A DNA stretch of 64,000 bases from an uncultured Hyphomicrobiaceae bacterium (lineage in GTDB: Bacteria > Pseudomonadota > Alphaproteobacteria > Rhizobiales > CAMYJA01). Below the pieces are notes generated by a model. It worked only from the letters and a program-made list of their open reading frames with translations. It was not told the DNA's origin and searched no databases. Position numbers and translations under genes: made by a program. The DNA lies in contig CAMYJA010000002.1 of assembly GCA_947258705.1 (NCBI GenBank), positions 246,478-310,477 of the forward strand, in the 5' to 3' direction. Position 1 is the stretch's first letter. Each line of letters starts with the position of its first letter. Below, piece by piece: positions 1-64,000 of this stretch.

Positions 1-95
1 AGACGCCCGCGGAAGAGCCTCAAGCTGAGACTGCGCCTGAAGCCAAGTCCGAAGCCGCACCCGATGGCGGTGACGATAAGGACGAGAAAGCGTAA
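1..95 (+). CDS. C-terminal tail of a protein, probably ribosomal protein L19 (partial)
   Basis: The reading frame is open from the left edge and ends at TAA (93-95). Only about 30 residues are visible, rich in Glu, Ala, Pro, Lys and Asp with no fold signature. Low-complexity acidic/alanine tails are common on alphaproteobacterial ribosomal proteins such as L19, and rplS commonly lies just upstream of leuC in this class. The identity is therefore inferred from position and composition, not from a recognised domain. The start lies outside the window. Confidence 0.45.
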   Translation, partial: TPAEEPQAETAPEAKSEAAPDGGDDKDEKA

Positions 96-269
96 AACCA
101 CTGATGGGTTGGACGCGTGCTTTCTTCGAGCGCTTATTGCATAATGGAAAAACTGACAGGGAGATGTTCGCGCACCGGTTCGCGGGGCGCCTTCCTGACG
201 GATACTCCCGAATTCAGGCCGGTGACAATCGACTGACCGGGGGCAACCGATTTTCGGAGGCAGGGCATT

Positions 270-1670
270 ATGGCCAGAACCTTGTACGATAAAATCTGGG
301 ACGATCATCTGGTCGATGTTCAGGATGACGGCACATGCCTCATATATATCGACCGCCATCTCATTCATGAAGTGACAAGTCCGCAGGCCTTTGAAGGTTT
401 GCGGATGACGGGACGAAAGGTCAGGGCGCCTGAAAAGACGCTTGCCGTCGTCGACCACAACGTGCCGACCACGGACCGGTCGCACGGCATTGACGATCCT
501 GAATCAAAAATCCAGATCGATGCGCTGGCGGACAATTGCGCCGAGTTCGGCATAGAATATTTCAATGAGCTCGATCCGCGTCAGGGCGTCGTCCATATCA
601 TCGGACCAGAGCAGGGCTTCACCCTTCCCGGCACGACCATCGTCTGCGGCGACAGCCATACCTCGACCCATGGCGCTTTTGGCGCGCTTGCGCATGGTAT
701 CGGCACGTCCGAAGTCGAGCACGTTCTCGCCACCCAGACGCTTATTCAGTCGAAGGCCCTCAACATGGCGGTTCGCGTCAATGGAACGCTTGCCGAAGGC
801 ATCACGGCCAAGGATGTCATTCTCGCGATTATCGGGGAAACCGGCACTGCGGGCGGTACCGGTCATGTCATCGAATATATGGGTGATGCGATATCTGCGC
901 TTTCCATGGAAGGCCGGATGACGGTCTGCAACATGTCTATCGAGGCCGGCGCGCGCGCCGGACTGATCGCACCCGATGAAAAGACCTTCGCCTATCTCGA
1001 AGGCCGGCCCCGGTCGCCGAAGGGCGCGGCATGGGAGGCGGCTCTTGCCGATTGGAAAGAGCTGCGCTCGGATGAGGGCGCCCATTTCGACAAAGAGATC
1101 ACGATCGACGCGGCCAACCTGCCGCCCATCGTGACCTGGGGTACAAGTCCCCAGGACGTCATCGCCATTGGCGGCGCCGTGCCCGATCCGGGCACGGTGA
1201 CGGATGCCGCGAGGAAAGCGGCCATGAAACGGTCTCTGGACTATATGGGGCTGACGCCGGGCACGCCGATCAAGGATATCAATATTGACCGCGTCTTTAT
1301 CGGGTCTTGCACCAATGGCCGGATCGAAGACCTTCGCGCGGTTGCCGATGTCGTTCGCGGGCAACATGTGAACGAAAATGTCAATGCGATGATCGTTCCG
1401 GGTTCCGGACTCGTCAAGGAGCAGGCGGAAGAGGAAGGCCTTGACGATATCTTCAAGGCTGCCGGTTTCGAATGGCGCGAGCCGGGATGCTCCATGTGTC
1501 TTGCGATGAATGCGGACAAGCTCGAACCCAAGGAGCGCTGCGCTTCGACCTCGAACAGAAATTTCGAGGGACGGCAGGGACGGCAGGGACGGACGCATCT
1601 GGTGTCACCCGCCATGGCGGCGGCCGCTGCCATTGCCGGTCACTTTGTCGATATTCGGGAATTCGGTTAG
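270..1670 (+). CDS. leuC: 3-isopropylmalate dehydratase large subunit
   Basis: LeuC isomerises 2-isopropylmalate to 3-isopropylmalate in leucine biosynthesis, as a heterodimer with LeuD around a [4Fe-4S] cluster. At 466 aa it has the normal family length. Visible signatures are [12 protein letters not shown] near residue 130, the cluster cysteine in [13 protein letters not shown] near 348, and the [10 protein letters not shown] pair near 408-411, followed by the usual [10 protein letters not shown] and SPAMAAAAA tail. A GGAGG ribosome site precedes the ATG. No leuD follows; in many Alphaproteobacteria leuD sits apart with leuB, so this is not by itself a defect. Confidence 0.97.
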
Positions 1671-1716
1671 AGCACCCCGGACCAGGGATCCGAAGATCCT
1701 CACCCAGCCAAGCTGA

Positions 1717-1759
1717 CAAAAAAATAGGGCCTGAAAAAGGGGTAACCTTTCAGGCCCTA
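1717..1759 (-). terminator. Intrinsic terminator reading on the minus strand
   Basis: A perfect 12-bp stem (1725-1736 with 1748-1759) encloses an 11-nt loop. On the minus strand it is followed directly by a run of seven U (the A run at 1718-1724). There is no U run on the plus side, so it should stop leftward transcription, possibly from the tRNA-Gly gene about 280 bp away. It would also protect leuC from antisense reading. Confidence 0.7.
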
Positions 1760-1812
1760 GTTAAAGGAGGATTTGCGCCCTCACCCATAAATGCAAGAGG
1801 CGCTAGGAACTG

Positions 1813-1833
1813 ACCTGCATCAGTGATGCAGGT
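1813..1833. repeat. 21-bp perfect palindrome
   Basis: Arms ACCTGCATCA and TGATGCAGGT flank a single central G. It lies between leuC and tRNA-Gly with no T run after it. It could be an operator or an RNA hairpin; nothing in the sequence decides which. Confidence 0.55.
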
Positions 1834-1844
1834 GCCTGAACACT

Positions 1845-1870
1845 CTTATATTCGTATATTCTAATATAAG
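1845..1870. repeat. AT-rich inverted repeat
   Basis: Arms CTTATATT (1845-1852) and AATATAAG (1863-1870) are perfect complements around a 10-nt centre that itself reads TATATT-like. AT-rich dyads of this kind resemble ArsR/MerR-type operators, but no regulator gene is adjacent, so the role is open. Confidence 0.4.
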
Positions 1871-2039
1871 CAAGTGCTAAAATGAATTTTCCGGGTCTTT
1901 GTCCTTGCGTCTGTGCGGGATCGTTCGGCAGGCTGGAACAATTCTCGAGCAAATCCTGCGCGAAGCCGTATCGCGGCAACGTACCGGTCCCCGCTCCGAG
2001 CGTGACGGCGTACCGTTATTACGAAGATTTTGAGAAAAT

Positions 2040-2114
2040 TGGAGCGGGTGATGAGATTTGAACTCACGACCTACACGTTGGCAACGTGTCGCTCTACCCC
2101 TGAGCTACACCCGC
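2040..2114 (-). tRNA. tRNA-Gly (anticodon GCC)
   Basis: The reverse complement folds into a full cloverleaf. The 7-bp acceptor stem GCGGGTG pairs with CACCCGC. The anticodon arm is ACACG-TTGCCAA-CGTGT with anticodon GCC, and the T arm contains GTTCAAATC. The 3' CCA is encoded (2040-2042). The gene points toward the leuC terminator hairpin. Confidence 0.97.
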
Positions 2115-2397
2115 ATCCTGAATATTCGTTTTAGTGCGGTGGGTGTTATTACGCAAACCCCGTCGCAATGCAATATATAATAGCGAATGATGAATAGTTT
2201 ACCTACCGGGAACAAAATTTTTTATTATTGACGTAATCGAGTGAACGTGGGTGCATCCCTCATGCATGAGGCCTCATCTAAGCAGGTGGTCATTTGCCCT
2301 CGATCGTGTCATTAATTGCACATCAAATGCCGGCGCGATCGGGCCTTAAGGATCGAGAGGGAGCGAAGCGCGATTTTAGCGGGATGGAGCAATAATT

Positions 2398-3318
2398 ATG
2401 GAAACACCGATCATCGGTGAAAACAGCGGGTCCGACGCAGGCGCGGGCGGTGCGCTAATCAAGGATACGACAACCGAAACCTTCATGGCCGATGTCATCG
2501 AAGCGTCCAAGGAAGTGCCGGTTCTGGTGGATTTCTGGGCGCCATGGTGCGGGCCGTGCAAACAGCTTGGCCCACTGCTCGAAAAGGTCGTTACCAGCGC
2601 CAAGGGCGCGGTTCGCATGGTCAAGATGAATATCGATGAGCATCCGGCGGTCGCGCAGCAGCTCCAGGTGCAGTCGATACCCGCCGTTTTTGCCTTCAAA
2701 GACGGACAGCCGGTCGATGGTTTCATGGGGGCGTTGCCCGAGAGCCAGATTAAATCCTTTGTCGAGCGCATTGTCGGCGAAGACGCCTTTGCCGATGAGG
2801 AGGCGGAAATGGAAGCGGCGGAGGCGGCGCTTGACGGCGGCAACCTTCAGGGTGCGGTGGAGATGTTCGCCGCCATGCTCGCAAAAGATCAGCAGAATCC
2901 ACAGGCTCTGGCCGGGCTGGCGAAATGCTACATTAAGTCCGGCGACTTCGATCGCGCCAGGGAGACGCTCGAACTGGTCCCGCCGAAGGATAGCGGTCTT
3001 TCCATTGTCGCCAGCGCACGCGCCTTGCTGGAACTTGAGCAGCAGGCGGGCGATAGCGGTGATCTCAATGAATTCCGGACCATATTGAAGGACGATCCGG
3101 ACAATCATCAGGCCCGGCTCGATCTGGCCGTGGCGCTGAACTCCGAAGGTCAGCGGGAGGCGGCGCTTGATGAACTGATGGAGATCATGACGCGCGACCG
3201 CAGCTGGAACGACGATGCCGCGCGCAAGCAGCTCGTCAAATTTTTCGAGGCCTGGAGCGACACCGATCCGGTGACGATCGAAGGGCGGCGCAGGTTGTCG
3301 ATATTGTTGTTTTCCTGA
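2398..3318 (+). CDS. cnoX: Thioredoxin-TPR fusion, CnoX/YbbN-type chaperone
   Basis: An N-terminal thioredoxin fold (about residues 20-128) carries an intact WCGPC redox motif at 50-54. It is followed by an alanine-rich tetratricopeptide-like helical region to residue 306. This is the architecture of CnoX/YbbN proteins, holdases that protect clients during oxidative stress and pass them to GroEL or DnaK. E. coli CnoX has lost the classic active site, whereas this one keeps both cysteines, so real thiol-disulfide activity is plausible. Neighbours (Lon-N protein, Trm112-like, UbiH-like) form a usual alphaproteobacterial set. Confidence 0.85.
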   Translation: METPIIGENSGSDAGAGGALIKDTTTETFMADVIEASKEVPVLVDFWAPWCGPCKQLGPLLEKVVTSAKGAVRMVKMNIDEHPAVAQQLQVQSIPAVFAFKDGQPVDGFMGALPESQIKSFVERIVGEDAFADEEAEMEAAEAALDGGNLQGAVEMFAAMLAKDQQNPQALAGLAKCYIKSGDFDRARETLELVPPKDSGLSIVASARALLELEQQAGDSGDLNEFRTILKDDPDNHQARLDLAVALNSEGQREAALDELMEIMTRDRSWNDDAARKQLVKFFEAWSDTDPVTIEGRRRLSILLFS

Positions 3319-3436
3319 CACCGGCGTTCTTGTGGCGGGGCCCATGTCGGACGGAAGATTGCATGGATTGTATTGCTGCACCGGATTTCGTCTCCACGAC
3401 CGGGCAGGTTAAAGGGCTTTAGGGAGTTGCCCGCGT

Positions 3437-4120
3437 ATGGGTGTTGCCGACCACTATCGTAAAACGGAAGATATTCCAGTCCGGATTCCTGTTTTTCCCC
3501 TGCAGGAGGCGATCCTTTTGCCGCGTACCACCCTGCCGTTGAATATATTCGAACCCCGCTATCTGGTCATGGTGGATGATGCGCTTGGCGGCGACCGTCT
3601 CATCGGCATCATACAGCCCGCCCATCCGGACCCGGAAGGCCAATCGCCAAAAGACAGCACGGCTCAGCTGCGCAACATCGGCTGTGTCGGCCGCCTGACC
3701 GCATTTCAGGAAAGCGAGGACGGCCATTGCCTGATAACGCTGACCGGAATTTCACGGTTCGAAATTCAAAACGAAATCGAATCCGACAAGCCTTACCGAA
3801 TCTGGGAGGTGGCTTACGACGGATTTCAAACCGATCTGGTGCAGGGCTTTGGCGAAGACGCGATCGACCGGAACAACCTGCTTGCGGTTCTCAAGGACTA
3901 TCTCAGTGCCAATCAGCTCGAGGCCGACTGGCAGTCGATCAGGAAATCGAGCAATGAATTTCTGGTCAATATTCTGTCGATCATCAGCCCATATGGCGCT
4001 GAGGAGAAGCAGGCATTGCTCGAAGCTCCGGATTTGAAAACCCGGGCGGAGGTGTTGATTGCGCTGGCACAGATGGAACTGGCGGCAACCGATGACGGTT
4101 CGGGAACGAAACTGCAATAG
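3437..4120 (+). CDS. Lon N-terminal (substrate-binding) domain protein
   Basis: The 227-aa protein matches the LON substrate-binding domain standing alone, without the AAA+ and protease parts. Typical residues are [12 protein letters not shown] near 20 and [15 protein letters not shown] near 40, then GCVGRLT and a helical C-terminal half. Such proteins are widespread in Alphaproteobacteria; their substrate is unknown. It sits between the CnoX-like gene and the Trm112-like gene, and the short gaps suggest co-transcription. Confidence 0.88.
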
Positions 4121-4131
4121 GGTTTGCTTTG

Positions 4132-4347
4132 ATGAACGATGACAACAGCAACGAAAACCAAAAGGCCGGAAATCGTATGATCGATGTGAAACTGCTCGAG
4201 ATTCTGGTTTGTCCGGTCACTAAAACCACTCTGGAATATGACGCGGCGGCGGGAGAATTGATCTCAAAGGCGGCGCGGCTCGCCTATCCGATCCGCGACG
4301 GCATACCGATCATGCTGCCGGACGAAGCGCGCGTGATCGAGGATTGA
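4132..4347 (+). CDS. Trm112/YcaR-family small protein
   Basis: The conserved core is [17 protein letters not shown] followed by [18 protein letters not shown], the Trm112-like signature. In other organisms Trm112 activates methyltransferases; bacterial short forms have no firmly assigned partner. Only one cysteine of the usual zinc set is kept. ATG at 4132 (71 aa) and ATG at 4177 (56 aa, just before the conserved core) are both possible starts; an AGGG precedes the first. Confidence 0.85.
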
Positions 4348-4353
4348 CGGCTT

Positions 4354-5601
4354 TCAAAATGCCTCGCCCCTTAAAAGGCGCGGGACATCGCCGCTCAGTC
4401 CCGAAGCCTCTTTTACAAATAAACGCTTCAGATATGGCGACCGGTCGACAATGCCGAGGCCAAGATCGCGCAGGGACCGCAATGCCATGCTGTCATTGGA
4501 AAACAGCCGGTTGAAGCCGTCAAAGACGAGGGTGGAAACCGTGCTGTCAAAACGGCGCCACCGCTCATATCTCTCAAGCGGCTCGCCAGCGCCGATATCG
4601 AGACCGAGCCGTGCGGTGTCGATAATCACTTCCGTCAAAGCAGCCACGTCGCGCAATGCCAGATTGAGCCCCTGACCTGCAATGGGGTGCACGCCATGCG
4701 CCGCATCGCCGATCAGCGCCAGGCGATTGGCGATGTAGGATCGCGCCAGATGCATTTCCATTGGGTAGGCCATGCGCGGACCCGCGAGTTCGAGGGCACC
4801 CAGACGCCTGCCGAACCTTAGCTCAAGTTCACGCAGGAACGCATCGTCTTCAAGATCCATGATCGCCCGGCCGGTCTTTTCGTCCTCGGTCCATACGAGC
4901 GACGCGCGATTGCCCTTAAGGGGCAATATTGCGAAGGGGCCGCTCGGGAGGAAATGTTGTATGGCAGCGGCATTATGCGGTTTTTCATGGGCAACCGTGG
5001 TGACGATGCCGATTTGCGGATAGCTCCAGCCGACGGTTTTTATGCCCGCCTGCTCGCGCAGCCTGGAGCGCCGCCCATCGGCTGCGATCAATAGGCGGCC
5101 GCGCAATTCTTCTCCACTCGCAAGACGGGCCGTGACGCCATGATCGTCCCCGTTCATTCCCGTGACGCTTTCCGGCGCGATAAACTCCAGCGCATCGTGG
5201 CTGGCTGCGGTGTCGAGCATGGCTTGGCGCAAGCGAAAATTCTCGACCATCCAGGAGGCCGGCAAACCGTCATCCCCGAGGGTGTTGTCATAATGGAGAA
5301 TGGTCGGCCGGACCGCGGCTTTGAGGTTCGAATCGGTGATGTCGATATCGTTGATAGGCTGGGCTTCATCTTGAACCAGCGGCCAGACATCGAGCGTTTC
5401 CAGCAAATGCCTGGAAGCCGCCGACAAGGCCGAAGCGCGGCCGTCTGAGGTGGCCGAGGACAATTGGCCGGGATCCATATTGTCGACGATGGCGACGTGG
5501 AAACCGGTGGGCATGAATTTTACCAGAGCCGTGCCGAGCGCCATGCCGGCGAAGCCGCCGCCAGCGATAATTACGTCATATGATGCATCGGTGCCGGTCA
5601 A
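4354..5601 (-). CDS. FAD-dependent ubiquinone-biosynthesis hydroxylase (UbiH/UbiL family)
   Basis: This is a 415-aa aromatic-ring monooxygenase. It begins with a Rossmann FAD motif (GGGFAGMALGTAL, residues 13-25). It has the internal DG motif around AADGRRSRLREQAGI and the second FAD motif LIGDAAHGVHPIAGQGLNLALRD near 300, all standard for UbiH/UbiF/UbiL. Such enzymes hydroxylate the quinone ring in coenzyme Q synthesis. In Alphaproteobacteria the gene beside the Trm112-like one is often the broad-range UbiL, but the sequence cannot settle the ring position. It is convergent with the upstream plus-strand genes. Confidence 0.9.
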   Translation of the reverse strand: MTGTDASYDVIIAGGGFAGMALGTALVKFMPTGFHVAIVDNMDPGQLSSATSDGRASALSAASRHLLETLDVWPLVQDEAQPINDIDITDSNLKAAVRPTILHYDNTLGDDGLPASWMVENFRLRQAMLDTAASHDALEFIAPESVTGMNGDDHGVTARLASGEELRGRLLIAADGRRSRLREQAGIKTVGWSYPQIGIVTTVAHEKPHNAAAIQHFLPSGPFAILPLKGNRASLVWTEDEKTGRAIMDLEDDAFLRELELRFGRRLGALELAGPRMAYPMEMHLARSYIANRLALIGDAAHGVHPIAGQGLNLALRDVAALTEVIIDTARLGLDIGAGEPLERYERWRRFDSTVSTLVFDGFNRLFSNDSMALRSLRDLGLGIVDRSPYLKRLFVKEASGLSGDVPRLLRGEAF

Positions 5602-5740
5602 TGCCGTTCTTCCTCGATTGCTTGTGGGTTAATATTTTGACGCACAGGACAGAAGTCGCGTACACCTTACGGGCGACCTCATGTTCGATTATAGAAAATC
5701 GGCAGCGCGATCACTAGGAATACTTTTGGCGGGACAGGCG

Positions 5741-6646
5741 ATGGCTTCGGATAAAAAGCTGGCTTCGGGTAAAAAACGCAAAAAAAAGAAACCGGATGCG
5801 ACGGCCAATCTCGTTGCTCTGCTCGATCTGGAAAAACTCGAGGAAAATCTGTTTCGCGGCGAAAGTCCAAAGGCCGGATGGCAGCGGGTGTTCGGCGGCC
5901 AGGTCATCGGTCAGGCGCTCGTTGCCGCCGGGCGCACGGTCGAGGATCGAACGGCGCATTCGCTGCATGCCTATTTTTTGAGGCCCGGCGATCCGAAGAC
6001 GCCGATCATTTATCAGGTGGAACGCACCCGCGACGGCAAGAGCTTTACGACGCGGCGGGTGACCGCGATCCAGCATGGCAGGCCGATCTTTGACATGTCG
6101 GTGTCGTTTCAGGTCAGCGAATCCGGGTTTGAGCATCATATGGAAATGCCGGATGTTCCGGGGCCGGACAAGCTGCCCAGCGAATCGGAACTAATGGCGG
6201 CCTTACTCAATAAAATGCCGGGCAATATTAAAAGCTACTGGGAGCATGAGCGGCCTATCGAGCTCAGACCGGTCGATCTCAACCGCTATCTGTCGCGTGA
6301 CAAAAAAGAGGCCGTTCAACATGTCTGGTTCCGGGCCAGCAGCCCGATCGCCGACGATATGCGCCTGCATCAATGCGTGCTCGCCTACGCATCGGATTTC
6401 ACCCTCCTCGATACGGCCCTCGTCGCTCACGGGAAATATATTTTCGACGGCGATCTGCAAATGGCCAGCCTGGATCACGCGCTCTGGTTTCACCGGCCGT
6501 TCAATGTGGCTGACTGGCTGCTCTATTCCCAGGACAGCCCCTCAGCACAGGGTGCTCGGGGATTTTGCCGCGGCAGTATTTTTAACCGCGACGGCGCGCT
6601 TGTTGCCTCGGTGGCACAGGAAGGTCTGATGCGTCCCCGTACCTGA
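5741..6646 (+). CDS. tesB: Acyl-CoA thioesterase II
   Basis: The double-hotdog TesB family is clear from LLDLEKLEENLFRG, WQRVFGGQVIGQALVAA, LHAYFLRPGD, YASDFTLLDTAL and SLDHALWFHRPF. The enzyme hydrolyses medium- to long-chain acyl-CoA. ATG at 5741 gives 301 aa, close to the family norm; an in-frame ATG at 5681 would add 20 residues but has no ribosome site. The stretch between 5741 and the TesB start is very lysine-rich (KKRKKKK), unusual for the family. Confidence 0.95.
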   Translation: MASDKKLASGKKRKKKKPDATANLVALLDLEKLEENLFRGESPKAGWQRVFGGQVIGQALVAAGRTVEDRTAHSLHAYFLRPGDPKTPIIYQVERTRDGKSFTTRRVTAIQHGRPIFDMSVSFQVSESGFEHHMEMPDVPGPDKLPSESELMAALLNKMPGNIKSYWEHERPIELRPVDLNRYLSRDKKEAVQHVWFRASSPIADDMRLHQCVLAYASDFTLLDTALVAHGKYIFDGDLQMASLDHALWFHRPFNVADWLLYSQDSPSAQGARGFCRGSIFNRDGALVASVAQEGLMRPRT

Positions 6647-6798
6647 ACATCCGCGACTGACAATTATGCCTATTATTTAGTCATATTGTCCATTTTGCTC
6701 ATTATTTGTACATGAATGGGCACCGCTAAAGCCCCCCAGTACCGCTACCTTCCCAAATTTCTCCGTATTATCAGTGGATTAGCAAAGCGTTAACAAGT

Positions 6799-6814
6799 TG
6801 GCACGGCTCTTGAG
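6799..6814 (+). promoter_or_regulatory. Sigma-54 (RpoN) promoter candidate for glnK-amtB
   Basis: TGGCACG-N4-TTGA matches the -24/-12 consensus TGGCACG-N4-TTGC except for the last base of the -12 element. The spacing is exact, and the site lies 135 bp before glnK, a gene pair usually driven by NtrC and sigma-54 under nitrogen limitation. Confidence 0.6.
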
Positions 6815-6830
6815 ACTCTGTCGCCAGCCG

Positions 6831-6875
6831 GGTGGGCATAAGCTCATCTTAACTGGTGGGCAAAAGCTCATCTTA
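6831..6875 (+). repeat. Direct repeat in the glnK leader
   Basis: Two 21-bp copies (6831-6851 and 6855-6875) of GGTGGGCA(T/A)AAGCTCATCTTA differ at one base. They are offset by 24 bp and lie just downstream of the predicted transcription start. Confidence 0.8.
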
Positions 6876-6906
6876 TTAGAGCGAGGATGGCGGGCTTAGT
6901 GCGTAA

Positions 6907-7287
<381 letters not shown>

Positions 7288-7298
7288 GGGGGGCTATT

Positions 7299-8666
7299 AT
7301 GAAAACTTTCAGAAATATAGCGCGACCAGTTGGATTATCAGCCCTGGCGCTTGCGGCCATGGCCGTACCGGCGCTGGCGCAGGACGCAAAGGACGTCGCC
7401 CAGAACACACAGTTCGTGTTTGTCTTTAACACGCTGCTCTTCCTGATCGGCGGTTTTCTGGTGATGTGGATGGCTGCGGGTTTCGCCATGCTCGAAGCCG
7501 GTATGGTCCGGTCGAAAAACGTTTCCATGCAATGCACCAAGAATATCGCGCTCTTCTCCATTGCCGGCCTGATGTATTGGGCGGTCGGATATAACATCAT
7601 GTATGAAGGCGTCGATGGCGGCTATATCGGCACGGTTCTGCCAAAAGCCATTTCGGGCCTTGTCGCCGAACAGAACGCCGTCGCGGATGCGATTGCCGCC
7701 GGCAAGGATCCGACGCTCTATTCAGGCTCATCCGACTGGTTTTTCCAGATGGTGTTCTGCGCGACTGCCGCTTCCATCGTGTCAGGCACGCTTGCCGAGC
7801 GCATCAAGCTTTGGCCGTTTCTGATTTTCGTCATTGTGCTTACCGGCTTTATCTATCCGATCCAGGGTGCCTGGAAATGGGGTGCCGGCTGGCTCGACGG
7901 CATGGGATTCCTCGACTTCGCCGGTTCGACGCTGGTGCATTCCACAGGTGGCTGGGCCGCGCTCGTCGGCGCCATCATTCTCGGCGCTCGTATCGGAAAA
8001 TATGGTCCCGAAGGTCAAGTCAATGCCATTCCAGGTTCGAACATGCCTCTGGCAACGCTCGGCACGTTCATCCTCTGGCTCGGCTGGTTCGGATTTAACG
8101 GCGCCTCCCAGCTTGCTATGGGTACGATCCAGGATGTGGCTTCCGTCGCCAATATTTTCATGAATACCAACCTCGCGGCAGCCGGCGGCGTCGTGGCAGC
8201 AATCGTTCTGGCACAGCTTTTTTACGGCAAGGTCGATGTCACCATGGCGCTTAACGGCGCGCTGGCCGGCCTCGTGTCAATTACCGCAGAACCGCTCACG
8301 CCATCTCCCTTGATGGCGATCCTGATCGGTGGCGTCGGTGGTGCGATTGTCGTCTTCTTCGTGCCTCTCATCGACAAACTCAGAATCGATGATGTTGTCG
8401 GTGCCATTCCGGTCCATCTGATCGCCGGTATTTGGGGAACCATGGCCGTGCCTTTGACAAATTCTGACGGTAATTTCGTCGTACAGGCAATCGGCATCGG
8501 AGCCATTGGCGCCTTTGTCGTCGTTTCCAGTGCGGTCGTCTGGCTTCTGTTGAAGTTTACGATCGGTCTGCGGCCAACCGCAGAAGAGGAAACCGCCGGT
8601 CTCGATATTGCCGAAATCGGCGTGGAAGCCTATCCGGAATTCGGACATGGCAGCCAGAAGTTCTAA
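7299..8666 (+). CDS. amtB: Ammonium transporter with signal peptide
   Basis: The protein has 455 aa. A cleavable signal peptide (residues about 1-28, ending PALAQ) precedes a mature N-terminus and eleven predicted membrane helices. Amt signatures are present: MWMAAGFAMLEAGMVRSKN, the DFAGSTLVHSTGGW segment with the first pore histidine, WLGWFGFNGASQL, and the second twin histidine in IPVHLIAGIWG. It is regulated by the neighbouring GlnK. A strong terminator follows. Confidence 0.96.
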   Translation: MKTFRNIARPVGLSALALAAMAVPALAQDAKDVAQNTQFVFVFNTLLFLIGGFLVMWMAAGFAMLEAGMVRSKNVSMQCTKNIALFSIAGLMYWAVGYNIMYEGVDGGYIGTVLPKAISGLVAEQNAVADAIAAGKDPTLYSGSSDWFFQMVFCATAASIVSGTLAERIKLWPFLIFVIVLTGFIYPIQGAWKWGAGWLDGMGFLDFAGSTLVHSTGGWAALVGAIILGARIGKYGPEGQVNAIPGSNMPLATLGTFILWLGWFGFNGASQLAMGTIQDVASVANIFMNTNLAAAGGVVAAIVLAQLFYGKVDVTMALNGALAGLVSITAEPLTPSPLMAILIGGVGGAIVVFFVPLIDKLRIDDVVGAIPVHLIAGIWGTMAVPLTNSDGNFVVQAIGIGAIGAFVVVSSAVVWLLLKFTIGLRPTAEEETAGLDIAEIGVEAYPEFGHGSQKF

Positions 8667-8708
8667 AGCTTCGCACTAAATATCCTCCCCAGGATAGTGT
8701 GAAAGACT

Positions 8709-8740
8709 GGTCCGGGGCCTTCGGGTCCCGGACTTTTTTG
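8709..8740 (+). terminator. Intrinsic terminator of glnK-amtB
   Basis: Stem GTCCGGG/CCCGGAC (8710-8716 with 8727-8733), extended by further G-C pairs around a TTCG tetraloop, is followed by a run of T (8734-8739). This is a textbook rho-independent terminator. Confidence 0.92.
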
Positions 8741-8985
8741 CCTAAATTTTCACCACATACCGCATCTGAATACGCAGGATATCCACCTGATTCGATGAAA
8801 AGCCAATTAGTTGGGCATTTCGGCGGCTCTGCCTATTGACCGGGCATTTTTCGAACCATAGAACGAAACCATCAATTCCGGGCTCCTGAATTGCGGAGTA
8901 CCGGTGGAACCGCACCCGTGTTCCGATGCTTGATAATCTTCTGCTGCGTTGACCGGGTGTCAATGTTCGATCCTGGGGGAGCATT

Positions 8986-10212
8986 ATGGAAGAGATAGTA
9001 ACCGGCACAGATGTATTTTTCGTCCTGATGGGCGCCATTCTCGTTTTTGCGATGCATGGCGGATTTGCGTTTCTGGAAGTCGGGACGGTCCGGCATAAAA
9101 ATCAGGTCAACGCACTGGTCAAGATCATCGTCGATTTCGCCATTTCGACGGTCATGTATTTCTTTATCGGCTACAGCGTCGCTTACGGGACAAATTTCTT
9201 CGCCGATGCAGCCGCAATCAGCGGCGGCGCCGCCGGGTTTGAGCCCAAGGGCCTCACCCTGGTGAAACTCTTTTTCCTCACGACTTTCGCCGCTGCCGTG
9301 CCCGCCATCATTTCGGGCGGTATTGCCGAACGGGCGAAATTCGGACCGCAATGCGCGGCAACGGCCATTTTGGTCGGCCTGGTCTATCCGTTTTTCGAGG
9401 GCATTGTCTGGAACGGAAATTTCGGTCTCCAGGAAAACTTCTTCAAAGGCGTGCTCGGCGCGGAGTTCCACGATTTCGCCGGCTCGATCGTCGTCCATGC
9501 CGTTGGCGGGTGGATTGCACTGTCCGCCGTTTATCTACTGGGCATTCGCATTGGCCGATATAACGATGCGGGCAAGCCGATCGGCATACCGCCCTCCTCG
9601 ATCCCGTGGCTGGCCCTCGGATCCTGGCTACTCTGCGTTGGCTGGTTCGGCTTTAACGTGATGACGGCCGCATCGGTCAAGGATGTCTCGGGCCTGATCG
9701 CCGCAAATTCCCTCCTGGCCATGGTCGGCGGCATCCTGACCGCGCTCGTGGTCGGAAAAAACGACCCCGGCTTCGTCCACAACGGGGCGCTGGCCGGATT
9801 GGTCGCGGTCTGTGCCGGCTCCGACATCATGCACCCCATCGGATCGCTTGTCGTCGGCGGCGTCGCCGGCATCATCTTCGTTTACATGTTCCAGGCATGC
9901 CACAATAAATGGAAAATCGACGACGTGCTGGGGGTCTGGCCGCTGCACGGACTGTGTGGCCTGTGGGGCGGCATCGCCGCCGGCATTTTCGGTCTGGAGA
10001 GTTTCGGCGGTCTCGGCGGCGTGACCTTCGCCTCGCAACTGGTCGGAAGTCTCATGGGGGCCGCCTATGCGGGCATTGCCGGATATGTGGTCTATTTCGC
10101 GCTCAAATCGATGGTCGGTATTCGCATGTCGCCGGATGACGAGCATCGGGGCGCCGATCTTTCGATCCATAATATCGGAGCCAATCCCGAAGAGGAGCTC
10201 ACGCGTCATTGA
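8986..10212 (+). CDS. Second ammonium transporter (no signal peptide)
   Basis: This is a 408-aa Amt/Mep/Rh-family channel, divergent from AmtB upstream. It starts directly with a membrane helix (VFFVLMGAILVFAMHGGFAFLEVG). It retains the twin pore histidines in DFAGSIVVHAVGGW and VWPLHGLCGLWGG, and the GWFGFNV segment. It has its own 319-bp upstream region and terminator, so it is probably expressed separately from glnK-amtB. Paired Amt proteins of this kind are common in Alphaproteobacteria; one may act more as a sensor, but nothing here shows that. Confidence 0.93.
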   Translation: MEEIVTGTDVFFVLMGAILVFAMHGGFAFLEVGTVRHKNQVNALVKIIVDFAISTVMYFFIGYSVAYGTNFFADAAAISGGAAGFEPKGLTLVKLFFLTTFAAAVPAIISGGIAERAKFGPQCAATAILVGLVYPFFEGIVWNGNFGLQENFFKGVLGAEFHDFAGSIVVHAVGGWIALSAVYLLGIRIGRYNDAGKPIGIPPSSIPWLALGSWLLCVGWFGFNVMTAASVKDVSGLIAANSLLAMVGGILTALVVGKNDPGFVHNGALAGLVAVCAGSDIMHPIGSLVVGGVAGIIFVYMFQACHNKWKIDDVLGVWPLHGLCGLWGGIAAGIFGLESFGGLGGVTFASQLVGSLMGAAYAGIAGYVVYFALKSMVGIRMSPDDEHRGADLSIHNIGANPEEELTRH

Positions 10213-10249
10213 CGGGTGGGTTCGCCTTTTCGTGTGAAGTCATGAAAAA

Positions 10250-10281
10250 AAGCCCGGTGGTTTCGACCGCCGGGTTTTTTT
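10250..10281 (+). terminator. Intrinsic terminator after the second amt gene
   Basis: Stem CCCGGTGGT/ACCGCCGGG (one G-T pair) around a short TTCG loop is followed by seven T. It lies 40 bp after the amt stop codon. Confidence 0.92.
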
Positions 10282-10344
10282 CTGGAAAAAATGAGATGAA
10301 AAATCTAACAGTACCGCTTTATGCAAGTCAGGACCGTCCTTTGA

Positions 10345-11544
10345 ATGAACGATAGCACCGGCCAGGAAATCCGCTCACCCTTTGCGCGGCTTCGCGCGCT
10401 GCTCGGCGATATGCCGCCGGGCCGGGATCCCATCGACATGACCATTGGCGAACCGCGCCATCCGATGCCCGAGTTCGCCGCCCCCATACTGAATGAGCAT
10501 GCCGGACTTTACGGCCGTTATCCGCCCATCAGGGGCACGCGCGACTTGCGCATGGCGATTTCATCCTGGCATGACCGCCGCTACGGCCTGGACGGCGCCG
10601 TTGATCCGGAGCGCCATATATTGCCGCTCAATGGTTCGCGCGAAGGCTTGTTCTCGGCCGTGTTTCCCCTTGTCGAGCGCATGGCGATCAAGGGGCGAGC
10701 GCCAGCCGTTCTTATTCCCAATCCGTTTTATCAGGTTTATGCCGCCGCCGCCCTGGCCTCTGGCGCGGAGCCTGTCTATCTCGACGCGGACGCCGAAAAC
10801 GGTTTCCTGCCCGACCTCGATCAACTCGTTCATGACGAGGGGCTGTTGCAGCGAACGGCGGTGATGTATCTGTGCTCGCCCTCCAATCCGCAGGGCGCCG
10901 TTGCGGACCGGGCCTATCTGGAGAAGCTGCTGGAGCTGTCGCGGGCTTATGGCTTCGCGATTTTTTCGGACGAGTGCTATTCGGAAATATATCACGCGGA
11001 GGCGCCGCCGGGCATTCTCGAGGTGGCGCATGAGCGCTATGGCGATTTCCAAAACATTCTGGCCTTCAATTCATTGTCCAAACGATCGAATATGCCGGGA
11101 TTGCGTTCGGGATTTTGCGCAGGAGACGCAGGATTGATCGAAAAATACGGTCGTTTTCGCAATGTTGCCTGTCCGCAAATGCCCTTGCCAACCCAATATG
11201 CCTCGGCCGAGCTATGGGGCGATGAAGTGCATGTGGCCGAAAACAGAGCTCTTTACGTGGCCAAATTCGACGCTGTTTCCGTGATTATCGGCGATCGCTA
11301 TGGTTACAAAAGGCCCGAGGGCGGGTTTTTTCTCTGGCTCAATATGGAACAATTTTCTGGTGGAGAAGCCGCCACGGTAACACTCTGGAAAGGATGTGGT
11401 GTCAAAGTACTACCCGGCGCCTATCTGGCATTCGAGAGTGAAGCGAGACCCAATCCCTGCCGGGACTATGTTCGGCTTGCGATGGTCGACGATCTCAGAA
11501 CCACCCGGGAGGCGCTCGAGCGTTTAGTAGAAGTATTGAGTTAG
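10345..11544 (+). CDS. dapC: Class I/II aminotransferase, DapC-type (succinyl-diaminopimelate transaminase)
   Basis: This is a PLP-dependent fold type I aminotransferase of 399 aa. Signatures are IDMTIGEPRHPMP at the N-terminus, YPPIRGTRDLR, the CSPSNPQGAV loop, DECYSEIY, and the Schiff-base lysine in FNSLSKRSNMPGLRSGF. The IGEP.HP opening and Y-P-x-x-x-G-x-x-x-LR pattern are those of DapC, which makes N-succinyl-L,L-diaminopimelate for lysine and peptidoglycan. Related aminotransferases share much of this, so the substrate is inferred. It is followed after 7 bp by ftsK. Confidence 0.8.
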   Translation: MNDSTGQEIRSPFARLRALLGDMPPGRDPIDMTIGEPRHPMPEFAAPILNEHAGLYGRYPPIRGTRDLRMAISSWHDRRYGLDGAVDPERHILPLNGSREGLFSAVFPLVERMAIKGRAPAVLIPNPFYQVYAAAALASGAEPVYLDADAENGFLPDLDQLVHDEGLLQRTAVMYLCSPSNPQGAVADRAYLEKLLELSRAYGFAIFSDECYSEIYHAEAPPGILEVAHERYGDFQNILAFNSLSKRSNMPGLRSGFCAGDAGLIEKYGRFRNVACPQMPLPTQYASAELWGDEVHVAENRALYVAKFDAVSVIIGDRYGYKRPEGGFFLWLNMEQFSGGEAATVTLWKGCGVKVLPGAYLAFESEARPNPCRDYVRLAMVDDLRTTREALERLVEVLS

Positions 11545-11551
11545 AGTGCCA

Positions 11552-14131
11552 ATGTCTTTCGAAAATTCCGGCTATCGTCAAAGCCGGCTTTTACCGGAAA
11601 ATATGGAATCCGACCTCAGGGTCTGGGCCAATGGCAGTGCCGGGTGGTCTATCCTGGCATTTGTCGTGTTCGGCCTGGGAAGCTTGCTGAGCTGGTCCGC
11701 CCAGGACATGAATATCGGAATGGCAACTCAGGACCTGCGTAATATATTCGGTCCTCCCGGTGCCGTCTTTTCTGACTTCATGATGAAATGTTTTGGCGCA
11801 ACCGCCATGTTTTTGTTTCTGCCCCTCTCGCATTGGGGCTGGATGCTCAAAAATAATATCGCCATCGAAAACTGGAAGCAGCGGGTCGTCCTGTGGCCCT
11901 TTTCGGTCATATTGCTCGCAGGCGCGGCAGCCTTCATCCCCAGTGCTGAAAGCTGGCCGCTCCTGAACGGATATGGCGGTATTCTCGGTGATGTCGTGTT
12001 GTTGCTGGTGAGCGACTTTATCGGCAGTTTCAAGCCTGCCGTCGCCGGTCCGCTCGCCTTCATGCTGTTGGCGGTTTCGGGCTGCACGGCACTGTTGTCG
12101 GCGATGGCGCTGACGTATCAGGATTTCTTCACCGCGTTCTCGATGAAGGGCGTGCATCTGCGCTTGCGCTCATATCTGGCCGTTTTCTCCAGGCCCCTGA
12201 TCTGGGCGCGGACTTTTTTTGCAGGCGGCATATCCATGGTGCAGGTTCTGGCCGCGCCGTTTGCCTTCAAACGCTCTCTACGCAGACATGACGCGGAAGA
12301 TTTGCACCAACCGCAATTTACTCATGACGAACCGCCGTTCGACAGCGTCGCGGCAGAAACCGCGACCGATGCTCCGGACGGGAAGTTGCCGGTTTCGGGG
12401 GAACTGCCCGATATGCCGACCATCGACCTGGAAGACGACGGCCTGACGGAAGAAAGCGAAGATATTGCCGGCAGAATGATTGCCGAACGATTTGCGCCGC
12501 GATCGGCACGCGCCGGGAAAACCGGCGGTGCAACGGCCGAGCCCTCTGCGTCAACGGCAAAGAGTAAAAAGCCGCGGCCCGGATTTTTCAAAAAAAGAAA
12601 TTCCGATGCTGCGGCAATATCGGGACGCTATCAGAGACCGCCTCTCGATATGCTCAAACGCCGTCCCGCCAGTCAGCCGCGTATCGATGTTCAGGACAGC
12701 GTGCTGCGCGGAAATGCAGGGCTCTTGCAGGACGTCCTGGCCGATTTCGGCATCGAAGGCAGGATTATCGACATCAAGCCGGGGCCGGTGGTGACCCTGT
12801 TTGAATTCGAACCGGCACGGGGCGTAAAGTCGTCCCGGGTGATTGCACTGGCGGACGATATCGCCCGCTCCATGAGCGCGATTTCGACCCGTGTCGCGAT
12901 TGTGCCGGGGCGCAATGTCATCGGTATCGAGCTGCCCAATACCGATAAGGACACCGTCTTTCTGTCGGAGCTCTTCGCATCGGACAATTATGTCAAATCC
13001 GATATGGCGCTGCCTCTGGCGCTAGGCAAGAACATCGCCGGCGGTCCGGTTGTCGTCGACCTCGCGCGCATGCCGCACCTGCTTATCGCAGGGACGACCG
13101 GTTCGGGAAAATCGGTCGGCATCAATGCCATGATTCTTTCACTGCTCTATGCGCTCAGTCCCGAGCAGTGCAAATTCATCATGATCGATCCGAAAATGCT
13201 CGAACTGTCGGTCTATAACGATATACCGCACCTGCTCACCCCGGTCGTCACCGATCCAGGCAAAGCAGTCGGTACGCTCAACTGGGTCGTTCAGGAAATG
13301 GAGGAGCGCTACAAAAAAATGTCCATGCTTGGGGTGCGGAGCGTTCAGGCGTTCAACAGCGCCGCCCGGCAGGACAGCCCGCAGGAACGCGTGGTACGGA
13401 CCAGGGTGCAGACCGGCTATCACCCTGAAACAGGGGAGGCCGTTTACGAGGAACATTCCATCAAGCTTGAGGTCCTGCCCTATATCGTGGTTGTTATCGA
13501 CGAGCTTGCAGATCTCATGATGGTCGCTGGAAAGGACATTGAAGTCGCTCTTCAGAGACTTGCCCAGATGGCGCGGGCAGCCGGTATTCATTTGATCATG
13601 GCGACCCAGAGGCCAAGCGTCGATGTGGTGACGGGAACGATCAAGGCAAACTTTCCTACCCGGATCAGTTTCAAGGTCGCTTCGAAAATCGACAGCCGCA
13701 CCATTCTGGCTGAACCCGGCGCCGAGCAGCTTCTCGGGCATGGCGACATGCTTTACAGCACGGGTCCCGGACAGATGAACCGCATTCACGGACCGTTGGT
13801 CGAAGACGAGGAAGTCGAGAAAATCATCGGTTTTCTGCGCAGGCAGGGACGGCCTCAATATGTGGAGGCCGTCGCCGCGGGCCATGAAACAGCTTCGGCT
13901 TCAGGCCAGGGCGGGAAGGCCGCCGAAAAATCGGAGCTTTATGAACGCGCTGTCGCGATTGTGGTGCGAGACCGGAAGGTATCGACGAGTTATATTCAAC
14001 GGCGCCTCTCAATCGGCTATAACAGGGCGGCGGACCTGATTGACCGCATGGAGGAGGAAGGCTTGATCAGCCCTCCCAACCGGACCGGCAAACGTCAGAT
14101 ACTCATGGGCGAATCAGAAAAACTCACATAG
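11552..14131 (+). CDS. ftsK: DNA translocase FtsK
   Basis: FtsK pumps DNA at the division septum and helps resolve chromosome dimers. The 859-aa protein has four N-terminal membrane helices (to about residue 190) and a variable acidic/basic linker (about 240-370). The motor has Walker A LIAGTTGSGKSVGINAM and Walker B YIVVVIDELADLMMVAG. The C-terminal winged-helix gamma domain (SYIQRRLSIGYNRAADLIDRMEEEG) reads KOPS. ATG at 11552 is preferred over the in-frame GTG at 11546. The lolA gene follows, a common alphaproteobacterial order. Confidence 0.97.
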   Translation: MSFENSGYRQSRLLPENMESDLRVWANGSAGWSILAFVVFGLGSLLSWSAQDMNIGMATQDLRNIFGPPGAVFSDFMMKCFGATAMFLFLPLSHWGWMLKNNIAIENWKQRVVLWPFSVILLAGAAAFIPSAESWPLLNGYGGILGDVVLLLVSDFIGSFKPAVAGPLAFMLLAVSGCTALLSAMALTYQDFFTAFSMKGVHLRLRSYLAVFSRPLIWARTFFAGGISMVQVLAAPFAFKRSLRRHDAEDLHQPQFTHDEPPFDSVAAETATDAPDGKLPVSGELPDMPTIDLEDDGLTEESEDIAGRMIAERFAPRSARAGKTGGATAEPSASTAKSKKPRPGFFKKRNSDAAAISGRYQRPPLDMLKRRPASQPRIDVQDSVLRGNAGLLQDVLADFGIEGRIIDIKPGPVVTLFEFEPARGVKSSRVIALADDIARSMSAISTRVAIVPGRNVIGIELPNTDKDTVFLSELFASDNYVKSDMALPLALGKNIAGGPVVVDLARMPHLLIAGTTGSGKSVGINAMILSLLYALSPEQCKFIMIDPKMLELSVYNDIPHLLTPVVTDPGKAVGTLNWVVQEMEERYKKMSMLGVRSVQAFNSAARQDSPQERVVRTRVQTGYHPETGEAVYEEHSIKLEVLPYIVVVIDELADLMMVAGKDIEVALQRLAQMARAAGIHLIMATQRPSVDVVTGTIKANFPTRISFKVASKIDSRTILAEPGAEQLLGHGDMLYSTGPGQMNRIHGPLVEDEEVEKIIGFLRRQGRPQYVEAVAAGHETASASGQGGKAAEKSELYERAVAIVVRDRKVSTSYIQRRLSIGYNRAADLIDRMEEEGLISPPNRTGKRQILMGESEKLT

Positions 14132-14285
14132 TATCAAGGGAAATTCATATATTAGTGATGCGCTCAACGCACTTGTGTACACCATTGCCCAGAAGTGGTC
14201 TTATTCATCGGCAATTTAACACAGAGGGCAATTCGGTAATTTCAGAATGCATGGATATATTTCAATGGACGGATCGGGGACAATA

Positions 14286-15011
14286 ATGGGTCTTAAAAAA
14301 AGAGCGGGGCAAACGGCGCTTATCGGGCTTTTGGCGGGATTCTCGTCATTTGCCGCTTTCGCGGAAAACGCAGCCGATATGCCCAAGCCCAGTCCGATCG
14401 GGATTGGTTCGGACTGGAACGCCAATGTGGATGCATCGGCCAATGTCACCGGACAGACGTTCGGACCGGCTGAAGTCAACGTCATTAACCGCGTCAACGC
14501 CTATTTCAACAATATCGACGATCTGACCGGTGCGTTCGTGCAGACAAGCGCGGATGACAGGAAGGCCAAGGGCAAGTTTTTCGTCAAACGTCCGGGATTG
14601 TTCCGCTTCGTCTATTCACCGCCGAGCAAATTAGTCATTCTTTCCGATGGCGAGCAATTGCTGATCGAGGACCATGATTTGAAGACCGTCGACACCTTCC
14701 CGATCGATTCCACCCCGTTCAGGCTTCTTTTGAAACAAGACGTCGATATCATACGGGATGCGCGCATCACGGATATCAACGAACAGGAAGAAACCGTTTC
14801 CTTGACCATCCATGACAAAAAATCTGACAGTTCGGGCAAGATACAGCTTCTGTTCAGCAGCAAACCAGATTTCGAACTGAAGGAATGGATTATCACCGAT
14901 GCGCAAGGTCTTGATACGCGTATCCAAATTGCCGGCCTTCAGAGTGACGAGAAGGTGGATGCCAAGCTGTTTGTCGGATCACAAATCGATATGCCGTCCT
15001 TTTCCGAATAG
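14286..15011 (+). CDS. lolA: Outer-membrane lipoprotein carrier LolA
   Basis: LolA carries lipoproteins across the periplasm from LolCDE to LolB or the outer membrane. ATG 14286 (GGGGA upstream) gives a 241-aa precursor with a signal peptide (ALIGLLAGFSSFAAFA). Conserved blocks are LTGAFVQTSADDRKAKGKFFVKRPGLFRF, SDGEQLLIEDHDLK and TPFRLLL. An upstream ATG at 14247 would put hydrophilic residues before the signal peptide and is less likely. The C-terminal half is diverged, as usual in Alphaproteobacteria. Confidence 0.85.
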   Translation: MGLKKRAGQTALIGLLAGFSSFAAFAENAADMPKPSPIGIGSDWNANVDASANVTGQTFGPAEVNVINRVNAYFNNIDDLTGAFVQTSADDRKAKGKFFVKRPGLFRFVYSPPSKLVILSDGEQLLIEDHDLKTVDTFPIDSTPFRLLLKQDVDIIRDARITDINEQEETVSLTIHDKKSDSSGKIQLLFSSKPDFELKEWIITDAQGLDTRIQIAGLQSDEKVDAKLFVGSQIDMPSFSE

Positions 15012-15113
15012 AAGCATTCGTCCGGGCCGGGATAGTTATACTCAGATAACCTCATTTTCCGGTGGACAGCTTGTGGATTGCCCGAATTTCACAAATTTGT
15101 TTCTCTAAAGTCG

Positions 15114-15141
15114 TTGATTCTTTTCAACCAGCCGCTATGCT
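15114..15141 (+). promoter_or_regulatory. Sigma-70-like promoter for the candidate sRNA
   Basis: A -35 element TTGATT (15114-15119) and a -10 element TATGCT (15136-15141) are spaced by 16 bp. The predicted start near 15149 falls at the base of the first hairpin of the putative RNA. Confidence 0.45.
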
Positions 15142-15148
15142 TATTGCA

Positions 15149-15284
15149 TAGTGGGTTTGTCGCTATGTATCGGTAGTGCCCCCCGTCTAACCGAAGACAT
15201 ACCCACAGCGTCGACATCCCTCTCGGCGCATTGCGCGAATAGCGCTTTCTGGCGCCCGACCATAATAGGTTGGGCGCTTTTTTT
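15149..15284 (+). ncRNA. Candidate small RNA upstream of xth
   Basis: About 136 nt between a promoter and an intrinsic terminator, with no coding frame. The 5' hairpin has an 11-bp outer stem with one mismatch (15151-15161 with 15196-15206) and an inner stem TCGGT/ACCGA. These enclose a loop with six consecutive C (15179-15184), which could pair with G-rich ribosome sites. A middle linker leads to the terminator hairpin. The ends do not pair with each other, so it is not a 6S-type RNA. It matches no RNA family that I recognise; an alternative is a long leader of xth with attenuation. Confidence 0.45.
15252..15284 (+). terminator. Intrinsic terminator ending the candidate sRNA
   Basis: Stem GCGCCCGACC/GGTTGGGCGC (15252-15261 with 15268-15277) with an ATAATA loop is followed by seven T. 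It lies 28 bp before the xth start codon, so it either ends a separate RNA or attenuates xth. Confidence 0.9.
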
Positions 15285-15311
15285 CCGGTTTTTAACAGTA
15301 ATGGACGCTCT

Positions 15312-16136
15312 ATGCTGCGACTTGTTACGTGGAACATCAATTCGGTGCGGCTCAGAATCGGTCTGCTTGAAGATCTCGTCAAGCATTGTGCTCCCGATGT
15401 CGTCTGCCTCCAGGAAACCAAATGCGCCAATGATCAATTTCCTGAAAAAGCCATTCGCAGGCTCGGATTCGATCACATTTTTGTGAACGGACAAAAAGGC
15501 TATCACGGGGTCGCGACGCTGTCGAAACGGCCATTGGAGCTGGTCGAGGTGCGCGATTTTAACGGCACGGAGGATGCCCGGCATCTGGCTGTTTCCGTGA
15601 AGGGCGCCAAAGGGAAAAAATCATCCGTTGTGGTGCATAATTTTTACGTGCCCGCCGGTGGGGATATTCCGGACCGGGACAAGAATATCAAATTCGGCCA
15701 GAAGCTTGATTTTCTGACGTCCATGGAAAAATGGTGCGGCTCTTTCGACAAAAGCAGGAAATCCGATCATGCCCGGATGATACTGGTGGGCGATCTGAAT
15801 ATCGCGCCGCTCGAAACAGATGTCTGGTCGCACAAGCAATTGCTCAAGGTGGTCAGCCACACGCCGATCGAGGTTGAGCATCTTGCCCGGGTTCAGGGGG
15901 CTCATGACTGGGTCGATGCCGTGCGCCATCATGTCGGCCCCGACGAGACGCTGTTCAGCTGGTGGAGTTATCGGGCGCGGGACTGGCGGGCGTCAAACCG
16001 CGGCCGCAGGCTCGATCATATCTGGGTTACGCCAGCACTCGGAAAGGCCGTCAAACATGTCGAGGTTCTCGATGACGTCCGTGGCTGGGAGCGCCCGTCG
16101 GATCATGCTCCCGTGCTGGCGGATCTGGATTTTTAA
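15312..16136 (+). CDS. xth: Exodeoxyribonuclease III
   Basis: ExoIII/AP endonuclease family, acting in base-excision repair. The 274-aa protein starts MLRLVTWNINSVRLR. It has CLQETKC (metal-binding Glu), GYHGVATLSK, LVGDLNIAP (catalytic Asp-Asn), and RRLDHIW with the final SDHAPV histidine. An ATG 42 bp upstream adds residues encoded by the terminator region and is rejected. The intact catalytic set makes activity likely. Confidence 0.95.
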   Translation: MLRLVTWNINSVRLRIGLLEDLVKHCAPDVVCLQETKCANDQFPEKAIRRLGFDHIFVNGQKGYHGVATLSKRPLELVEVRDFNGTEDARHLAVSVKGAKGKKSSVVVHNFYVPAGGDIPDRDKNIKFGQKLDFLTSMEKWCGSFDKSRKSDHARMILVGDLNIAPLETDVWSHKQLLKVVSHTPIEVEHLARVQGAHDWVDAVRHHVGPDETLFSWWSYRARDWRASNRGRRLDHIWVTPALGKAVKHVEVLDDVRGWERPSDHAPVLADLDF

Positions 16137-16226
16137 ATCTAGATTTGAAAATCACGACCTTTTTAATTTCGACCAGGATCACTATATCCATGGCGTAGCT
16201 CATATGACCCGATGGAGTGACAGACA

Positions 16227-16622
16227 ATGCTCGAGGCTCTCTCAATGACGCAATTGCTGGCGACGTTTTTCGGCGTCTATATGCTGGCTGTGGGGATCGG
16301 CGTGCTGATGGAGCGGGAGGGCTTTATCAAAATTGTCGACGAGTTGCACGATAATACAACGCTTGGATATATAACCGGCGTCCTGGTGTTTGTGCTCGGT
16401 GCCACTTTGGTGGCGCTTCACAATATCTGGACCGACCCTCTGGCGATCTTCGTCTCGCTGATATCGTGGGCGGCATTTATCGAGGGAATTCTCCTTTTAG
16501 CGTTCAGGCGCCCGTTTCTCGGGCTCGTCGGCAAGGTGAAACTCTCAAAGACGAACATCCCCACCCTCGGCCTTTTTGGCATTCTCCTCGGTGTAGGGCT
16601 GATCTATGGCGGCCTGAGCTAG
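16227..16622 (+). CDS. Small integral membrane protein of unknown function
   Basis: The 131-aa protein has four hydrophobic segments (about residues 8-28, 47-66, 72-92 and 108-129) joined by short loops with DELHDN and KVKLSKTN. No catalytic motif is seen and I do not recognise the family. Its stop codon overlaps by 4 bp the convergent stop of the cyclic-nucleotide-binding gene. Confidence 0.75.
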   Translation: MLEALSMTQLLATFFGVYMLAVGIGVLMEREGFIKIVDELHDNTTLGYITGVLVFVLGATLVALHNIWTDPLAIFVSLISWAAFIEGILLLAFRRPFLGLVGKVKLSKTNIPTLGLFGILLGVGLIYGGLS

Positions 16623-17134
16623 CGTACGGATATTTCATGCGTGGACTGAGCAGCCGGTGCTGCTCGCCCGGTGTCCACCAGGTCGCGTGAAAGTTCACGG
16701 TCGATTTCGCGCAGTCTGGTTGCAAAACCCATCATTCTCGAACGCAGTATTTCAACAAAATGCGCCGCCAGGTCAGGATCCTGGCGCATCAAATCCTGCA
16801 TGACGCTCCGGCTGAACTTCACCGCCCGAACGTCCGTCTTCGCGATTATCGTGGTCGAATGCCGGATTTCGGTAAGCATTGCTAGTTCGCCGATAAATGT
16901 CCCTTCAGGCAGAGGATCGCCATTATTGCCCAGCAAGTCCTCATGAAAGGCGCTGGCCTCTCCCTTGATAATCAGATAGGCCGTATCGCCCTGGACTTTC
17001 GACCGGATGATCGGCTGGCCCCGGCGAAACAGCACCCGTTCCGCCGTGTCGGCCAGAAGCTCGATCTGTTGCGCCGTGAGCCGGTTGAATATCGGCACGT
17101 GCGTCAACGGCACGGTCAAATCGTCTGACGTCAT
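16619..17134 (-). CDS. Cyclic-nucleotide-binding-domain protein lacking a DNA-binding domain
   Basis: The protein has the Crp/Fnr-type beta-barrel: PIFNRLTAQQIELLADTAE, then GDTAYLIIKGEASAF and the phosphate-binding-like GTFIGELAMLTEIRHSTTIIAKTD. The chain ends at 171 aa with a basic helical tail and no helix-turn-helix. The ATG at 17134 has GGGGGAA upstream; an ATG at 17167 is possible but has no ribosome site. The canonical Arg of the cAMP pocket (R-x-A) appears as HST, so cAMP binding is doubtful. Such single-domain sensors usually work through protein contacts. Confidence 0.85.
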   Translation of the reverse strand: MTSDDLTVPLTHVPIFNRLTAQQIELLADTAERVLFRRGQPIIRSKVQGDTAYLIIKGEASAFHEDLLGNNGDPLPEGTFIGELAMLTEIRHSTTIIAKTDVRAVKFSRSVMQDLMRQDPDLAAHFVEILRSRMMGFATRLREIDRELSRDLVDTGRAAPAAQSTHEISVR

Positions 17135-17283
17135 GGCCTGTTCCCCCGAATGACCTGAATAGTGCAATGATTTATTGTTCTTATGGGGAACCTATGAGAT
17201 TCGCAAATCGCCCGTCCAGACCGATTACATGGGCTGTGGAGGAGTGGTGAATAGACCGGCGAGAACTTCAGGGTGTCAGGGCA

Positions 17284-17970
17284 TCAGGGCGTCAGTTTGT
17301 AACCGCCGGTTTCGGTGATCAGAAGCTCGGCCTTGGAAGGGTCTTTCTCGATTTTCTGGCGCAGGCGGTAAATATGGGTTTCAAGCGTATGGGTGGTCAC
17401 GCCGGCATTGTAGCCCCAGACCTCGTGCAACAAGACATCTCGGGTGACGACCTTTTCTCCGGCCCGGTAGAGATATTTGAGAATTGATGTTTCTTTTTCC
17501 GTCAAACGGACTTTCGAACCCGTCTCCGTGGTGAGGAGCTTCGACGCCGGTTTGAACGTATAATCGCCGATCGCAAACACCGCGTCCTCGCTTTGCTCGT
17601 GTTGGCGCAATTGCGCGCGTATCCGGGCGAGGAGAACGGCGAACCGAAACGGCTTGGTGACATAATCATTGGCGCCGGCATCGAGGCCGAGAATGGTGTC
17701 GGCCTCCGAATCCTGGCCGGTCAGCATGATGATCGGGCATTTCAATCCCGCCTTGCGTAACAGCTTGCAGACTTCCCGGCCATCCATGTCGGGCAGACCG
17801 ACATCGAGAAGGACCAGATCCACATGGTCTGCTTTGCAAAGCTCAAGGCCTTCTGCGGCAGTCGATGCCTGGGCCGTTTCGAAGTCTTCGTGCAAAGCCA
17901 GTTGATCGACGAGCGATTCTCGCAGATCATCATCATCGTCGATAATAATAATGCGACGTGCGGTGCTCAT
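17284..17970 (-). CDS. OmpR-family response regulator
   Basis: The receiver domain (residues about 1-120) has the acidic patch IIIIDDDDD, phospho-acceptor Asp56 in LVLLDVGLPDMDG, the TGQDSE switch and Lys in VTKPF. It is followed by an OmpR/PhoB winged helix with LTEKETSILKYLYRAGEKVVTRDVLL and THTLETHIYRLRQKIE. No histidine kinase is adjacent, so it is an orphan here. The 228-aa length is normal. Confidence 0.93.
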   Translation of the reverse strand: MSTARRIIIIDDDDDLRESLVDQLALHEDFETAQASTAAEGLELCKADHVDLVLLDVGLPDMDGREVCKLLRKAGLKCPIIMLTGQDSEADTILGLDAGANDYVTKPFRFAVLLARIRAQLRQHEQSEDAVFAIGDYTFKPASKLLTTETGSKVRLTEKETSILKYLYRAGEKVVTRDVLLHEVWGYNAGVTTHTLETHIYRLRQKIEKDPSKAELLITETGGYKLTP

Positions 17971-18048
17971 TCGTTTCTCCTCGACATTTCCGGATTATCA
18001 AATCATATCATAAATTATTGACTACTTATATAAGCCAAGTAGGCGCAA

Positions 18049-18621
18049 ATGCACGTTTCGGCGAGACAACAAGGTGTTCACGGGCGATCAAAGCTATGTG
18101 AGCGGAATATTGCCATGATCGACGGGCTCAACCCGGCACGCTCAACAGGCGTGCTCAGATATGGCGGACGGAATATGCCCTGTACGCTCGGCCGGGGTGG
18201 GCGGCGGGCGATCAAACGCGAAGGCGATGGCGCCACGCCCGCCGGGCTTTGGCCGATACGTGAAATCCTTTATCGAGCGGACCGCATGAGACGGCTCAGG
18301 ACGAAATTGCCCCTGCGCGTAATCCGGCCCGATGATGCCTGGTGCGATGTTGCGGGCGACCCGAATTACAACCGCGCCGTCAGACTGCCATATGCGACGC
18401 TCGACGAACGCCTATGGCGGGACGATCATCTTTACGACATTATCGCCGTGCTCGGATATAATGATTTTCCGCGCGTCCAGGGGCTCGGCAGCGCCATTTT
18501 CATGCATGGAATGAGGCCGGGCATGTTGCCCACGGCGGGATGCATCGGTCTGGAACTTGGCGGCCTGAGGCGGCTTCTGGAACTGGCCGACCCGCCCAAT
18601 TGGATCCGTATCGCGATTTAA
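18049..18621 (+). CDS. L,D-transpeptidase (YkuD) family protein
   Basis: The C-terminal half shows the YkuD catalytic signature HGMRPGMLPTAGCIGLE, with His and the nucleophilic Cys. The N-terminal part has CTLGRGGRRAIKREGDGATPAG. YkuD enzymes form 3-3 crosslinks or attach proteins to peptidoglycan. No signal peptide is visible in the 190 aa, which is usual for this compact subgroup whose location is uncertain. An internal ATG at 18115 is a possible alternative start. Confidence 0.87.
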   Translation: MHVSARQQGVHGRSKLCERNIAMIDGLNPARSTGVLRYGGRNMPCTLGRGGRRAIKREGDGATPAGLWPIREILYRADRMRRLRTKLPLRVIRPDDAWCDVAGDPNYNRAVRLPYATLDERLWRDDHLYDIIAVLGYNDFPRVQGLGSAIFMHGMRPGMLPTAGCIGLELGGLRRLLELADPPNWIRIAI

Positions 18622-18642
18622 TTCAAGATCGAACCGCGGGTT

Positions 18643-19437
18643 TCAACGCATCCGGCGCGGGTTCATATAGAGGTCGGTCTCCTGGGATTCGAGCTTGGGT
18701 ATGACCTTGCCGTCATACATGTCATCGACCAGGTCCTCGATATGATGACGGCAGTCGATATTGAATTTCAACATGCCGCAGAAGATCTGAAGGGTCGTAT
18801 TCAGTTCCTTGCAGGCATGTTCCTTGTCGACCCAGCATTTCCATTTACCGCCGATGTTCAGGACCTTGCCGTTGAGATGACCGACTTTTTGCTTGTGCTC
18901 ATCATATAGGGTGAAATCGTCGCCGATATTGATCCAGTCCTGCTTCAGGCGGTAAAAGCGCGGCTTGCCGTCGATCAGCAGGAAAAACGAAAAGGCTTCA
19001 GGCGCACCGGGCCATTTGTAGGCCGAGCGCTCCATCTGCACCAGTTGATCATGACCGGCGAGATTGATGCTGAACGCCGTTACGGGAAATCCGCCGGCGC
19101 CATGTGTGAGCTGCACGGACCGGCCGAGCATCAGGTCCATGGTTGCGCGCCAGTTCATTTCGTCGGTGAACTGTTTGATCACCAGGCGCTTTTCCATGCC
19201 CGAATTCTTTTTCCAGAGCTCCTTGCGATAGGCGATGAGCCCGGTCTTTTCACCGTTCTCCTTGATCGCGGCGTAAACGTCCATGTCTTTGGTGAACTGG
19301 CGGGATTTCGCCCGGTGGCGGCTGTGCTGATAGATGCCTATTTCCGTGGTGTTGAGATTGGTCACCCAGAGATCGACTTCAAAATATTGATACCGGTCCT
19401 TATTGCTCAGCTTTTTCTTCTTGTCTTGTTCGGACAT
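18643..19437 (-). CDS. Hypothetical protein with Tubby/LURP-one-like C-terminal features
   Basis: The 264-aa soluble protein starts with a lysine-rich segment (DKKKKLSNKDRY). The region FFLLIDGKPRFYRLKQDW followed by FTLYDEHKQKVGHLNGKV has the strand pattern of LURP-one/Tubby-like barrels, which bind phospholipids in other organisms. The rest is unassigned. It is convergent with the YkuD gene. The family link is a visual impression, not a search result. Confidence 0.6.
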   Translation of the reverse strand: MSEQDKKKKLSNKDRYQYFEVDLWVTNLNTTEIGIYQHSRHRAKSRQFTKDMDVYAAIKENGEKTGLIAYRKELWKKNSGMEKRLVIKQFTDEMNWRATMDLMLGRSVQLTHGAGGFPVTAFSINLAGHDQLVQMERSAYKWPGAPEAFSFFLLIDGKPRFYRLKQDWINIGDDFTLYDEHKQKVGHLNGKVLNIGGKWKCWVDKEHACKELNTTLQIFCGMLKFNIDCRHHIEDLVDDMYDGKVIPKLESQETDLYMNPRRMR

Positions 19438-19548
19438 ACCCGCTCTCCCGATTTATCAAATGCCTTAAAGGCTCGAATCAAGGTCTGCAGAATAGCATTT
19501 GGGGTAAAATTCACAGCCTTAGGGAGCAAACAAGCTTTGGATAACTTC

Positions 19549-20256
19549 TCAATTTTTTGCACCGGCCGCTGTTATCTGCCGTGCTCCAAATATGGCCGAC
19601 CCAATGCGAATATGGGTGGTGTCAAAATGGATCGCCTTTTCGAAATCCGAACTCATGCCCATGCTGAGGCCCTTCAGCCCCAGTTCGCCTGCGCGTTTTG
19701 CCAGAAAGGCGAAATGCACGCCCGGCTCCTCGTCAATGGGCGGAATACACATCAGGCCGTCGATGGGCAATTTGAGCTCATCGCGGCAAAGGGCGTAAAA
19801 TTCATCGAGATCACCGGGTAGAACGCCCGCTCTCTGGGGTTCCTCGCCGGTGTTGACCTGAATGAAGAGACGAAGTTTCTTGTCCGCCTTCGCCATTTCA
19901 CTGGCGATGGCACGGGCGATTTTCGGCCGGTCGATGGTGTGGATGGCATCAAACAGCGCCACCGCATCCCTGGCCTTGTTCGATTGAAGCGGACCGATGA
20001 GGTGAAGCTCCACATCGGGGAATTCCTCTTTCAAACCGGGCCATTTACCTTGCGCCTCCTGGACCCTGTTTTCACCGAATATTCTGTGTCCCGCCTGCAG
20101 CACGGGGCGGATGGCGTCCGCGTCGAAGGTTTTGCTGACCGCGATGAGGGTGATGTCAGCGGAGTTGCGGTTTGCTTCGCGTGCGCGATCGGCAATTCTT
20201 GCCTTTACATTATCGAGGTCGTGACCCGGATGCGCGGCGGTGTCTTGATCGGTCAT
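19549..20256 (-). CDS. PLP homeostasis protein, YggS/PLPBP family
   Basis: A single-domain TIM-barrel protein of 235 aa from ATG 20256. The PLP lysine lies in LIAVSKTFDADAIRPV. Further signatures are FGENRVQEAQGKWP, LHLIGPLQSNKARDAV, HTIDRPKIARAI and LSMGMSSDFEKAI. The family maintains free pyridoxal phosphate and has no known enzymatic turnover. An upstream in-frame extension is out of family. It diverges from leuS. Confidence 0.93.
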   Translation of the reverse strand: MTDQDTAAHPGHDLDNVKARIADRAREANRNSADITLIAVSKTFDADAIRPVLQAGHRIFGENRVQEAQGKWPGLKEEFPDVELHLIGPLQSNKARDAVALFDAIHTIDRPKIARAIASEMAKADKKLRLFIQVNTGEEPQRAGVLPGDLDEFYALCRDELKLPIDGLMCIPPIDEEPGVHFAFLAKRAGELGLKGLSMGMSSDFEKAIHFDTTHIRIGSAIFGARQITAAGAKN

Positions 20257-20462
20257 GTTTTGTCTGCTCAAATCCCTTCCTTGCCGAGCCCTGGGCATAG
20301 CATAATTTACCAATGGCTGCCTCGCGCAAATTATCAGACGCCTTGTGGCGCCTGTCTTCGCGCTAATAGCCGGTAAGGCTTGACCCACAGACTGATTTCG
20401 TAGACCTATACGCAACCAATTTTGACCTATGAATTAATTCCGGCTGGAGTCCGATAATCACC

Positions 20463-23069
20463 ATGGCGGCTGAACGCTATAACGCACCCGAACGCGAAGC
20501 GCATTGGCAGAAGATCTGGGATGAGCGCGAGGTTTTCCGCGCTGACGGCGCGGACAGCCGGCCGAAATATTATGTCCTCGAAATGTTCCCCTATCCGTCG
20601 GGGCGCATCCATATGGGGCATGTGCGCAATTATGCCATGGGCGACGTGGTTGCGCGCTACAAGCGGGCCAAGGGATTTAACGTTCTGCACCCGATGGGCT
20701 GGGACGCCTTCGGCATGCCGGCCGAAAATGCCGCCCTCAAGAACAAGATCCATCCCGGCGACTGGACCTATGACAATATCGCCGTCATGCGCGATCAGCT
20801 CAAATCCATGGGCCTGTCGCTCGACTGGTCGCGCGAGTTCGCCACTTGCGATCCCGAATATTACGCCCAGCAGCAGAAACTCTTTCTCGACTTTCTCAAT
20901 GAGGGGCTTGTCTACCGCAAGAAAAGCAAGGTCAACTGGGATCCTGTCGACCACACGGTGCTCGCCAATGAACAGGTGATCGATGGCCGGGGCTGGCGGT
21001 CTGGCGCGCTCGTCGAGCATCGAGAGCTGACCCAATGGTTCATGAAAATCACCGCCTTTGCCGATGATCTTCTCGACAGCCTGGAGGGGCTCGAACGCTG
21101 GCCTGAAAAAGTGCGGACCATGCAGGCCAACTGGATCGGCCGCAGCCACGGGCTCATGATGAATTTCGATCTTGGCGGCCGCAAGCTGCCGAAGAAGTTT
21201 TCAACGCTCGATGTATTCACCACCCGCCCGGACACCATATTCGGGGCGAGCTTTCTCGGCCTGTCTCCGGATCATCCTTTGGCGGCTCATCTCGCGAAGA
21301 ATTCCAAAAAGCTCGCTGCCTTCATTGAAGACTGCCAGAAGACGGGAACGACGGAAGAGGAAGTCGAGACAGCGGATAAGAAGGGATTCGATACCGGCCT
21401 GACGGCGCGGCACCCGTTTGCGGAGGGTGTGGAGCTGCCGGTCTATGTGGCCAATTTCATACTCATGGGTTACGGCACCGGCGCCATATTCGGCTGTCCG
21501 GCCCATGATCAGCGCGATCTCGACTTCGCCCGCAAATACAAGCTCAAAGTGACGCCGGTCGTGCTGCCCGAGGGCGAGGACGCTATGAGCTATGAAATCG
21601 GCGACGAGGCCTATACGGGGCCGGGGCGGCTTGCCAATTCCGCTTTTCTCGACGGCATGAGCATCGAGAACGCGAAGAACGAAATCGCAACCCGGATGGA
21701 AAATGCCGGTCGTGGCAAACGCCAGGTGAACTATCGCCTGCGCGACTGGGGCGTGTCGCGGCAACGCTATTGGGGCTGTCCGATCCCGGTCATACATTGC
21801 GAGAAATGCGATGTGGTGCCGGTGCCCGTCGAAGACCTTCCGGTCAGGCTTCCCGACGATGTTTCTTTTGACCAGCCCGGCAATCCGCTCGACCGGCACC
21901 CGAGCTGGAAAGATGTCGCCTGCCCGAAATGCGGCGGCGCGGCGCGGCGCGAGACGGACACCTGCGACACCTTTGTCGACTCGTCCTGGTATTACGCGCG
22001 GTTCTGCTCGCCGCATGCAACTGAGCCGGTCGATCCCGAGGCCGCCCGGTACTGGCTGCCGGTCGATCAATATATCGGCGGCATCGAGCACGCCATTCTG
22101 CACCTTCTCTATTCGCGCTTTTTTACCCGCGCCATGCAGGCCACCGGCCATATCGACCTCAAGGAGCCGTTCGCCGGTCTTTTCACCCAGGGCATGGTCA
22201 ATCATGAAACCTACAAGGGTGCGGACGGTGCCTGGCTCAGCCCGAATGAGGTGCGTATCGAGGGCGAAGGCGCCCAACGGCGCGCCACGCATGTGGACAG
22301 CGGCGCGGCGGTTGAAATCGGCCATGTCGAGAAAATGTCGAAATCAAAGTTCAACACCGTCGATCCATCGGATATTCTCGGCCATTACGGCGCCGATACC
22401 GCGCGCTGGTTCATGCTCTCCGACAGCCCGCCCGAACGGGACGTGCAGTGGACGGAAAGCGGCATTGAAGGAGCATGGCGGTTCCAGCAGCGGATTTGGC
22501 GGCTGATCCACGATATTCTCGAAAAAACGGGCGGGCGCGGCGCATTGGGCCAAAAAGAGCCCGAAAACATGGGTAAAGTGGCTCTGGACATTCACCGGGC
22601 CGCCCAAAAGGCGCTGCATCAGGTGTCTGAAAACATTGAAAATTTGCGTTTCAACCGCGCCGTTGCGCATATATACGAGTTCACCAATATGCTCGGATCA
22701 GTGATAAGCGAAACCGATGACGGGCTTGATTGGGCGCTCAGGGAAGGCGCCGAGTTTCTCGTTCAAATGCTCGGTCCGATGATGCCGCACCTGGCGGAAG
22801 AGTGCTGGGAGAGGCTTGGATACAACACTTTACTGGCAGAACAGCCCTGGCCGGCGGTAAATAAGGCTTTGCTCGTTGACGAAACAATCAAGATTGCCGT
22901 ACAGGTTAATGGTAAAAGACGTGACGAGCTTGAAATTGCCAGAGATGCAGCCAAAGAAGATATTGAGGCTGCGGCGTTGAAACTCGATAATGTCGTACGG
23001 GCACTGGAAGGGCGCACAATCAAGAAAGTGATTGTCGTGCCGCAGAGGATCGTCAATGTTGTTGCGTAA
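20463..23069 (+). CDS. leuS: Leucyl-tRNA synthetase
   Basis: LeuS charges tRNA-Leu. The 868-aa protein has the class I HIGH motif as HMGHVRNY (within [21 protein letters not shown]), the CP1 editing domain with [10 protein letters not shown], zinc-knuckle-like CxxC pairs (HCEKC, CPKCGG), and [12 protein letters not shown] as KMSKS. A C-terminal [14 protein letters not shown] domain closes the protein. It leads a leuS-lptE-holA operon and overlaps lptE by 14 bp. Confidence 0.98.
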
Positions 23070-23616
23070 CGGACATCGCCGATTTTGGCAGGCGCCCCGC
23101 CTCACCCGGGTGGGTGTGGTTCTGGCGCTTCTGATGAGCACGTCCTTGCTGAGCGCATGCGGTGGCAATGGCTTTCAGCCTCTCTACGGACCGACTTCCA
23201 ATGGCAGCACTGTACAGGATGAGCTGGCTGCGATCGACATCATCCCCATTCCGGGCCGCGTCGGTCAGGTTCTTCGCAACGAACTTATCTTCAAGACCAC
23301 GGGCGGCGATCACGCGCGGGCGTCAGAATACAGGCTTGAAATCGCGGTGCGCGAATCCGTGGCAACCCAGCTCGTACAACGGGACGCCGATGCGCAGGGC
23401 GGCACATTCGCCCTCGACGCCAAGTTCAAACTCATCCGCATCTCCGATGAGGCGGTTGTGCTTGAAGGCAATGATCATACACGCGCGGCCTATCAGCGGT
23501 TCAACGAGATTCTCTCCAATGTGCGCGCGCGCCGGGACGCGGAAAACCGGGCAGCGAAACATATGGCCGATTCACTGAGAACCCGGCTGGCCGCCTACCT
23601 TGCAAGCGCAGCCTGA
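23056..23616 (+). CDS. lptE: LPS-assembly lipoprotein LptE
   Basis: The 186-aa precursor has a signal peptide with lipobox LLSAC, then GFQPLYG, the typical LptE opening after the acylated cysteine. A mixed alpha/beta body ends with [37 protein letters not shown]. LptE is the plug of the LptD outer-membrane translocon. ATG 23056 overlaps the leuS end; an in-frame GTG at 23032 is less likely. It lies between leuS and holA, as in other Alphaproteobacteria. Confidence 0.9.
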
Positions 23617-23644
23617 CACTCCCTTTTACCGGATGGTCGATTAG

Positions 23645-24667
23645 ATGGTCGCAATCAAAGCGCATCAGGCCGGAAATTTCCTGAAAAAATTAGATCCCCG
23701 CTACAAGGCGCTGCTTTTCTACGGCTCCGATGCCGGGCTGATTTCCGAGCGTGCGCGCGATGCCGTGCGCTTCGCCATGGGCACGGATGGCGAGGCGGGC
23801 GAGACGATCCGCCTTCATGACGAGGATATCTCGGCCGATCCGGACCGTCTTGCGGTCGAGCTTCAGACCATACCGATGTTCGGCGGACGTAAAATCGTGC
23901 ACGCCAGCATGGGGCGGCGGATGGCTGCTTCTCTGGCGGACGCGCTTTCAGAGCCCGAGCACCTTGAAAGCTTCCTTGTGGTCGAGGCCGGCAATCTCAA
24001 GCCATCGGACAAGATTCGCAAGATTTTCGAGGGCGCCGCATCGACGGCGGCAATCGCGTGTTTCGCCGACGATGCGCGGGATCTCGCCTCGGTGGCCCTT
24101 GAGGTTCTCGGAGCGCGCGGCATCAGCATTTCCAAAGACGTTCAGGACTATCTGGTCGCGCGGCTGGGCAGCGACCGGGCGCTATCGCGTCAGGAGATCG
24201 AGAAACTCGCCCTTTATGCGGACGGTCAGGCCGAGGTCACGATCGAAGACGTGGATGCCATCGTCGGCGACGCATCCGAGCAGGCGCTCGACAAGGTCGC
24301 GATTGCGGCCGCGCTCGGTCAGGCGGGCCGCGCCGTGCGCGAGTTCGACCGCTCTGTTGCCGCGGGCCTCGCGCCCCAGGCCATCGCGCTTGGCGTGCAG
24401 CGGCATTTCATGCGGCTTTACCGAATCCAGCTCGCCCTTGGAGAAAAAGGCTCGCTCAAGGCGGCTTTTAAAATGGCGCGGCCGCCGGTGCATTTCAAAC
24501 TCGAGGGCTCGTTTACGCAACAATGCAAGAACTGGCCGCTGGCCCGGCTCGCGCGGGCCAACACGCTCATCCAGGCCGCCATCAAGCGGGCGCGGACCAC
24601 CCCTCAGACGGAACGCATTGTTTCCGAGCGGCTGCTCATCGAGCTGGCGCGCATGGTGGCGCGTTGA
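23645..24667 (+). CDS. holA: DNA polymerase III delta subunit
   Basis: HolA is the clamp-opening subunit of the clamp loader. The 340-aa protein has the divergent AAA+ fold of the family: LLFYGSDAGLISERARD at the N-terminus, TIPMFGGRKIVHAS, LVVEAGNLKPSDKIRK, and the C-terminal collar helices with RLSRQEIEKLALY-like sequence. It lies directly after lptE. Confidence 0.92.
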   Translation: MVAIKAHQAGNFLKKLDPRYKALLFYGSDAGLISERARDAVRFAMGTDGEAGETIRLHDEDISADPDRLAVELQTIPMFGGRKIVHASMGRRMAASLADALSEPEHLESFLVVEAGNLKPSDKIRKIFEGAASTAAIACFADDARDLASVALEVLGARGISISKDVQDYLVARLGSDRALSRQEIEKLALYADGQAEVTIEDVDAIVGDASEQALDKVAIAAALGQAGRAVREFDRSVAAGLAPQAIALGVQRHFMRLYRIQLALGEKGSLKAAFKMARPPVHFKLEGSFTQQCKNWPLARLARANTLIQAAIKRARTTPQTERIVSERLLIELARMVAR

Positions 24668-24738
24668 AATCAACTCATAGCATGTTAATTGTATACACCT
24701 CTGATCTGGGCCACAGCCAAAGCAACTATACCGATTTG

Positions 24739-24860
24739 CCCACGCAGGTGGGTATCCAAGCAACCCTCAAATGGCGGGACGCTTGTGTGTCAAACGCGCA
24801 GAACAACAATTGATTCCAAGCGCCTGCCGATGGTTGCTTAGGCACCCGCCTACGCGGGTG
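24739..24860. repeat. Inverted-repeat intergenic element
   Basis: The left arm (24739-24768) and right arm (24832-24860) are imperfect inverted copies; both carry an AAGCAACC core and a CCCACGCAGGTGGGT/CACCCGCCTACGCGGGTG hairpin. The roughly 120-bp element has no coding frame and looks like a short MITE/REP-type repeat between holA and the VOC-family gene. Confidence 0.6.
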
Positions 24861-24943
24861 AGACGAAAATGTGTTAGCTGATCTGGTACGAATAATTGGG
24901 GCGTTGGGGACAAGTGTAAAGTTTTTCAAGGGAGATCGACTAG

Positions 24944-25300
24944 ATGGCCGACAAGCACCAGGACAGGACCATCGATTATATAGAGTTCAATGTCAGCGAC
25001 ATTACCCGCTCCAAGGAATTTTACGGCTCGGCCTTCGGATGGACGTTCACCGATTACGGCCCGGATTATTGCGAATTTTCGGATGGCCGGATGAAGGGCG
25101 GCTTCGCGGCGGGCGGCGCGGTCGAAACCGGCGGACCGCTCATTGTCCTTTATGGCGAGGACCTCGCGGCCACGCAGACGCGGATCGAGGAAGCAGGCGG
25201 CAGGATCGTCAAACCGATATTCGAATTTCCCGGCGGCCGGCGCTTTCACTTCACCGATCCAGATGGCCATGAGCTCGCGGTGTGGAGCGAGAATGACTAG
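24944..25300 (+). CDS. VOC (glyoxalase/bleomycin-resistance fold) family protein
   Basis: A small 118-aa protein with the paired beta-alpha-beta-beta-beta modules. Signatures are IDYIEFNVSDITRSKEFYGSAFGWTF, then GGFAAGG, and HFTDPDGHELAVWS carrying the C-terminal metal-binding His/Glu pattern. Substrate is unknown; many relatives of this length are annotated only as VOC-family. A GGGAGA site precedes the ATG. Its stop codon lies inside the first of four palindromes. Confidence 0.85.
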   Translation: MADKHQDRTIDYIEFNVSDITRSKEFYGSAFGWTFTDYGPDYCEFSDGRMKGGFAAGGAVETGGPLIVLYGEDLAATQTRIEEAGGRIVKPIFEFPGGRRFHFTDPDGHELAVWSEND

Positions 25301-25344
25301 TCATTTGTGACTAGTCACATGTGATTAGTCACATTGACTAGTCA
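25294..25344. repeat. Four tandem TGACTAGTCA palindromes
   Basis: TGACTAGTCA occurs at 25294-25303, 25308-25317 and 25335-25344, with one variant TGATTAGTCA at 25322-25331. Centres are 14, 14 and 13 bp apart. The first copy contains the TAG stop of the VOC gene. There is no T run, so this is not a plain terminator. Confidence 0.85.
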
Positions 25345-25382
25345 ATGAGGCGGGGTTCGGGGATCACATCCAGTCCCCCTAC

Positions 25383-25515
25383 TCCGTCATGGCCGCGGAG
25401 GCGGCCATCCATTTCACCTCGCTAAAAGAGTGGCGTACCGGAAGTTTCTATACCGGTCACCAAGACGATGGCCGGATGGATTCCTGGCATCTGGATGCCC
25501 TGCGCAGGAATGACG
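25383..25515. repeat. Degenerate inverted-repeat element
   Basis: The left end (CCGTCATGGCCGCGGAGGC) and the reverse complement of the right end (CGTCATTCCTGCGCAGGGC) are related, with both arms continuing to CATCC. An inner hairpin ACCGG/CCGGT lies at 25437-25457. This type of GC-rich intergenic palindrome is frequent in alphaproteobacterial genomes. No gene is seen here. Confidence 0.5.
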
Positions 25516-25578
25516 TGTGAGACAGGCAATCGCGGGCAGCATTCCGTTGCCGGCTTATTCAGGTTGAACAGTATTTTG

Positions 25579-26460
25579 CTACCCGCCCGTCAGGCGCTTC
25601 TTGAGATAATCGAGCTGGTCGAAATTGCCGTATTTGATCATGAGATAACCGCTTTCGCCGGAGCCCGGTTTGATTTCCGCCTGCAGGCCGAGGGCGTCGG
25701 TCACCTCGCGCTCGAAAGCGCGGGTGTCGGCATCCTTTTTCGGGCCTTTGCGTTTCGCCGTGGATACGTTTTTGGTATCGCGGGCCTGCACCATCGCCTC
25801 GACATCGCGCACGCTCAGGCCTTTTTCGACAATATTCCGGGCTATGGCTTCGGCGTCGGCGCGGCCGATGAGGGGCCGCGCGTGCCCCGCGCTCAAGCGG
25901 CCTTCACGGATAAAGACCTGCACGGGTTCGGGCAGTTTCAAAAGGCGCAATGTGTTGGCCAAATGGCTGCGGCTCTTGCCGATGGTCTGAGCCAGATCCT
26001 CCTGGGTGTACTCATAACGGTCGACCAGTTCCTGATAGCCGAGCGCCTCTTCGAGCGGGTTGAGGTCGGCGCGCTGGACGTTTTCGATAATCGCCAGCTC
26101 CAGAACTTCGCGGTCGTCGAGATCCCGGACAATGACCGGAATGCGCAGGACGCCCGCTTTCTGGGCCGCGCGCCAGCGGCGTTCGCCCGCGACGATTTCA
26201 TAATCGGACGGCAGGCCCTTGACGGGCCGCACGATAAGCGGCTGGACCAGCCCTTTTTCATGAATGGAATTGGCCAGCTCTTCGAGATCGTCCTCGCGAA
26301 ATGTCTGGCGCGGATTGAGCGCGCTCGGCCGCACCTGCTCGACCGCGACCACGCGCTGCTCTCCTTCAAGGGGGAGTTTTTGCGTCGTGTTGGCCGGTTC
26401 GCCGATCAATGATGCAAGGCCGCGTCCGAGCCTCGCGTTTTTCTGTGCTGCTGATGCCAT
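25579..26460 (-). CDS. parB: Chromosome partitioning protein ParB
   Basis: ParB is a CTP-dependent DNA clamp that loads at parS and spreads. The 293-aa protein has the N-terminal RGLASL segment, the CTPase/ParB-N box with VAGERRWRAAQKAG, the helix-turn-helix YTQEDLAQTIGKSRSHLANTLRLLKLP, SAGHARPLIG, and the C-terminal dimer domain. Three parS sites lie 1.7 to 5.7 kb away. It is downstream of parA in the same direction. Confidence 0.97.
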   Translation of the reverse strand: MASAAQKNARLGRGLASLIGEPANTTQKLPLEGEQRVVAVEQVRPSALNPRQTFREDDLEELANSIHEKGLVQPLIVRPVKGLPSDYEIVAGERRWRAAQKAGVLRIPVIVRDLDDREVLELAIIENVQRADLNPLEEALGYQELVDRYEYTQEDLAQTIGKSRSHLANTLRLLKLPEPVQVFIREGRLSAGHARPLIGRADAEAIARNIVEKGLSVRDVEAMVQARDTKNVSTAKRKGPKKDADTRAFEREVTDALGLQAEIKPGSGESGYLMIKYGNFDQLDYLKKRLTGG

Positions 26461-26565
26461 TTTTTCCCTCTCGTTTCCCTCTCGAAATTATCCGCGAAAC
26501 CATTCGATCGAAATTATCCGAATTTTGTTTTTAAGCCCCTGCCCGTCCGTACCGTTTTGATCCGG

Positions 26566-27393
26566 CTATGCCGCGCGCAACTCGCGTTCGCGGTCGATGA
26601 CCTCGGACGCCAGCTTGATATAGGCCTTCGATCCCGGACACTCGAGATCGTAAAGCAGGATCGGCTTGCCATGAGACGGCGCCTCCGCCACGCGGATATT
26701 ACGCGGGATGGATGTCTCGTAGACCTTCGGCCCGAAGAAGTTCTTCACCTCATCGGCGACCTCATTTGAAAAATTGGTGCGGCTGTCATGCATGGTCAGC
26801 ACGACGCCGTGGATTTCGAGCGCCGGGTTCAGGGTCGAGCGCACGCCCTCGATGGTGGCGCGCAATTGGGAAATGCCTTCAAGCGCGTAAAATTCGCACT
26901 GCACCGGGACCAGAACCGAATTGGCCGCGACCATGGCGTTAACAGTCAGTGTGCTGAGGGATGGCGGGCAGTCGATCAATATGTAGGTAAAGGGCGGGAT
27001 GTCCGGATGATTGCGCTGTCCTGCGATCAAAGCCATAACGGCATCGCGCATTCGGAAATTGCGGTTCTGCGCCGACAGGATCTCCGCCTCGAGACCGACG
27101 AGATCGGAATTCGCGGGGACAATGAAAAGATTGGCGACGGCCGTCGGCAGGGCCGCCTGGGCGAGGCTGGCGCGGCTCGTCAATATGTCATAGGTGGTGA
27201 TGGTCCGCTCCTGGTCGCTGATGCCAACACCGGTGCTGGCATTGCCCTGCGGATCCATGTCGATAATGAGCACGCGCTCGCCGATGGCCGCCAGCGCGGT
27301 GCCGAGATTGATGGTTGTCGTCGTCTTGCCAACGCCGCCTTTTTGATTGGCGATTGCCAGAACGCGGATATCGTCTTCGATCTGCGAGGTCAT
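26566..27393 (-). CDS. parA: Chromosome partitioning ATPase ParA
   Basis: The 275-aa deviant-Walker ATPase has IANQKGGVGKTTTTINLGTALA, LIIDMDPQGNASTGVG and ILIDCPPSLSTLTVNAM. It drives ParB-parS complexes apart during chromosome segregation. It lies between rsmG and parB in the canonical rsmG-parA-parB order. Confidence 0.98.
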   Translation of the reverse strand: MTSQIEDDIRVLAIANQKGGVGKTTTTINLGTALAAIGERVLIIDMDPQGNASTGVGISDQERTITTYDILTSRASLAQAALPTAVANLFIVPANSDLVGLEAEILSAQNRNFRMRDAVMALIAGQRNHPDIPPFTYILIDCPPSLSTLTVNAMVAANSVLVPVQCEFYALEGISQLRATIEGVRSTLNPALEIHGVVLTMHDSRTNFSNEVADEVKNFFGPKVYETSIPRNIRVAEAPSHGKPILLYDLECPGSKAYIKLASEVIDRERELRAA

Positions 27394-27526
27394 TGCCTTC
27401 GCTCCCTCTTGTGGAACCGTGAATGCGGCCCCGTTAATACAACCCCCCGTATATGTACTCCCGTTAATACGGCTCCGTCACAGACGCCGGACGAGACGGG
27501 TATCAAATCCCGGTATTCAAATTCCA

Positions 27527-27564
27527 GAATCTAAATACGAGAATCTAAATTCCAGAATCTAAAT
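27527..27564. repeat. Three GAATCTAAAT direct repeats at the rsmG stop
   Basis: GAATCTAAAT starts at 27527, 27541 and 27555, exactly 14 bp apart; the middle copy contains the rsmG stop codon and the third encodes part of its C-terminus. Related GAATTC/TTCAAATCC runs lie just upstream (27500-27526). Confidence 0.75.
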
Positions 27565-28237
27565 TCCAGATTTCGACGATCCGTCCCTCGGCGTCCGTTC
27601 TGCTCGGATGCAGCCGGGAGCTGAATTGCCAGTGCTCGGCTGCCGCCGCCAATTCGCTCTTCGCTTCGCGCCCCTTGAGAAAGAGCGCTCTTGTATTATT
27701 CGCGAAAAACGGGACGGCATAGTCCAGAAGCCTGTCCAGGGGACTGAGCGCACGCGCCGTAACAACGTCTACCTTACCGACTGTAGGCTTCTCGCCGAGA
27801 GTTTCAATTCGCGCCTCGATGATTTCCACAGAGGTCCCGGTTTCGCGTGCTACCTGGCGGAGGAAAGCGCATTTTTTACCATTACTTTCAACAAGTTGGA
27901 TGGATCTCTCATTTTCACCCTCAAGCATGATTGCGATCACCATTCCCGGAAATCCGGCGCCCGAGCCGAGATCGAGCCAGTTTCGCGAATCAGTTGCATA
28001 GGCAAGAACTTGCGCGGAATCGGCGAAATGGCGCTGCCAGATATGACCGATTGTGGAGGGCGAGACGAGATTGATGGCGCGCTGCCAGGCACGCAGGCGA
28101 TCGGCATAGATCTCCAGCCGGTCGCATGTTTCACGTGAAACCCCGAAGGCACGCGCAAAATCCTCCGGCCCGTGCACGCTGACAAGATCCTGTCCGCCAT
28201 TGCCGTCGGGGCCCGGGGCTTGCGTCTCTGCCGTCAT
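27545..28237 (-). CDS. rsmG: 16S rRNA (guanine527-N7)-methyltransferase
   Basis: RsmG/GidB has SAM-binding [17 protein letters not shown], then [17 protein letters not shown] and [16 protein letters not shown]. The 230-aa length is slightly over the family norm, with an N-terminal extension (APGPDGNGG). Its ATG overlaps the mnmG stop by 4 bp. A parS site sits inside its coding sequence (28127-28142). Confidence 0.95.
28127..28142. promoter_or_regulatory. parS site 1 (inside rsmG)
   Basis: TGTTTCACGTGAAACC matches the universal 16-bp parS palindrome with one end mismatch. It encodes MFHVK-like residues on the rsmG strand (SRETC region). Confidence 0.93.
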
Positions 28238-30144
28238 GCGGAGCGGGCCCGGTCCGGCCTGTTTCCGGCCTTTTTTATGTAAAGCAGGATCAGCATCAGC
28301 GCGGCCGGCGTGATGCCGTCGATACGCGATGCCTGGCCCAGGGTGGACGGCCGGTGATTTTCCAGTTTCTGGCAGACTTCGTTCGAAAGGCCGGAAATGG
28401 CGCGATAATCGAATCCTTGCGGAATCGCGATGTTTTCGTCGCGTCTGAACGCCCTGATGTCCGCATCCTGGCGTTCGAGATAGACCGAATAGCGGGCATC
28501 CGTTTCAATCTGCCTTTGGTGTCCGGCATCGATACCGCTCAACTCCGGCCAGAGCTCTAATATCGAAGCGAAACTTATTTCGGGGTAAGACAGGAGCTCA
28601 AAGGCCGAGCGGCGGCGGCCGTCAAGATTGATCTTGATGCCTGATTTGCGCGCCTCGCTGGGGGTGATGGTGCGGGCCTCCAGCATTTCGGTGGCTGCCT
28701 CGATGGCGAACCGCTTGTCCTCAAAGCGGCGCGCACGGCCGGCCCCGATGCAGCCCAGCTTCAGGCCCAGGGGTGTCAGGCGCTGATCGGCATTGTCCGC
28801 GCGCAGGCGCAGGCGGTATTCGGCGCGGGACGTGAACATGCGGTAGGGCTCGGTAACGCCGCGAGTGACGAGATCGTCGATCATCACGCCGAGATAGCCA
28901 TCGATGCGGCTGACGGTAAATCCCGCGTCATTGCCCGACGCATGGAGCGCTGCGTTAATACCGGCGATCAGGCCTTGCGCGCCCGCTTCCTCATAACCCG
29001 TCGTGCCGTTGATCTGACCAGCCAGGAAAAGCGCGGCGACCTTCTTCAGCTCCAGCGTCGGTGTCAATTCGCGCGGATCGACATAATCATATTCAATGGC
29101 ATAGCCATGGCGGATGATGCGCGCCTGTTCCAGACCCGGAATGGTTTTCAGGAACGCCTCCTGGACCTCCTCGGAGAGCGAGGTGGATATGCCGTTGGGA
29201 TAGATCGTCCGGTCGTCAAGACCTTCGGGCTCGAGGAATATCTGATGCGAGGGCCGGTCCTCGAATCGCACAACCTTGTCCTCGATGGACGGGCAATAGC
29301 GCGGGCCCGTGCTTTCGATCTGGCCCGAATAAATCGGCGCCTCATGTAGATTGTCCCTGATCAGCGCATGTGTGTCCGGGGTCGTGTGGGTAATATGACA
29401 GTTCACCTGCGGCACCTTGATCGCTTCCGTCATGAAGGAAAAGGGCTGTGGCGGCGTGTCACCGGCCTGGGCCTGCAAACCGTCCCATTTGACGGTCGTT
29501 CCGTCGAGACGCGGCGGCGTACCGGTTTTCAGGCGGCCCATATTGAGGCCGAGCCCGTACAGGCGTCTGGAAAGACCGATGGAGGGCGCCTCGCCAACGC
29601 GTCCCGCCGGGATCTTCCTGGGGCCCAGGTGGATGAGGCCATTCAGGAACGTGCCCGTGGTGATGACCACGGCGCCGGCCCGGTAGGTCATTCCGTCCTT
29701 CGTCACGACGCCGGCGACGCGGTTATCCGCAACGCACAGGTCTTCCGCCTCGGCCTCGATGATTTCGAGGTTCTCCATATCGGCTATTGCCCGCTGCATG
29801 GCCGTGCGGTAAAGGCTGCGGTCGATCTGCGCGCGCGGTCCCTGGACGGCCGGTCCCTTGGACCTGTTCAGCAGGCGAAACTGGATCCCCGCCTCATCCG
29901 CCATGCGGCCCATCAGGCCATCGAGAGCGTCGATCTCGCGCACCAGATGCCCCTTGCCCAGGCCGCCAATGGCCGGATTGCAGGACATTTCGCCGATGGT
30001 CGCGAAACGATGGGTGATGAGGGCCGTTCTGGCGCCCATGCGCGCCGCCGCCGCCGCCGCCTCGGCACCAGCGTGGCCGCCACCGATGACGATCACGTCA
30101 TAGACGCTAGCGTCATGGCTGTCGTTTTCTCGATCTGAGGTCAT
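28234..30144 (-). CDS. mnmG: tRNA uridine-5-carboxymethylaminomethyl modification enzyme MnmG
   Basis: MnmG (GidA) works with MnmE to modify U34 of certain tRNAs. The 636-aa protein has the FAD motif [53 protein letters not shown], the [16 protein letters not shown] segment and the C-terminal helical domain. A poly-Ala stretch follows the FAD motif. The two partner genes are separated by an AGGAATC/parS region. Confidence 0.98.
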
Positions 30145-30242
30145 GGAGATTATCTTATGTTTCGTGAAGCGGGACAGTAGCTGATCCGGGAGACCGGGTC
30201 AAAAGCCTTTCTTGCCGGCGCGTCACGGAGCAGATCATGCCA

Positions 30243-30342
30243 AATTCCCAATTGGAAGATTCAGGAATCCCTTAATTCGTTTTAGGAATCCCCCTCCACT
30301 CTTTAGGAATCATCCTCCCTCAACCTCCCTCATATAGGAATC
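30243..30342. repeat. AGGAATC array A (between mnmG and mnmE)
   Basis: The heptamer AGGAATC starts at 30263, 30284, 30305 and 30336, so spacings are 21, 21 and 31 bp, close to 2, 2 and 3 helical turns, all on the same strand. The first 29 bp (30243-30271) are identical to 31943-31971 in array B. A parS follows at 30372. No gene is present in 30145-30401. Confidence 0.9.
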
Positions 30343-30371
30343 CCAGGCATTCCCATCAATCAGGATCTGCG

Positions 30372-30387
30372 TGTTTCACGTGAAACA
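30372..30387. promoter_or_regulatory. parS site 2 (between mnmG and mnmE)
   Basis: A perfect 16-bp TGTTTCACGTGAAACA palindrome, 15 bp from the mnmE stop codon and 30 bp from the last AGGAATC of array A. Confidence 0.97.
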
Positions 30388-30401
30388 TCGAATCTTTTGA
30401 A

Positions 30402-31793
30402 TCACTTACCAATGCAGAAGCTTGCGAAGAGATCGTCCAGCACGTCCTCGACATCGATACGGCCGGTGATGCGGCCGATGGCGTGTGCCGCCCGGCGCAG
30501 ATCTTCGGCGCGCAGCTCCAATTCGCGTCCGGGGCTCTCGAGAAACAGGTCTATGGACCGCGCACATTCGTTTAAATGATCGCGGTGGCGGGCCCTGGTA
30601 ATGACGGGGGCCTCCTCTTGAGCCATGCCGCTTTCCGCCGAGCCGGTGATCAGGGATATCAGCGCATCCATACCCTCGCCGGTTTTGGCAGACACGTATA
30701 ATGCGGGTGTTTCGGGTAATTCGGGTAATTCTGGCCCATCCGCCGATGTGGCCTGCCCGGCTTTGCCCACTAGGTCCGATTTATTGGCGATGGTGACGAT
30801 GTTTCGGCCCGCAAGTTCCTGCGGCCCGTTTTCGGCCCCGCCGGAGGTCCCCGCCTCCGTTACCCAGATAATCAAATCGGCGTCTTTGGCGTGTTTCAGG
30901 CTGCGGGACATGCCTTCGCGTTCTATGTCCGACACGCCCTCCGATGCCCTGATGCCGGCCGTATCCGTGATCAGCACCGGCCAGCCCTGGAGGTCGAGAA
31001 AAACCTGGATGGCATCCCGGGTCGTTCCCGCCTCAGAGGATGTGATGGCCGCATCGCGGCGGGCCAGGCTGTTGAGCAGGCTGGATTTGCCGACATTGGG
31101 CGGTCCCGCCAGGACGACGCGGTAGCCGTCGCGGATGATTTCACCGCTTCTTTGCGCCTCAATATGGTGCTCGATTTCCGATTTCAGGGTTTTCAGGATG
31201 GCCGTGGCCTGGCCGATGGCCGCCACGCTGACATCTTCCTCGTCGGAAAAATCGATTTCGGCCTCGATCAGCGCCTGGGCCCTGATTAATTCGTGACGCC
31301 AGCCCTCATAGATCGCGGAAAGGCCGCCACCCATCTGCCGCAGGGCCTGTTTGCGCTGCGCTTCGGTTTCGGCATTAATCAGATCGGCAAGGCCTTCCGT
31401 TTCAGTTAGATCGAGCTTGCCGCTTTGAAAGGCGCGCCGGGTGAACTCTCCGGGATCTGCCGCGCGTAGATGCGGTTCGTCCTCAAGCATGTCGATGAGG
31501 CCCGAAATGACGGCCCGGCCGCCATGGGCATGTAGTTCGGCGACATCTTCCCCCGTGAAGCTGCCGGGCCCTGGAAACCACAGCAACAAACCGCGGTCAA
31601 TGACCTCGTCCGTCGCAGGATTGCGAAAGGCCTTTAGGCCTGCCTTGCGCGGTTGCGGCAATGATCCGCATATGCGCGAGATCACCTCGCGCGCATGGGG
31701 GCCCGAAATACGGATCACGGCCACGCCGGATTTGCCGCGGCCCGATGACAGGGCAAATATTGTATCGTTGCCGGAATTGATGGTTTTGCTCAT
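30402..31793 (-). CDS. mnmE: tRNA modification GTPase MnmE
   Basis: MnmE (TrmE) partners MnmG. The preferred ATG at 31793 gives 463 aa starting near TIFALSSGRGKSGVAVIRISG, the normal N-terminus. An in-frame upstream ATG at 31895 would add 34 unrelated residues. The protein has the helical domain, the G domain with GPPNVGKSSLLNSL, DTAGIR and NKSDL, and the C-terminal FCIGK signature with its invariant cysteine. Confidence 0.97.
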   Translation of the reverse strand: MSKTINSGNDTIFALSSGRGKSGVAVIRISGPHAREVISRICGSLPQPRKAGLKAFRNPATDEVIDRGLLLWFPGPGSFTGEDVAELHAHGGRAVISGLIDMLEDEPHLRAADPGEFTRRAFQSGKLDLTETEGLADLINAETEAQRKQALRQMGGGLSAIYEGWRHELIRAQALIEAEIDFSDEEDVSVAAIGQATAILKTLKSEIEHHIEAQRSGEIIRDGYRVVLAGPPNVGKSSLLNSLARRDAAITSSEAGTTRDAIQVFLDLQGWPVLITDTAGIRASEGVSDIEREGMSRSLKHAKDADLIIWVTEAGTSGGAENGPQELAGRNIVTIANKSDLVGKAGQATSADGPELPELPETPALYVSAKTGEGMDALISLITGSAESGMAQEEAPVITRARHRDHLNECARSIDLFLESPGRELELRAEDLRRAAHAIGRITGRIDVEDVLDDLFASFCIGK

Positions 31794-31810
31794 TCTTCGG
31801 GTATTGTTTT

Positions 31811-31840
31811 CGGTCCGGGGGTGTGTGGCCCGGTCCGGGG
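31811..31840. repeat. Duplicated CGGTCCGGGG motif before mnmE
   Basis: CGGTCCGGGG occurs at 31811-31820 and 31831-31840, exactly 20 bp apart, in the leader of mnmE. Confidence 0.7.
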
Positions 31841-31942
31841 GATTTGTGTTCGGGCTCCGGCCCTCATTGGCGGGCACTTTGCCGTGATAGCTCATTGACC
31901 TGGGGATTGGAAGCCTCGGATTATTATGCGCAAAACGCCCGG

Positions 31943-32074
31943 AATTCCCAATTGGAAGATTCAGGAATCCCGAAACGCGTTTTAGGAATCATCCTCCGCA
32001 TTGTAGGAATCCCAATTGCCGATTCAGGAATCCCGCCTCCCCGGTCCTCCCCAAAACAGGAATCCTCAGGAATC
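31943..32074. repeat. AGGAATC array B (between mnmE and the YyaL-like gene)
   Basis: AGGAATC starts at 31963, 31984, 32005, 32026, 32058 and 32068, giving spacings 21, 21, 21, 32 and 10 bp, all close to whole helical turns and all in one orientation. The first 29 bp copy array A, and a parS follows 18 bp after the last motif. No gene lies in 31896-32216. Confidence 0.9.
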
Positions 32075-32092
32075 CCGATTTACGCAAGGGAT

Positions 32093-32108
32093 TGTTTCAC
32101 GTGAAACG
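32093..32108. promoter_or_regulatory. parS site 3
   Basis: TGTTTCACGTGAAACG, one mismatch at the last base of the parS palindrome. It lies about 110 bp before the YyaL-like gene. Confidence 0.93.
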
Positions 32109-32216
32109 TCATGGTTTTTGAATCGGTTAGTGAGTGCGGCTCCCGTCTTGCGGTGGCCGCCCATAAGCTTTAGGTCTTGGTCCACGATCATTCATCCTTT
32201 CAATTTGCGAGGTCTT

Positions 32217-34253
32217 ATGAGCCACAACCGGCTTGGAGAAACCACCAGCCCGTACCTGCTGCAGCATGAAGACAATCCCGTCCATTGGTGGCCTTGGTGC
32301 TCGGAGGCCCTGGAGGCCGCGAAAGCCGAGGACAAGCCGATCCTCCTGTCGGTCGGCTATGCGGCCTGTCACTGGTGCCATGTGATGGCGCATGAAAGCT
32401 TTGAAGATGAGGCAACGGCCGAAGTGATGAACGAGCTCTTCGTCAACATCAAGGTCGACCGTGAAGAGCGTCCGGATATCGACGTGATCTATATGGCCGC
32501 CGTGCACCAGTTTGGCGAGCCCGGAGGCTGGCCATTGACGATGTTTCTGACGCCCGATGGCCGGCCGTTCTGGGGCGGCACTTATTTTCCCAAGGAAAGC
32601 AAGTTCGGCAAGCCGGCATTTACGCACGTTCTCAAGCAGATTTCGCATATCTACAAGGAGGAGCACGACAAGGTGCTCGAAAACGCCAAAGCGATCACGG
32701 CGCATCTGCAGAAAGGCGACGACGGTAGTTCAAGCGCCGGTCTTTCGCCCGGATTTCTGAAACAGGTCGCGGATAAGCTCCAGGGCGCTTTCGATCCCGT
32801 CCATGGCGGCATTCAGGGCGCGCCCAAATTTCCTCAATACACCATTTTCTGGCTGTTATGGCGGGCGGGCATTCAGCTCGATCTTGCCGATTGCCGCAAG
32901 GCCATCGAGAATACGCTCAGCCATATTTGCCAGGGCGGGATCTATGATCATCTCGGCGGCGGGTTTGCCCGCTATTCGGTCGATGAGCGCTGGCTGGCAC
33001 CGCATTTCGAAAAGATGCTCTACGACAATGCGCTTCTTCTCGAACTCCTGACGGAAGTCTGGCGCGAAACGCCGCTTCCCCTCTATGAAGCGCGGGTGCG
33101 GGAAACGATCGCATGGCTCAAACGCGAAATGATCGTGGAAGGCGGCGGATTTGCCGCTTCGCTGGATGCGGATTCGGAAGGCGAGGAAGGCCGCTTCTAT
33201 GTCTGGTCGGAGGCGGAGATCGACGAAGCTCTGGATCCGGAGGACAGCACTTTTTTCAAGTCGGTTTACGATGTCAGCGGCGGCGGCAACTGGGAGGGGA
33301 AAAATATCCTCAACCGCCTCAAGGATTTCACGGCGCACAGCGTTGATGACGAGGAAAGATTGCAGGCGCTCAGATCGAAGCTTCTGGACCTGCGCGACGG
33401 CCGGGTCCGGCCCGGTTGGGACGACAAGGTTCTTGCCGACTGGAACGGCTTGATGATCGCGGCGCTGGTCCGGGCGGCGGACGTGTTTGACGAGCCCGGC
33501 TGGCGCGACCTCGCCCAATCTGCTTATGATTTCGTCAAGGCCTCGATGACGCGCGACGGCCGCCTGATACATTCCTACAGGGCCGGACGGGCCCAGGCTC
33601 CTGCGACGGCCGCGGATTACGCCAATATGATCTGGGCCGCGCTCAGGCTTCACCAGTCGAAGGGGGACCGGGTTTATCTCGATGACGCGCTTGGCTGGCT
33701 GTCGGTCCTCGACGCGCATTACTGGGACGCGGCGCGTGGCGGATATTACTTCACCGCCGACGATACGACAGATCTGATCGTGCGGACGAAATCGGCCAAT
33801 GACGACGCCCTGCCTAATGCCAACGGCACCATGATCTCGAATCTGGTGGCCCTGTCGATGCTTGCGGGCGACGTGGAACTGATGGATCGCGCCCGCGTCA
33901 TTCTCGACGGTTTCGCCAATGATCTGAAAGAAAACCTCTTTTCCCATGGCGGCCTGCTGGCGGCGAGTTTCGATCTCTTTTCACCGCAGCAGATCGTCGT
34001 CCTTCAGGAAAACGGATCGGCCGAGATCGGCGGGCTGGCCCATCAGATGCGCCGCCTTTCCCTGCCGGGCGCCGTTCAGAGCATCATTGTTGATACAACT
34101 CAAATAGCCGGTGGTTCGCCCGCGTCAGGCAAAACCATGCAGGACGGCAAGCCAACGGCCTATATCTGCATTAGCGGGACGTGCTCGGCACCCGTAACGG
34201 GTAGTGACGAGCTTGTCGAAAGTTTGAGTGAACAGCGGTTGATCGGTGCGTAG
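32217..34253 (+). CDS. Thioredoxin-domain protein of the YyaL/SSP411 (DUF255) family
   Basis: ATG 32217 gives 678 aa and the family start [25 protein letters not shown]. The thioredoxin-like N-terminal domain has [20 protein letters not shown] and [10 protein letters not shown]. The rest is an (alpha/alpha)6-barrel like that of glycosyl hydrolases/epimerases, with [32 protein letters not shown]. The function is unknown across bacteria. An in-frame extension to 32016 runs through the AGGAATC array and parS and is rejected. Confidence 0.92.
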
Positions 34254-34275
34254 AGAATGCAGCTTCAAGAACGCA

Positions 34276-34402
34276 ACCTCATGGTGAGGAGGCGCAACGC
34301 GCCGTCTCGACCCATTGGCGGCAAAGAAACCGATTGGAGCTTCTCAGCCCATCCTTCGAGACGACATGGGCCAGTCTTGGCCCATGTCCCTCAGGATGAG
34401 GT
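34276..34402. repeat. Dispersed intergenic repeat, copy 1
   Basis: The element begins CCTCATGGTGAGGAGGCG, has internal CGTCTCGA and CCATCCTTCGAGACG, and ends CCCTCAGGATGAGG, so its two halves are inverted relatives. The same framework recurs at 53170-53310. It lies between the YyaL-like gene and rho in 34254-34500, which holds no gene. Confidence 0.7.
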
Positions 34403-34500
34403 GGTGTTCGGTAAGAAGGAAAATACAGCGAGCCACAATGCCTGCCCTAAAACCGGGCGTAGGTTTCACCTACGCCCCGAATGTTCATGCAGGATTCGCT

Positions 34501-35766
34501 TTATGTATTCATACTGTCGAAGAACTCGTCATTGTTCTTGGTCTGCTTGAGCTTGTCGAGCAGGAATTCAACACCGTCCATCGTGCCCATGGGATTGAGA
34601 ATGCGCCTGAGCACATACATCTTCTTGAGCTGATCCTCGGGCACGAGCAGCTCTTCCTTGCGGGTGCCGGATTTGGCGATGTCGATGGCGGGGAATATGC
34701 GTTTATCGGCGACCTTGCGGTCAAGTATGATTTCCGAGTTGCCCGTTCCCTTGAATTCCTCGAAAATAACCTCGTCCATGCGGCTGCCGGTATCGATCAG
34801 CGCCGTTGCGATGATGGTGAGGGAGCCGCCCTCTTCGATGTTGCGCGCGGCGCCAAAGAAGCGTTTTGGCCGTTGCAGCGCGTTTGAATCGACCCCGCCC
34901 GTGAGCACCTTGCCGGAGCTCGGCACCACCGTGTTATAGGCACGGCCCAGCCGCGTGATCGAATCGAGCAGGATGACGACATCGCGCTTGTGCTCGACCA
35001 GGCGTTTGGCTTTTTCAATGACCATTTCCGAAACCTGCACATGCCGTGTCGGCGGCTCGTCGAAAGTCGAGGAGACCACCTCGCCCTTGACCGAGCGCTG
35101 CATGTCCGTCACCTCCTCGGGCCGTTCGTCGATCAGCAGAACGATGACAAAGCATTCCGGGTGGTTGGCCGTGATCGAATGGGCGATATTTTGCAGGATC
35201 ACGGTTTTACCGGTCCTTGGCGGCGCCACGATCAGACCGCGCTGACCCTTGCCGAGCGGCGCCACAATATCGATGACACGGCCGGATTTATCCTTCAACG
35301 TGGGGTCGTCGATTTCCATCTCCATCCATTCATCGGGATAGAGCGGCGTCAGATTGTCGAAATGGACCTTGTGGCGGGCCTTGTCGGGTTCGTCGAAATT
35401 GATCGTGTTGACCTTGAGGAGGGCAAAATAACGCTCCCCCTCCTTGGGGCTTCTGATTTCTCCTTCCACGGTGTCGCCCGTGCGCAGGCCGAAGCGCCTG
35501 ATCTGGCTCGGGGATACGTAGATATCGTCGGGTCCCGGCAGATAGTTCGCTTCGGGCGAGCGCAAAAAGCCAAAACCGTCCGGCAACACCTCGACGACGC
35601 CGATGCCCGTGATTTCAACCTCGCGGGCCGCCAGCTGCTTGAGGATGGCGAACATCAACTCCTGCTTGCGCATGGTGCTGGCATTTTCAACCTCCACCTC
35701 CTCGGCGAAAGTGAGCAATTCGGTGGGACTCTTGATCTTGAGCTCTTCGAGCTTCATTTGTTGCAT
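34501..35766 (-). CDS. rho: Transcription termination factor Rho
   Basis: Rho is the hexameric RNA-dependent ATPase for factor-dependent termination. The 421-aa protein has the N-terminal helical domain, the cold-shock-like RNA site [29 protein letters not shown], the P-loop [29 protein letters not shown], and the Q/R-loop [13 protein letters not shown]. It lies downstream of hemE-hemJ with a 283-bp structured leader. Confidence 0.98.
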
Positions 35767-36049
35767 TGGGAGAACTCCGCGTGGGCTGTTGCAGCCGATA
35801 GGTAGAAGCAGGAGATGATAACCTGCGAATGGTGGGGTATTTTTGCCTGGAAAAGGCGAAATCCGAAGATCGGCCGGACCCGGGAACTCGACCGGACTTG
35901 GTTGGGACTTAAGTCCGGTTCAATCCCGGACTCGTCCGGACTGGTCCGGAATTATCCGGGTCTTGGCGATTTACAAGTCTATATATCAAAGTCGGGCCTG
36001 AAACGGAAGACGATAGTTGACCTAATTTGCGGCCCTTGAGGATTTTATG
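35767..36049. other. rho leader region with phased TCCGGA motifs
   Basis: No gene is present. On the plus strand CCGGA-type motifs lie at 35874, 35892, 35926, 35936 and 35946 with CCGGG at 35956; the last four are exactly 10 bp apart. A 9-bp hairpin (ACCGGACTT 35891-35899 with AAGTCCGGT 35911-35919) and the palindrome GGACTTAAGTCC (35905-35916) overlap it. It would form the 5' leader of rho, which is known to autoregulate in other bacteria. Confidence 0.7.
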
Positions 36050-36472
36050 TCACGAAAACGGTTTGACGACGACCAGGATGACGATAAACGCCATCAGAAC
36101 TGTCGGAACTTCATTGGCGAGGCGGTAGAATTTCTCGCTTTTTTGATTGTTGTCAGAAGCGAAATCGCGCGCCCAGCGCACCGTCAGATGGTAATAATAG
36201 GTCATCAGGACCACAAGCGCGAATTTCAGCAGAAACCATGGTTCAAACCAGATGTCCTGCATATAGGCGAGTATGAGACCGAGCGCCCAGGTGACGACGC
36301 TGGCCGGTGCCATGATTATCCTCAAGAGCCGCTTTTCCATGATCTTGAAGGTTTCCGATTGTCTGGAACCGGGTTCGGCCTGGCAGTGATAGACGAAAAG
36401 CCGTGGGAGATAAAAAAGTCCTGCCATCCAGGCGATTACGGCCATGATGTGCAACGCCTTCAACCAGAGCAT
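36050..36472 (-). CDS. hemJ: Protoporphyrinogen IX oxidase HemJ
   Basis: The 140-aa membrane protein has four helices, starting LKALHIMAVIAWMAGLFYLPRLFVYH with the conserved His, then RRL-type KRLLRIIMAPA and the WFLLKFALVVLMTYYYH segment. HemJ oxidises protoporphyrinogen in haem synthesis where HemG and HemY are absent. Its place 21 bp after hemE supports the pathway. Confidence 0.93.
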   Translation of the reverse strand: MLWLKALHIMAVIAWMAGLFYLPRLFVYHCQAEPGSRQSETFKIMEKRLLRIIMAPASVVTWALGLILAYMQDIWFEPWFLLKFALVVLMTYYYHLTVRWARDFASDNNQKSEKFYRLANEVPTVLMAFIVILVVVKPFS

Positions 36473-36493
36473 GGGCCTTCTCCTCGCCGCGTC

Positions 36494-37540
36494 CTAACCG
36501 GCAGCGCGAATTCTGTCGACCAGGCGCGCGACATGTTCGGGCGGCGTTTGCGGAACAATGCCATGTCCGAGATTGAATATGAACGGCTTGCCGGACATGG
36601 TTTCGAGAATCTCATCCACCCTGCGGTCGAGCGCCTCGCCGCCGGTTACCAAGAGCAGCGGATCGAGATTTCCCTGCACCGTGCCAAGCGGGCTGAGATG
36701 ATCGCGCATATAGGACAATGGCAGGGATGTATCGCATGAGATGCCGTCGACATTCGTCGCTTTCAAATAAGTTTCGTAGCCCGGTCCGGATCCGCGTGGA
36801 AAACCGATGATGGGCAGGTTGGGGTGCTGCGACTTGATCTCTCGAACGATTCTACGGGTCGGGTCAATGGACCATTTCAAAAACTCGTCATCGGACAGGT
36901 TGCCGGCCCAGCTGTCGAAGATCTGGAGAAGGTTGACGCCGGCTTTAACCTGGCCCAGCAGATAATCGACGGACGTCGTCACGAGCAGATCGATGAGTTG
37001 TTTGAAGGCTTGCGGGTTTTGATAGGCGAACAGGCGTGTGACCGCCTGATCCACGGAACCGCGGCCGCCGACCATGTAGGTGGCGACGGTCCAGGGGGCG
37101 CCGCAAAAGCCGATCAGGGCTGTTTCTTCGGGCAGCGCCGAGCGAATGCTCGAGACGGCTTCGTAGACATGGCGGAATTTTTCTTCCACCTTGTCGGGCG
37201 TCAGCGCCTTGATGTCGTCAAGAGATTTCAACGGATCCAGACGCGGACCTTCGCCCTCGACGAATTCGAGGTGCTGGCCGAGCGCGTGGGGGACGACGAG
37301 AATGTCCGAAAACAGAATGGCGGCGTCGAAGCCGAAACGGCGGATCGGCTGCAGGGTGACTTCGGTCGCGAATTCCGGCGAATAGCAAAGGTCGAGAAAG
37401 GATCCCGCCTTGGCTCTGAGTTCACGGTATTCGGGCAGATAGCGGCCTGCCTGACGCATCAGCCAGACGGGGGGTATTGGGGTTGGCTGATGATTGAAGG
37501 GATTTAAAATTGAAAAGCCGGTTGGCTGAGGTTCGGACAT
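36494..37540 (-). CDS. hemE: Uroporphyrinogen decarboxylase
   Basis: HemE converts uroporphyrinogen III to coproporphyrinogen III. The 348-aa protein has PPVWLMRQAGRYLPEYRELR with the active-site Arg residues, AILFSDILVVPHALG, GFCGAPWTVATYMVGGRGS, and FNLGHGIVPQTPPEHVA near the end. It borders the candidate oriC, as in Caulobacter and Rickettsia. Confidence 0.97.
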   Translation of the reverse strand: MSEPQPTGFSILNPFNHQPTPIPPVWLMRQAGRYLPEYRELRAKAGSFLDLCYSPEFATEVTLQPIRRFGFDAAILFSDILVVPHALGQHLEFVEGEGPRLDPLKSLDDIKALTPDKVEEKFRHVYEAVSSIRSALPEETALIGFCGAPWTVATYMVGGRGSVDQAVTRLFAYQNPQAFKQLIDLLVTTSVDYLLGQVKAGVNLLQIFDSWAGNLSDDEFLKWSIDPTRRIVREIKSQHPNLPIIGFPRGSGPGYETYLKATNVDGISCDTSLPLSYMRDHLSPLGTVQGNLDPLLLVTGGEALDRRVDEILETMSGKPFIFNLGHGIVPQTPPEHVARLVDRIRAAG

Positions 37541-37968
37541 GAAACGCTACGATGAGCCTCGTCTAAAAAAATCTAATAAATAGAATCTTATTGATTGTTG
37601 TTGTTATTGTTGTGCGTTGGATTACGGAGATTATTCGTTTTCCACCTTTCGTCAACATCTTGTTGTTGCAGGCGAAAAATAAACGTTTAAATTTCAGCTC
37701 ATTGTGGACTTTTTGCCCGGTGATGACTTGTTTAGCGCCCTTTCATGTCATAAGCACGGAATATGCGTGGTTGATAGGTTGTACTCGAACCTGGTGATAA
37801 GTGCTGGATCAGCGTGGAGGGGATGTGCATCGATGGCGCGCCTGGAAATGTTTAAAATCTGACCTCTTCGGGTGAACGTGTGGATTAAACCGATGCCTTT
37901 TGTGCACGGGGCGGTGGAGAAGAATTCAAGCCGCCGATCATTTCTTTTAATGCGGGAGTAATCCACAA
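37541..37968. other. Candidate chromosome replication origin (oriC)
   Basis: This 428-bp non-coding gap lies between hemE and ppsR, the position of oriC in Caulobacter. Two copies of the DnaA-box variant TGTGGATTA occur (37879-37887 plus strand, 37959-37967 minus strand). A weaker TGTGGACTT lies at 37703-37711 and TGATCCAGC (minus) at 37803-37811. An AT-rich run (about 37565-37610) next to hemE could be the unwinding element. TTAA-N7-GTAA (37947-37961), one base off the CtrA consensus, abuts the last DnaA box. The call rests mainly on conserved gene order. Confidence 0.75.
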
Positions 37969-38808
37969 GTGACTAAGGACTTACCGAGCTATTTTCACCT
38001 GCACCTCGTGTCCGATTCAACAGGCGAAACACTAGGAACCATTGCCAAGGCCGCCGCGGTTCAATATCCCGGCGTGCGCGCGATCGAGCATTCCTATCCT
38101 CTCGTAAGAAACCTGCGCAGAATGCAGCGGGTCATCCAGGAAATCGAAGCCGCCCCGGGGATCGTGCTTTACACGCTGGTGAACGAGGACCTCAAGACCC
38201 ATCTCGAGAAGAAGTGCGCCAAGCTGAAAATACCATGCGTTCATGTTCTCGAACACATACTACAAGTGTTCGATTCATTCCTTGGCGCAATAAAAGCGCC
38301 CACGGTAGGTGGACAGCATCTCCTCGACAAGGCTTACTTCGAACGGATTGAAGCGCTGAATTTCGTCATGGCCCATGATGATGGCTGCCTGCCGGAAAAT
38401 CTCGATGAGGCGGATATCATCATTCTCGGCATCAGCCGGACGTCGAAAACGCCGACGAGCATTTATCTCGCCAACCGGGGATACAAGACCTCCAACATGC
38501 CGATCGTTCCCGGCGTTCCCCTGCCGGCGGAATTCGAAAAGCCGACAACCGCCTTTATTGTCGGACTGGTGGCCAGTGCGGACAGGATATCGACCATTCG
38601 CCGCAACCGGGTCTTGACCATGGCGGACCGGGATCTTGACAATTATGTCGATCGCGAACTGATTTCCGAGGAAATCCACTATTCACGCAAGATCTATTCC
38701 GATCTCGGTTGTCCGGTTATCGACGTGACCCGCCGTTCCATTGAAGAGACGGCGGCGTCCATATTGAGGCTCTATCAGGACGCCAGGCCGGACGTTAAGA
38801 GCGATTAG
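37969..38808 (+). CDS. ppsR: Pyruvate,phosphate dikinase / PEP synthase regulatory protein (DUF299)
   Basis: This bifunctional kinase/phosphotransferase family controls PPDK or PEP synthase by threonine phosphorylation. The 279-aa protein has FHLHLVSDSTGETLGTIAKA, the P-loop-like ILGISRTSKTPTSIYLANRG, and PIVPGVPLPAEF. It starts at the right edge of the candidate oriC and leads the ppsR-maf-aroE-coaE-dnaQ run. Which dikinase it controls is not shown in this window. Confidence 0.95.
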   Translation: MTKDLPSYFHLHLVSDSTGETLGTIAKAAAVQYPGVRAIEHSYPLVRNLRRMQRVIQEIEAAPGIVLYTLVNEDLKTHLEKKCAKLKIPCVHVLEHILQVFDSFLGAIKAPTVGGQHLLDKAYFERIEALNFVMAHDDGCLPENLDEADIIILGISRTSKTPTSIYLANRGYKTSNMPIVPGVPLPAEFEKPTTAFIVGLVASADRISTIRRNRVLTMADRDLDNYVDRELISEEIHYSRKIYSDLGCPVIDVTRRSIEETAASILRLYQDARPDVKSD

Positions 38809-38815
38809 GGTTTCG

Positions 38816-39421
38816 ATGTTTCTGCAATCCACCATAGAGATCATTCTGGCCTCGGCCAGCACGGGCCGCAAGAAAATGCTGGAAGACGCCGGATTGAATT
38901 TTCGCGTTCTGCCGGCGGATGTCGATGAGGGCAGCATCATCGAGAGTCTTGAAAATGACCACATGGCGCCTTCGGATATTGCCGAGATCCTGGCCCGGAC
39001 AAAAGCGGAGACGGTGAGCGCCCGAAACGTGGATGCAGCCGTAATCGGCGCCGACCAGGTGTTGTCGCTCGGCACGGAGATATTCAGGAAAGCCCGCAAC
39101 AAGGAAGAAGCGGGCGAAGCGCTGCTCAAGCTGCGCGGCAGGACGCATCAACTGCATTCCGCCGTCGCGGTCGCCCGGGGCGGTGAGACGCGCTGGGCGC
39201 ATGTCGGCATGGCGGAACTTCACATGCGTGATTTTTCCGCTCAATATCTGGGGCAATATCTCGGCCATGCCGGAGACCGTATATTGCGGTCGGTCGGGTG
39301 CTATGAGATCGAAGGGCCGGGCGTGCATCTTTTTAACGAGATCAGCGGCGACAGCTTCACCATTCGCGGCCTGCCGCTGATTTCATTGCTGAACCATCTC
39401 TATGATGACGGAGTGTTGTGA
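38816..39421 (+). CDS. maf: Maf-family nucleotide pyrophosphatase
   Basis: Maf proteins hydrolyse non-canonical or methylated NTPs to monophosphates. The 201-aa protein has IILASASTGRKKMLEDAGL with the Maf loop, GADQVLSLG, LRGRTHQLHSAVAV and a C-terminal GLPLISLL. It begins 7 bp after ppsR and overlaps the aroE region by a few bases, so it is operonic. Confidence 0.94.
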   Translation: MFLQSTIEIILASASTGRKKMLEDAGLNFRVLPADVDEGSIIESLENDHMAPSDIAEILARTKAETVSARNVDAAVIGADQVLSLGTEIFRKARNKEEAGEALLKLRGRTHQLHSAVAVARGGETRWAHVGMAELHMRDFSAQYLGQYLGHAGDRILRSVGCYEIEGPGVHLFNEISGDSFTIRGLPLISLLNHLYDDGVL

Positions 39422-39423
39422 CA

Positions 39424-40269
39424 ATGAGCGATCCTGTACGCGTTTGCGTCGTCGGATATCCGGTCGCTCACTCGCGCTCGCCCGTCATTCACCGGTTTTG
39501 GCTCGCGCAATATGGCATTGATGGCGTTTATGAAAAATGCGAGGTGGCGCCTGAAGATTTCGAGCGCTTTATCCGTGAATTGAAACAATCAGGTTATTCG
39601 GGGGCCAATGTGACGCTGCCCCACAAGGAAGCGGCCTTCCGCCTGGCGGATGTTGCGGACGAGGCTGCGCAAAGCGTCGGTGCCGCAAATACGCTGTGGT
39701 TCGAAGGCCGGAACCTGATCGCTTCGAATACCGATATTTACGGCTTCATGACCCATTTGAATCTTTCGTCGCCGCAATGGAATACGGCCGGCCGGCCGGT
39801 GGCGTTCCTTGGCGCCGGCGGCGCCGCGCGGGCCGTCTTGCGCGGCCTTCTCGATGCTGGCGTTTCCGAAATCAGAATATTCAACCGGACGCGCGCGCGC
39901 GCGGAAGGGCTTGCCGATTATTTTGGCAGCGCCATCAGGGTGTTCGACTGGGACGACCGATCGCAGCGCCTTGGCGATTGCGGCCTTCTCGTCAACGGAA
40001 CGCAGCTCGGGATGAGCGGTGGGCCGGGTCTCGATATCGACCTGGGAACCATGCCCCGGGATGCCACGGTCTATGACATTGTCTATACGCCGCTTGAAAC
40101 GCCGCTATTGGCGCAGGCGCGGTCAGAAGGGCTCAATGCGGTCGACGGTCTGGGGATGCTGTTGCATCAGGCGGTTCCGGGTTTTGAAAAATGGTTCGGC
40201 GTGCGGCCCGGCGTCACGCACGATCTCAGGGCGGCGGTGATTTCCGACCTTGAAGGCGCGTCATGCTGA
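39424..40269 (+). CDS. aroE: Shikimate dehydrogenase
   Basis: AroE reduces 3-dehydroshikimate with NADPH. The 281-aa protein has VVGYPVAHSRSPVIHRFWL with the shikimate-binding Ser pair, NVTLPHKEAAFRLAD with the catalytic Lys, the nucleotide motif FLGAGGAARAVLRGLLDAG and VDGLGMLLHQAVPGFEKWFG. ATG 39424 is preferred over TTG 39418. Its end overlaps coaE by 7 bp. Confidence 0.95.
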   Translation: MSDPVRVCVVGYPVAHSRSPVIHRFWLAQYGIDGVYEKCEVAPEDFERFIRELKQSGYSGANVTLPHKEAAFRLADVADEAAQSVGAANTLWFEGRNLIASNTDIYGFMTHLNLSSPQWNTAGRPVAFLGAGGAARAVLRGLLDAGVSEIRIFNRTRARAEGLADYFGSAIRVFDWDDRSQRLGDCGLLVNGTQLGMSGGPGLDIDLGTMPRDATVYDIVYTPLETPLLAQARSEGLNAVDGLGMLLHQAVPGFEKWFGVRPGVTHDLRAAVISDLEGASC

Positions 40270-40889
40270 TCCTTGGATTGACCGGTTCGATCGGAATGGG
40301 AAAATCGGTGGCCGCCGACCGTTTCCGCTCGCGCGGCATTGCCGTGTTTGATGCGGATGCCGAGGTCCACCGCCTCTACCGCGAAAAAGCGGTACCATTG
40401 ATCGAAGCGGCCTTTCCCGGAACCACCAATGCCGAGGGGGTCGATCGCACCCGGTTGACCGAAGCGCTCGGAGGCAATGCCGACAATTTCGAGAAACTCG
40501 AAGCCATTGTTCATCCTCTGGTGCTCGAGGCGCAGCGGAAATTTCTCCAGACGGAACATGCGCGTGGCGCGAAACTCGTCGTTCTCGAAATACCTTTGCT
40601 GTTCGAGACGGGCGGCGTCGACAAGGTCGATGCCGTGATCGTTGTCAGCGCGACCGAGGCTCAGCAACGCGAGCGGGTGCTCGCGCGGCCCGGAATGAGC
40701 GAAGAAAAGCTTGCGCGGATTCTGGCGCGCCAGACGCCGGATGAGGAAAAACGGGCGCGGGCCGACTATGTTGTGGATACGAGCGGATCGATTGAACAAA
40801 CCGAGGATCAGATCGATATTATTATCGATTCGCACCCCGGTGTTCGCGCGTGGGTGTATGAAGCCTGGTGGCGGGAAAATGCATCATAG
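40263..40889 (+). CDS. coaE: Dephospho-CoA kinase
   Basis: CoaE performs the last step of coenzyme A synthesis. The 208-aa protein has the P-loop GLTGSIGMGKSVAADRFRSRG, VFDADAEVHRLY, HPLV and LLFETGG. The C-terminus overlaps the extended dnaQ frame. With coaA at 51829, the window holds both the first and last CoA kinases. Confidence 0.95.
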   Translation: MLILGLTGSIGMGKSVAADRFRSRGIAVFDADAEVHRLYREKAVPLIEAAFPGTTNAEGVDRTRLTEALGGNADNFEKLEAIVHPLVLEAQRKFLQTEHARGAKLVVLEIPLLFETGGVDKVDAVIVVSATEAQQRERVLARPGMSEEKLARILARQTPDEEKRARADYVVDTSGSIEQTEDQIDIIIDSHPGVRAWVYEAWWRENAS

Positions 40890-40903
40890 AAAAGGCATCG
40901 AAC

Positions 40904-41602
40904 ATGCTTCGTGAAATCGTTCTTGATACGGAAACCACCGGTCTCGATCCGAAATCGGGCCACCGGATTATCGAAATCGGCTGTGTCGAACTCGTCAATC
41001 ATATTCCGAGCGGCGAGCAATTTCACGAATTTATCAATCCTGAACGAACGGTTCCGCGCGAAGCGGTCGCGATTCACGGCATTTCGACCGAAATGCTCGC
41101 GGACAAGCCTCTCTTTGTCGATGTCGTGGATGGTTTTCTCGACTTTATCGGCGATGCGCGGTTGATCATACACAATGCCGGTTTCGATATCGGATTTCTC
41201 AATTGGGAGCTTGCCACCGTCGAGCGTGAGATTCTCACTATGGACCGGGTCGTGGATACCCTGGCGCTGGCGCGGCGCAAGCATGCCGGCAGCCCGAACA
41301 GCCTCGATGCCCTGTGCAAACGCTACAAGATCGACAATTCCGCGCGCGAGGTTCACGGCGCGCTTCTCGACAGCCAGTTGCTCGCCGAGGTCTATCTCGA
41401 ACTTATCGGCGGCCATCAGACGGAACTCGGCCTGGCTCAGGAACGCGGTGCAAAGGGCACACGTTCAAGCGGCCGCGCGGGCGGGCTCATCGAGCGGCCC
41501 GAGCCTTTGGCCCCGCGCCTGCTGAAGGAAGAGCAAGACGCCCATGACGCCTTCATCGAAACTCTTGGCGAAGATTCGCTCTGGAAAAAAATCGCTTCGT
41601 GA
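40904..41602 (+). CDS. dnaQ: DNA polymerase III epsilon subunit (proofreading exonuclease)
   Basis: The DEDDh exonuclease has ExoI motif LDTETTGLDP, ExoII LIIHNAGFDIGFLN and ExoIII HGALLDSQLLAEVYLEL. At 232 aa it includes the C-terminal tail that contacts the alpha subunit. ATG 40904 places the ExoI motif at its normal distance; an in-frame ATG at 40868 overlaps coaE and is less likely. Confidence 0.96.
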   Translation: MLREIVLDTETTGLDPKSGHRIIEIGCVELVNHIPSGEQFHEFINPERTVPREAVAIHGISTEMLADKPLFVDVVDGFLDFIGDARLIIHNAGFDIGFLNWELATVEREILTMDRVVDTLALARRKHAGSPNSLDALCKRYKIDNSAREVHGALLDSQLLAEVYLELIGGHQTELGLAQERGAKGTRSSGRAGGLIERPEPLAPRLLKEEQDAHDAFIETLGEDSLWKKIAS

Positions 41603-41841
41603 GTTTTCGGACGGATCGGGAGAAACGGCGGCACGGTTGCGCTTTACCCTCGGCCGCATTGCGTGGCCGATAATGCGCTCGTCGAACAATTGCATTGTCA
41701 GGCGTATTGTCTGCGCACCATTTCCAGGCTTCAGCTTTAAAAGCTGACATTGAGAAGAACTCGACACACTTGTCCATGAGCATGGAATGAATGTGACCCA
41801 TGTCGTATCCGAAGTCGTTTCCGAAACGTCCGAGGCCTGGG
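41603..41841. other. dnaQ-secB convergent intergenic region
   Basis: The 239 bp between two convergent genes have no supported feature. Short frames on both strands lack start signals and family features. No clear terminator hairpin with a T run is seen. Confidence 0.5.
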
Positions 41842-42348
41842 CTAGCTCGCCGGCTGCGCTTCTTCACCGGCCGTTTGCACGCGCGACGTATAGAGCGAGG
41901 CGAAATCTATGGGATCGAGGAGGAGCGGTGGAAAACCGCCCTCGCGCGTCAGGTCGGCAATGAGACGCCTTAGAAACGGAAACAGGATGGACGGGCAGTT
42001 GATCAGCAAAAACGGCTGAAGCATCTTCTCGGGAACATTGGCAATTCTGAAGACGCCCGAATAGACCGTCTCGAGGCTGTAAATGACATTGTCCGAGCTG
42101 GTGGCCTTGGCCTTGAAATCTATTGCGCTTTCATAGGTGTCTTCACCGACTTTGCGGGCGTTGACATTGACCTCGACATCGAGGTTCGGCTTTTCGTCGA
42201 GCGTTTGCAGTGACACGGGCGCTTTGGGATTTTCAAACGACAGGTCCTTGATATATTGGCCAAGTACCCGGAATTCACCTTTTTCGCCGCCGTCCTGGGC
42301 TTCGTTCGAATTGCCGTTTGCCGGCGGTGTTTGGTTTTCTTCAGCCAT
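41842..42348 (-). CDS. secB: Protein-export chaperone SecB
   Basis: SecB holds unfolded preproteins for SecA. The 168-aa protein has the family core VLGQYIKDLSFENPKAP, VYSGVFRIANVP, LLINCPSILFPFLRRLIADLTREGGFPPLLLDPIDFASLY. A hydrophilic N-terminal tail (QTPPANGNSNEAQDGGEKG) and a short tail beyond the core are usual in Alphaproteobacteria. It is in the conserved dnaQ-secB-fxsA order. Confidence 0.96.
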   Translation of the reverse strand: MAEENQTPPANGNSNEAQDGGEKGEFRVLGQYIKDLSFENPKAPVSLQTLDEKPNLDVEVNVNARKVGEDTYESAIDFKAKATSSDNVIYSLETVYSGVFRIANVPEKMLQPFLLINCPSILFPFLRRLIADLTREGGFPPLLLDPIDFASLYTSRVQTAGEEAQPAS

Positions 42349-42536
42349 AACCGTCTCGCCTTTTCATGTCATGTTGGATAAAAAATTTCCGCAGCGCGCA
42401 TTCATGCGGCCGCGATCAGCTTGTCAAAATGCGGAAACTGTTTCGTGCCGCCTTAGAATCTGGCGCCAGATGTAGCATGAGGGCTTTAAGCGGGCAATTG
42501 GGATGTGACGATTGTGCGCACGGGCTCTTATCAGGG

Positions 42537-43088
42537 CTATTTTCGGTCGGGCGGATCTTTTGCCGGATCGTCCACGCGTTCATACTCGGCCTCGATCACG
42601 GGCCCTTTGTCCCGTTTCGCATCGCGGCTGCCGGATCGAGTCGCGTCCATGTCCGGGTGTTGACCTGGCGTTGGACCGGTTCGCGTGCCTGTGCTTTGCG
42701 TGGTGCTGGAAAATATATCGACATTTATATTGGCGTTGCGGGCCATCCTTTTGAACAGCCACTTCGCCAGCCCATGGCGAAAAGCCGGGATGAAGAGCAA
42801 GAAACCCATCGTATCGGTGATCATGCCCGGGGTCAGCAGGAAAGCGCCCGCAGTGAGAAGGCTGACCCCGTCAATGACTGTATCCACAGGGATGCGCCCT
42901 TCCGACAAGGTCTTCTGGGTGCGCTCCAGGGCGGCGAAGCCCTGAGCGCGCAAAAGCGAGGCGCCGGCTATCGCGGTGACGATGACAATCCCGATCGTCC
43001 AGCCCACGCCGATGGCTTTGCCGACTTCGATGAATACGGCGATTTCGGCCAGTGGGACCAGAATAAATATCAGAAGAAGAACGGGCAT
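42537..43088 (-). CDS. FxsA family membrane protein
   Basis: FxsA-like proteins have four membrane helices and an unclear role (phage exclusion effects in E. coli when overproduced). Here LLLIFILVPLAEIAVFIEVG, GWTIGIVIVTAIAGASLLRAQGF and LLTAGAFLLTPGMITDTMGFLLFIP are all present. The C-terminal third (TGTRTGPTPGQ onward) is hydrophilic and poorly conserved. 183 aa. Confidence 0.9.
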   Translation of the reverse strand: MPVLLLIFILVPLAEIAVFIEVGKAIGVGWTIGIVIVTAIAGASLLRAQGFAALERTQKTLSEGRIPVDTVIDGVSLLTAGAFLLTPGMITDTMGFLLFIPAFRHGLAKWLFKRMARNANINVDIFSSTTQSTGTRTGPTPGQHPDMDATRSGSRDAKRDKGPVIEAEYERVDDPAKDPPDRK

Positions 43089-43357
43089 TGAAATATCGTC
43101 CTTAAGAAGCCATTTCTATCGTCATATATGGACCGTCTTTTCGAGATTAAAAGACAATCTAGGAGATCAAACGAGAATCCTGTCGCGGCAGCAAGTCATG
43201 ACAGTCCGAAAATTATTTGATACTTGCGTCATGATCTGGTGTTATATGAAATTATGACATGCTGGCGACAGCGCTCTTGATCTTTCAGAGGCATCAAACA
43301 TCTAACAATCAAATCCGGTATCTGGGTGGCTCAGATTCGGGTGGGAATTAGTGGACC

Positions 43358-44077
43358 ATGAATGAAATATTCGATATTTACACCCTCCTCTTTCTTGTCC
43401 TGGCGGTGGTGATTTTTCTGAGGCTCAGAAGCGTTCTCGGACGGAGAACCGGTAATGAGCGCCAGCCCTACGATCCCTACAGCTCCCAGAACGGAACCCC
43501 GTCTTCTGGCCGCGACAATGTCGTTCCGATGCCCGGGCAGGAGGGGCATCAAGGCACGCCTCCCTATCAGGAAGAGGAACGGGACCCGGAAGAGCGGGTC
43601 GAAGGTTTTGCGCCCGCAGGTTCCGAGCTTTCGAAGGGCCTGATCGAAATCGCCCGCAACGATCTGAGTTTCGATCCGAAACATTTCATCAGTGGCGCCA
43701 AACAGGCCTATGAGCTGATCCTGACCGCATTCGGCGAGGGCAACAGGAATTCGTTGAAGCCATTGCTCAACAAGGATGTCTATGAGGGATTTGCCTCTGC
43801 GATCGCGCAGCGCGAGGAAGAAGGAAAAATTGTCGATTCAAGCTTTGTCGGGATCGACAAGGCCGATCTCATCGAGGCGGAGGTCAAGAACAAGACGGCC
43901 CGCATCACCATCAAGTTTGTCAGCCAGCTCATCACCGCAATCCGCAATCGCAGCGGTGAGGTTATCGAAGGGGATCCGAAGGCGATCCATGAGGTGACGG
44001 ATATCTGGACGTTCGCCCGGGAAATTACATCGAGCGATCCGAACTGGAAACTGGTGGCGACGCAAACCGCGAACTGA
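43358..44077 (+). CDS. Tim44/TimA-like domain protein
   Basis: An N-terminal membrane helix (IYTLLFLVLAVVIFLRLRSVL) is followed by a proline/glutamate-rich linker and a C-terminal Tim44-like domain (about residues 95-235) with FISGAKQAYELILTAFGEGNRNSLKPLLNKDVYEGF and DIWTFAREITSSDPNWKLVAT. Its mitochondrial relative tethers the import motor; bacterial function is unknown. It is divergent from fxsA and upstream of mltA, as in other Alphaproteobacteria. Confidence 0.92.
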   Translation: MNEIFDIYTLLFLVLAVVIFLRLRSVLGRRTGNERQPYDPYSSQNGTPSSGRDNVVPMPGQEGHQGTPPYQEEERDPEERVEGFAPAGSELSKGLIEIARNDLSFDPKHFISGAKQAYELILTAFGEGNRNSLKPLLNKDVYEGFASAIAQREEEGKIVDSSFVGIDKADLIEAEVKNKTARITIKFVSQLITAIRNRSGEVIEGDPKAIHEVTDIWTFAREITSSDPNWKLVATQTAN

Positions 44078-44118
44078 AACCAAATTCGGGGGGCCTGAAT
44101 TCTGGGCCGTTTAAGGTA

Positions 44119-45324
44119 ATGTCAAATAGAGCGCGCCATGCATTGCAAAAATGCGTGGCGCTTTCAATTGCAGGCTTGTTGATAATGCTGGATGTTGGCC
44201 AAACGCACGCATTAACGGCGCTCGATGCCTATGGCAAGCGCGGGCGGATGGGTATGAAAAAGGTTAGCTTCGATCAGCTCCCCGGCTGGAAGAGCGACGA
44301 TCACGAGCAGGCATTTCGCGCCTTTTTGCGTTCGTGCAAGAGCCTTTCGGGCAAGAACTCCTCAAGACCCAAAAGAAGCATGGCGCTTCTCAAACGGGTC
44401 TGCCGGAAAGCCGCGCTCAAGGGCGGGCGCATTTCCCAGGCCGAGGCCAGGCAGTTTTTCGAAGCTCATTTCACGCCCCATAAAGTTGTCACGCCCAAAT
44501 CCACCGGATTGCTGACCGGTTATTACGAACCGCTTCTCAACGGATCGCGCAAGCCCGATGACCGTTTTAATATTCCGATTTTGAAACGGCCGGACGATCT
44601 CGTTAATCTTGTAAAGGAGACCTTGCGGGGCTCGACCAACGAGAAGCTCACCCATGCCAGAAAGACCGCAAAAGGCCTGGTGCCCTATTTTACGCGTGCC
44701 GAAATCGAAAACGGCGCGCTGAAATCGAAAGGGCTCGAAATCCTTTATCTCGACGATCCCGTCGATGCGTTTTTTCTTCACGTGCAGGGCTCGGGCCGCA
44801 TCAAGCTGCGCGATGGCAGCAAGATCCGTATCGGATATGACGGAAAAAACGGCTACCGCTACACCTCGATCGGTGGCGTCCTTGTCGACAAGGGCGAGGT
44901 GAGCTGGGATAATTTGACACTCCATTCCCTGCGTAAATGGCTCGAACTCGACCGCGAGCGGGGCCGGCAGATCCTGTGGCAGAACAGGTCCTATATCTTT
45001 TTTCGCGAACACAGGGAGAAGAAGCTCACCGGACCGCTCGGGGCAGCCGACATCCCGCTGACGTCCGGACGCAGTTTGGCGGTGGATGCGGGCTATCACC
45101 CGCTTGGCGTTCCCATATATGTCACATCGCCCTCCCTGCGACATGGCAGCGGGTCGAAGTCCGGTGGTTTCAAGCGGCTGATGATCGCGCAGGATGTCGG
45201 CTCGGCCATCAAGGGGGCGGTCCGGGGCGATATTTATTTCGGCTCGGGCAAGAAGGCCGGCGCGCTTGCGGGCCGGACCAAGCATTCCGGCTCCTTCACG
45301 GTTCTTCTGCCGTCTTCGGAATGA
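44119..45324 (+). CDS. mltA: Membrane-bound lytic murein transglycosylase A
   Basis: MltA cleaves glycan strands of peptidoglycan to 1,6-anhydro ends. The 401-aa precursor has a signal sequence (VALSIAGLLIMLDVGQTHA). Family motifs are GLLTGYYEPLLNGS, FFLHVQGSGRIKL, and AQDVGSAIKGAVRGDIYFGSG, which holds the catalytic Asp. No lipobox cysteine is visible at the cleavage site, so it may be a periplasmic rather than lipidated form. Confidence 0.94.
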   Translation: MSNRARHALQKCVALSIAGLLIMLDVGQTHALTALDAYGKRGRMGMKKVSFDQLPGWKSDDHEQAFRAFLRSCKSLSGKNSSRPKRSMALLKRVCRKAALKGGRISQAEARQFFEAHFTPHKVVTPKSTGLLTGYYEPLLNGSRKPDDRFNIPILKRPDDLVNLVKETLRGSTNEKLTHARKTAKGLVPYFTRAEIENGALKSKGLEILYLDDPVDAFFLHVQGSGRIKLRDGSKIRIGYDGKNGYRYTSIGGVLVDKGEVSWDNLTLHSLRKWLELDRERGRQILWQNRSYIFFREHREKKLTGPLGAADIPLTSGRSLAVDAGYHPLGVPIYVTSPSLRHGSGSKSGGFKRLMIAQDVGSAIKGAVRGDIYFGSGKKAGALAGRTKHSGSFTVLLPSSE

Positions 45325-45331
45325 GCGCCAC

Positions 45332-45911
45332 ATGTCACGAGACAATTCCAGGAAAAACCGTTCTCATGGGCGAAATATCGACCAGGATGAGGCCCAATTA
45401 TGGGCCGAGATCACCAATGCCGTCGATCCGCTCGACGATGAGCAAAAGAAAATCGTTCTGAAACCTGCGCGCTCCGACGGCAAACCGGGAGCGGAGGCGG
45501 CTCACCCAAGGCATAGTTCCGCGTCCCGGCCGGGTGCTGCCGATATGCCCGGGCCGGCACAAGATGGAAACAAGAGCGCCGGCCGGTTATCCGACGAGCC
45601 CTTCGACCGGCGGAATATGCGCAAGATCGGCAGCGGGCAGATTTCAATAGATGACCGGATCGATCTCCATGGCATGCGCCAGAGCGAGGCTTTTCAGACC
45701 CTTAAAAACTTCCTGATCGATGCGCAGGCCGCCCATTGCCGGACCGTTCTCGTGATTACCGGTAAGAGAAACCGGCGTGCTCAAGCGCGAGGTGCCGAAT
45801 TGGCTCAACTCGCCCGATCTTCAGGGTGTGGTGCTCGGTTATTCGACATCGCTTGCGCGGCATGGCGGCGAGGGTGCGCTTTACGTCAGATTGCGGCGCG
45901 CGCGGGACTGA
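45332..45911 (+). pseudogene. Smr-domain DNA/RNA nuclease-like gene with an apparent frameshift
   Basis: The frame from ATG 45332 reads SRDNSRKNRSHG, a disordered linker, then the Smr core ISIDDRIDLHGMRQSEAFQT and RTVLVITGK. At about 45764-45772 (AAGAGAAACC) the family sequence continues in the +1 frame as GVLKREVPNWLN, GYSTSLARHGGEGALYVRLRR, ending TGA 45909-45911. The original frame runs on to 46021 as unrelated residues. Removing one A restores the whole Smr domain. It is therefore either a real inactivating insertion or a sequencing/assembly error; the intact downstream half suggests a recent or artefactual event. Confidence 0.85.
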
Positions 45912-45941
45912 CCCGTATACTGCTTGGCCCCGTGGATAAAA

Positions 45942-47249
45942 TCAGAGAACGAAGCGCGACAGGTCAGCGTCTTTCGCAAGGTCGCCGATATGCTGCTGTA
46001 CATAAGCCTCGTCGATGGTGATTTTTTCGCCCGATTTGTCGGATGCCTCGAAGCTGATTTTGTCCAGCACCCGCTCCATAACCGTCATCAGGCGGCGGGC
46101 ACCGATATTTTCAACGTTTGAATTGACCTCGACCGCAATCCCGGCAAGCGCGTCGATTGCATCCGCGGTGAATTCGAGCTCGACGCCTTCGGTCTTCAGG
46201 AGTGCGATATACTGGGTGATCAGGCTCGCCCTGGGTTCGGTGAGTATTCGCTTGAAATCCTCCTTGTCGAGGGCGCGCAATTCGACTCTGATCGGCAGAC
46301 GTCCCTGCAGTTCCGGCAGAAGATCGGATGGTTTCGATACATGGAAGGCGCCCGACGCGATGAACAGGATGTGGTCGGTTTTCACGGGACCGTATTTTGT
46401 CGAGACGATGGTGCCTTCAATGAGCGGCAGGAGGTCGCGCTGAACGCCCTCGCGGCTGACATCGCCGCCGGTCCGTTCGGTCCGGGCGCAAATCTTGTCG
46501 ATCTCGTCGAGAAACACAATACCGTGGTTTTCAGCAAGATCGATGGCCTTTGAAATGATCTGGTCGTCGTCGATGAGCTTGTCGGATTCTTCCGCGATCA
46601 ACAGGTCGTAGCTTTCGTCGACCGTGACCTTTTTTGTTTTGGTCGACTCGCCAAAGGCTTTGCCGAGCATATCGCCGATATTGATCATTCCGACCTGCGC
46701 CCCGGGCATTCCCGGCACATCGAAGCTCGGCATGCCGTGAGCATGGTCCGCGACCTCGATTTCGATTTCCTTGTCGTCAAGCTCGCCGCTGCGCAGTTTT
46801 TTGAGAAAGGACTCGCGCGTGCTCGCCTTGGCGTCGGGACCGACCAGGGCTTCGAGAACCCGGCTTTCCGCGTTTAACTGAGCCCGCGCCTGGACCTCCT
46901 TGCGACCGGCTTCGCGCACCAGGCTGATGCCGGTTTCGATCAGGTCCCGGACGATCTGGTCGACATCGCGGCCCACATAACCGACTTCGGTGAATTTGGT
47001 GGCTTCGATTTTTATGAATGGAGCGTTGGCCAGACGCGCCAGGCGCCTCGAGATTTCCGTTTTACCAACGCCGGTCGGGCCGATCATGAGTATGTTTTTC
47101 GGCAGAACCTCCTCACGCAATTCCTCATCGAGCTGTTGCCGGCGCCAGCGGTTCCTCAGCGCAATGGCGACGGCTCTCTTGGCGTCGTTCTGGCCGATGA
47201 TATGGCGGTCGAGCTCGGATACGATTTCTCTGGGGGAAAAACTTGTCAT
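45942..47249 (-). CDS. hslU: ATP-dependent protease ATPase subunit HslU
   Basis: HslU is the AAA+ unfoldase of the HslUV protease. The 435-aa protein has the N-terminal [14 protein letters not shown] box, Walker [18 protein letters not shown], pore motif GYVGRDV, the I-domain (about 110-240), Walker [12 protein letters not shown] and sensor residues. It is 81 bp downstream of hslV. Confidence 0.97.
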
Positions 47250-47330
47250 GAATTGTTACGTCTGTCTCTGTATCATTTTGCGGATCGGCGTCAGCCCTGG
47301 ATGACCGTCGCCGGTGGAAATGCGTTAAAA

Positions 47331-47888
47331 TCACTTATCGCTGGCAAGCGTTTCTACAATAATATTTTCATTGGTGTAGACGCAGATTTCGGCGGCGACC
47401 TTCATGGCGCGGCGGGCGATTTCCTCGGCGTCCATATCCGTATCGTTAAGGGCGCGCGCCGCCGCCAATGCGTAATTGCCGCCCGAGCCGATGCCCATCA
47501 GATTGTTTTCTGGCTCCAGCACGTCGCCGGTGCCCGTGAGAACCAGCGTATCCTTGTTGTCCGCAACGATCATCATCGCTTCGAGCCGGCGCAGATATTT
47601 GTCCGTGCGCCAGTCCTTGGCCAGCTCGACACATGCACGCATGAGCTGATCGGGATATTGTTCGAGCCTGCCCTCGAGGCGTTCGAACAGGGTGAATGCG
47701 TCGGCGGTCGCGCCTGCAAAACCACTGATGACATTGCCTTTGCCGAGCCTGCGCACCTTGCGCGCATTGCCTTTCAATATCGTCTGGCCGAGGCTGACCT
47801 GGCCGTCTCCAGCGATGACGACCTTGCCGCCCTTGCGCACGGTCACGATCGTGGTGCCGCGCCAGTTTTGAGATGAGGTTTCGCTCAA
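47331..47888 (-). CDS. hslV: ATP-dependent protease proteolytic subunit HslV
   Basis: HslV is a proteasome-like threonine peptidase. The catalytic Thr is in the [28 protein letters not shown] block, so the chain must be trimmed of about ten N-terminal residues ([11 protein letters not shown]). [29 protein letters not shown] and [14 protein letters not shown] are conserved. 185 aa. A heat-shock-type promoter lies just upstream. Confidence 0.97.
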
Positions 47889-47923
47889 GGTGCGTAAAAT
47901 CCTTTGTTTGTCTATAACAGCCC

Positions 47924-47952
47924 ATATCGGATTGGCTGAACGTTAAGTCAAG
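47924..47952 (-). promoter_or_regulatory. Heat-shock sigma-32-like promoter for hslVU
   Basis: Read on the minus strand, CTTGAC (47952-47947), a 16-bp spacer and CCGATAT (47930-47924) match the alphaproteobacterial RpoH pattern CTTG-N17-CYTATNT. The start would fall about 30 nt before the hslV ATG. HslUV is a classic heat-shock operon. Confidence 0.5.
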
Positions 47953-48077
47953 TGAAAGTGTCTGCTGTCACACTGGGGATCAAGACGCTATGGCCTTCAA
48001 GCACTGAAACTGGTAGAGCGTCGCGTGTAAAGGGCAATTTCTGAGATTGCACACTGAATGTTGGAAGGCATTGGGCT

Positions 48078-48671
48078 TTGAAAAAACGTAAGGCATCAAT
48101 TTCTCGGGATACGGCCGAGACGAAAATCAGCGCCACCATCAATCTCGATGGCGACGGCAGCTATGACATTGAAACGGGTGTCGGTTTTCTCGACCACATG
48201 CTGGAGCAATTGTCGCGGCATTCCCTTATCGATATCACGCTCAAAGCCGATGGCGATCTGCACATCGACCAGCATCACACGGTTGAGGATTGCGGCATCG
48301 TTCTGGGGCAGGCGTTTAAGGAGGCGCTGGGGGACAAGGCCGGGATCGGCCGTTATGCCGATATCGGCCTGCCGATGGACGAAACGCTGACCCGGGTCGC
48401 GGTCGATGTCTCGGGGCGTCCTTTTCTCGTCTGGCGGGTTGCGTTCGACAAGCCGAAGGTCGGCGAGATGGATACGGAGCTTTTTCAGGAATGGTTCCAG
48501 GCATTCGCCCAGAATGCCGGGATCACCCTGCATGTTGAGAATGTGTACGGAATGAACAACCATCACATTGCCGAGACCTGTTATAAAGGACTTGCTTTGG
48601 CATTGCGCCGCGCCACTGAGCTGGATGCTCGGCAGGGCAAGCGTATTCCCTCAACCAAGGGTTCGTTATAA
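48078..48671 (+). CDS. hisB: Imidazoleglycerol-phosphate dehydratase
   Basis: HisB performs the sixth step of histidine synthesis. The 197-aa monofunctional enzyme has [32 protein letters not shown]-type metal site seen as [19 protein letters not shown], and [20 protein letters not shown]. The start is TTG at 48078 with KKRKA following. It begins the hisB-DUF2628-hisHAFE group. Confidence 0.96.
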
Positions 48672-48752
48672 AGTGCCATCGATCAGGGCAGGCTTCGCGG
48701 GCCGCCATTTAGATATGTGTCGAAATGACATGGATCGGTTTTTTCTTCCGGG

Positions 48753-49187
48753 ATGGTTCGGGTGAAGATTTATACAGTTCATGAATTGGCCGGGGAGCGA
48801 ACCGACCTTGAGGAACGGGCAAAGAGGCTCGTCATGATCAAGGACGGGATTTCGTTCCTCGCCCTTGTCACCCCCATGATCTGGTGCCTGTGGCACAGGG
48901 CGTGGTGGGCGCTGCTCGGCTATTTCGCTGTCCTTTTCGCCATCACGGGAATCGGCATGCTTGCCGGGTTCGGCGACATCAAACTGGGCTTATTGACGAC
49001 ATTGCTCAATGTGGGCTTTGCGCTGGAGGCAAATAATATCAGGCGATGGATGCTGGAGAACGCGGGCGCCGTCATGGTCGGGGTAACCAGCGGCGGCAAT
49101 CTGGAAGAATGTGAATATCGCTTCTTTACCTCATGGCTGAAAACTGCAAAAGAAGAGCCGTCAGCGCCTTCCCTGCAGGGGGCGTGA
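48753..49187 (+). CDS. DUF2628 membrane protein in the his operon
   Basis: The 144-aa protein has KIYTVHELAGERTDLEERAKRLVMIKDG, then helices in FLALVTPMIWCLWHRAWWALLGYFAVLFAITGIGML, and a C-terminal LEANNIRRWMLENAG segment. This matches the DUF2628 pattern. It is regularly placed between hisB and hisH in Alphaproteobacteria; no biochemical role is known to me. Confidence 0.85.
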   Translation: MVRVKIYTVHELAGERTDLEERAKRLVMIKDGISFLALVTPMIWCLWHRAWWALLGYFAVLFAITGIGMLAGFGDIKLGLLTTLLNVGFALEANNIRRWMLENAGAVMVGVTSGGNLEECEYRFFTSWLKTAKEEPSAPSLQGA

Positions 49188-49229
49188 AATTTCTCATAAC
49201 CGGTCTTTCAAAATGCGATGCGTTAAATC

Positions 49230-49883
49230 ATGAGTGACGTCGTCATTATCGACTACGGGTCGGGAAATCTCCATTCCGCCCTGAAGGCTTTCGAGCGGGC
49301 GGACCGGGAGGCATCCCTGGGCCGCAAGATCGTGCTCAGTTCCGACCCTTCGGTGGTCGAGCGCGCCGGCCGCATCGTGCTTCCCGGCGTCGGGGCCTTT
49401 GCGGATTGCAAGAGGGGTCTCGAAGCGGTGCCCGGAATGTTGCCGGCACTTCATGCGGCGGTGCGCGAAAAGGGCGTTCCCTTTCTCGGCATATGCGTCG
49501 GCATGCAATTGATGGCCAGCCGCGGGCTCGAGCATGGCAGCTCAAAGGGCCTTGACTGGATCAAGGGCGAGGTCCGGGCGATCGAGCCTCGGGACAAATC
49601 GCTGAAAATTCCGCATATGGGCTGGAATACGCTCGATGTCGTCCGCGACCACCCCGTACTCGACGGCATCAATACCGGTGACGACGGTCTTCATGCCTAT
49701 TTCGTTCATTCCTATCATTTTGTCAGCAATGATCCCGGAAGCTGCATCGCCACAACCGATTATGGCGGCGCCGTTACCGCGATGGTGGGCGAGGACAACC
49801 TGGTCGGCACCCAGTTCCATCCTGAAAAAAGCCAGAAACTGGGGCTTCGTCTGATCACGAACTTTATGAACTGGCAGCCATGA
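49230..49883 (+). CDS. hisH: Imidazole glycerol phosphate synthase, glutaminase subunit
   Basis: HisH supplies ammonia to HisF. The 217-aa class I amidotransferase has [22 protein letters not shown], the nucleophile in [12 protein letters not shown], and the catalytic His-Glu in [17 protein letters not shown]. It lies one base before hisA. Confidence 0.97.
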
Positions 49884-49884
49884 C

Positions 49885-50628
49885 ATGATTTTATTTCCTG
49901 CAATCGACCTTAAAGACGGGCAATGCGTGCGCCTCAAGCTCGGCGAAATGGAAAGTGCGACCGTATTCAATGACGATCCGGCGCAGCAAGCCCGCGATTT
50001 CGAGGCGCAGGGATTTCGCTATCTCCATATCGTCGATCTTAATGGCGCGTTCGAGGGCGCTCCCGTCAATGGCGATGCGGTTTCGGCCATTCTCGACGCG
50101 GTTTCCATGCCGGTTCAACTCGGCGGCGGTATTCGCGATATCGAGACGATCGCGATGTGGCTCGAAAAAGGCGTTTCACGGGTCATTCTCGGGACAGTCG
50201 CCGTGCGCAATCCCGATCTCGTACGCGATGCGTGCAGCCGGTATCCGGGACGCGTGGCCGTGGGGATTGATGCGCGGAACGGCTATGTCGCGGTCGAGGG
50301 CTGGGGCGAGGTCAGCGAGGTGACGGCCATCGATCTGGCGCGGCGTTATGTGGATGCGGGCGTGGCGGCGATCATCTATACGGATATCGGCCGCGACGGG
50401 ATATTGACCGGATTGAATCTGCCCGCGACCGCCGAGATGGCGCGCGCCGTCGATATTCCGGTGATCGCTTCGGGCGGCCTGGCATCGATCGACGATATCC
50501 GGGAGCTCCTGAAGCCCGAATATGCCATGCTCGAAGGGGCGATCTCGGGACGGGCTCTCTATGACGGGCGGCTCGATGCTGGCGAGGCGCTGGCTCTTCT
50601 CGACGCCGCGTCCGGAAAGGTTGCGTAA
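49885..50628 (+). CDS. hisA: Phosphoribosylformimino-AICAR isomerase
   Basis: HisA is a TIM barrel with two half-barrels. Catalytic Asp residues lie in [15 protein letters not shown] and [30 protein letters not shown] and [13 protein letters not shown] mark the phosphate sites. 247 aa. It overlaps no neighbour but abuts hisF at its stop codon. Confidence 0.97.
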
Positions 50629-50629
50629 C

Positions 50630-51406
50630 ATGCTCAAGGTTCGCGTCATACCCTGCCTCGATGTCAAGGACGGCCGGGTCGTGAAGGGGGTCAATTTCGT
50701 CGATCTCGTCGATGCCGGCGATCCGGTTGAGGCGGCCATGGCCTATGACGCGGCAGGGGCGGACGAGCTCTGTTTTCTCGACATCACCGCAAGCCATGAA
50801 AAACGCGACATCATTTTCGATGTGGTCAGCGCCACCGCTGAACACTGCTTCATGCCGCTTACGGTCGGCGGCGGCGTACGCACCGTCGAGGACATCCGGG
50901 CGCTGCTCGAAGCGGGCGCGGACAAGGTTTCGATCATGACGGCGGCCGTGAACAACCGGGACTTCGTGCGCGAGGCGGCGGAGAAGTTCGGTGCCCAGTG
51001 CATCGTCGTCGCCATCGACGCCAAGCGCGTCGAGGATGAGGGCGGTGCCGGTCATTGGGAGGTCTTCACTCATGGCGGCCGCACTCCCACAGGCATCGAC
51101 GCGGTCGAATACGCCAAGGAGGTCGTGGCGCTCGGCGCGGGTGAAATCCTTCTTACATCCATGGACCGGGACGGCACCCGGGACGGGTTTGATCTTGAGC
51201 TCACGCGTGCGATTGCCGATGCGGTTGCGGTTCCGGTCATTGCGAGCGGCGGCGTCGGCACGCTCGATCATCTCGTCGAAGGCGCCAGGGAAGGGGGCGC
51301 AAGCGCCGTTCTGGCGGCGTCCATTTTTCATTTCGGGGACTATTCTATCGAACAGGCCAAGCGCTATATGGACGAGCATGGCGTCGCGGTCAGGCTCGAT
51401 TATTGA
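50630..51406 (+). CDS. hisF: Imidazole glycerol phosphate synthase, cyclase subunit
   Basis: HisF closes the imidazole ring. ATG 50630 gives 258 aa starting [20 protein letters not shown] with the first catalytic Asp. The second is in [23 protein letters not shown] and [19 protein letters not shown] are conserved. A longer in-frame start inside hisA is rejected. Confidence 0.97.
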
Positions 51407-51487
51407 GACGGATTTTCATCCCGGCATTCAAACCGCAAGGACCGGGACCGCTAAACGGACTATGATCGTCAAATCGGGAGTTTGACC

Positions 51488-51805
51488 ATGAATGATGATG
51501 TACTCAGCCGCCTCGCCGAAACCATTGCTCAGCGGCGTCATCAGGCGGCCGACAAATCCTACACGAAAACGCTGCTCGATAGCGGGCCCGAGGGATGCGC
51601 GAAAAAGCTTGGCGAAGAAGCGGCGGAAGTTATTATTGCCGGGGTAGGTCAGGATCAGGCAGCGCTCAAGTCGGAGGCGGCCGATCTCCTCTACCATCTG
51701 CTCGTTCTGCTCGAATCCCGCGATGTCGCGTTTGCGGAAGTGACGGCGGTTCTTGAAAAGCGCATGGGCGTTTCGGGGCTCGACGAAAAGGCGGGCCGTG
51801 GATAG
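51488..51805 (+). CDS. hisE: Phosphoribosyl-ATP pyrophosphatase
   Basis: HisE is a MazG-like all-alpha enzyme for the second step of histidine synthesis. The 105-aa protein has [29 protein letters not shown] and [19 protein letters not shown] with the acidic metal ligands. ATG 51488 is preferred to TTG 51482. It stands alone, without the HisI fusion seen in enterics. Confidence 0.95.
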
Positions 51806-51828
51806 GGCTTCAACGGAGTTTTAGAAAC

Positions 51829-52812
51829 ATGTCTGTAGTCGATCTCGGCGGTGAGCGGCCTGAGCGTGGTGGCGGGACAGGCGGTTCGCTCTTCCAGCGT
51901 TTTAACCGGGACGAGTGGTCGCGGCTAAGGGCCGGCACGCCCATGACCCTCGACGAGCTCGACGTCAAGCAGCTTTCCGGTATCAACGAGCGGCTTTCGA
52001 TCAAGGAAGTCGAGGATATTTATCTGCCGCTGTCGCGCCTTCTCAATCTCCATGTCGCCGCCTCGCAGGAGCTGCATGCGGTTACATCCAGGTTCCTGGG
52101 AACCGAACAAAACAAAATGCCGTTCATTCTCGGGATTGCCGGCAGTGTCGCCGTCGGCAAGAGCACCACTGCGCGCGTTCTTCAGGCGCTGCTCGCCCGC
52201 TGGCCCAACCATCCGCGCGTCGGACTGGTTCCGACAGATGGATTTCTGCTGCCCAATCTCGAACTCGAAGCGCGCGGCCTTATGAAGCGCAAGGGATTCC
52301 CCGAAAGTTTCGATACGGCGCGCCTGATCAACTTCGTTGCCGACGTTAAAGCCGGGAAGCCGAGGGTCGAGGCGCCGGTCTACTCGCATTTTTTCTACGA
52401 TATCATGCCGGGTCAGAACATCATGGTCGATGCACCGGATATTTTGATCATCGAGGGATTGAACGTATTGCAGCGCGGCCGGGTCGTGAAGGACGGCCAG
52501 GCGGTGCCTTACGTCTCCGATTATTTCGATTTTTCCATCTATATCGATGCCGATGCGAAGATCATCGAACAATGGTACCTCGAGCGTTTCATGCGCCTGC
52601 GCGAGACAGCGTTCCGCGATCCGGCCGCCTATTTTCACCGCTATGCGAAATTGCGCGAGGACAAGGCGATGGAAAAAGCAACGTCGATCTGGCGGGAGAT
52701 CAATCTCGTTAATCTCGAAGAGAATATCTGCACGACCCGCGAACGGGCGGACCTCATTCTGCACAAGGCGGCCAATCACCGCGTCGACGCGACCTTGCTA
52801 CGCAAGCTCTGA
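51829..52812 (+). CDS. coaA: Pantothenate kinase (type I)
   Basis: CoaA phosphorylates pantothenate, the first step to coenzyme A. The 327-aa type I enzyme has the P-loop [68 protein letters not shown] and IEGLNVLQ. An N-terminal glycine-rich extension ([10 protein letters not shown]) precedes the usual [10 protein letters not shown]. It lies 24 bp after hisE. Confidence 0.96.
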
Positions 52813-53479
52813 AGAGGGCGCTTCCTTTATTTTACCTCACGGCCAATTCCGCATTTTATTGAGTGACGCCGACTGGAACGCGTTCGACCTATATGACTAT
52901 GCCGCTGCCATCGTCATGGTCTCACGCTACCCCAGCGGCGGGCGGTGTCCTCGCTGGTGTTGAGTTGATCTCTGTTTTGCCTCACGTGCTATTCACCGCT
53001 TCGCGGCGGCACTCCGGCGGGGCGGGCCTAAGGCCCGGTATTGCCTACCGAGGCTTTAGTAGTCTTATCCGATTTATTTATGCGGCGCGGTTGATGCTTC
53101 TTGAGAGGCGGGACTGCCTCATCTTCCGATCTCTTTTCTGCGATCAGTTTGTCCGTGCAATTATATTCAACCTCATGGTGAGGAGGCGTAGTCACTTAGT
53201 GACAAACGCCGTCTCGAACCATGAGCGACCAATGAGCTGACTACGTTCGCTGCTCCATCCTTCGAGACGCTCGCCCGCCACTCAGTGGCTGGCTCGCCCT
53301 CAGGATGAGGCCGGGTTTGTGCTTCCTATTTGTACTGATCAGGGCTGATCTTGTTTCCCCGATCAGCTTGTCCTTGCTTACAGACATCAGGTGTCTGTTC
53401 CGCCGGGCTGATCTTGTTTCCCCGATCAGCTTGTCCTTGCTCACAGACATCAGGTGTCTGTTCCGCCGGGCTGATCTTG
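52813..53479. other. Gene-free, repeat-rich interval
   Basis: Between coaA and the AT-hook gene there is no supported gene. The frames present encode low-quality, arginine/serine-rich sequence. It contains copy 2 of the dispersed repeat (53170-53310) and a 63-bp tandem repeat (53344-53483). A degraded relative of the tandem unit (CGATCAGTTTGTCC, about 53140) lies left of the dispersed repeat, as if the latter had inserted into the array. Confidence 0.6.
53170..53310. repeat. Dispersed intergenic repeat, copy 2
   Basis: The element begins ACCTCATGGTGAGGAGGCG and ends CCCTCAGGATGAGG with CGTCTCGAA and CCATCCTTCGAGACG inside, matching 34276-34402. It adds an internal palindrome GTCACTTAGTGAC (53192-53204) and a GCCACTCAGTGGC one (53276-53288). 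Confidence 0.75.
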
Positions 53480-53483
53480 TCAG
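53344..53483. repeat. 63-bp tandem repeat, 2.2 copies
   Basis: Unit starts are 53344, 53407 and 53470 (partial); the two full copies differ at one base. Each unit has two hairpins: CTGATC/GATCAG and ACAGACA/TGTCTGT. The third, partial unit contains the stop codon of the AT-hook gene. The period is 21 codons, but no start or conserved protein supports translation. There are no spacers, so it is not a CRISPR array. Confidence 0.9.
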
Positions 53484-54220
53484 CGCTTGTTTCTTGCCGG
53501 CTTGGAGATTTCTTTCTGGCTTCGCAACATTGTCAGCATCATATCGGTGAGCATGGCCTGGTGGCGCAGCATGTTTGCAATCGGTGAGAATTTGACAGCC
53601 GATTCATAAATCTGGATTTGCTTCTCCACCGTACTGGAAATGATGTTTTCAATGTCCATGTCGGGCATTTGCGCGCTGAAAATATTGCCATTGGTGTAAT
53701 CCGTGAAATCACCGAAGGGATTGGCGAACAGGCTGGCTGCTGCGGCTTCGGCATCGGCGGCGGCGCGCTTGCCCGGCGCCATGCGTGTATTAACGGTCTT
53801 TTTGGCGCGCGATTTCTTAGGGGCCGACCGGCTCGCTGCGGCGGTTCTTGTGGTCACCCGGGGTTTTGCCCGGGCCTTCGCCGGCGCCTTTTTCCTGGTG
53901 CCGCGACTTGCGGGTTTGGCCTTGCGTGTTGCGACTTTCTTGCGCGCGCTCGCACGAGCGGGCTTTTTGCGCGCGGCCGGGGCTTTTTTCTTCGTCCCGG
54001 TTTTTCGAGCCGCACCGGTTCTCGATCGCCCCGGGCTCGCGGCTTTCAATTTTTCGCGAAGGCGGCGGATTGCCGACGGATCCTCGATGCCGGCGGTCTT
54101 GATTGCCGTCGTCGGTTTCATGGAGGGATCTTTTGCGATCAGCGCCTTGATTTTCTTGAGAAGTTTTTCGTCGTCAATACCGGACCCCTTGGGCCGGCCG
54201 CGCGTTGATTTGGTTGCCAT
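53480..54220 (-). CDS. AT-hook / histone-H1-like basic protein with phasin-like tail
   Basis: The 246-aa protein has three parts. The N-terminus (residues 1-60) carries an AT-hook-like RGRPKGSG and a helical segment. The middle (about 65-155) is a very basic Lys/Ala/Arg/Pro tract like histone H1 tails (KKKAPAARKKPARAS). The C-terminus (about 165-246) is an amphipathic helix, IENIISSTVEKQIQIYESAVKFSPIANMLRHQAMLTDMMLTMLRSQ. It is probably DNA-binding and nucleoid-associated, but the tail resembles nothing that I can name and may bind lipid, polymer or partners. Confidence 0.75.
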   Translation of the reverse strand: MATKSTRGRPKGSGIDDEKLLKKIKALIAKDPSMKPTTAIKTAGIEDPSAIRRLREKLKAASPGRSRTGAARKTGTKKKAPAARKKPARASARKKVATRKAKPASRGTRKKAPAKARAKPRVTTRTAAASRSAPKKSRAKKTVNTRMAPGKRAAADAEAAAASLFANPFGDFTDYTNGNIFSAQMPDMDIENIISSTVEKQIQIYESAVKFSPIANMLRHQAMLTDMMLTMLRSQKEISKPARNKR

Positions 54221-54243
54221 GTTTTTTCTCCGGGGATGGGTGT

Positions 54244-54278
54244 CTCGACCGCGAGGCCTCGACCTCGAGGTCTCGACC
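54244..54278. repeat. Three CTCGACC repeats upstream of the AT-hook gene
   Basis: CTCGACC occurs at 54244, 54258 and 54272, 14 bp apart, separated by GCGAGGC and TCGAGGT. It lies 24 bp before the start codon of the minus-strand gene and could be an operator. Confidence 0.6.
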
Positions 54279-54479
54279 TTTGTGAATAATGCCGATTCTC
54301 CCGATCTGGTTCCAGCGGAAACGGTCTCATGGCCGCGTCATTGTGACTCACAATTGGGCGTATGCTGCCGATTTCACGGTCCGCGGACGGTTTTAATCTC
54401 CGCTGTGGCAAAATTGTATCAGACTTTTTACATCTCGGGGGAGAAAAAAACCGATCGGCAAACCGACCGACATGCCGGC

Positions 54480-55475
54480 CTAGCCGATACCCTCCCCGGC
54501 GGCGAGGGCCGCCAATGTTGCTTCCGGCCGGGCGCCCATGTGCGAAATGATTTCAGCTGCCGCGAGGGAGGCAAGGCGGCCGCAAGTGTCGAGTGGTTTG
54601 TCGTTGGCGTATCCGTGGAGAAAACCCGCGGCGAAAAGATCGCCCGCGCCTGTCGTGTCGACCACCTTCGCGACCGGATAAGCATCGACGGCAATCTTCT
54701 CGTCGCCCGCCAAGATCAGCGATCCGGCAGCGCCCCTGGTGATGACCGCCAGCCGGCAATCGTTGTCGACACGGCCACAGGCATCATCGAAACTTCCTGT
54801 CTCGTACAGGCTGCATATTTCCTCCTCATTGGCGAAGAGGAGGTCGACGCCGTTCCTGATGAGGTCGAGAAATTCATCGCGGTGACGGTCGACGCAAAAG
54901 GCGTCCGACAGGCTCAATGCGACCTGCCTTCCGGCGGCGGCGGCTATTTTCGAGGCTTGATGAAAGGCCGCCTTGGCTTCGGGCCGGTCAAATAGATATC
55001 CCTCAAGATAGGTGATCTTCGCGGCCTGGATGACGGCGGGGTCGATGGCGCCATGATCGAGTTCGGGGCTGACGCCGAGATAAGTGTTCATTGTGCGCTC
55101 GCCATCGGGGGTTACAAGCACCAGGGACCTGGCTGTGGGCAGACCGCCGTTTGCGCGCTCGGTCCGGTAGGTCACGCCTATGGCGCCGAGATCATGTGAA
55201 AATATGCGGCCGAATTCGTCGTCGCTTACCTTGCCGATAAAGGCTGTGTCGCCGCCGAAGGAGGCAATGCCTGCGCATGTGTTGGCTGCGGAGCCCCCCG
55301 AGACTTCAATGGCCGTGCCCATGGCGTTGTAAAGCTTGTCGATTTCATCGGCTTCGATTAGCTGCATGTGTCCTTTCGACAAGTCGTGGCTGTCGAGAAA
55401 AGCGTCGTCGCAACGGCCTATGATGTCGACAATGGCATTGCCTATGCCGACAGTATCGAAACTTGCTTCGGACAT
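54480..55475 (-). CDS. PfkB-family (adenosine kinase-like) sugar kinase
   Basis: The 331-aa ribokinase-fold protein has VGIGNAIVDIIG at the start, the glycine-rich EVSGGSAANTCAGIASFGGDTAFIGKV, and the C-terminal DTTGAGDLFAAGFLHG with the catalytic Asp. The pattern is closest to the adenosine kinase subgroup common in Alphaproteobacteria, but the substrate is not proved. It is the last gene of the leftward run with siroheme synthase. Confidence 0.85.
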   Translation of the reverse strand: MSEASFDTVGIGNAIVDIIGRCDDAFLDSHDLSKGHMQLIEADEIDKLYNAMGTAIEVSGGSAANTCAGIASFGGDTAFIGKVSDDEFGRIFSHDLGAIGVTYRTERANGGLPTARSLVLVTPDGERTMNTYLGVSPELDHGAIDPAVIQAAKITYLEGYLFDRPEAKAAFHQASKIAAAAGRQVALSLSDAFCVDRHRDEFLDLIRNGVDLLFANEEEICSLYETGSFDDACGRVDNDCRLAVITRGAAGSLILAGDEKIAVDAYPVAKVVDTTGAGDLFAAGFLHGYANDKPLDTCGRLASLAAAEIISHMGARPEATLAALAAGEGIG

Positions 55476-55517
55476 GGTCGATTTATCTCCCCGGTCTAAA
55501 TCTGGTGATTATTCGGT

Positions 55518-56963
55518 TTACGGACGGATTGTTTCCTTGGAATGGGTCTTGGCGATGGTGCGCTCGCGCTTTTCTGGCCGGTACCAGTTCAGCTTGTCTC
55601 TCAGCGATACGACGGTGCCGATGATGATCATGGCGGGCCCGGCCAACTCCGTGGCCGCGACCTTTTTGGCGAGATCAGAGAGAGCGCCGGCAACGACATG
55701 CTGATCGCTGCGCGTGCCTTTGAATACAGCCGCCGCCGGCAGATCCGGGTCGGCGCCGCGGCGGATGAATTCGCCGAGGAGTTCGGGCAGGTGCGTGAGC
55801 CCCATATAGATGCAGACGGTCTGGGAAGGCTGAACCAGCGTTTCCCAGTCGAGATCGAAGCGGCCGTCCTTGCCGTGGCCGGTAACGAAGATACAGGCCT
55901 GCGCATGTTCGCGATGGGTCAGCGGGATGCCCGCATATGAGGCGCAGCCGGATGCGGCGGTGACGCCGGGGACAACCTGAAACCTGATGCCTTCATCGGC
56001 GAGCTTCTCGATCTCCTCGCCGCCGCGGCCGAAGATGAAGGGATCGCCGCCCTTGAGCCTCAGGACGCGCTTGCCGTCGCGGGCGTGCTTGACCAGCCAT
56101 TCGCTGATCTCTTCCTGGGGAACGCTATGTTCCTTCGGCAGCTTGCCGACATAGACCCGTTCTGCGTCGCGCCGGACGAGGTTGAGAATTCCGTCGCCGA
56201 CCAGGCGGTCATAAAGAACGATGTCGGCGCGCTGCATCAGCCTCAGGGCGCGGAATGTGAGAAGGTCGGGATCGCCGGGGCCGGCGCCAACCAGATAGAC
56301 TTCGCCGGCGCCGTGCCTGGGCGTCCCTTCCGCATAGGCCGCGAGCTCCAGGTTCATCTCCTCGACCGCGTCTTTTTCATGTCCCTTGAGAACATGATCG
56401 AAGACGGCGCCATCCATAACCTGCTCCCAGAAGCGCCGCCTGAGGGCGCCATCCTTGATGCGGTCCATCACCTCCGTGCGGTAACGGCCGAGGAAATCGG
56501 CAAACTGGCCATAGGCGGCGGGCAGCATGGTTTCCAGACGGGCCTTGATCATGCGGCCGAGAATGGGAGAGGTCCCGGCGGTCGAAATGCCGACAACGAG
56601 GGGGGCGCGATCCAGGATCGAGGGGGTTATGAAATCGCAGAGAGCGGGATTGTCGGCGACATTGATCGGTACCGAGGCAGCTCTTGCCAGGCCGTGGACG
56701 TGCTCGATCACGGCCTCGTCCTCGGATGTCGAATAGGCGAGGACCGCGTCCTTGAAATGCTCAGCTGAAAGCGGCTCGGTGGCATGCTCGAATTTTTCAT
56801 CCAGCTTGAGTTTGTCGAATTCATCGCTCAGCTCGTCCGCGAACAGCAATACATTCGCGCCCGCGCGCAATGCCATATCCGTTCGGCGCGCGCCCAGAGT
56901 TTCGCCACCGACGATGATGATCGGCTTGTTTTTGACGTCGAAAAAAATCGGCAGATGGTCCAT
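55518..56963 (-). CDS. cysG: Siroheme synthase (trifunctional CysG)
   Basis: The 481-aa fusion has an N-terminal precorrin-2 dehydrogenase/ferrochelatase part (residues about 1-205: IIIVGGETLGARRTDMAL, PLVVGISTAGTSPILGRMIKARLE) and a C-terminal uroporphyrinogen-III methyltransferase (VYLVGAGPGDPDLLTFRALR, LKGGDPFIFGRGGEE, GVTAASGCASYAGIPLTHR). Together they turn uroporphyrinogen III into siroheme, the cofactor of DsrAB. It is a close neighbour of dsrA, so siroheme supply for sulfite reductase is the obvious role; assimilatory sulfite reductase would also use it. Confidence 0.96.
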   Translation of the reverse strand: MDHLPIFFDVKNKPIIIVGGETLGARRTDMALRAGANVLLFADELSDEFDKLKLDEKFEHATEPLSAEHFKDAVLAYSTSEDEAVIEHVHGLARAASVPINVADNPALCDFITPSILDRAPLVVGISTAGTSPILGRMIKARLETMLPAAYGQFADFLGRYRTEVMDRIKDGALRRRFWEQVMDGAVFDHVLKGHEKDAVEEMNLELAAYAEGTPRHGAGEVYLVGAGPGDPDLLTFRALRLMQRADIVLYDRLVGDGILNLVRRDAERVYVGKLPKEHSVPQEEISEWLVKHARDGKRVLRLKGGDPFIFGRGGEEIEKLADEGIRFQVVPGVTAASGCASYAGIPLTHREHAQACIFVTGHGKDGRFDLDWETLVQPSQTVCIYMGLTHLPELLGEFIRRGADPDLPAAAVFKGTRSDQHVVAGALSDLAKKVAATELAGPAMIIIGTVVSLRDKLNWYRPEKRERTIAKTHSKETIRP

Positions 56964-57002
56964 AAATATTTCCGGTCGCTTCTTGGGACTTTCTAGGCCC
57001 GA

Positions 57003-57218
57003 TTAATCTTCAATGTGCGCGTTTGCCCATTCGGTCATGCACTCGGACCAGTTTTTGGCGGTTGCGGGATCGAGGTCGAGCTGGGTGATGCGCGTGCCCT
57101 CCCTGATGGTGACGCGCATCAAATGCATGCCGCTTTCAAACGCGAGATCCTCGAGCTTGATCATTTTGTTGTAGGGCGCGTCGAGAACCTTCAGTTCGGT
57201 TTTTTCTCCGTCACTCAT
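57003..57218 (-). CDS. Small conserved-looking protein (71 aa), unknown
   Basis: The acidic protein has EKTELKVLDAPYNKMIKLEDLAFESGMHLMRVTIREGTRITQLDLDPATAKNWSECM-like content, that is a probable beta-rich core followed by a helix ending EWANAHIED. It has one cysteine. It starts inside the end of the 74-aa gene (ATGA overlap, 57215-57218) and lies 40 bp before cysG. I do not recognise the family. Its position ties it to siroheme/sulfur metabolism. Confidence 0.75.
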   Translation of the reverse strand: MSDGEKTELKVLDAPYNKMIKLEDLAFESGMHLMRVTIREGTRITQLDLDPATAKNWSECMTEWANAHIED

Positions 57219-57439
57219 TTTTTCTCTCCGCCGCCGCGCTTGGCTTCCTCGCCGGCCCAGTAAAATGCGGTTTCAAGCCTGATCTCCCAATTACGGCGGG
57301 GCGTATCCTGAAAGTCCGGTTTGATATCGAACTCGAGGAACATTTCCCCGTCGCGCGCCGCCTGGCGCACAAGCTCCTCCAGCTCCTTGAAGGACTGGAC
57401 GTGCGGGTTGCGGATGACCAATTCACTTACCTGAACCAT
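57215..57439 (-). CDS. Small conserved-looking protein (74 aa), unknown
   Basis: Residues 1-35 are helix-forming (HVQSFKELEELVRQAAR), then a strand FLEFDIKPDF and RRNWEIRLETAFYWAGEEA, ending in a GGGEKK tail. No cysteine or metal motif is seen. It overlaps the 71-aa gene by 4 bp, so the pair is translationally coupled, and it follows the TauD-like gene by 27 bp. No family assigned. Confidence 0.75.
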   Translation of the reverse strand: MVQVSELVIRNPHVQSFKELEELVRQAARDGEMFLEFDIKPDFQDTPRRNWEIRLETAFYWAGEEAKRGGGEKK

Positions 57440-57466
57440 TTTCTTCCCTTTTCGATGTTCGTGCTT

Positions 57467-58426
57467 TTAAATGCCTGTTGTCGTCACGCGTTCAAAATAA
57501 CGCGCCCTATATATAAGGCGTTGCGAATTTTCCTCCATGTCGCCGTCGAATCCCGTGCGGTTATGGAGTACATTATTGCATATGACGCCCTGGCCCGCCG
57601 ACAGACGATAGCGGATGATCAGCGGGTCGTCGGATAGAATTTCGCCCAGCCTTCGTACGGCAGCCGCGGTCAGCTCGTCATCCTTCCAGATAATATTTCT
57701 TGTGCGGGCCGTAAAGCGCATGGTCAGGCAGCCGTCGCCGCCCAGGAAAAATACCGGGCCCGTATTGGCCGGACGCACCATGCCGTCGGGCTCGCGGTTT
57801 TCCGGAATGGTCATGGCTTCGGGGTGCATCAGCGCCTCGACGAATTCAGGATTTTCATCGCGAAGACGTATATAGGCGATCTCTGGATCGAGATAGGCGT
57901 TTTCGCCGCCCACCGCCGCAGGCCGGACGCAATGCATGACCATGGCGCGGATGGCGCGTTCCGGCCCGTGATAATTGTAATATCCGTCCGTGTGCCAGCT
58001 CAGGCGCCTTTTCGTATAGGGGATGTATCCGGCCTGGGCCGTGGCGTTCGTGACCTCGAGGGCGACGATACCGTCGTCACCGGCGGATCTGTGGGCTTCG
58101 GTTGTGACGAGGCCGAAGCGCCGCGCAAAGGCCTGCAGTGTCCGGCGCATGGCATCGGGATCGCCTTCGCTCCCCGCACCGCCATCTCCCTCAGCGCTGT
58201 CCAATTGATAGAATGACATGTTGGCTTTGGCGCAGTTCGTTCTTATCTGACCGATCGCGGCTGTGCCCGGTGCGCTCAGTTTTTCGACGGCAACCATCAA
58301 GTCACGCGCGTCGGTCGGGTAATGGGCGAGTTTATTTTCACGCCAAATCCGATATCGATCCGAATCGCGCAATAGGAAAATCTCGCTTCCCTGCGGGCCG
58401 GAAGAGCCAGCCGCCGCCATTGTCAT
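57467..58426 (-). CDS. TauD/TfdA-family Fe(II)/2-oxoglutarate-dependent dioxygenase
   Basis: The jelly-roll dioxygenase has the iron-binding H-x-D in RLSWHTDGYYNYHGPERAIRAM and the distal His in GVICNNVLHNRTGF, with an Arg ten or so residues beyond for 2-oxoglutarate. TauD itself releases sulfite from taurine, but the family covers many substrates and the N-terminal 140 residues here (YRIWRENKLAHYP, then an acidic GDGGAGSEGD loop) are not TauD-like. ATG 58426 (GGAG upstream, 319 aa) is preferred to ATG 58447. It heads the leftward operon, divergent from dsrA. Confidence 0.85.
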   Translation of the reverse strand: MTMAAAGSSGPQGSEIFLLRDSDRYRIWRENKLAHYPTDARDLMVAVEKLSAPGTAAIGQIRTNCAKANMSFYQLDSAEGDGGAGSEGDPDAMRRTLQAFARRFGLVTTEAHRSAGDDGIVALEVTNATAQAGYIPYTKRRLSWHTDGYYNYHGPERAIRAMVMHCVRPAAVGGENAYLDPEIAYIRLRDENPEFVEALMHPEAMTIPENREPDGMVRPANTGPVFFLGGDGCLTMRFTARTRNIIWKDDELTAAAVRRLGEILSDDPLIIRYRLSAGQGVICNNVLHNRTGFDGDMEENSQRLIYRARYFERVTTTGI

Positions 58427-58637
58427 ATGTCCGCTCCGGTTATTCATAGTGTCACATTTGTGCTTTCATTCGACCGTTTTTCGGTGGAAAAATGGTTTCA
58501 TTTGCGCCAAACGAAAATTCTCAAAATTTTGCCAGCGATGGTTACAGTTCTATAAACTATTGAAATATATATAAAAAAACTGGTTTCGAGGCTTTAAAGG
58601 CCTTTGTGCATAAAAAAATTTGAGGCCACAAGCATTT

Positions 58638-58653
58638 GAATATTTGAACATTC
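58638..58653. promoter_or_regulatory. GAAT-N8-ATTC dyad (candidate operator)
   Basis: GAATATTTGAACATTC is a near-palindrome. Its AT-rich, GAAT/ATTC-ended form is like sites of ArsR-family sulfide/persulfide sensors, though the half-site order differs from the published SqrR pattern as I know it. Confidence 0.4.
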
Positions 58654-58731
58654 GCTTTTTTTGATATAAGTGTTATAAGACAAATGTGTTTCCCTCGCCA
58701 GCATTGTGTGAGAAATGCTTTTTCCGTTTGC

Positions 58732-58755
58732 GGAATTCGACTATAGTTGAATTCC
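58732..58755. promoter_or_regulatory. 24-bp palindrome (candidate dsr operator)
   Basis: Arms GGAATTC and GAATTCC flank an ACTATAGT core; only one symmetric position pair (58739/58748) breaks the dyad, and that as a G/T. It lies about 130 bp before the dsrA start and about 310 bp before the dioxygenase start. Confidence 0.65.
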
Positions 58756-58885
58756 GAATGAGTATTCAGGGTCTTTCGTCGGTAAGCGAAGCTTTGTCGA
58801 TGCGGGTTGAATGTTCGTTGCGGAAATAAAGCGTTTTGCAAGGTTAAACGAGGAAATCGCGGAATTCTATTGGGAGGATTCGGGA

Positions 58886-60280
58886 ATGGCAGAAAACAGC
58901 AATAATATTGGGGGCGCGGATTCTTCAGGCGCCCAAGCTGCGCGATCTGCATCCTGGTCTGCTATTATGATCGGCGGAATGAAAAAAGGTAGTGACATGG
59001 CTGAGTCTGAAAATACAAAAATTCACCCTACACCTAATCTGGACCAACTTGAAGATGGTCCCTGGCCAAGTTTCGTGACTGGACTTAAGCGCCTTCGCGA
59101 TGCCAAGGACCAGCAATATGCGCCGATGATGAACGACCTCATGGGGCAGCTTGAGCATTCCTATGACAAGCGTCTCGGTTTCTGGAAAGGCGGCACGGTT
59201 TCCGTTTTCGGTTATGGCGGCGGTATCATCCCGCGCTTCTCGGAAGTTGCCGACCTATTCCCCGCTTCCAAGGAATTTCATACGCTGCGCGTCATGCCGC
59301 CGGCGGGCAATCATTATGATTCAACGGTTATGCGCCAGATCTGCGATATCTGGGAACGTCACGGCTCGGGCCTGATCGCGTTCCACGGGCAGACCGGCAA
59401 CATCATGTTCCAGGGTGCGACGACGGAAAATACGCAGAAAGCCTTTGACGAGCTGAATGAGATCGGCTTTGACCTTGGCGGCGCCGGTCCCTGCCTGAGA
59501 ACGGCCATGAGCTGTGTCGGCGCGGCACGCTGCGAGATGTCGAACTTTGACGAGCAACGCGCGCTTCGCGGCATCATCAATGAATATCTCGACGAAATTC
59601 ATCGCCCTGCCCTTCCTTATAAAATCAAGTTCAAATTCTCCGGTTGCCCGAACGATTGCGTGAACTCGATCCAGAGGGCCGATTTCGCCGTGATCGGAAC
59701 TTGGCGCGACGACATGAAGGTCAATCAGGAAGAAGTAAAAGCCTATGTTGACCGCGTTGGACGGAAATACATGATCGACTCGGTCATTTCCATGTGTCCG
59801 ACACGTGCATTGAGCCTCAATGACGATGATACACTTGAGGTCGATAACAAGAGCTGCGTGCGCTGCATGCATTGTCTCAATGTTATGCCGAAAGCTCTGT
59901 CGCCTGGTGACGACAAGGGCGTTTCGATCCTGATCGGCGGCAAGCGGGCGCTGAAGGTCGGCGACCTGATGGGTACGCTGGTTATTCCGTTCATGAAACT
60001 CGACACCGATGAAGATCATGAGAAGCTGGTAGAATTCGCCGGTGAAATCATCGACTTCTTCGCCGAAAACGCGCTTGAGCATGAGCGTGTCGGCGAAACG
60101 ATCGACCGCATCGGTCTGCCGGCATTCCTGGATGCCGTCGGTCTCGATCCCGATCCGAACATGGTCAACCATCCGCGCACATCGTGCTATGTCCGTACCG
60201 ACGACTTCACGGAAGAAGCCGATAAATATTTCGAGCGGAAAAAAGCGGAAGAAGACTCCGAAACGGTGGCCGCTGAATAA
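58886..60280 (+). CDS. dsrA: Dissimilatory sulfite reductase alpha subunit (oxidative type)
   Basis: DsrA pairs with DsrB in the alpha2-beta2 siroheme enzyme that, in sulfur oxidisers, makes sulfite. Visible: TPNLDQLEDGPWPSFV, siroheme/[4Fe-4S] cysteines in SCVGAARCEMS and FSGCPNDCVNS, and a ferredoxin domain with CPTRAL and CVRCMHC. ATG 58886 has a strong GGGAGG site and gives 464 aa; ATG 58997 (AAAGG, 427 aa) fits the family length and its usual N-terminus. If the first is used, DsrA has a 37-residue extra N-terminus. Oxidative type is inferred from dsrEFH downstream. Confidence 0.97.
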   Translation: MAENSNNIGGADSSGAQAARSASWSAIMIGGMKKGSDMAESENTKIHPTPNLDQLEDGPWPSFVTGLKRLRDAKDQQYAPMMNDLMGQLEHSYDKRLGFWKGGTVSVFGYGGGIIPRFSEVADLFPASKEFHTLRVMPPAGNHYDSTVMRQICDIWERHGSGLIAFHGQTGNIMFQGATTENTQKAFDELNEIGFDLGGAGPCLRTAMSCVGAARCEMSNFDEQRALRGIINEYLDEIHRPALPYKIKFKFSGCPNDCVNSIQRADFAVIGTWRDDMKVNQEEVKAYVDRVGRKYMIDSVISMCPTRALSLNDDDTLEVDNKSCVRCMHCLNVMPKALSPGDDKGVSILIGGKRALKVGDLMGTLVIPFMKLDTDEDHEKLVEFAGEIIDFFAENALEHERVGETIDRIGLPAFLDAVGLDPDPNMVNHPRTSCYVRTDDFTEEADKYFERKKAEEDSETVAAE

Positions 60281-60284
60281 TTTA

Positions 60285-60317
60285 AAAGGGTGCGCCGGTA
60301 ATGCCAGCGCGCCCTTT
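60285..60317 (+). other. dsrA-dsrB intercistronic hairpin
   Basis: An 11-bp stem (60285-60295 with 60307-60317, one G-T pair) ends in CCCTTT followed by C, so the U run is short. It could stabilise the dsrA 3' end or act as a weak attenuator between dsrA and dsrB. Confidence 0.7.
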
Positions 60318-60372
60318 CTATCAATCAGTTACGATTAAAACTGCGAGAAAAATCGCAGGGAGGAAATAAGTC

Positions 60373-61452
60373 ATGAGCGAATCAGAACAACCGCGCCGTC
60401 CAATTGAATGCGGTGTACCGGATCCCAAACAGTACATGCATCCGTTGATGGTCAAGAATTACGGGAGCTGGGACTGGCATGAGCGTCCCCGTCCGGGCGT
60501 TCTGCACCACACTGCAAAGAGCGGCGACGAAATCTGGACCGTTCGTGCCGGTACGCAGCGGCAGATGGACCTTACGACAATTCGCAAGCTTTGCGATATT
60601 GCCGATGAATACTCAGACGGTCATTTCCGTTTCACCACCCGATCAAACATCGAGTATCCCCTGAGCTCCGAAGACAAGGTGCAGCCGCTTATCGACAAAC
60701 TGACGGAAGAAGGCTTTCCAGTAGGCGGTACGGGCAATTCGGTTTCCATGATTTCGCATACCCAGGGCTGGTTGCACTGCGATATTCCGGGTACGGATGC
60801 ATCGGGCGTCGTCAAGAGCCTCATGGACAAGATGCACGCTGAATTCATCAAGGAAGAAATGCCCAACCGGGTGCGCATTACGACCTCCTGCTGCCAGGTC
60901 AACTGTGGCGGCCAGGGCGATATCGCGATCAATGTGCAATACACCAAACCACCGCGCATCAATCATGACATGGTGTCGAATGTCTGCGAGCGTCCGGCTG
61001 TTGTCGCCCGCTGCCCTGTAGCGGCTATCCGCCCGGCCATGGTCAATGGCAAGCCATCGCTCGAAGTCGACGAGAAAAAATGCGTTTGTTGCGGCGCCTG
61101 CTATCCGCCCTGTCCGCCGATGCAGATCAATGGCGCGGACTCGACCAAGATTGCAATCTGGGTCGGCGGCAAGCACTCCAATGCTCGCTCGAAGCCGACA
61201 TTCCACAAGCTGGTCGTCGCAAATCTGCCCAACAATCCGCCGCGCTGGCCCGAGGTCGAGGAAATCGTTATGAAGATCCTCTATGCCTATAAGGACAACG
61301 CCAAGGACTGGGAGCGCATGGGCGAGTGGATCGAGCGGATCGGCTGGCCGCGGTTCTTCGAACTTACTGATCTTGCGTTCACCAAGCATCACCTCGACAC
61401 GTGGACCGGTGCTCGGCATACAATGAACGCATCAACGCATATTCATTTCTAA
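60373..61452 (+). CDS. dsrB: Dissimilatory sulfite reductase beta subunit
   Basis: DsrB carries the catalytic siroheme. The 359-aa protein has CCQVNCGGQGDIAINVQYTKPPRIN with the cluster cysteines, VCERPAVVARCPVAAI, a second cluster-binding ferredoxin domain KKCVCCGACYPPCPPMQI, and a C-terminal KHHLDTWTGARHT. An AGGGAGG site precedes the ATG by a good distance. It is 92 bp after dsrA. Confidence 0.98.
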   Translation: MSESEQPRRPIECGVPDPKQYMHPLMVKNYGSWDWHERPRPGVLHHTAKSGDEIWTVRAGTQRQMDLTTIRKLCDIADEYSDGHFRFTTRSNIEYPLSSEDKVQPLIDKLTEEGFPVGGTGNSVSMISHTQGWLHCDIPGTDASGVVKSLMDKMHAEFIKEEMPNRVRITTSCCQVNCGGQGDIAINVQYTKPPRINHDMVSNVCERPAVVARCPVAAIRPAMVNGKPSLEVDEKKCVCCGACYPPCPPMQINGADSTKIAIWVGGKHSNARSKPTFHKLVVANLPNNPPRWPEVEEIVMKILYAYKDNAKDWERMGEWIERIGWPRFFELTDLAFTKHHLDTWTGARHTMNASTHIHF

Positions 61453-61467
61453 ATCTGGAGATGATTA

Positions 61468-61525
61468 CGGGCTACGCGCGATGGCGGAATTGACACACGT
61501 CATTCCGCCATGGGCGTAGTAAGCC
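61468..61525 (+). other. Long intercistronic hairpin between dsrB and dsrE
   Basis: ATGGCGGAAT (61481-61490) pairs perfectly with ATTCCGCCAT (61502-61511); outer CTACGC (61472-61477) pairs with GCGTAG (61514-61519), extended by GGC/GCC. No T run follows, so it is more likely an mRNA stability or processing element than a terminator. Confidence 0.8.
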
Positions 61526-61547
61526 GCTTGTCCACCGGGAGGATAAA

Positions 61548-61940
61548 TTGAAGTTAGGTATTGTGGTCAATGAGGGGCCTTACACGCATCAGGCTTCCGA
61601 TAGCGCCTATCAATTCGCCAAGGCGGCGATTGACAAGGGCCATGAAGTTTTCCGTGTGTTTTTCTACCATGACGGTGTGAACAACGGCACCCGGCTGACC
61701 GTCCCACCGCAGGACGAGCGAAACATTCAGAAGAACTGGACGGAGCTTGCCGCGCAAAGCAATGTCGATCTGGTGGTTTGTATTGCCGCGGCGCAAAGGC
61801 GCGGCATCCTCGATGAAAATGAAGCCAAGCGGCAGGGTAAGGACGCCGATAACATTGCACCGGGTTTCCGCATATCCGGTCTGGGCCAGTTGATCGAGGC
61901 AGGCATCGAAGCCGACCGCCTGGTCACTTTCGGGGATTGA
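61548..61940 (+). CDS. dsrE: DsrE, sulfur-transfer subunit
   Basis: DsrE is part of the DsrE2F2H2 sulfurtransferase of sulfur oxidisers and passes sulfane sulfur to DsrC. The 130-aa protein closely follows the Allochromatium pattern (NEGPYTHQASDSAYQFAKAA, GVNNGTRLTVPPQDERN, CIAAAQRRGIL) and keeps the essential Cys78. The start is TTG at 61548 with GGGAGGA upstream. Confidence 0.97.
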   Translation: MKLGIVVNEGPYTHQASDSAYQFAKAAIDKGHEVFRVFFYHDGVNNGTRLTVPPQDERNIQKNWTELAAQSNVDLVVCIAAAQRRGILDENEAKRQGKDADNIAPGFRISGLGQLIEAGIEADRLVTFGD

Positions 61941-61954
61941 GTGAGGATTGAATA

Positions 61955-62389
61955 ATGGCAATGGATGAAGCAGGCGGGGCGCCCGGCGCGGCAAAGAAGT
62001 TCCTTTATGTGAACCGCAAGGCGCCATATGGAACGATTTACGCGCTCGAATCGCTCGAGGTCGTGCTGATCGGCGCCGCATTCGAGCAGGACGTCCAACT
62101 GGCGTTTCTCGATGACGGCGTTTATCAGATCGTCAAGAATCAGAGCACGGATGCCATCGGGGCCAAGAATTTTTCGCCTACCTACAAGGCGTTGGGCGAT
62201 TACGAGGTGACAAAGCTTTATGTGGAGGCCGAGGCGCTGGAAGAGCGCGGGCTGACCGCCGACGATTTAATGGAAATCACGTTTGAAGACGAGGATGACG
62301 ACTGGGCGGAAAAGCCCTCGATCAACATCGTCAGCCGCGCCGACATGGCGAAAATCATGTCCGAGCAAGACGTTATCTTGAGCTTTTAG
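61955..62389 (+). CDS. dsrF: DsrF, sulfur-transfer complex subunit
   Basis: DsrF is the structural partner in DsrEFH. The 144-aa protein has KFLYVNRKAPYGTIYALESLEVVLIGAAF, the FLDDGVYQIV loop, KNFSPTYKALGDYEVTKLYV and ADDLMEITFEDEDDDWAEK. An N-terminal extension (MAMDEAGGAPGAA) is not typical. It follows dsrE by 14 bp. Confidence 0.97.
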   Translation: MAMDEAGGAPGAAKKFLYVNRKAPYGTIYALESLEVVLIGAAFEQDVQLAFLDDGVYQIVKNQSTDAIGAKNFSPTYKALGDYEVTKLYVEAEALEERGLTADDLMEITFEDEDDDWAEKPSINIVSRADMAKIMSEQDVILSF

Positions 62390-62407
62390 GGAGCGTTTGA
62401 ACCAGAG

Positions 62408-62716
62408 ATGGCCACACTTCACACAGTTAACAAATCGCCGTTCGAAAGATCCTCGTTCATCAGCGCCCTCAATCACACGGTTCCTGGTGACAAGGTTCTC
62501 ATGATCGAAGACGGCGTTATATCGGCGCGCAAGGGAAATACCTTTGCGGATCTGGTGTCGTCAGCCCTTTCGGATTGCAGTGTCTATGTACTGGCGCCGG
62601 ACCTGGCGGCCAGAGGCATCGCGGAGGGCGATCTCGTCGAAGGTGTCCAGACCATTGACTATGGTGGATTTGTCGATCTGGTGGCGGAATGCGACCGGAC
62701 GCAGAGCTGGCTTTAA
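62408..62716 (+). CDS. dsrH: DsrH, sulfur-transfer complex subunit
   Basis: DsrH is the third DsrEFH subunit. The 102-aa protein has [42 protein letters not shown] and [19 protein letters not shown]. Position 20, a cysteine in the Allochromatium protein, is Ala here, leaving DsrE Cys78 as the clear sulfur carrier. It follows dsrF by 18 bp. Confidence 0.96.
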
Positions 62717-62730
62717 AACACGTGTCGCAG

Positions 62731-62758
62731 CCAGCTTTTCAGCCGGTTGCAGAGCTGG
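62731..62758 (+). other. Hairpin in the dsrH-dsrC gap
   Basis: CCAGCT (62731-62736) pairs with AGCTGG (62753-62758). GCAGAGCTGG is also repeated directly at 62701-62710 and 62749-62758. The 130-bp gap has no gene and could hold a separate promoter for dsrC. Confidence 0.5.
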
Positions 62759-62846
62759 TGTCGTAGATAGGGTTCGGATTGTCCGTGCCCCCGGAAAGAG
62801 GCCGAAAATATTCAGTTTTTGGTGTGTAGCGAAGGAGAAAAAAATT

Positions 62847-63179
62847 ATGGCATATGATTTCAACGGTGCAACAATTGAAGCCGATGAGGAAGGTTACCTC
62901 GTCGATTTGAGCGTTTGGAATCCCGATCTTGCGGTTCTTATTGCCGAAGACGAAAAAATCGTCATGAATGACGAGCACTGGGAAGTCGTCAATTTCCTGC
63001 GTGAGTATTACGACGAATATCAGATCGCCCCGGCGATCCGCGTCCTCGTGAAGGCCATGAAAAAGAAATTCGGCGGCGACAAGGGTTCGAACAAATATCT
63101 TTATGAGCTGTTTCCTTATGGTCCTGCGAAACAGGCTTGTAAGATTGCCGGCCTGCCGAAACCTACAGGTTGCGTGTAA
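62847..63179 (+). CDS. dsrC: DsrC, sulfur-carrier protein with two C-terminal cysteines
   Basis: DsrC accepts persulfide from DsrEFH and forms the trisulfide substrate or product of DsrAB. The 110-aa protein from ATG 62847 (AAGGAG upstream) has [51 protein letters not shown]. Cys98 and penultimate Cys109 have exactly ten residues between them, the pattern of true DsrC rather than TusE/RspA. An in-frame upstream extension to 62544 is not family sequence. Confidence 0.98.
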
Positions 63180-63320
63180 CCGTTTATTCGCGTGTTTGAT
63201 ACCGGTCAGCCATAAGGCCGGATCAATAATTGGATGCCCTTTGAACGATATTCCTTGGATGCGTTCAGGGGCGATCCAAAAAAGCACCCCTTAATCGAAC
63301 GGGGTTGGGAGAGACGTCAG

Positions 63321-64000
63321 GTGATTACGATTATTTTTGCGCTTTTGTTCTACAGCGCGACGGCCATACTCCTTTTGGGGCTGGCTGTCCGCATCAGAAC
63401 TTATGCAAAAACACCTGCGCCCCTGAAAATCCCGACAACGCCGGCACCAACCAGCAAGGGCGGTGTAGTATTGCGGCTCCTGCGCGAAGTGGTGCTTTTT
63501 AAAAGCCTGTTCAAAGCGAATAAGTGGATTTGGCTGTTTGGCTGGGTTTTTCACTTTGCGCTTTTAATCGTTCTGCTCAGGCATCTGAGATATTTCACCG
63601 AACCTGTCTGGTTCTGGGTGGCGATGATGCAGGATCTCGCGGTCTATGCGGGCTTTGCAATGGTTGCGGGGCTCATCGGATTGTGGGTCCGGCGCATGGT
63701 CGTTCCCCGCGTTCGTTATATCTCCGCCCCCTCTGATCATCTCATGCTTGTGCTGATCATCGGCATCGGCGTCAGCGGGCTGGTGATGAAATATATCATG
63801 CATACGGATATTATCGCGCTCAAGGCCTTCTTTCTCGGTCTGATGTATTTCGACTGGCAGCCGCTGCCTGAAGACCCTGTATTGCTCATTCATCTGGGGC
63901 TGGTTGCGCTCCTGATGATTATTTTTCCCTTTTCGAAGCTGTTGCATGCGCCGGGCATTTTCTTCAGCCCGACACTCAACCAGGTCGATAACCCGCGTGA
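63321..64000 (+). CDS. dsrM: DsrM, membrane cytochrome b subunit of DsrMKJOP (partial)
   Basis: The frame runs from GTG 63321 (GGGAGAG upstream) off the window with about 226 residues visible. Hydrophobic segments FALLFYSATAILLLGLAV, WIWLFGWVFHFALLIVLL, VAMMQDLAVYAGFAMVAGLIGLWV, LMLVLIIGIGVSGLVM and LLIHLGLVALLMIIFPF carry several candidate haem histidines, as in NarI-like DsrM. LLHAPGIFFSPTLNQVDN is typical of the family. DsrM would pass electrons from the Dsr system to or from quinone, with DsrK and others expected downstream. Confidence 0.92.
   Translation, partial: MITIIFALLFYSATAILLLGLAVRIRTYAKTPAPLKIPTTPAPTSKGGVVLRLLREVVLFKSLFKANKWIWLFGWVFHFALLIVLLRHLRYFTEPVWFWVAMMQDLAVYAGFAMVAGLIGLWVRRMVVPRVRYISAPSDHLMLVLIIGIGVSGLVMKYIMHTDIIALKAFFLGLMYFDWQPLPEDPVLLIHLGLVALLMIIFPFSKLLHAPGIFFSPTLNQVDNPR

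Follow-up and report, generated by a model that had tools for sequence, protein, structure and literature searches.

Direct repeats in one orientation, about two helical turns apart, are the iterons of plasmid origins. Clusters of GATC, the site of the methylase Dam, are bound by SeqA at oriC of E. coli and elsewhere, and SeqA in vitro requires GATC pairs that are 2-3 helical turns apart (PMC5145175). For GANTC, the site of the cell-cycle methylase CcrM, about 80% of Caulobacter cells were reported to carry origin-proximal sites in the hemimethylated state, which lasts for a large part of the cycle (PMC3973325); GcrA binds methylated GANTC (PMC3667746), and an extended GcrA motif, YGAKTCK/G, was derived from Caulobacter (PMC7987155). 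Several GANTC sites near partition genes or parS are found in GANTC-rich repABC and 3parS regions of alphaproteobacterial replicons, which, in the accessible parts of these sources, belong to secondary replicons or plasmids and hold few sites with no phasing described (PMC11514494, PMC9040568).

The locus described here lies in a window of 64,000 nucleotides (the whole stretch of DNA that was analysed) and comprises two regular arrays of GANTC sites at a chromosomal parAB-parS region. As in the GATC clusters of SeqA, sites of a cell-cycle methylase (CcrM, assigned by homology) are clustered at 2-3 turns; however, the sites are GANTC/CcrM rather than GATC/Dam and lie beside parS rather than at oriC, and no match to SeqA (PF03925) was found in this genome, whereas the same search was positive in the E. 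coli control. GcrA/CcrM-controlled promoters share with the arrays the GANTC sites upstream of genes and a genome in which CcrM and GcrA are both encoded, but the arrays have many phased sites, none of which carries the extended motif of Caulobacter. Plasmid-origin iterons are alike in being same-orientation direct repeats about two turns apart; the arrays, in contrast, are chromosomal and lie between housekeeping genes, and no initiator gene or plasmid origin was seen. Searches of the open-access literature turned up neither a report on phased GANTC arrays at chromosomal parS nor one on the GANTC-bearing parS sequence.

The locus and its two arrays

The order in the window is parB, parA, gidB, gidA, array A, parS, mnmE, array B and parS, with all genes on the minus strand and assigned by Pfam (Table 1). 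As in a ParABS centromere, 16-bp parS palindromes lie near parA and parB (at 28128, 30372 and 32093); these are the only three parS in a 330-kb stretch of the same contig, and two of the three adjoin arrays. Both arrays are situated upstream of minus-strand genes, array A of gidA-gidB-parA-parB and array B of mnmE, for which the true start is probably near position 31793, since the alignment with most relatives begins only at about residue 42. Promoter-like sites of the kind predicted for mnmE occur at a mean of 1.0 in shuffles of the same region. An Rfam search of positions 27000-38500 gave no match. The probable origin, as judged from gene order, is the gap between hemE and a kinase-PPPase gene, about 6-7 kb from the arrays; in Caulobacter the origin lies in this gap (here 37541-37968). 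It holds a single GANTC, and no exact DnaA box was found in it.

Table 1. Positions of genes, parS sites and GANTC arrays in the window
Feature	Position	Strand	Remarks
parB	25579..26460	-	Pfam ParB_N, HTH_ParB, ParB_C
parA	26566..27393	-	Pfam AAA_31, CbiA
third parS core	28128..28141	.	inside gidB, without array
gidA (mnmG)	28234..30144	-	Pfam GIDA 4.3e-172; first gene downstream of array A, then gidB, parA, parB
array A	30243..30342	-	GGATTCC(T)/AGGAATC, four units; additional GATTC at 30258; lies between mnmE and gidA
parS TGTTTCACGTGAAACA	30372..30387	.	perfect palindrome; adjoins array A
two GANTC sites	30390..30403	.	stretch from parS to mnmE; second overlaps mnmE stop codon
mnmE	30402..31895	-	Pfam TrmE_N, MnmE_helical; between arrays A and B
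promoter-like TTGGGA-17-CATAAT for mnmE	31923..31951	-	at the border of array B; matched by consensus alone
array B	31943..32074	-	GGATTCC(T)/AGGAATC, six units; additional GATTC at 31958 and 32021; lies upstream of mnmE
parS core GTTTCACGTGAAAC	32094..32107	.	beside array B; parS at 32093
GANTC	32120..32124	.	just past the parS of module B

The AGGAATC units of array A are at 30263, 30284, 30305 and 30336 (gaps of 21, 21 and 31 bp), and those of array B at 31963, 31984, 32005, 32026, 32058 and 32068 (gaps of 21, 21, 21, 32 and 10 bp), all on the plus strand. A recount in the window reproduced the positions, spacings and single orientation reported in the earlier note, and likewise the 29 bp shared at the start of both arrays, each of which contains AATTCCCAATTGGAAGATTCAGGAATCCC, and the parS beyond each; the array-parS layout is alike in both, and the inter-unit spacers differ. 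The units contain GAATC, hence a GANTC site of CcrM, a point that the earlier note had missed, and they conserve more than GANTC, with GG before, C after and a single orientation. The further GANTC sites at 30258, 30390, 30399, 31958, 32021 and 32120 also belong to the modules.

The total of AGGAATC in the window is unremarkable (13, with 11.6 expected), and it is the clustering that is unusual. The pattern AGGAATCN{10,18}AGGAATC has five matches in the 2.77-Mb genome, all within arrays A and B, and the reversed-pattern control has none; similar clusters away from parS, which would have refuted the reading in the earlier note, were therefore absent, the pairs being confined to the two arrays. 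In the 330-kb stretch of the contig that was sampled as background for clustering, GANTC has a mean density of 1.6 per kb, and at least four GANTC within 120 bp occur in arrays A and B only. The spacings were claimed to be near multiples of 10.5 bp, and the phase R at this period is 0.99 in each array; against random placement within the same span, p is about 0.004-0.006 for array A and about 0.00005-0.0001 for array B. The two values are not independent of each other, because the arrays look like duplicates; like the p values for relatives below, they are nominal, uncorrected for the several phase tests, periods and groupings that were looked at together.

The genome encodes a CcrM homologue (382 aa, with a RAMA domain; its neighbour looks mutY-like by sequence) and GcrA. 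Another GANTC triple near parAB is found at the gidB/parA junction (three copies of AGAATCTAAAT at 14-bp spacing, 27527-27559), and on contig C14 of the same genome a unit of another kind, GATTC, recurs at 19-bp spacing (22708-22807, within locus L192).

Arrays, GANTC and parS variants in relatives

Families f10, f19 and f39 likewise have a parS-linked array at mnmE-gidA, as does, less clearly, f33. In f10 (L030) and f39 (L057), GATTCC units follow parS in the layout of the window, although mnmE of these families is only 46-51% identical to that of the window; f19 (L046) has two units, too few for the phase test. Family f33 (L036, L095, L097) has GACTCCCTCCC units 21 bp apart followed by irregular gaps, and within it L107 has C-rich units (CTCCCTCCCC) 21 bp apart without GANTC. 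The expectation that relatives would keep the phasing was borne out in f10 (R at 10.5 bp 0.88, p 0.0014), suggestively so in f39 (0.93, p 0.06), but not in f33, for which R over the whole array is 0.41 (p 0.39) despite the 21-bp repeat. The window, f10, f19 and f39 share two GANTC positions on the mnmE side of parS; GA and TC are fixed at both sites in these four families, and N varies.

A search for triple GATTCC arrays in 398 genomes of the order gave matches in 58; with the gene context of the other matches checked in part, placement at the mnmE locus was recognised by coordinates for only three of these (G000, the genome of the window, G009 and G038), each of which has such arrays at this locus alone. 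An MnmE search of the genome contigs returned three distant Stahlbacteria loci only, which were unusable for comparison.

For the order as a whole, 139 loci were sampled, in 127 of which gidA adjoins mnmE. The mnmE-gidA gap contains 9.5 GANTC per kb and mnmE 2.3 per kb, i.e. the gap is about four-fold denser, and seven control pentamers of the same make-up show no comparable rise in the gap. With parS and near-parS sequences masked, 135 GANTC remain, with 80 expected from first-order simulation and 106 in the highest of 20 simulations. By family, 30 of 45 are above the control mean for GANTC and 13 below (p 0.014); 15 of the 45 are without any GANTC in the gap. The enrichment extends to many families that are without the GGATTCC unit.

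Among the single-substitution parS variants at the mnmE-gidA loci of the order, 80 of 109 have the change that creates GANTC. This order-wide bias is no more than suggestive of selection for methylation. In a comparison of 399 Pseudomonadota, the corresponding position (T3A) was substituted by A, C and G in 51, 5 and 2 cases, respectively, in the same order, by A in none and C in 4 in other orders of the class, and by A, C and G in 7, 6 and 1 cases in other classes. Most other sampled orders of the class have CcrM according to the literature. Since the GANTC-creating variant is absent from these other orders and occurs seven times outside the class, ParB tolerance could also explain it, and the T3A comparison does not separate selection for GANTC from ParB tolerance. 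Several GANTC-bearing parS copies, 34-51 bp apart, are present in the mnmE-gidA gap of L087, L108, L115, L134, L135 and L139.

Candidate readers of the arrays

For the function of the arrays, we tentatively favour a parS-linked, helically phased array of CcrM sites that would be read cooperatively after replication, functionally similar to SeqA on GATC. This reading starts from what the sequences show: the sites, their phasing and link to parS, a position that is conserved across other families, and genes for CcrM and GcrA. At the chromosomal centromere, each array and its parS would then make up a replication-timing module: from published CcrM biology, the clustered GANTC sites are expected to be methylated late in the cycle, and the region, near the probable origin, to be replicated early and to be hemimethylated for most of the cycle; a methylation-sensitive protein may bind these sites cooperatively along a single helical face, at the 2- and 3-turn spacing that SeqA prefers, and may thereby make the state of parS, the transcription of gidA-gidB-parA-parB and mnmE, or both, dependent on replication. 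The GG and C flanks and the one orientation of the units exceed what CcrM needs, and so count against this reading, as do the failure to find SeqA or the GcrA motif, the non-significant phase in f33, the GANTC-free units of L107, the distribution of the GANTC-creating parS variant, and the 15 families with no GANTC in the gap. We know of no SeqA-like reader in alphaproteobacteria.

The main rival is an operator array for a dedicated protein that binds GGATTCC(T) cooperatively on one face, with the GANTC overlap incidental; such a protein would control gidA-parAB and mnmE, or build a parS-linked complex. It accounts about equally well for the conserved flanks, together with the single orientation, and agrees with the location of both arrays in upstream regions, a promoter-like site being present at the border of one of them, with the absence of the GcrA motif from the array sites, and with the C-rich units of L107 that persist without GANTC. 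We nevertheless regard it as doubtful: at the parS-proximal GANTC sites N varies while GA and TC are constant, and GANTC is enriched in many families that have no GGATTCC unit.

Recruitment of GcrA to methylated GANTC in the arrays, as a means of timing the transcription of gidA-parAB and mnmE, would fit the GcrA gene of the genome and the upstream position of the arrays, but is improbable, as YGAKTCK is found at none of the 15 array GANTC sites, against 25 of 109 window-wide, by a motif that is that of Caulobacter and may differ here. With these 0 of 15 matches GcrA was downgraded as direct reader, and by motif a reader of the Caulobacter GcrA type is unlikely. There is similarly little likelihood of a functionless duplicated repeat with the spacing as a trace of tandem duplication; the 29 bp and the array-parS layout common to A and B would agree with it, but the inter-unit spacers differ, and f10 and, suggestively, f39 have similar phased sites in the corresponding position despite the low mnmE identity. 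Binding of DnaA to the parS region with assistance by the array, after the action of DnaA at parS in Caulobacter (review PMC6399470), is very improbable, because the excess of DnaA-box-like sites in mnmE-gidA gaps (12, with 2.5 expected, one mismatch allowed) is set against unenriched TCCCCA boxes (12, with 9.1 expected), an array unit that is unlike a DnaA box, and no exact TTATCCACA in the window. Examples of relatives with such DnaA-box-like sites in the gap are L086, L156 and L166.

Methylation and the centromere

The interpretation given in the earlier note is partly supported overall. Its proposal of an unrecognised origin/centromere element stands as anatomy for a centromere-linked element, with parS-side arrays also in f10 and f39, but lacked the CcrM/GANTC identity of the sites; its other proposal, a duplicated promoter-like array, fits the duplication and the position upstream of promoters.

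A more far-reaching form of the cooperatively read, parS-linked CcrM-site array, which we consider rather unlikely, is a centromere with an epigenetic clock, in which phased CcrM sites by parS would be served by a hemimethylation-sensing reader in the role of SeqA, and in which, in the many relatives with GANTC inside parS, methylation would tune the loading of ParB. Because a CcrM site recurrently arises in parS by one substitution, the question of whether methylation alters ParB binding can be put directly. If the arrays are read via their methylation state, replication timing would be linked to centromere function or par expression in alphaproteobacteria.
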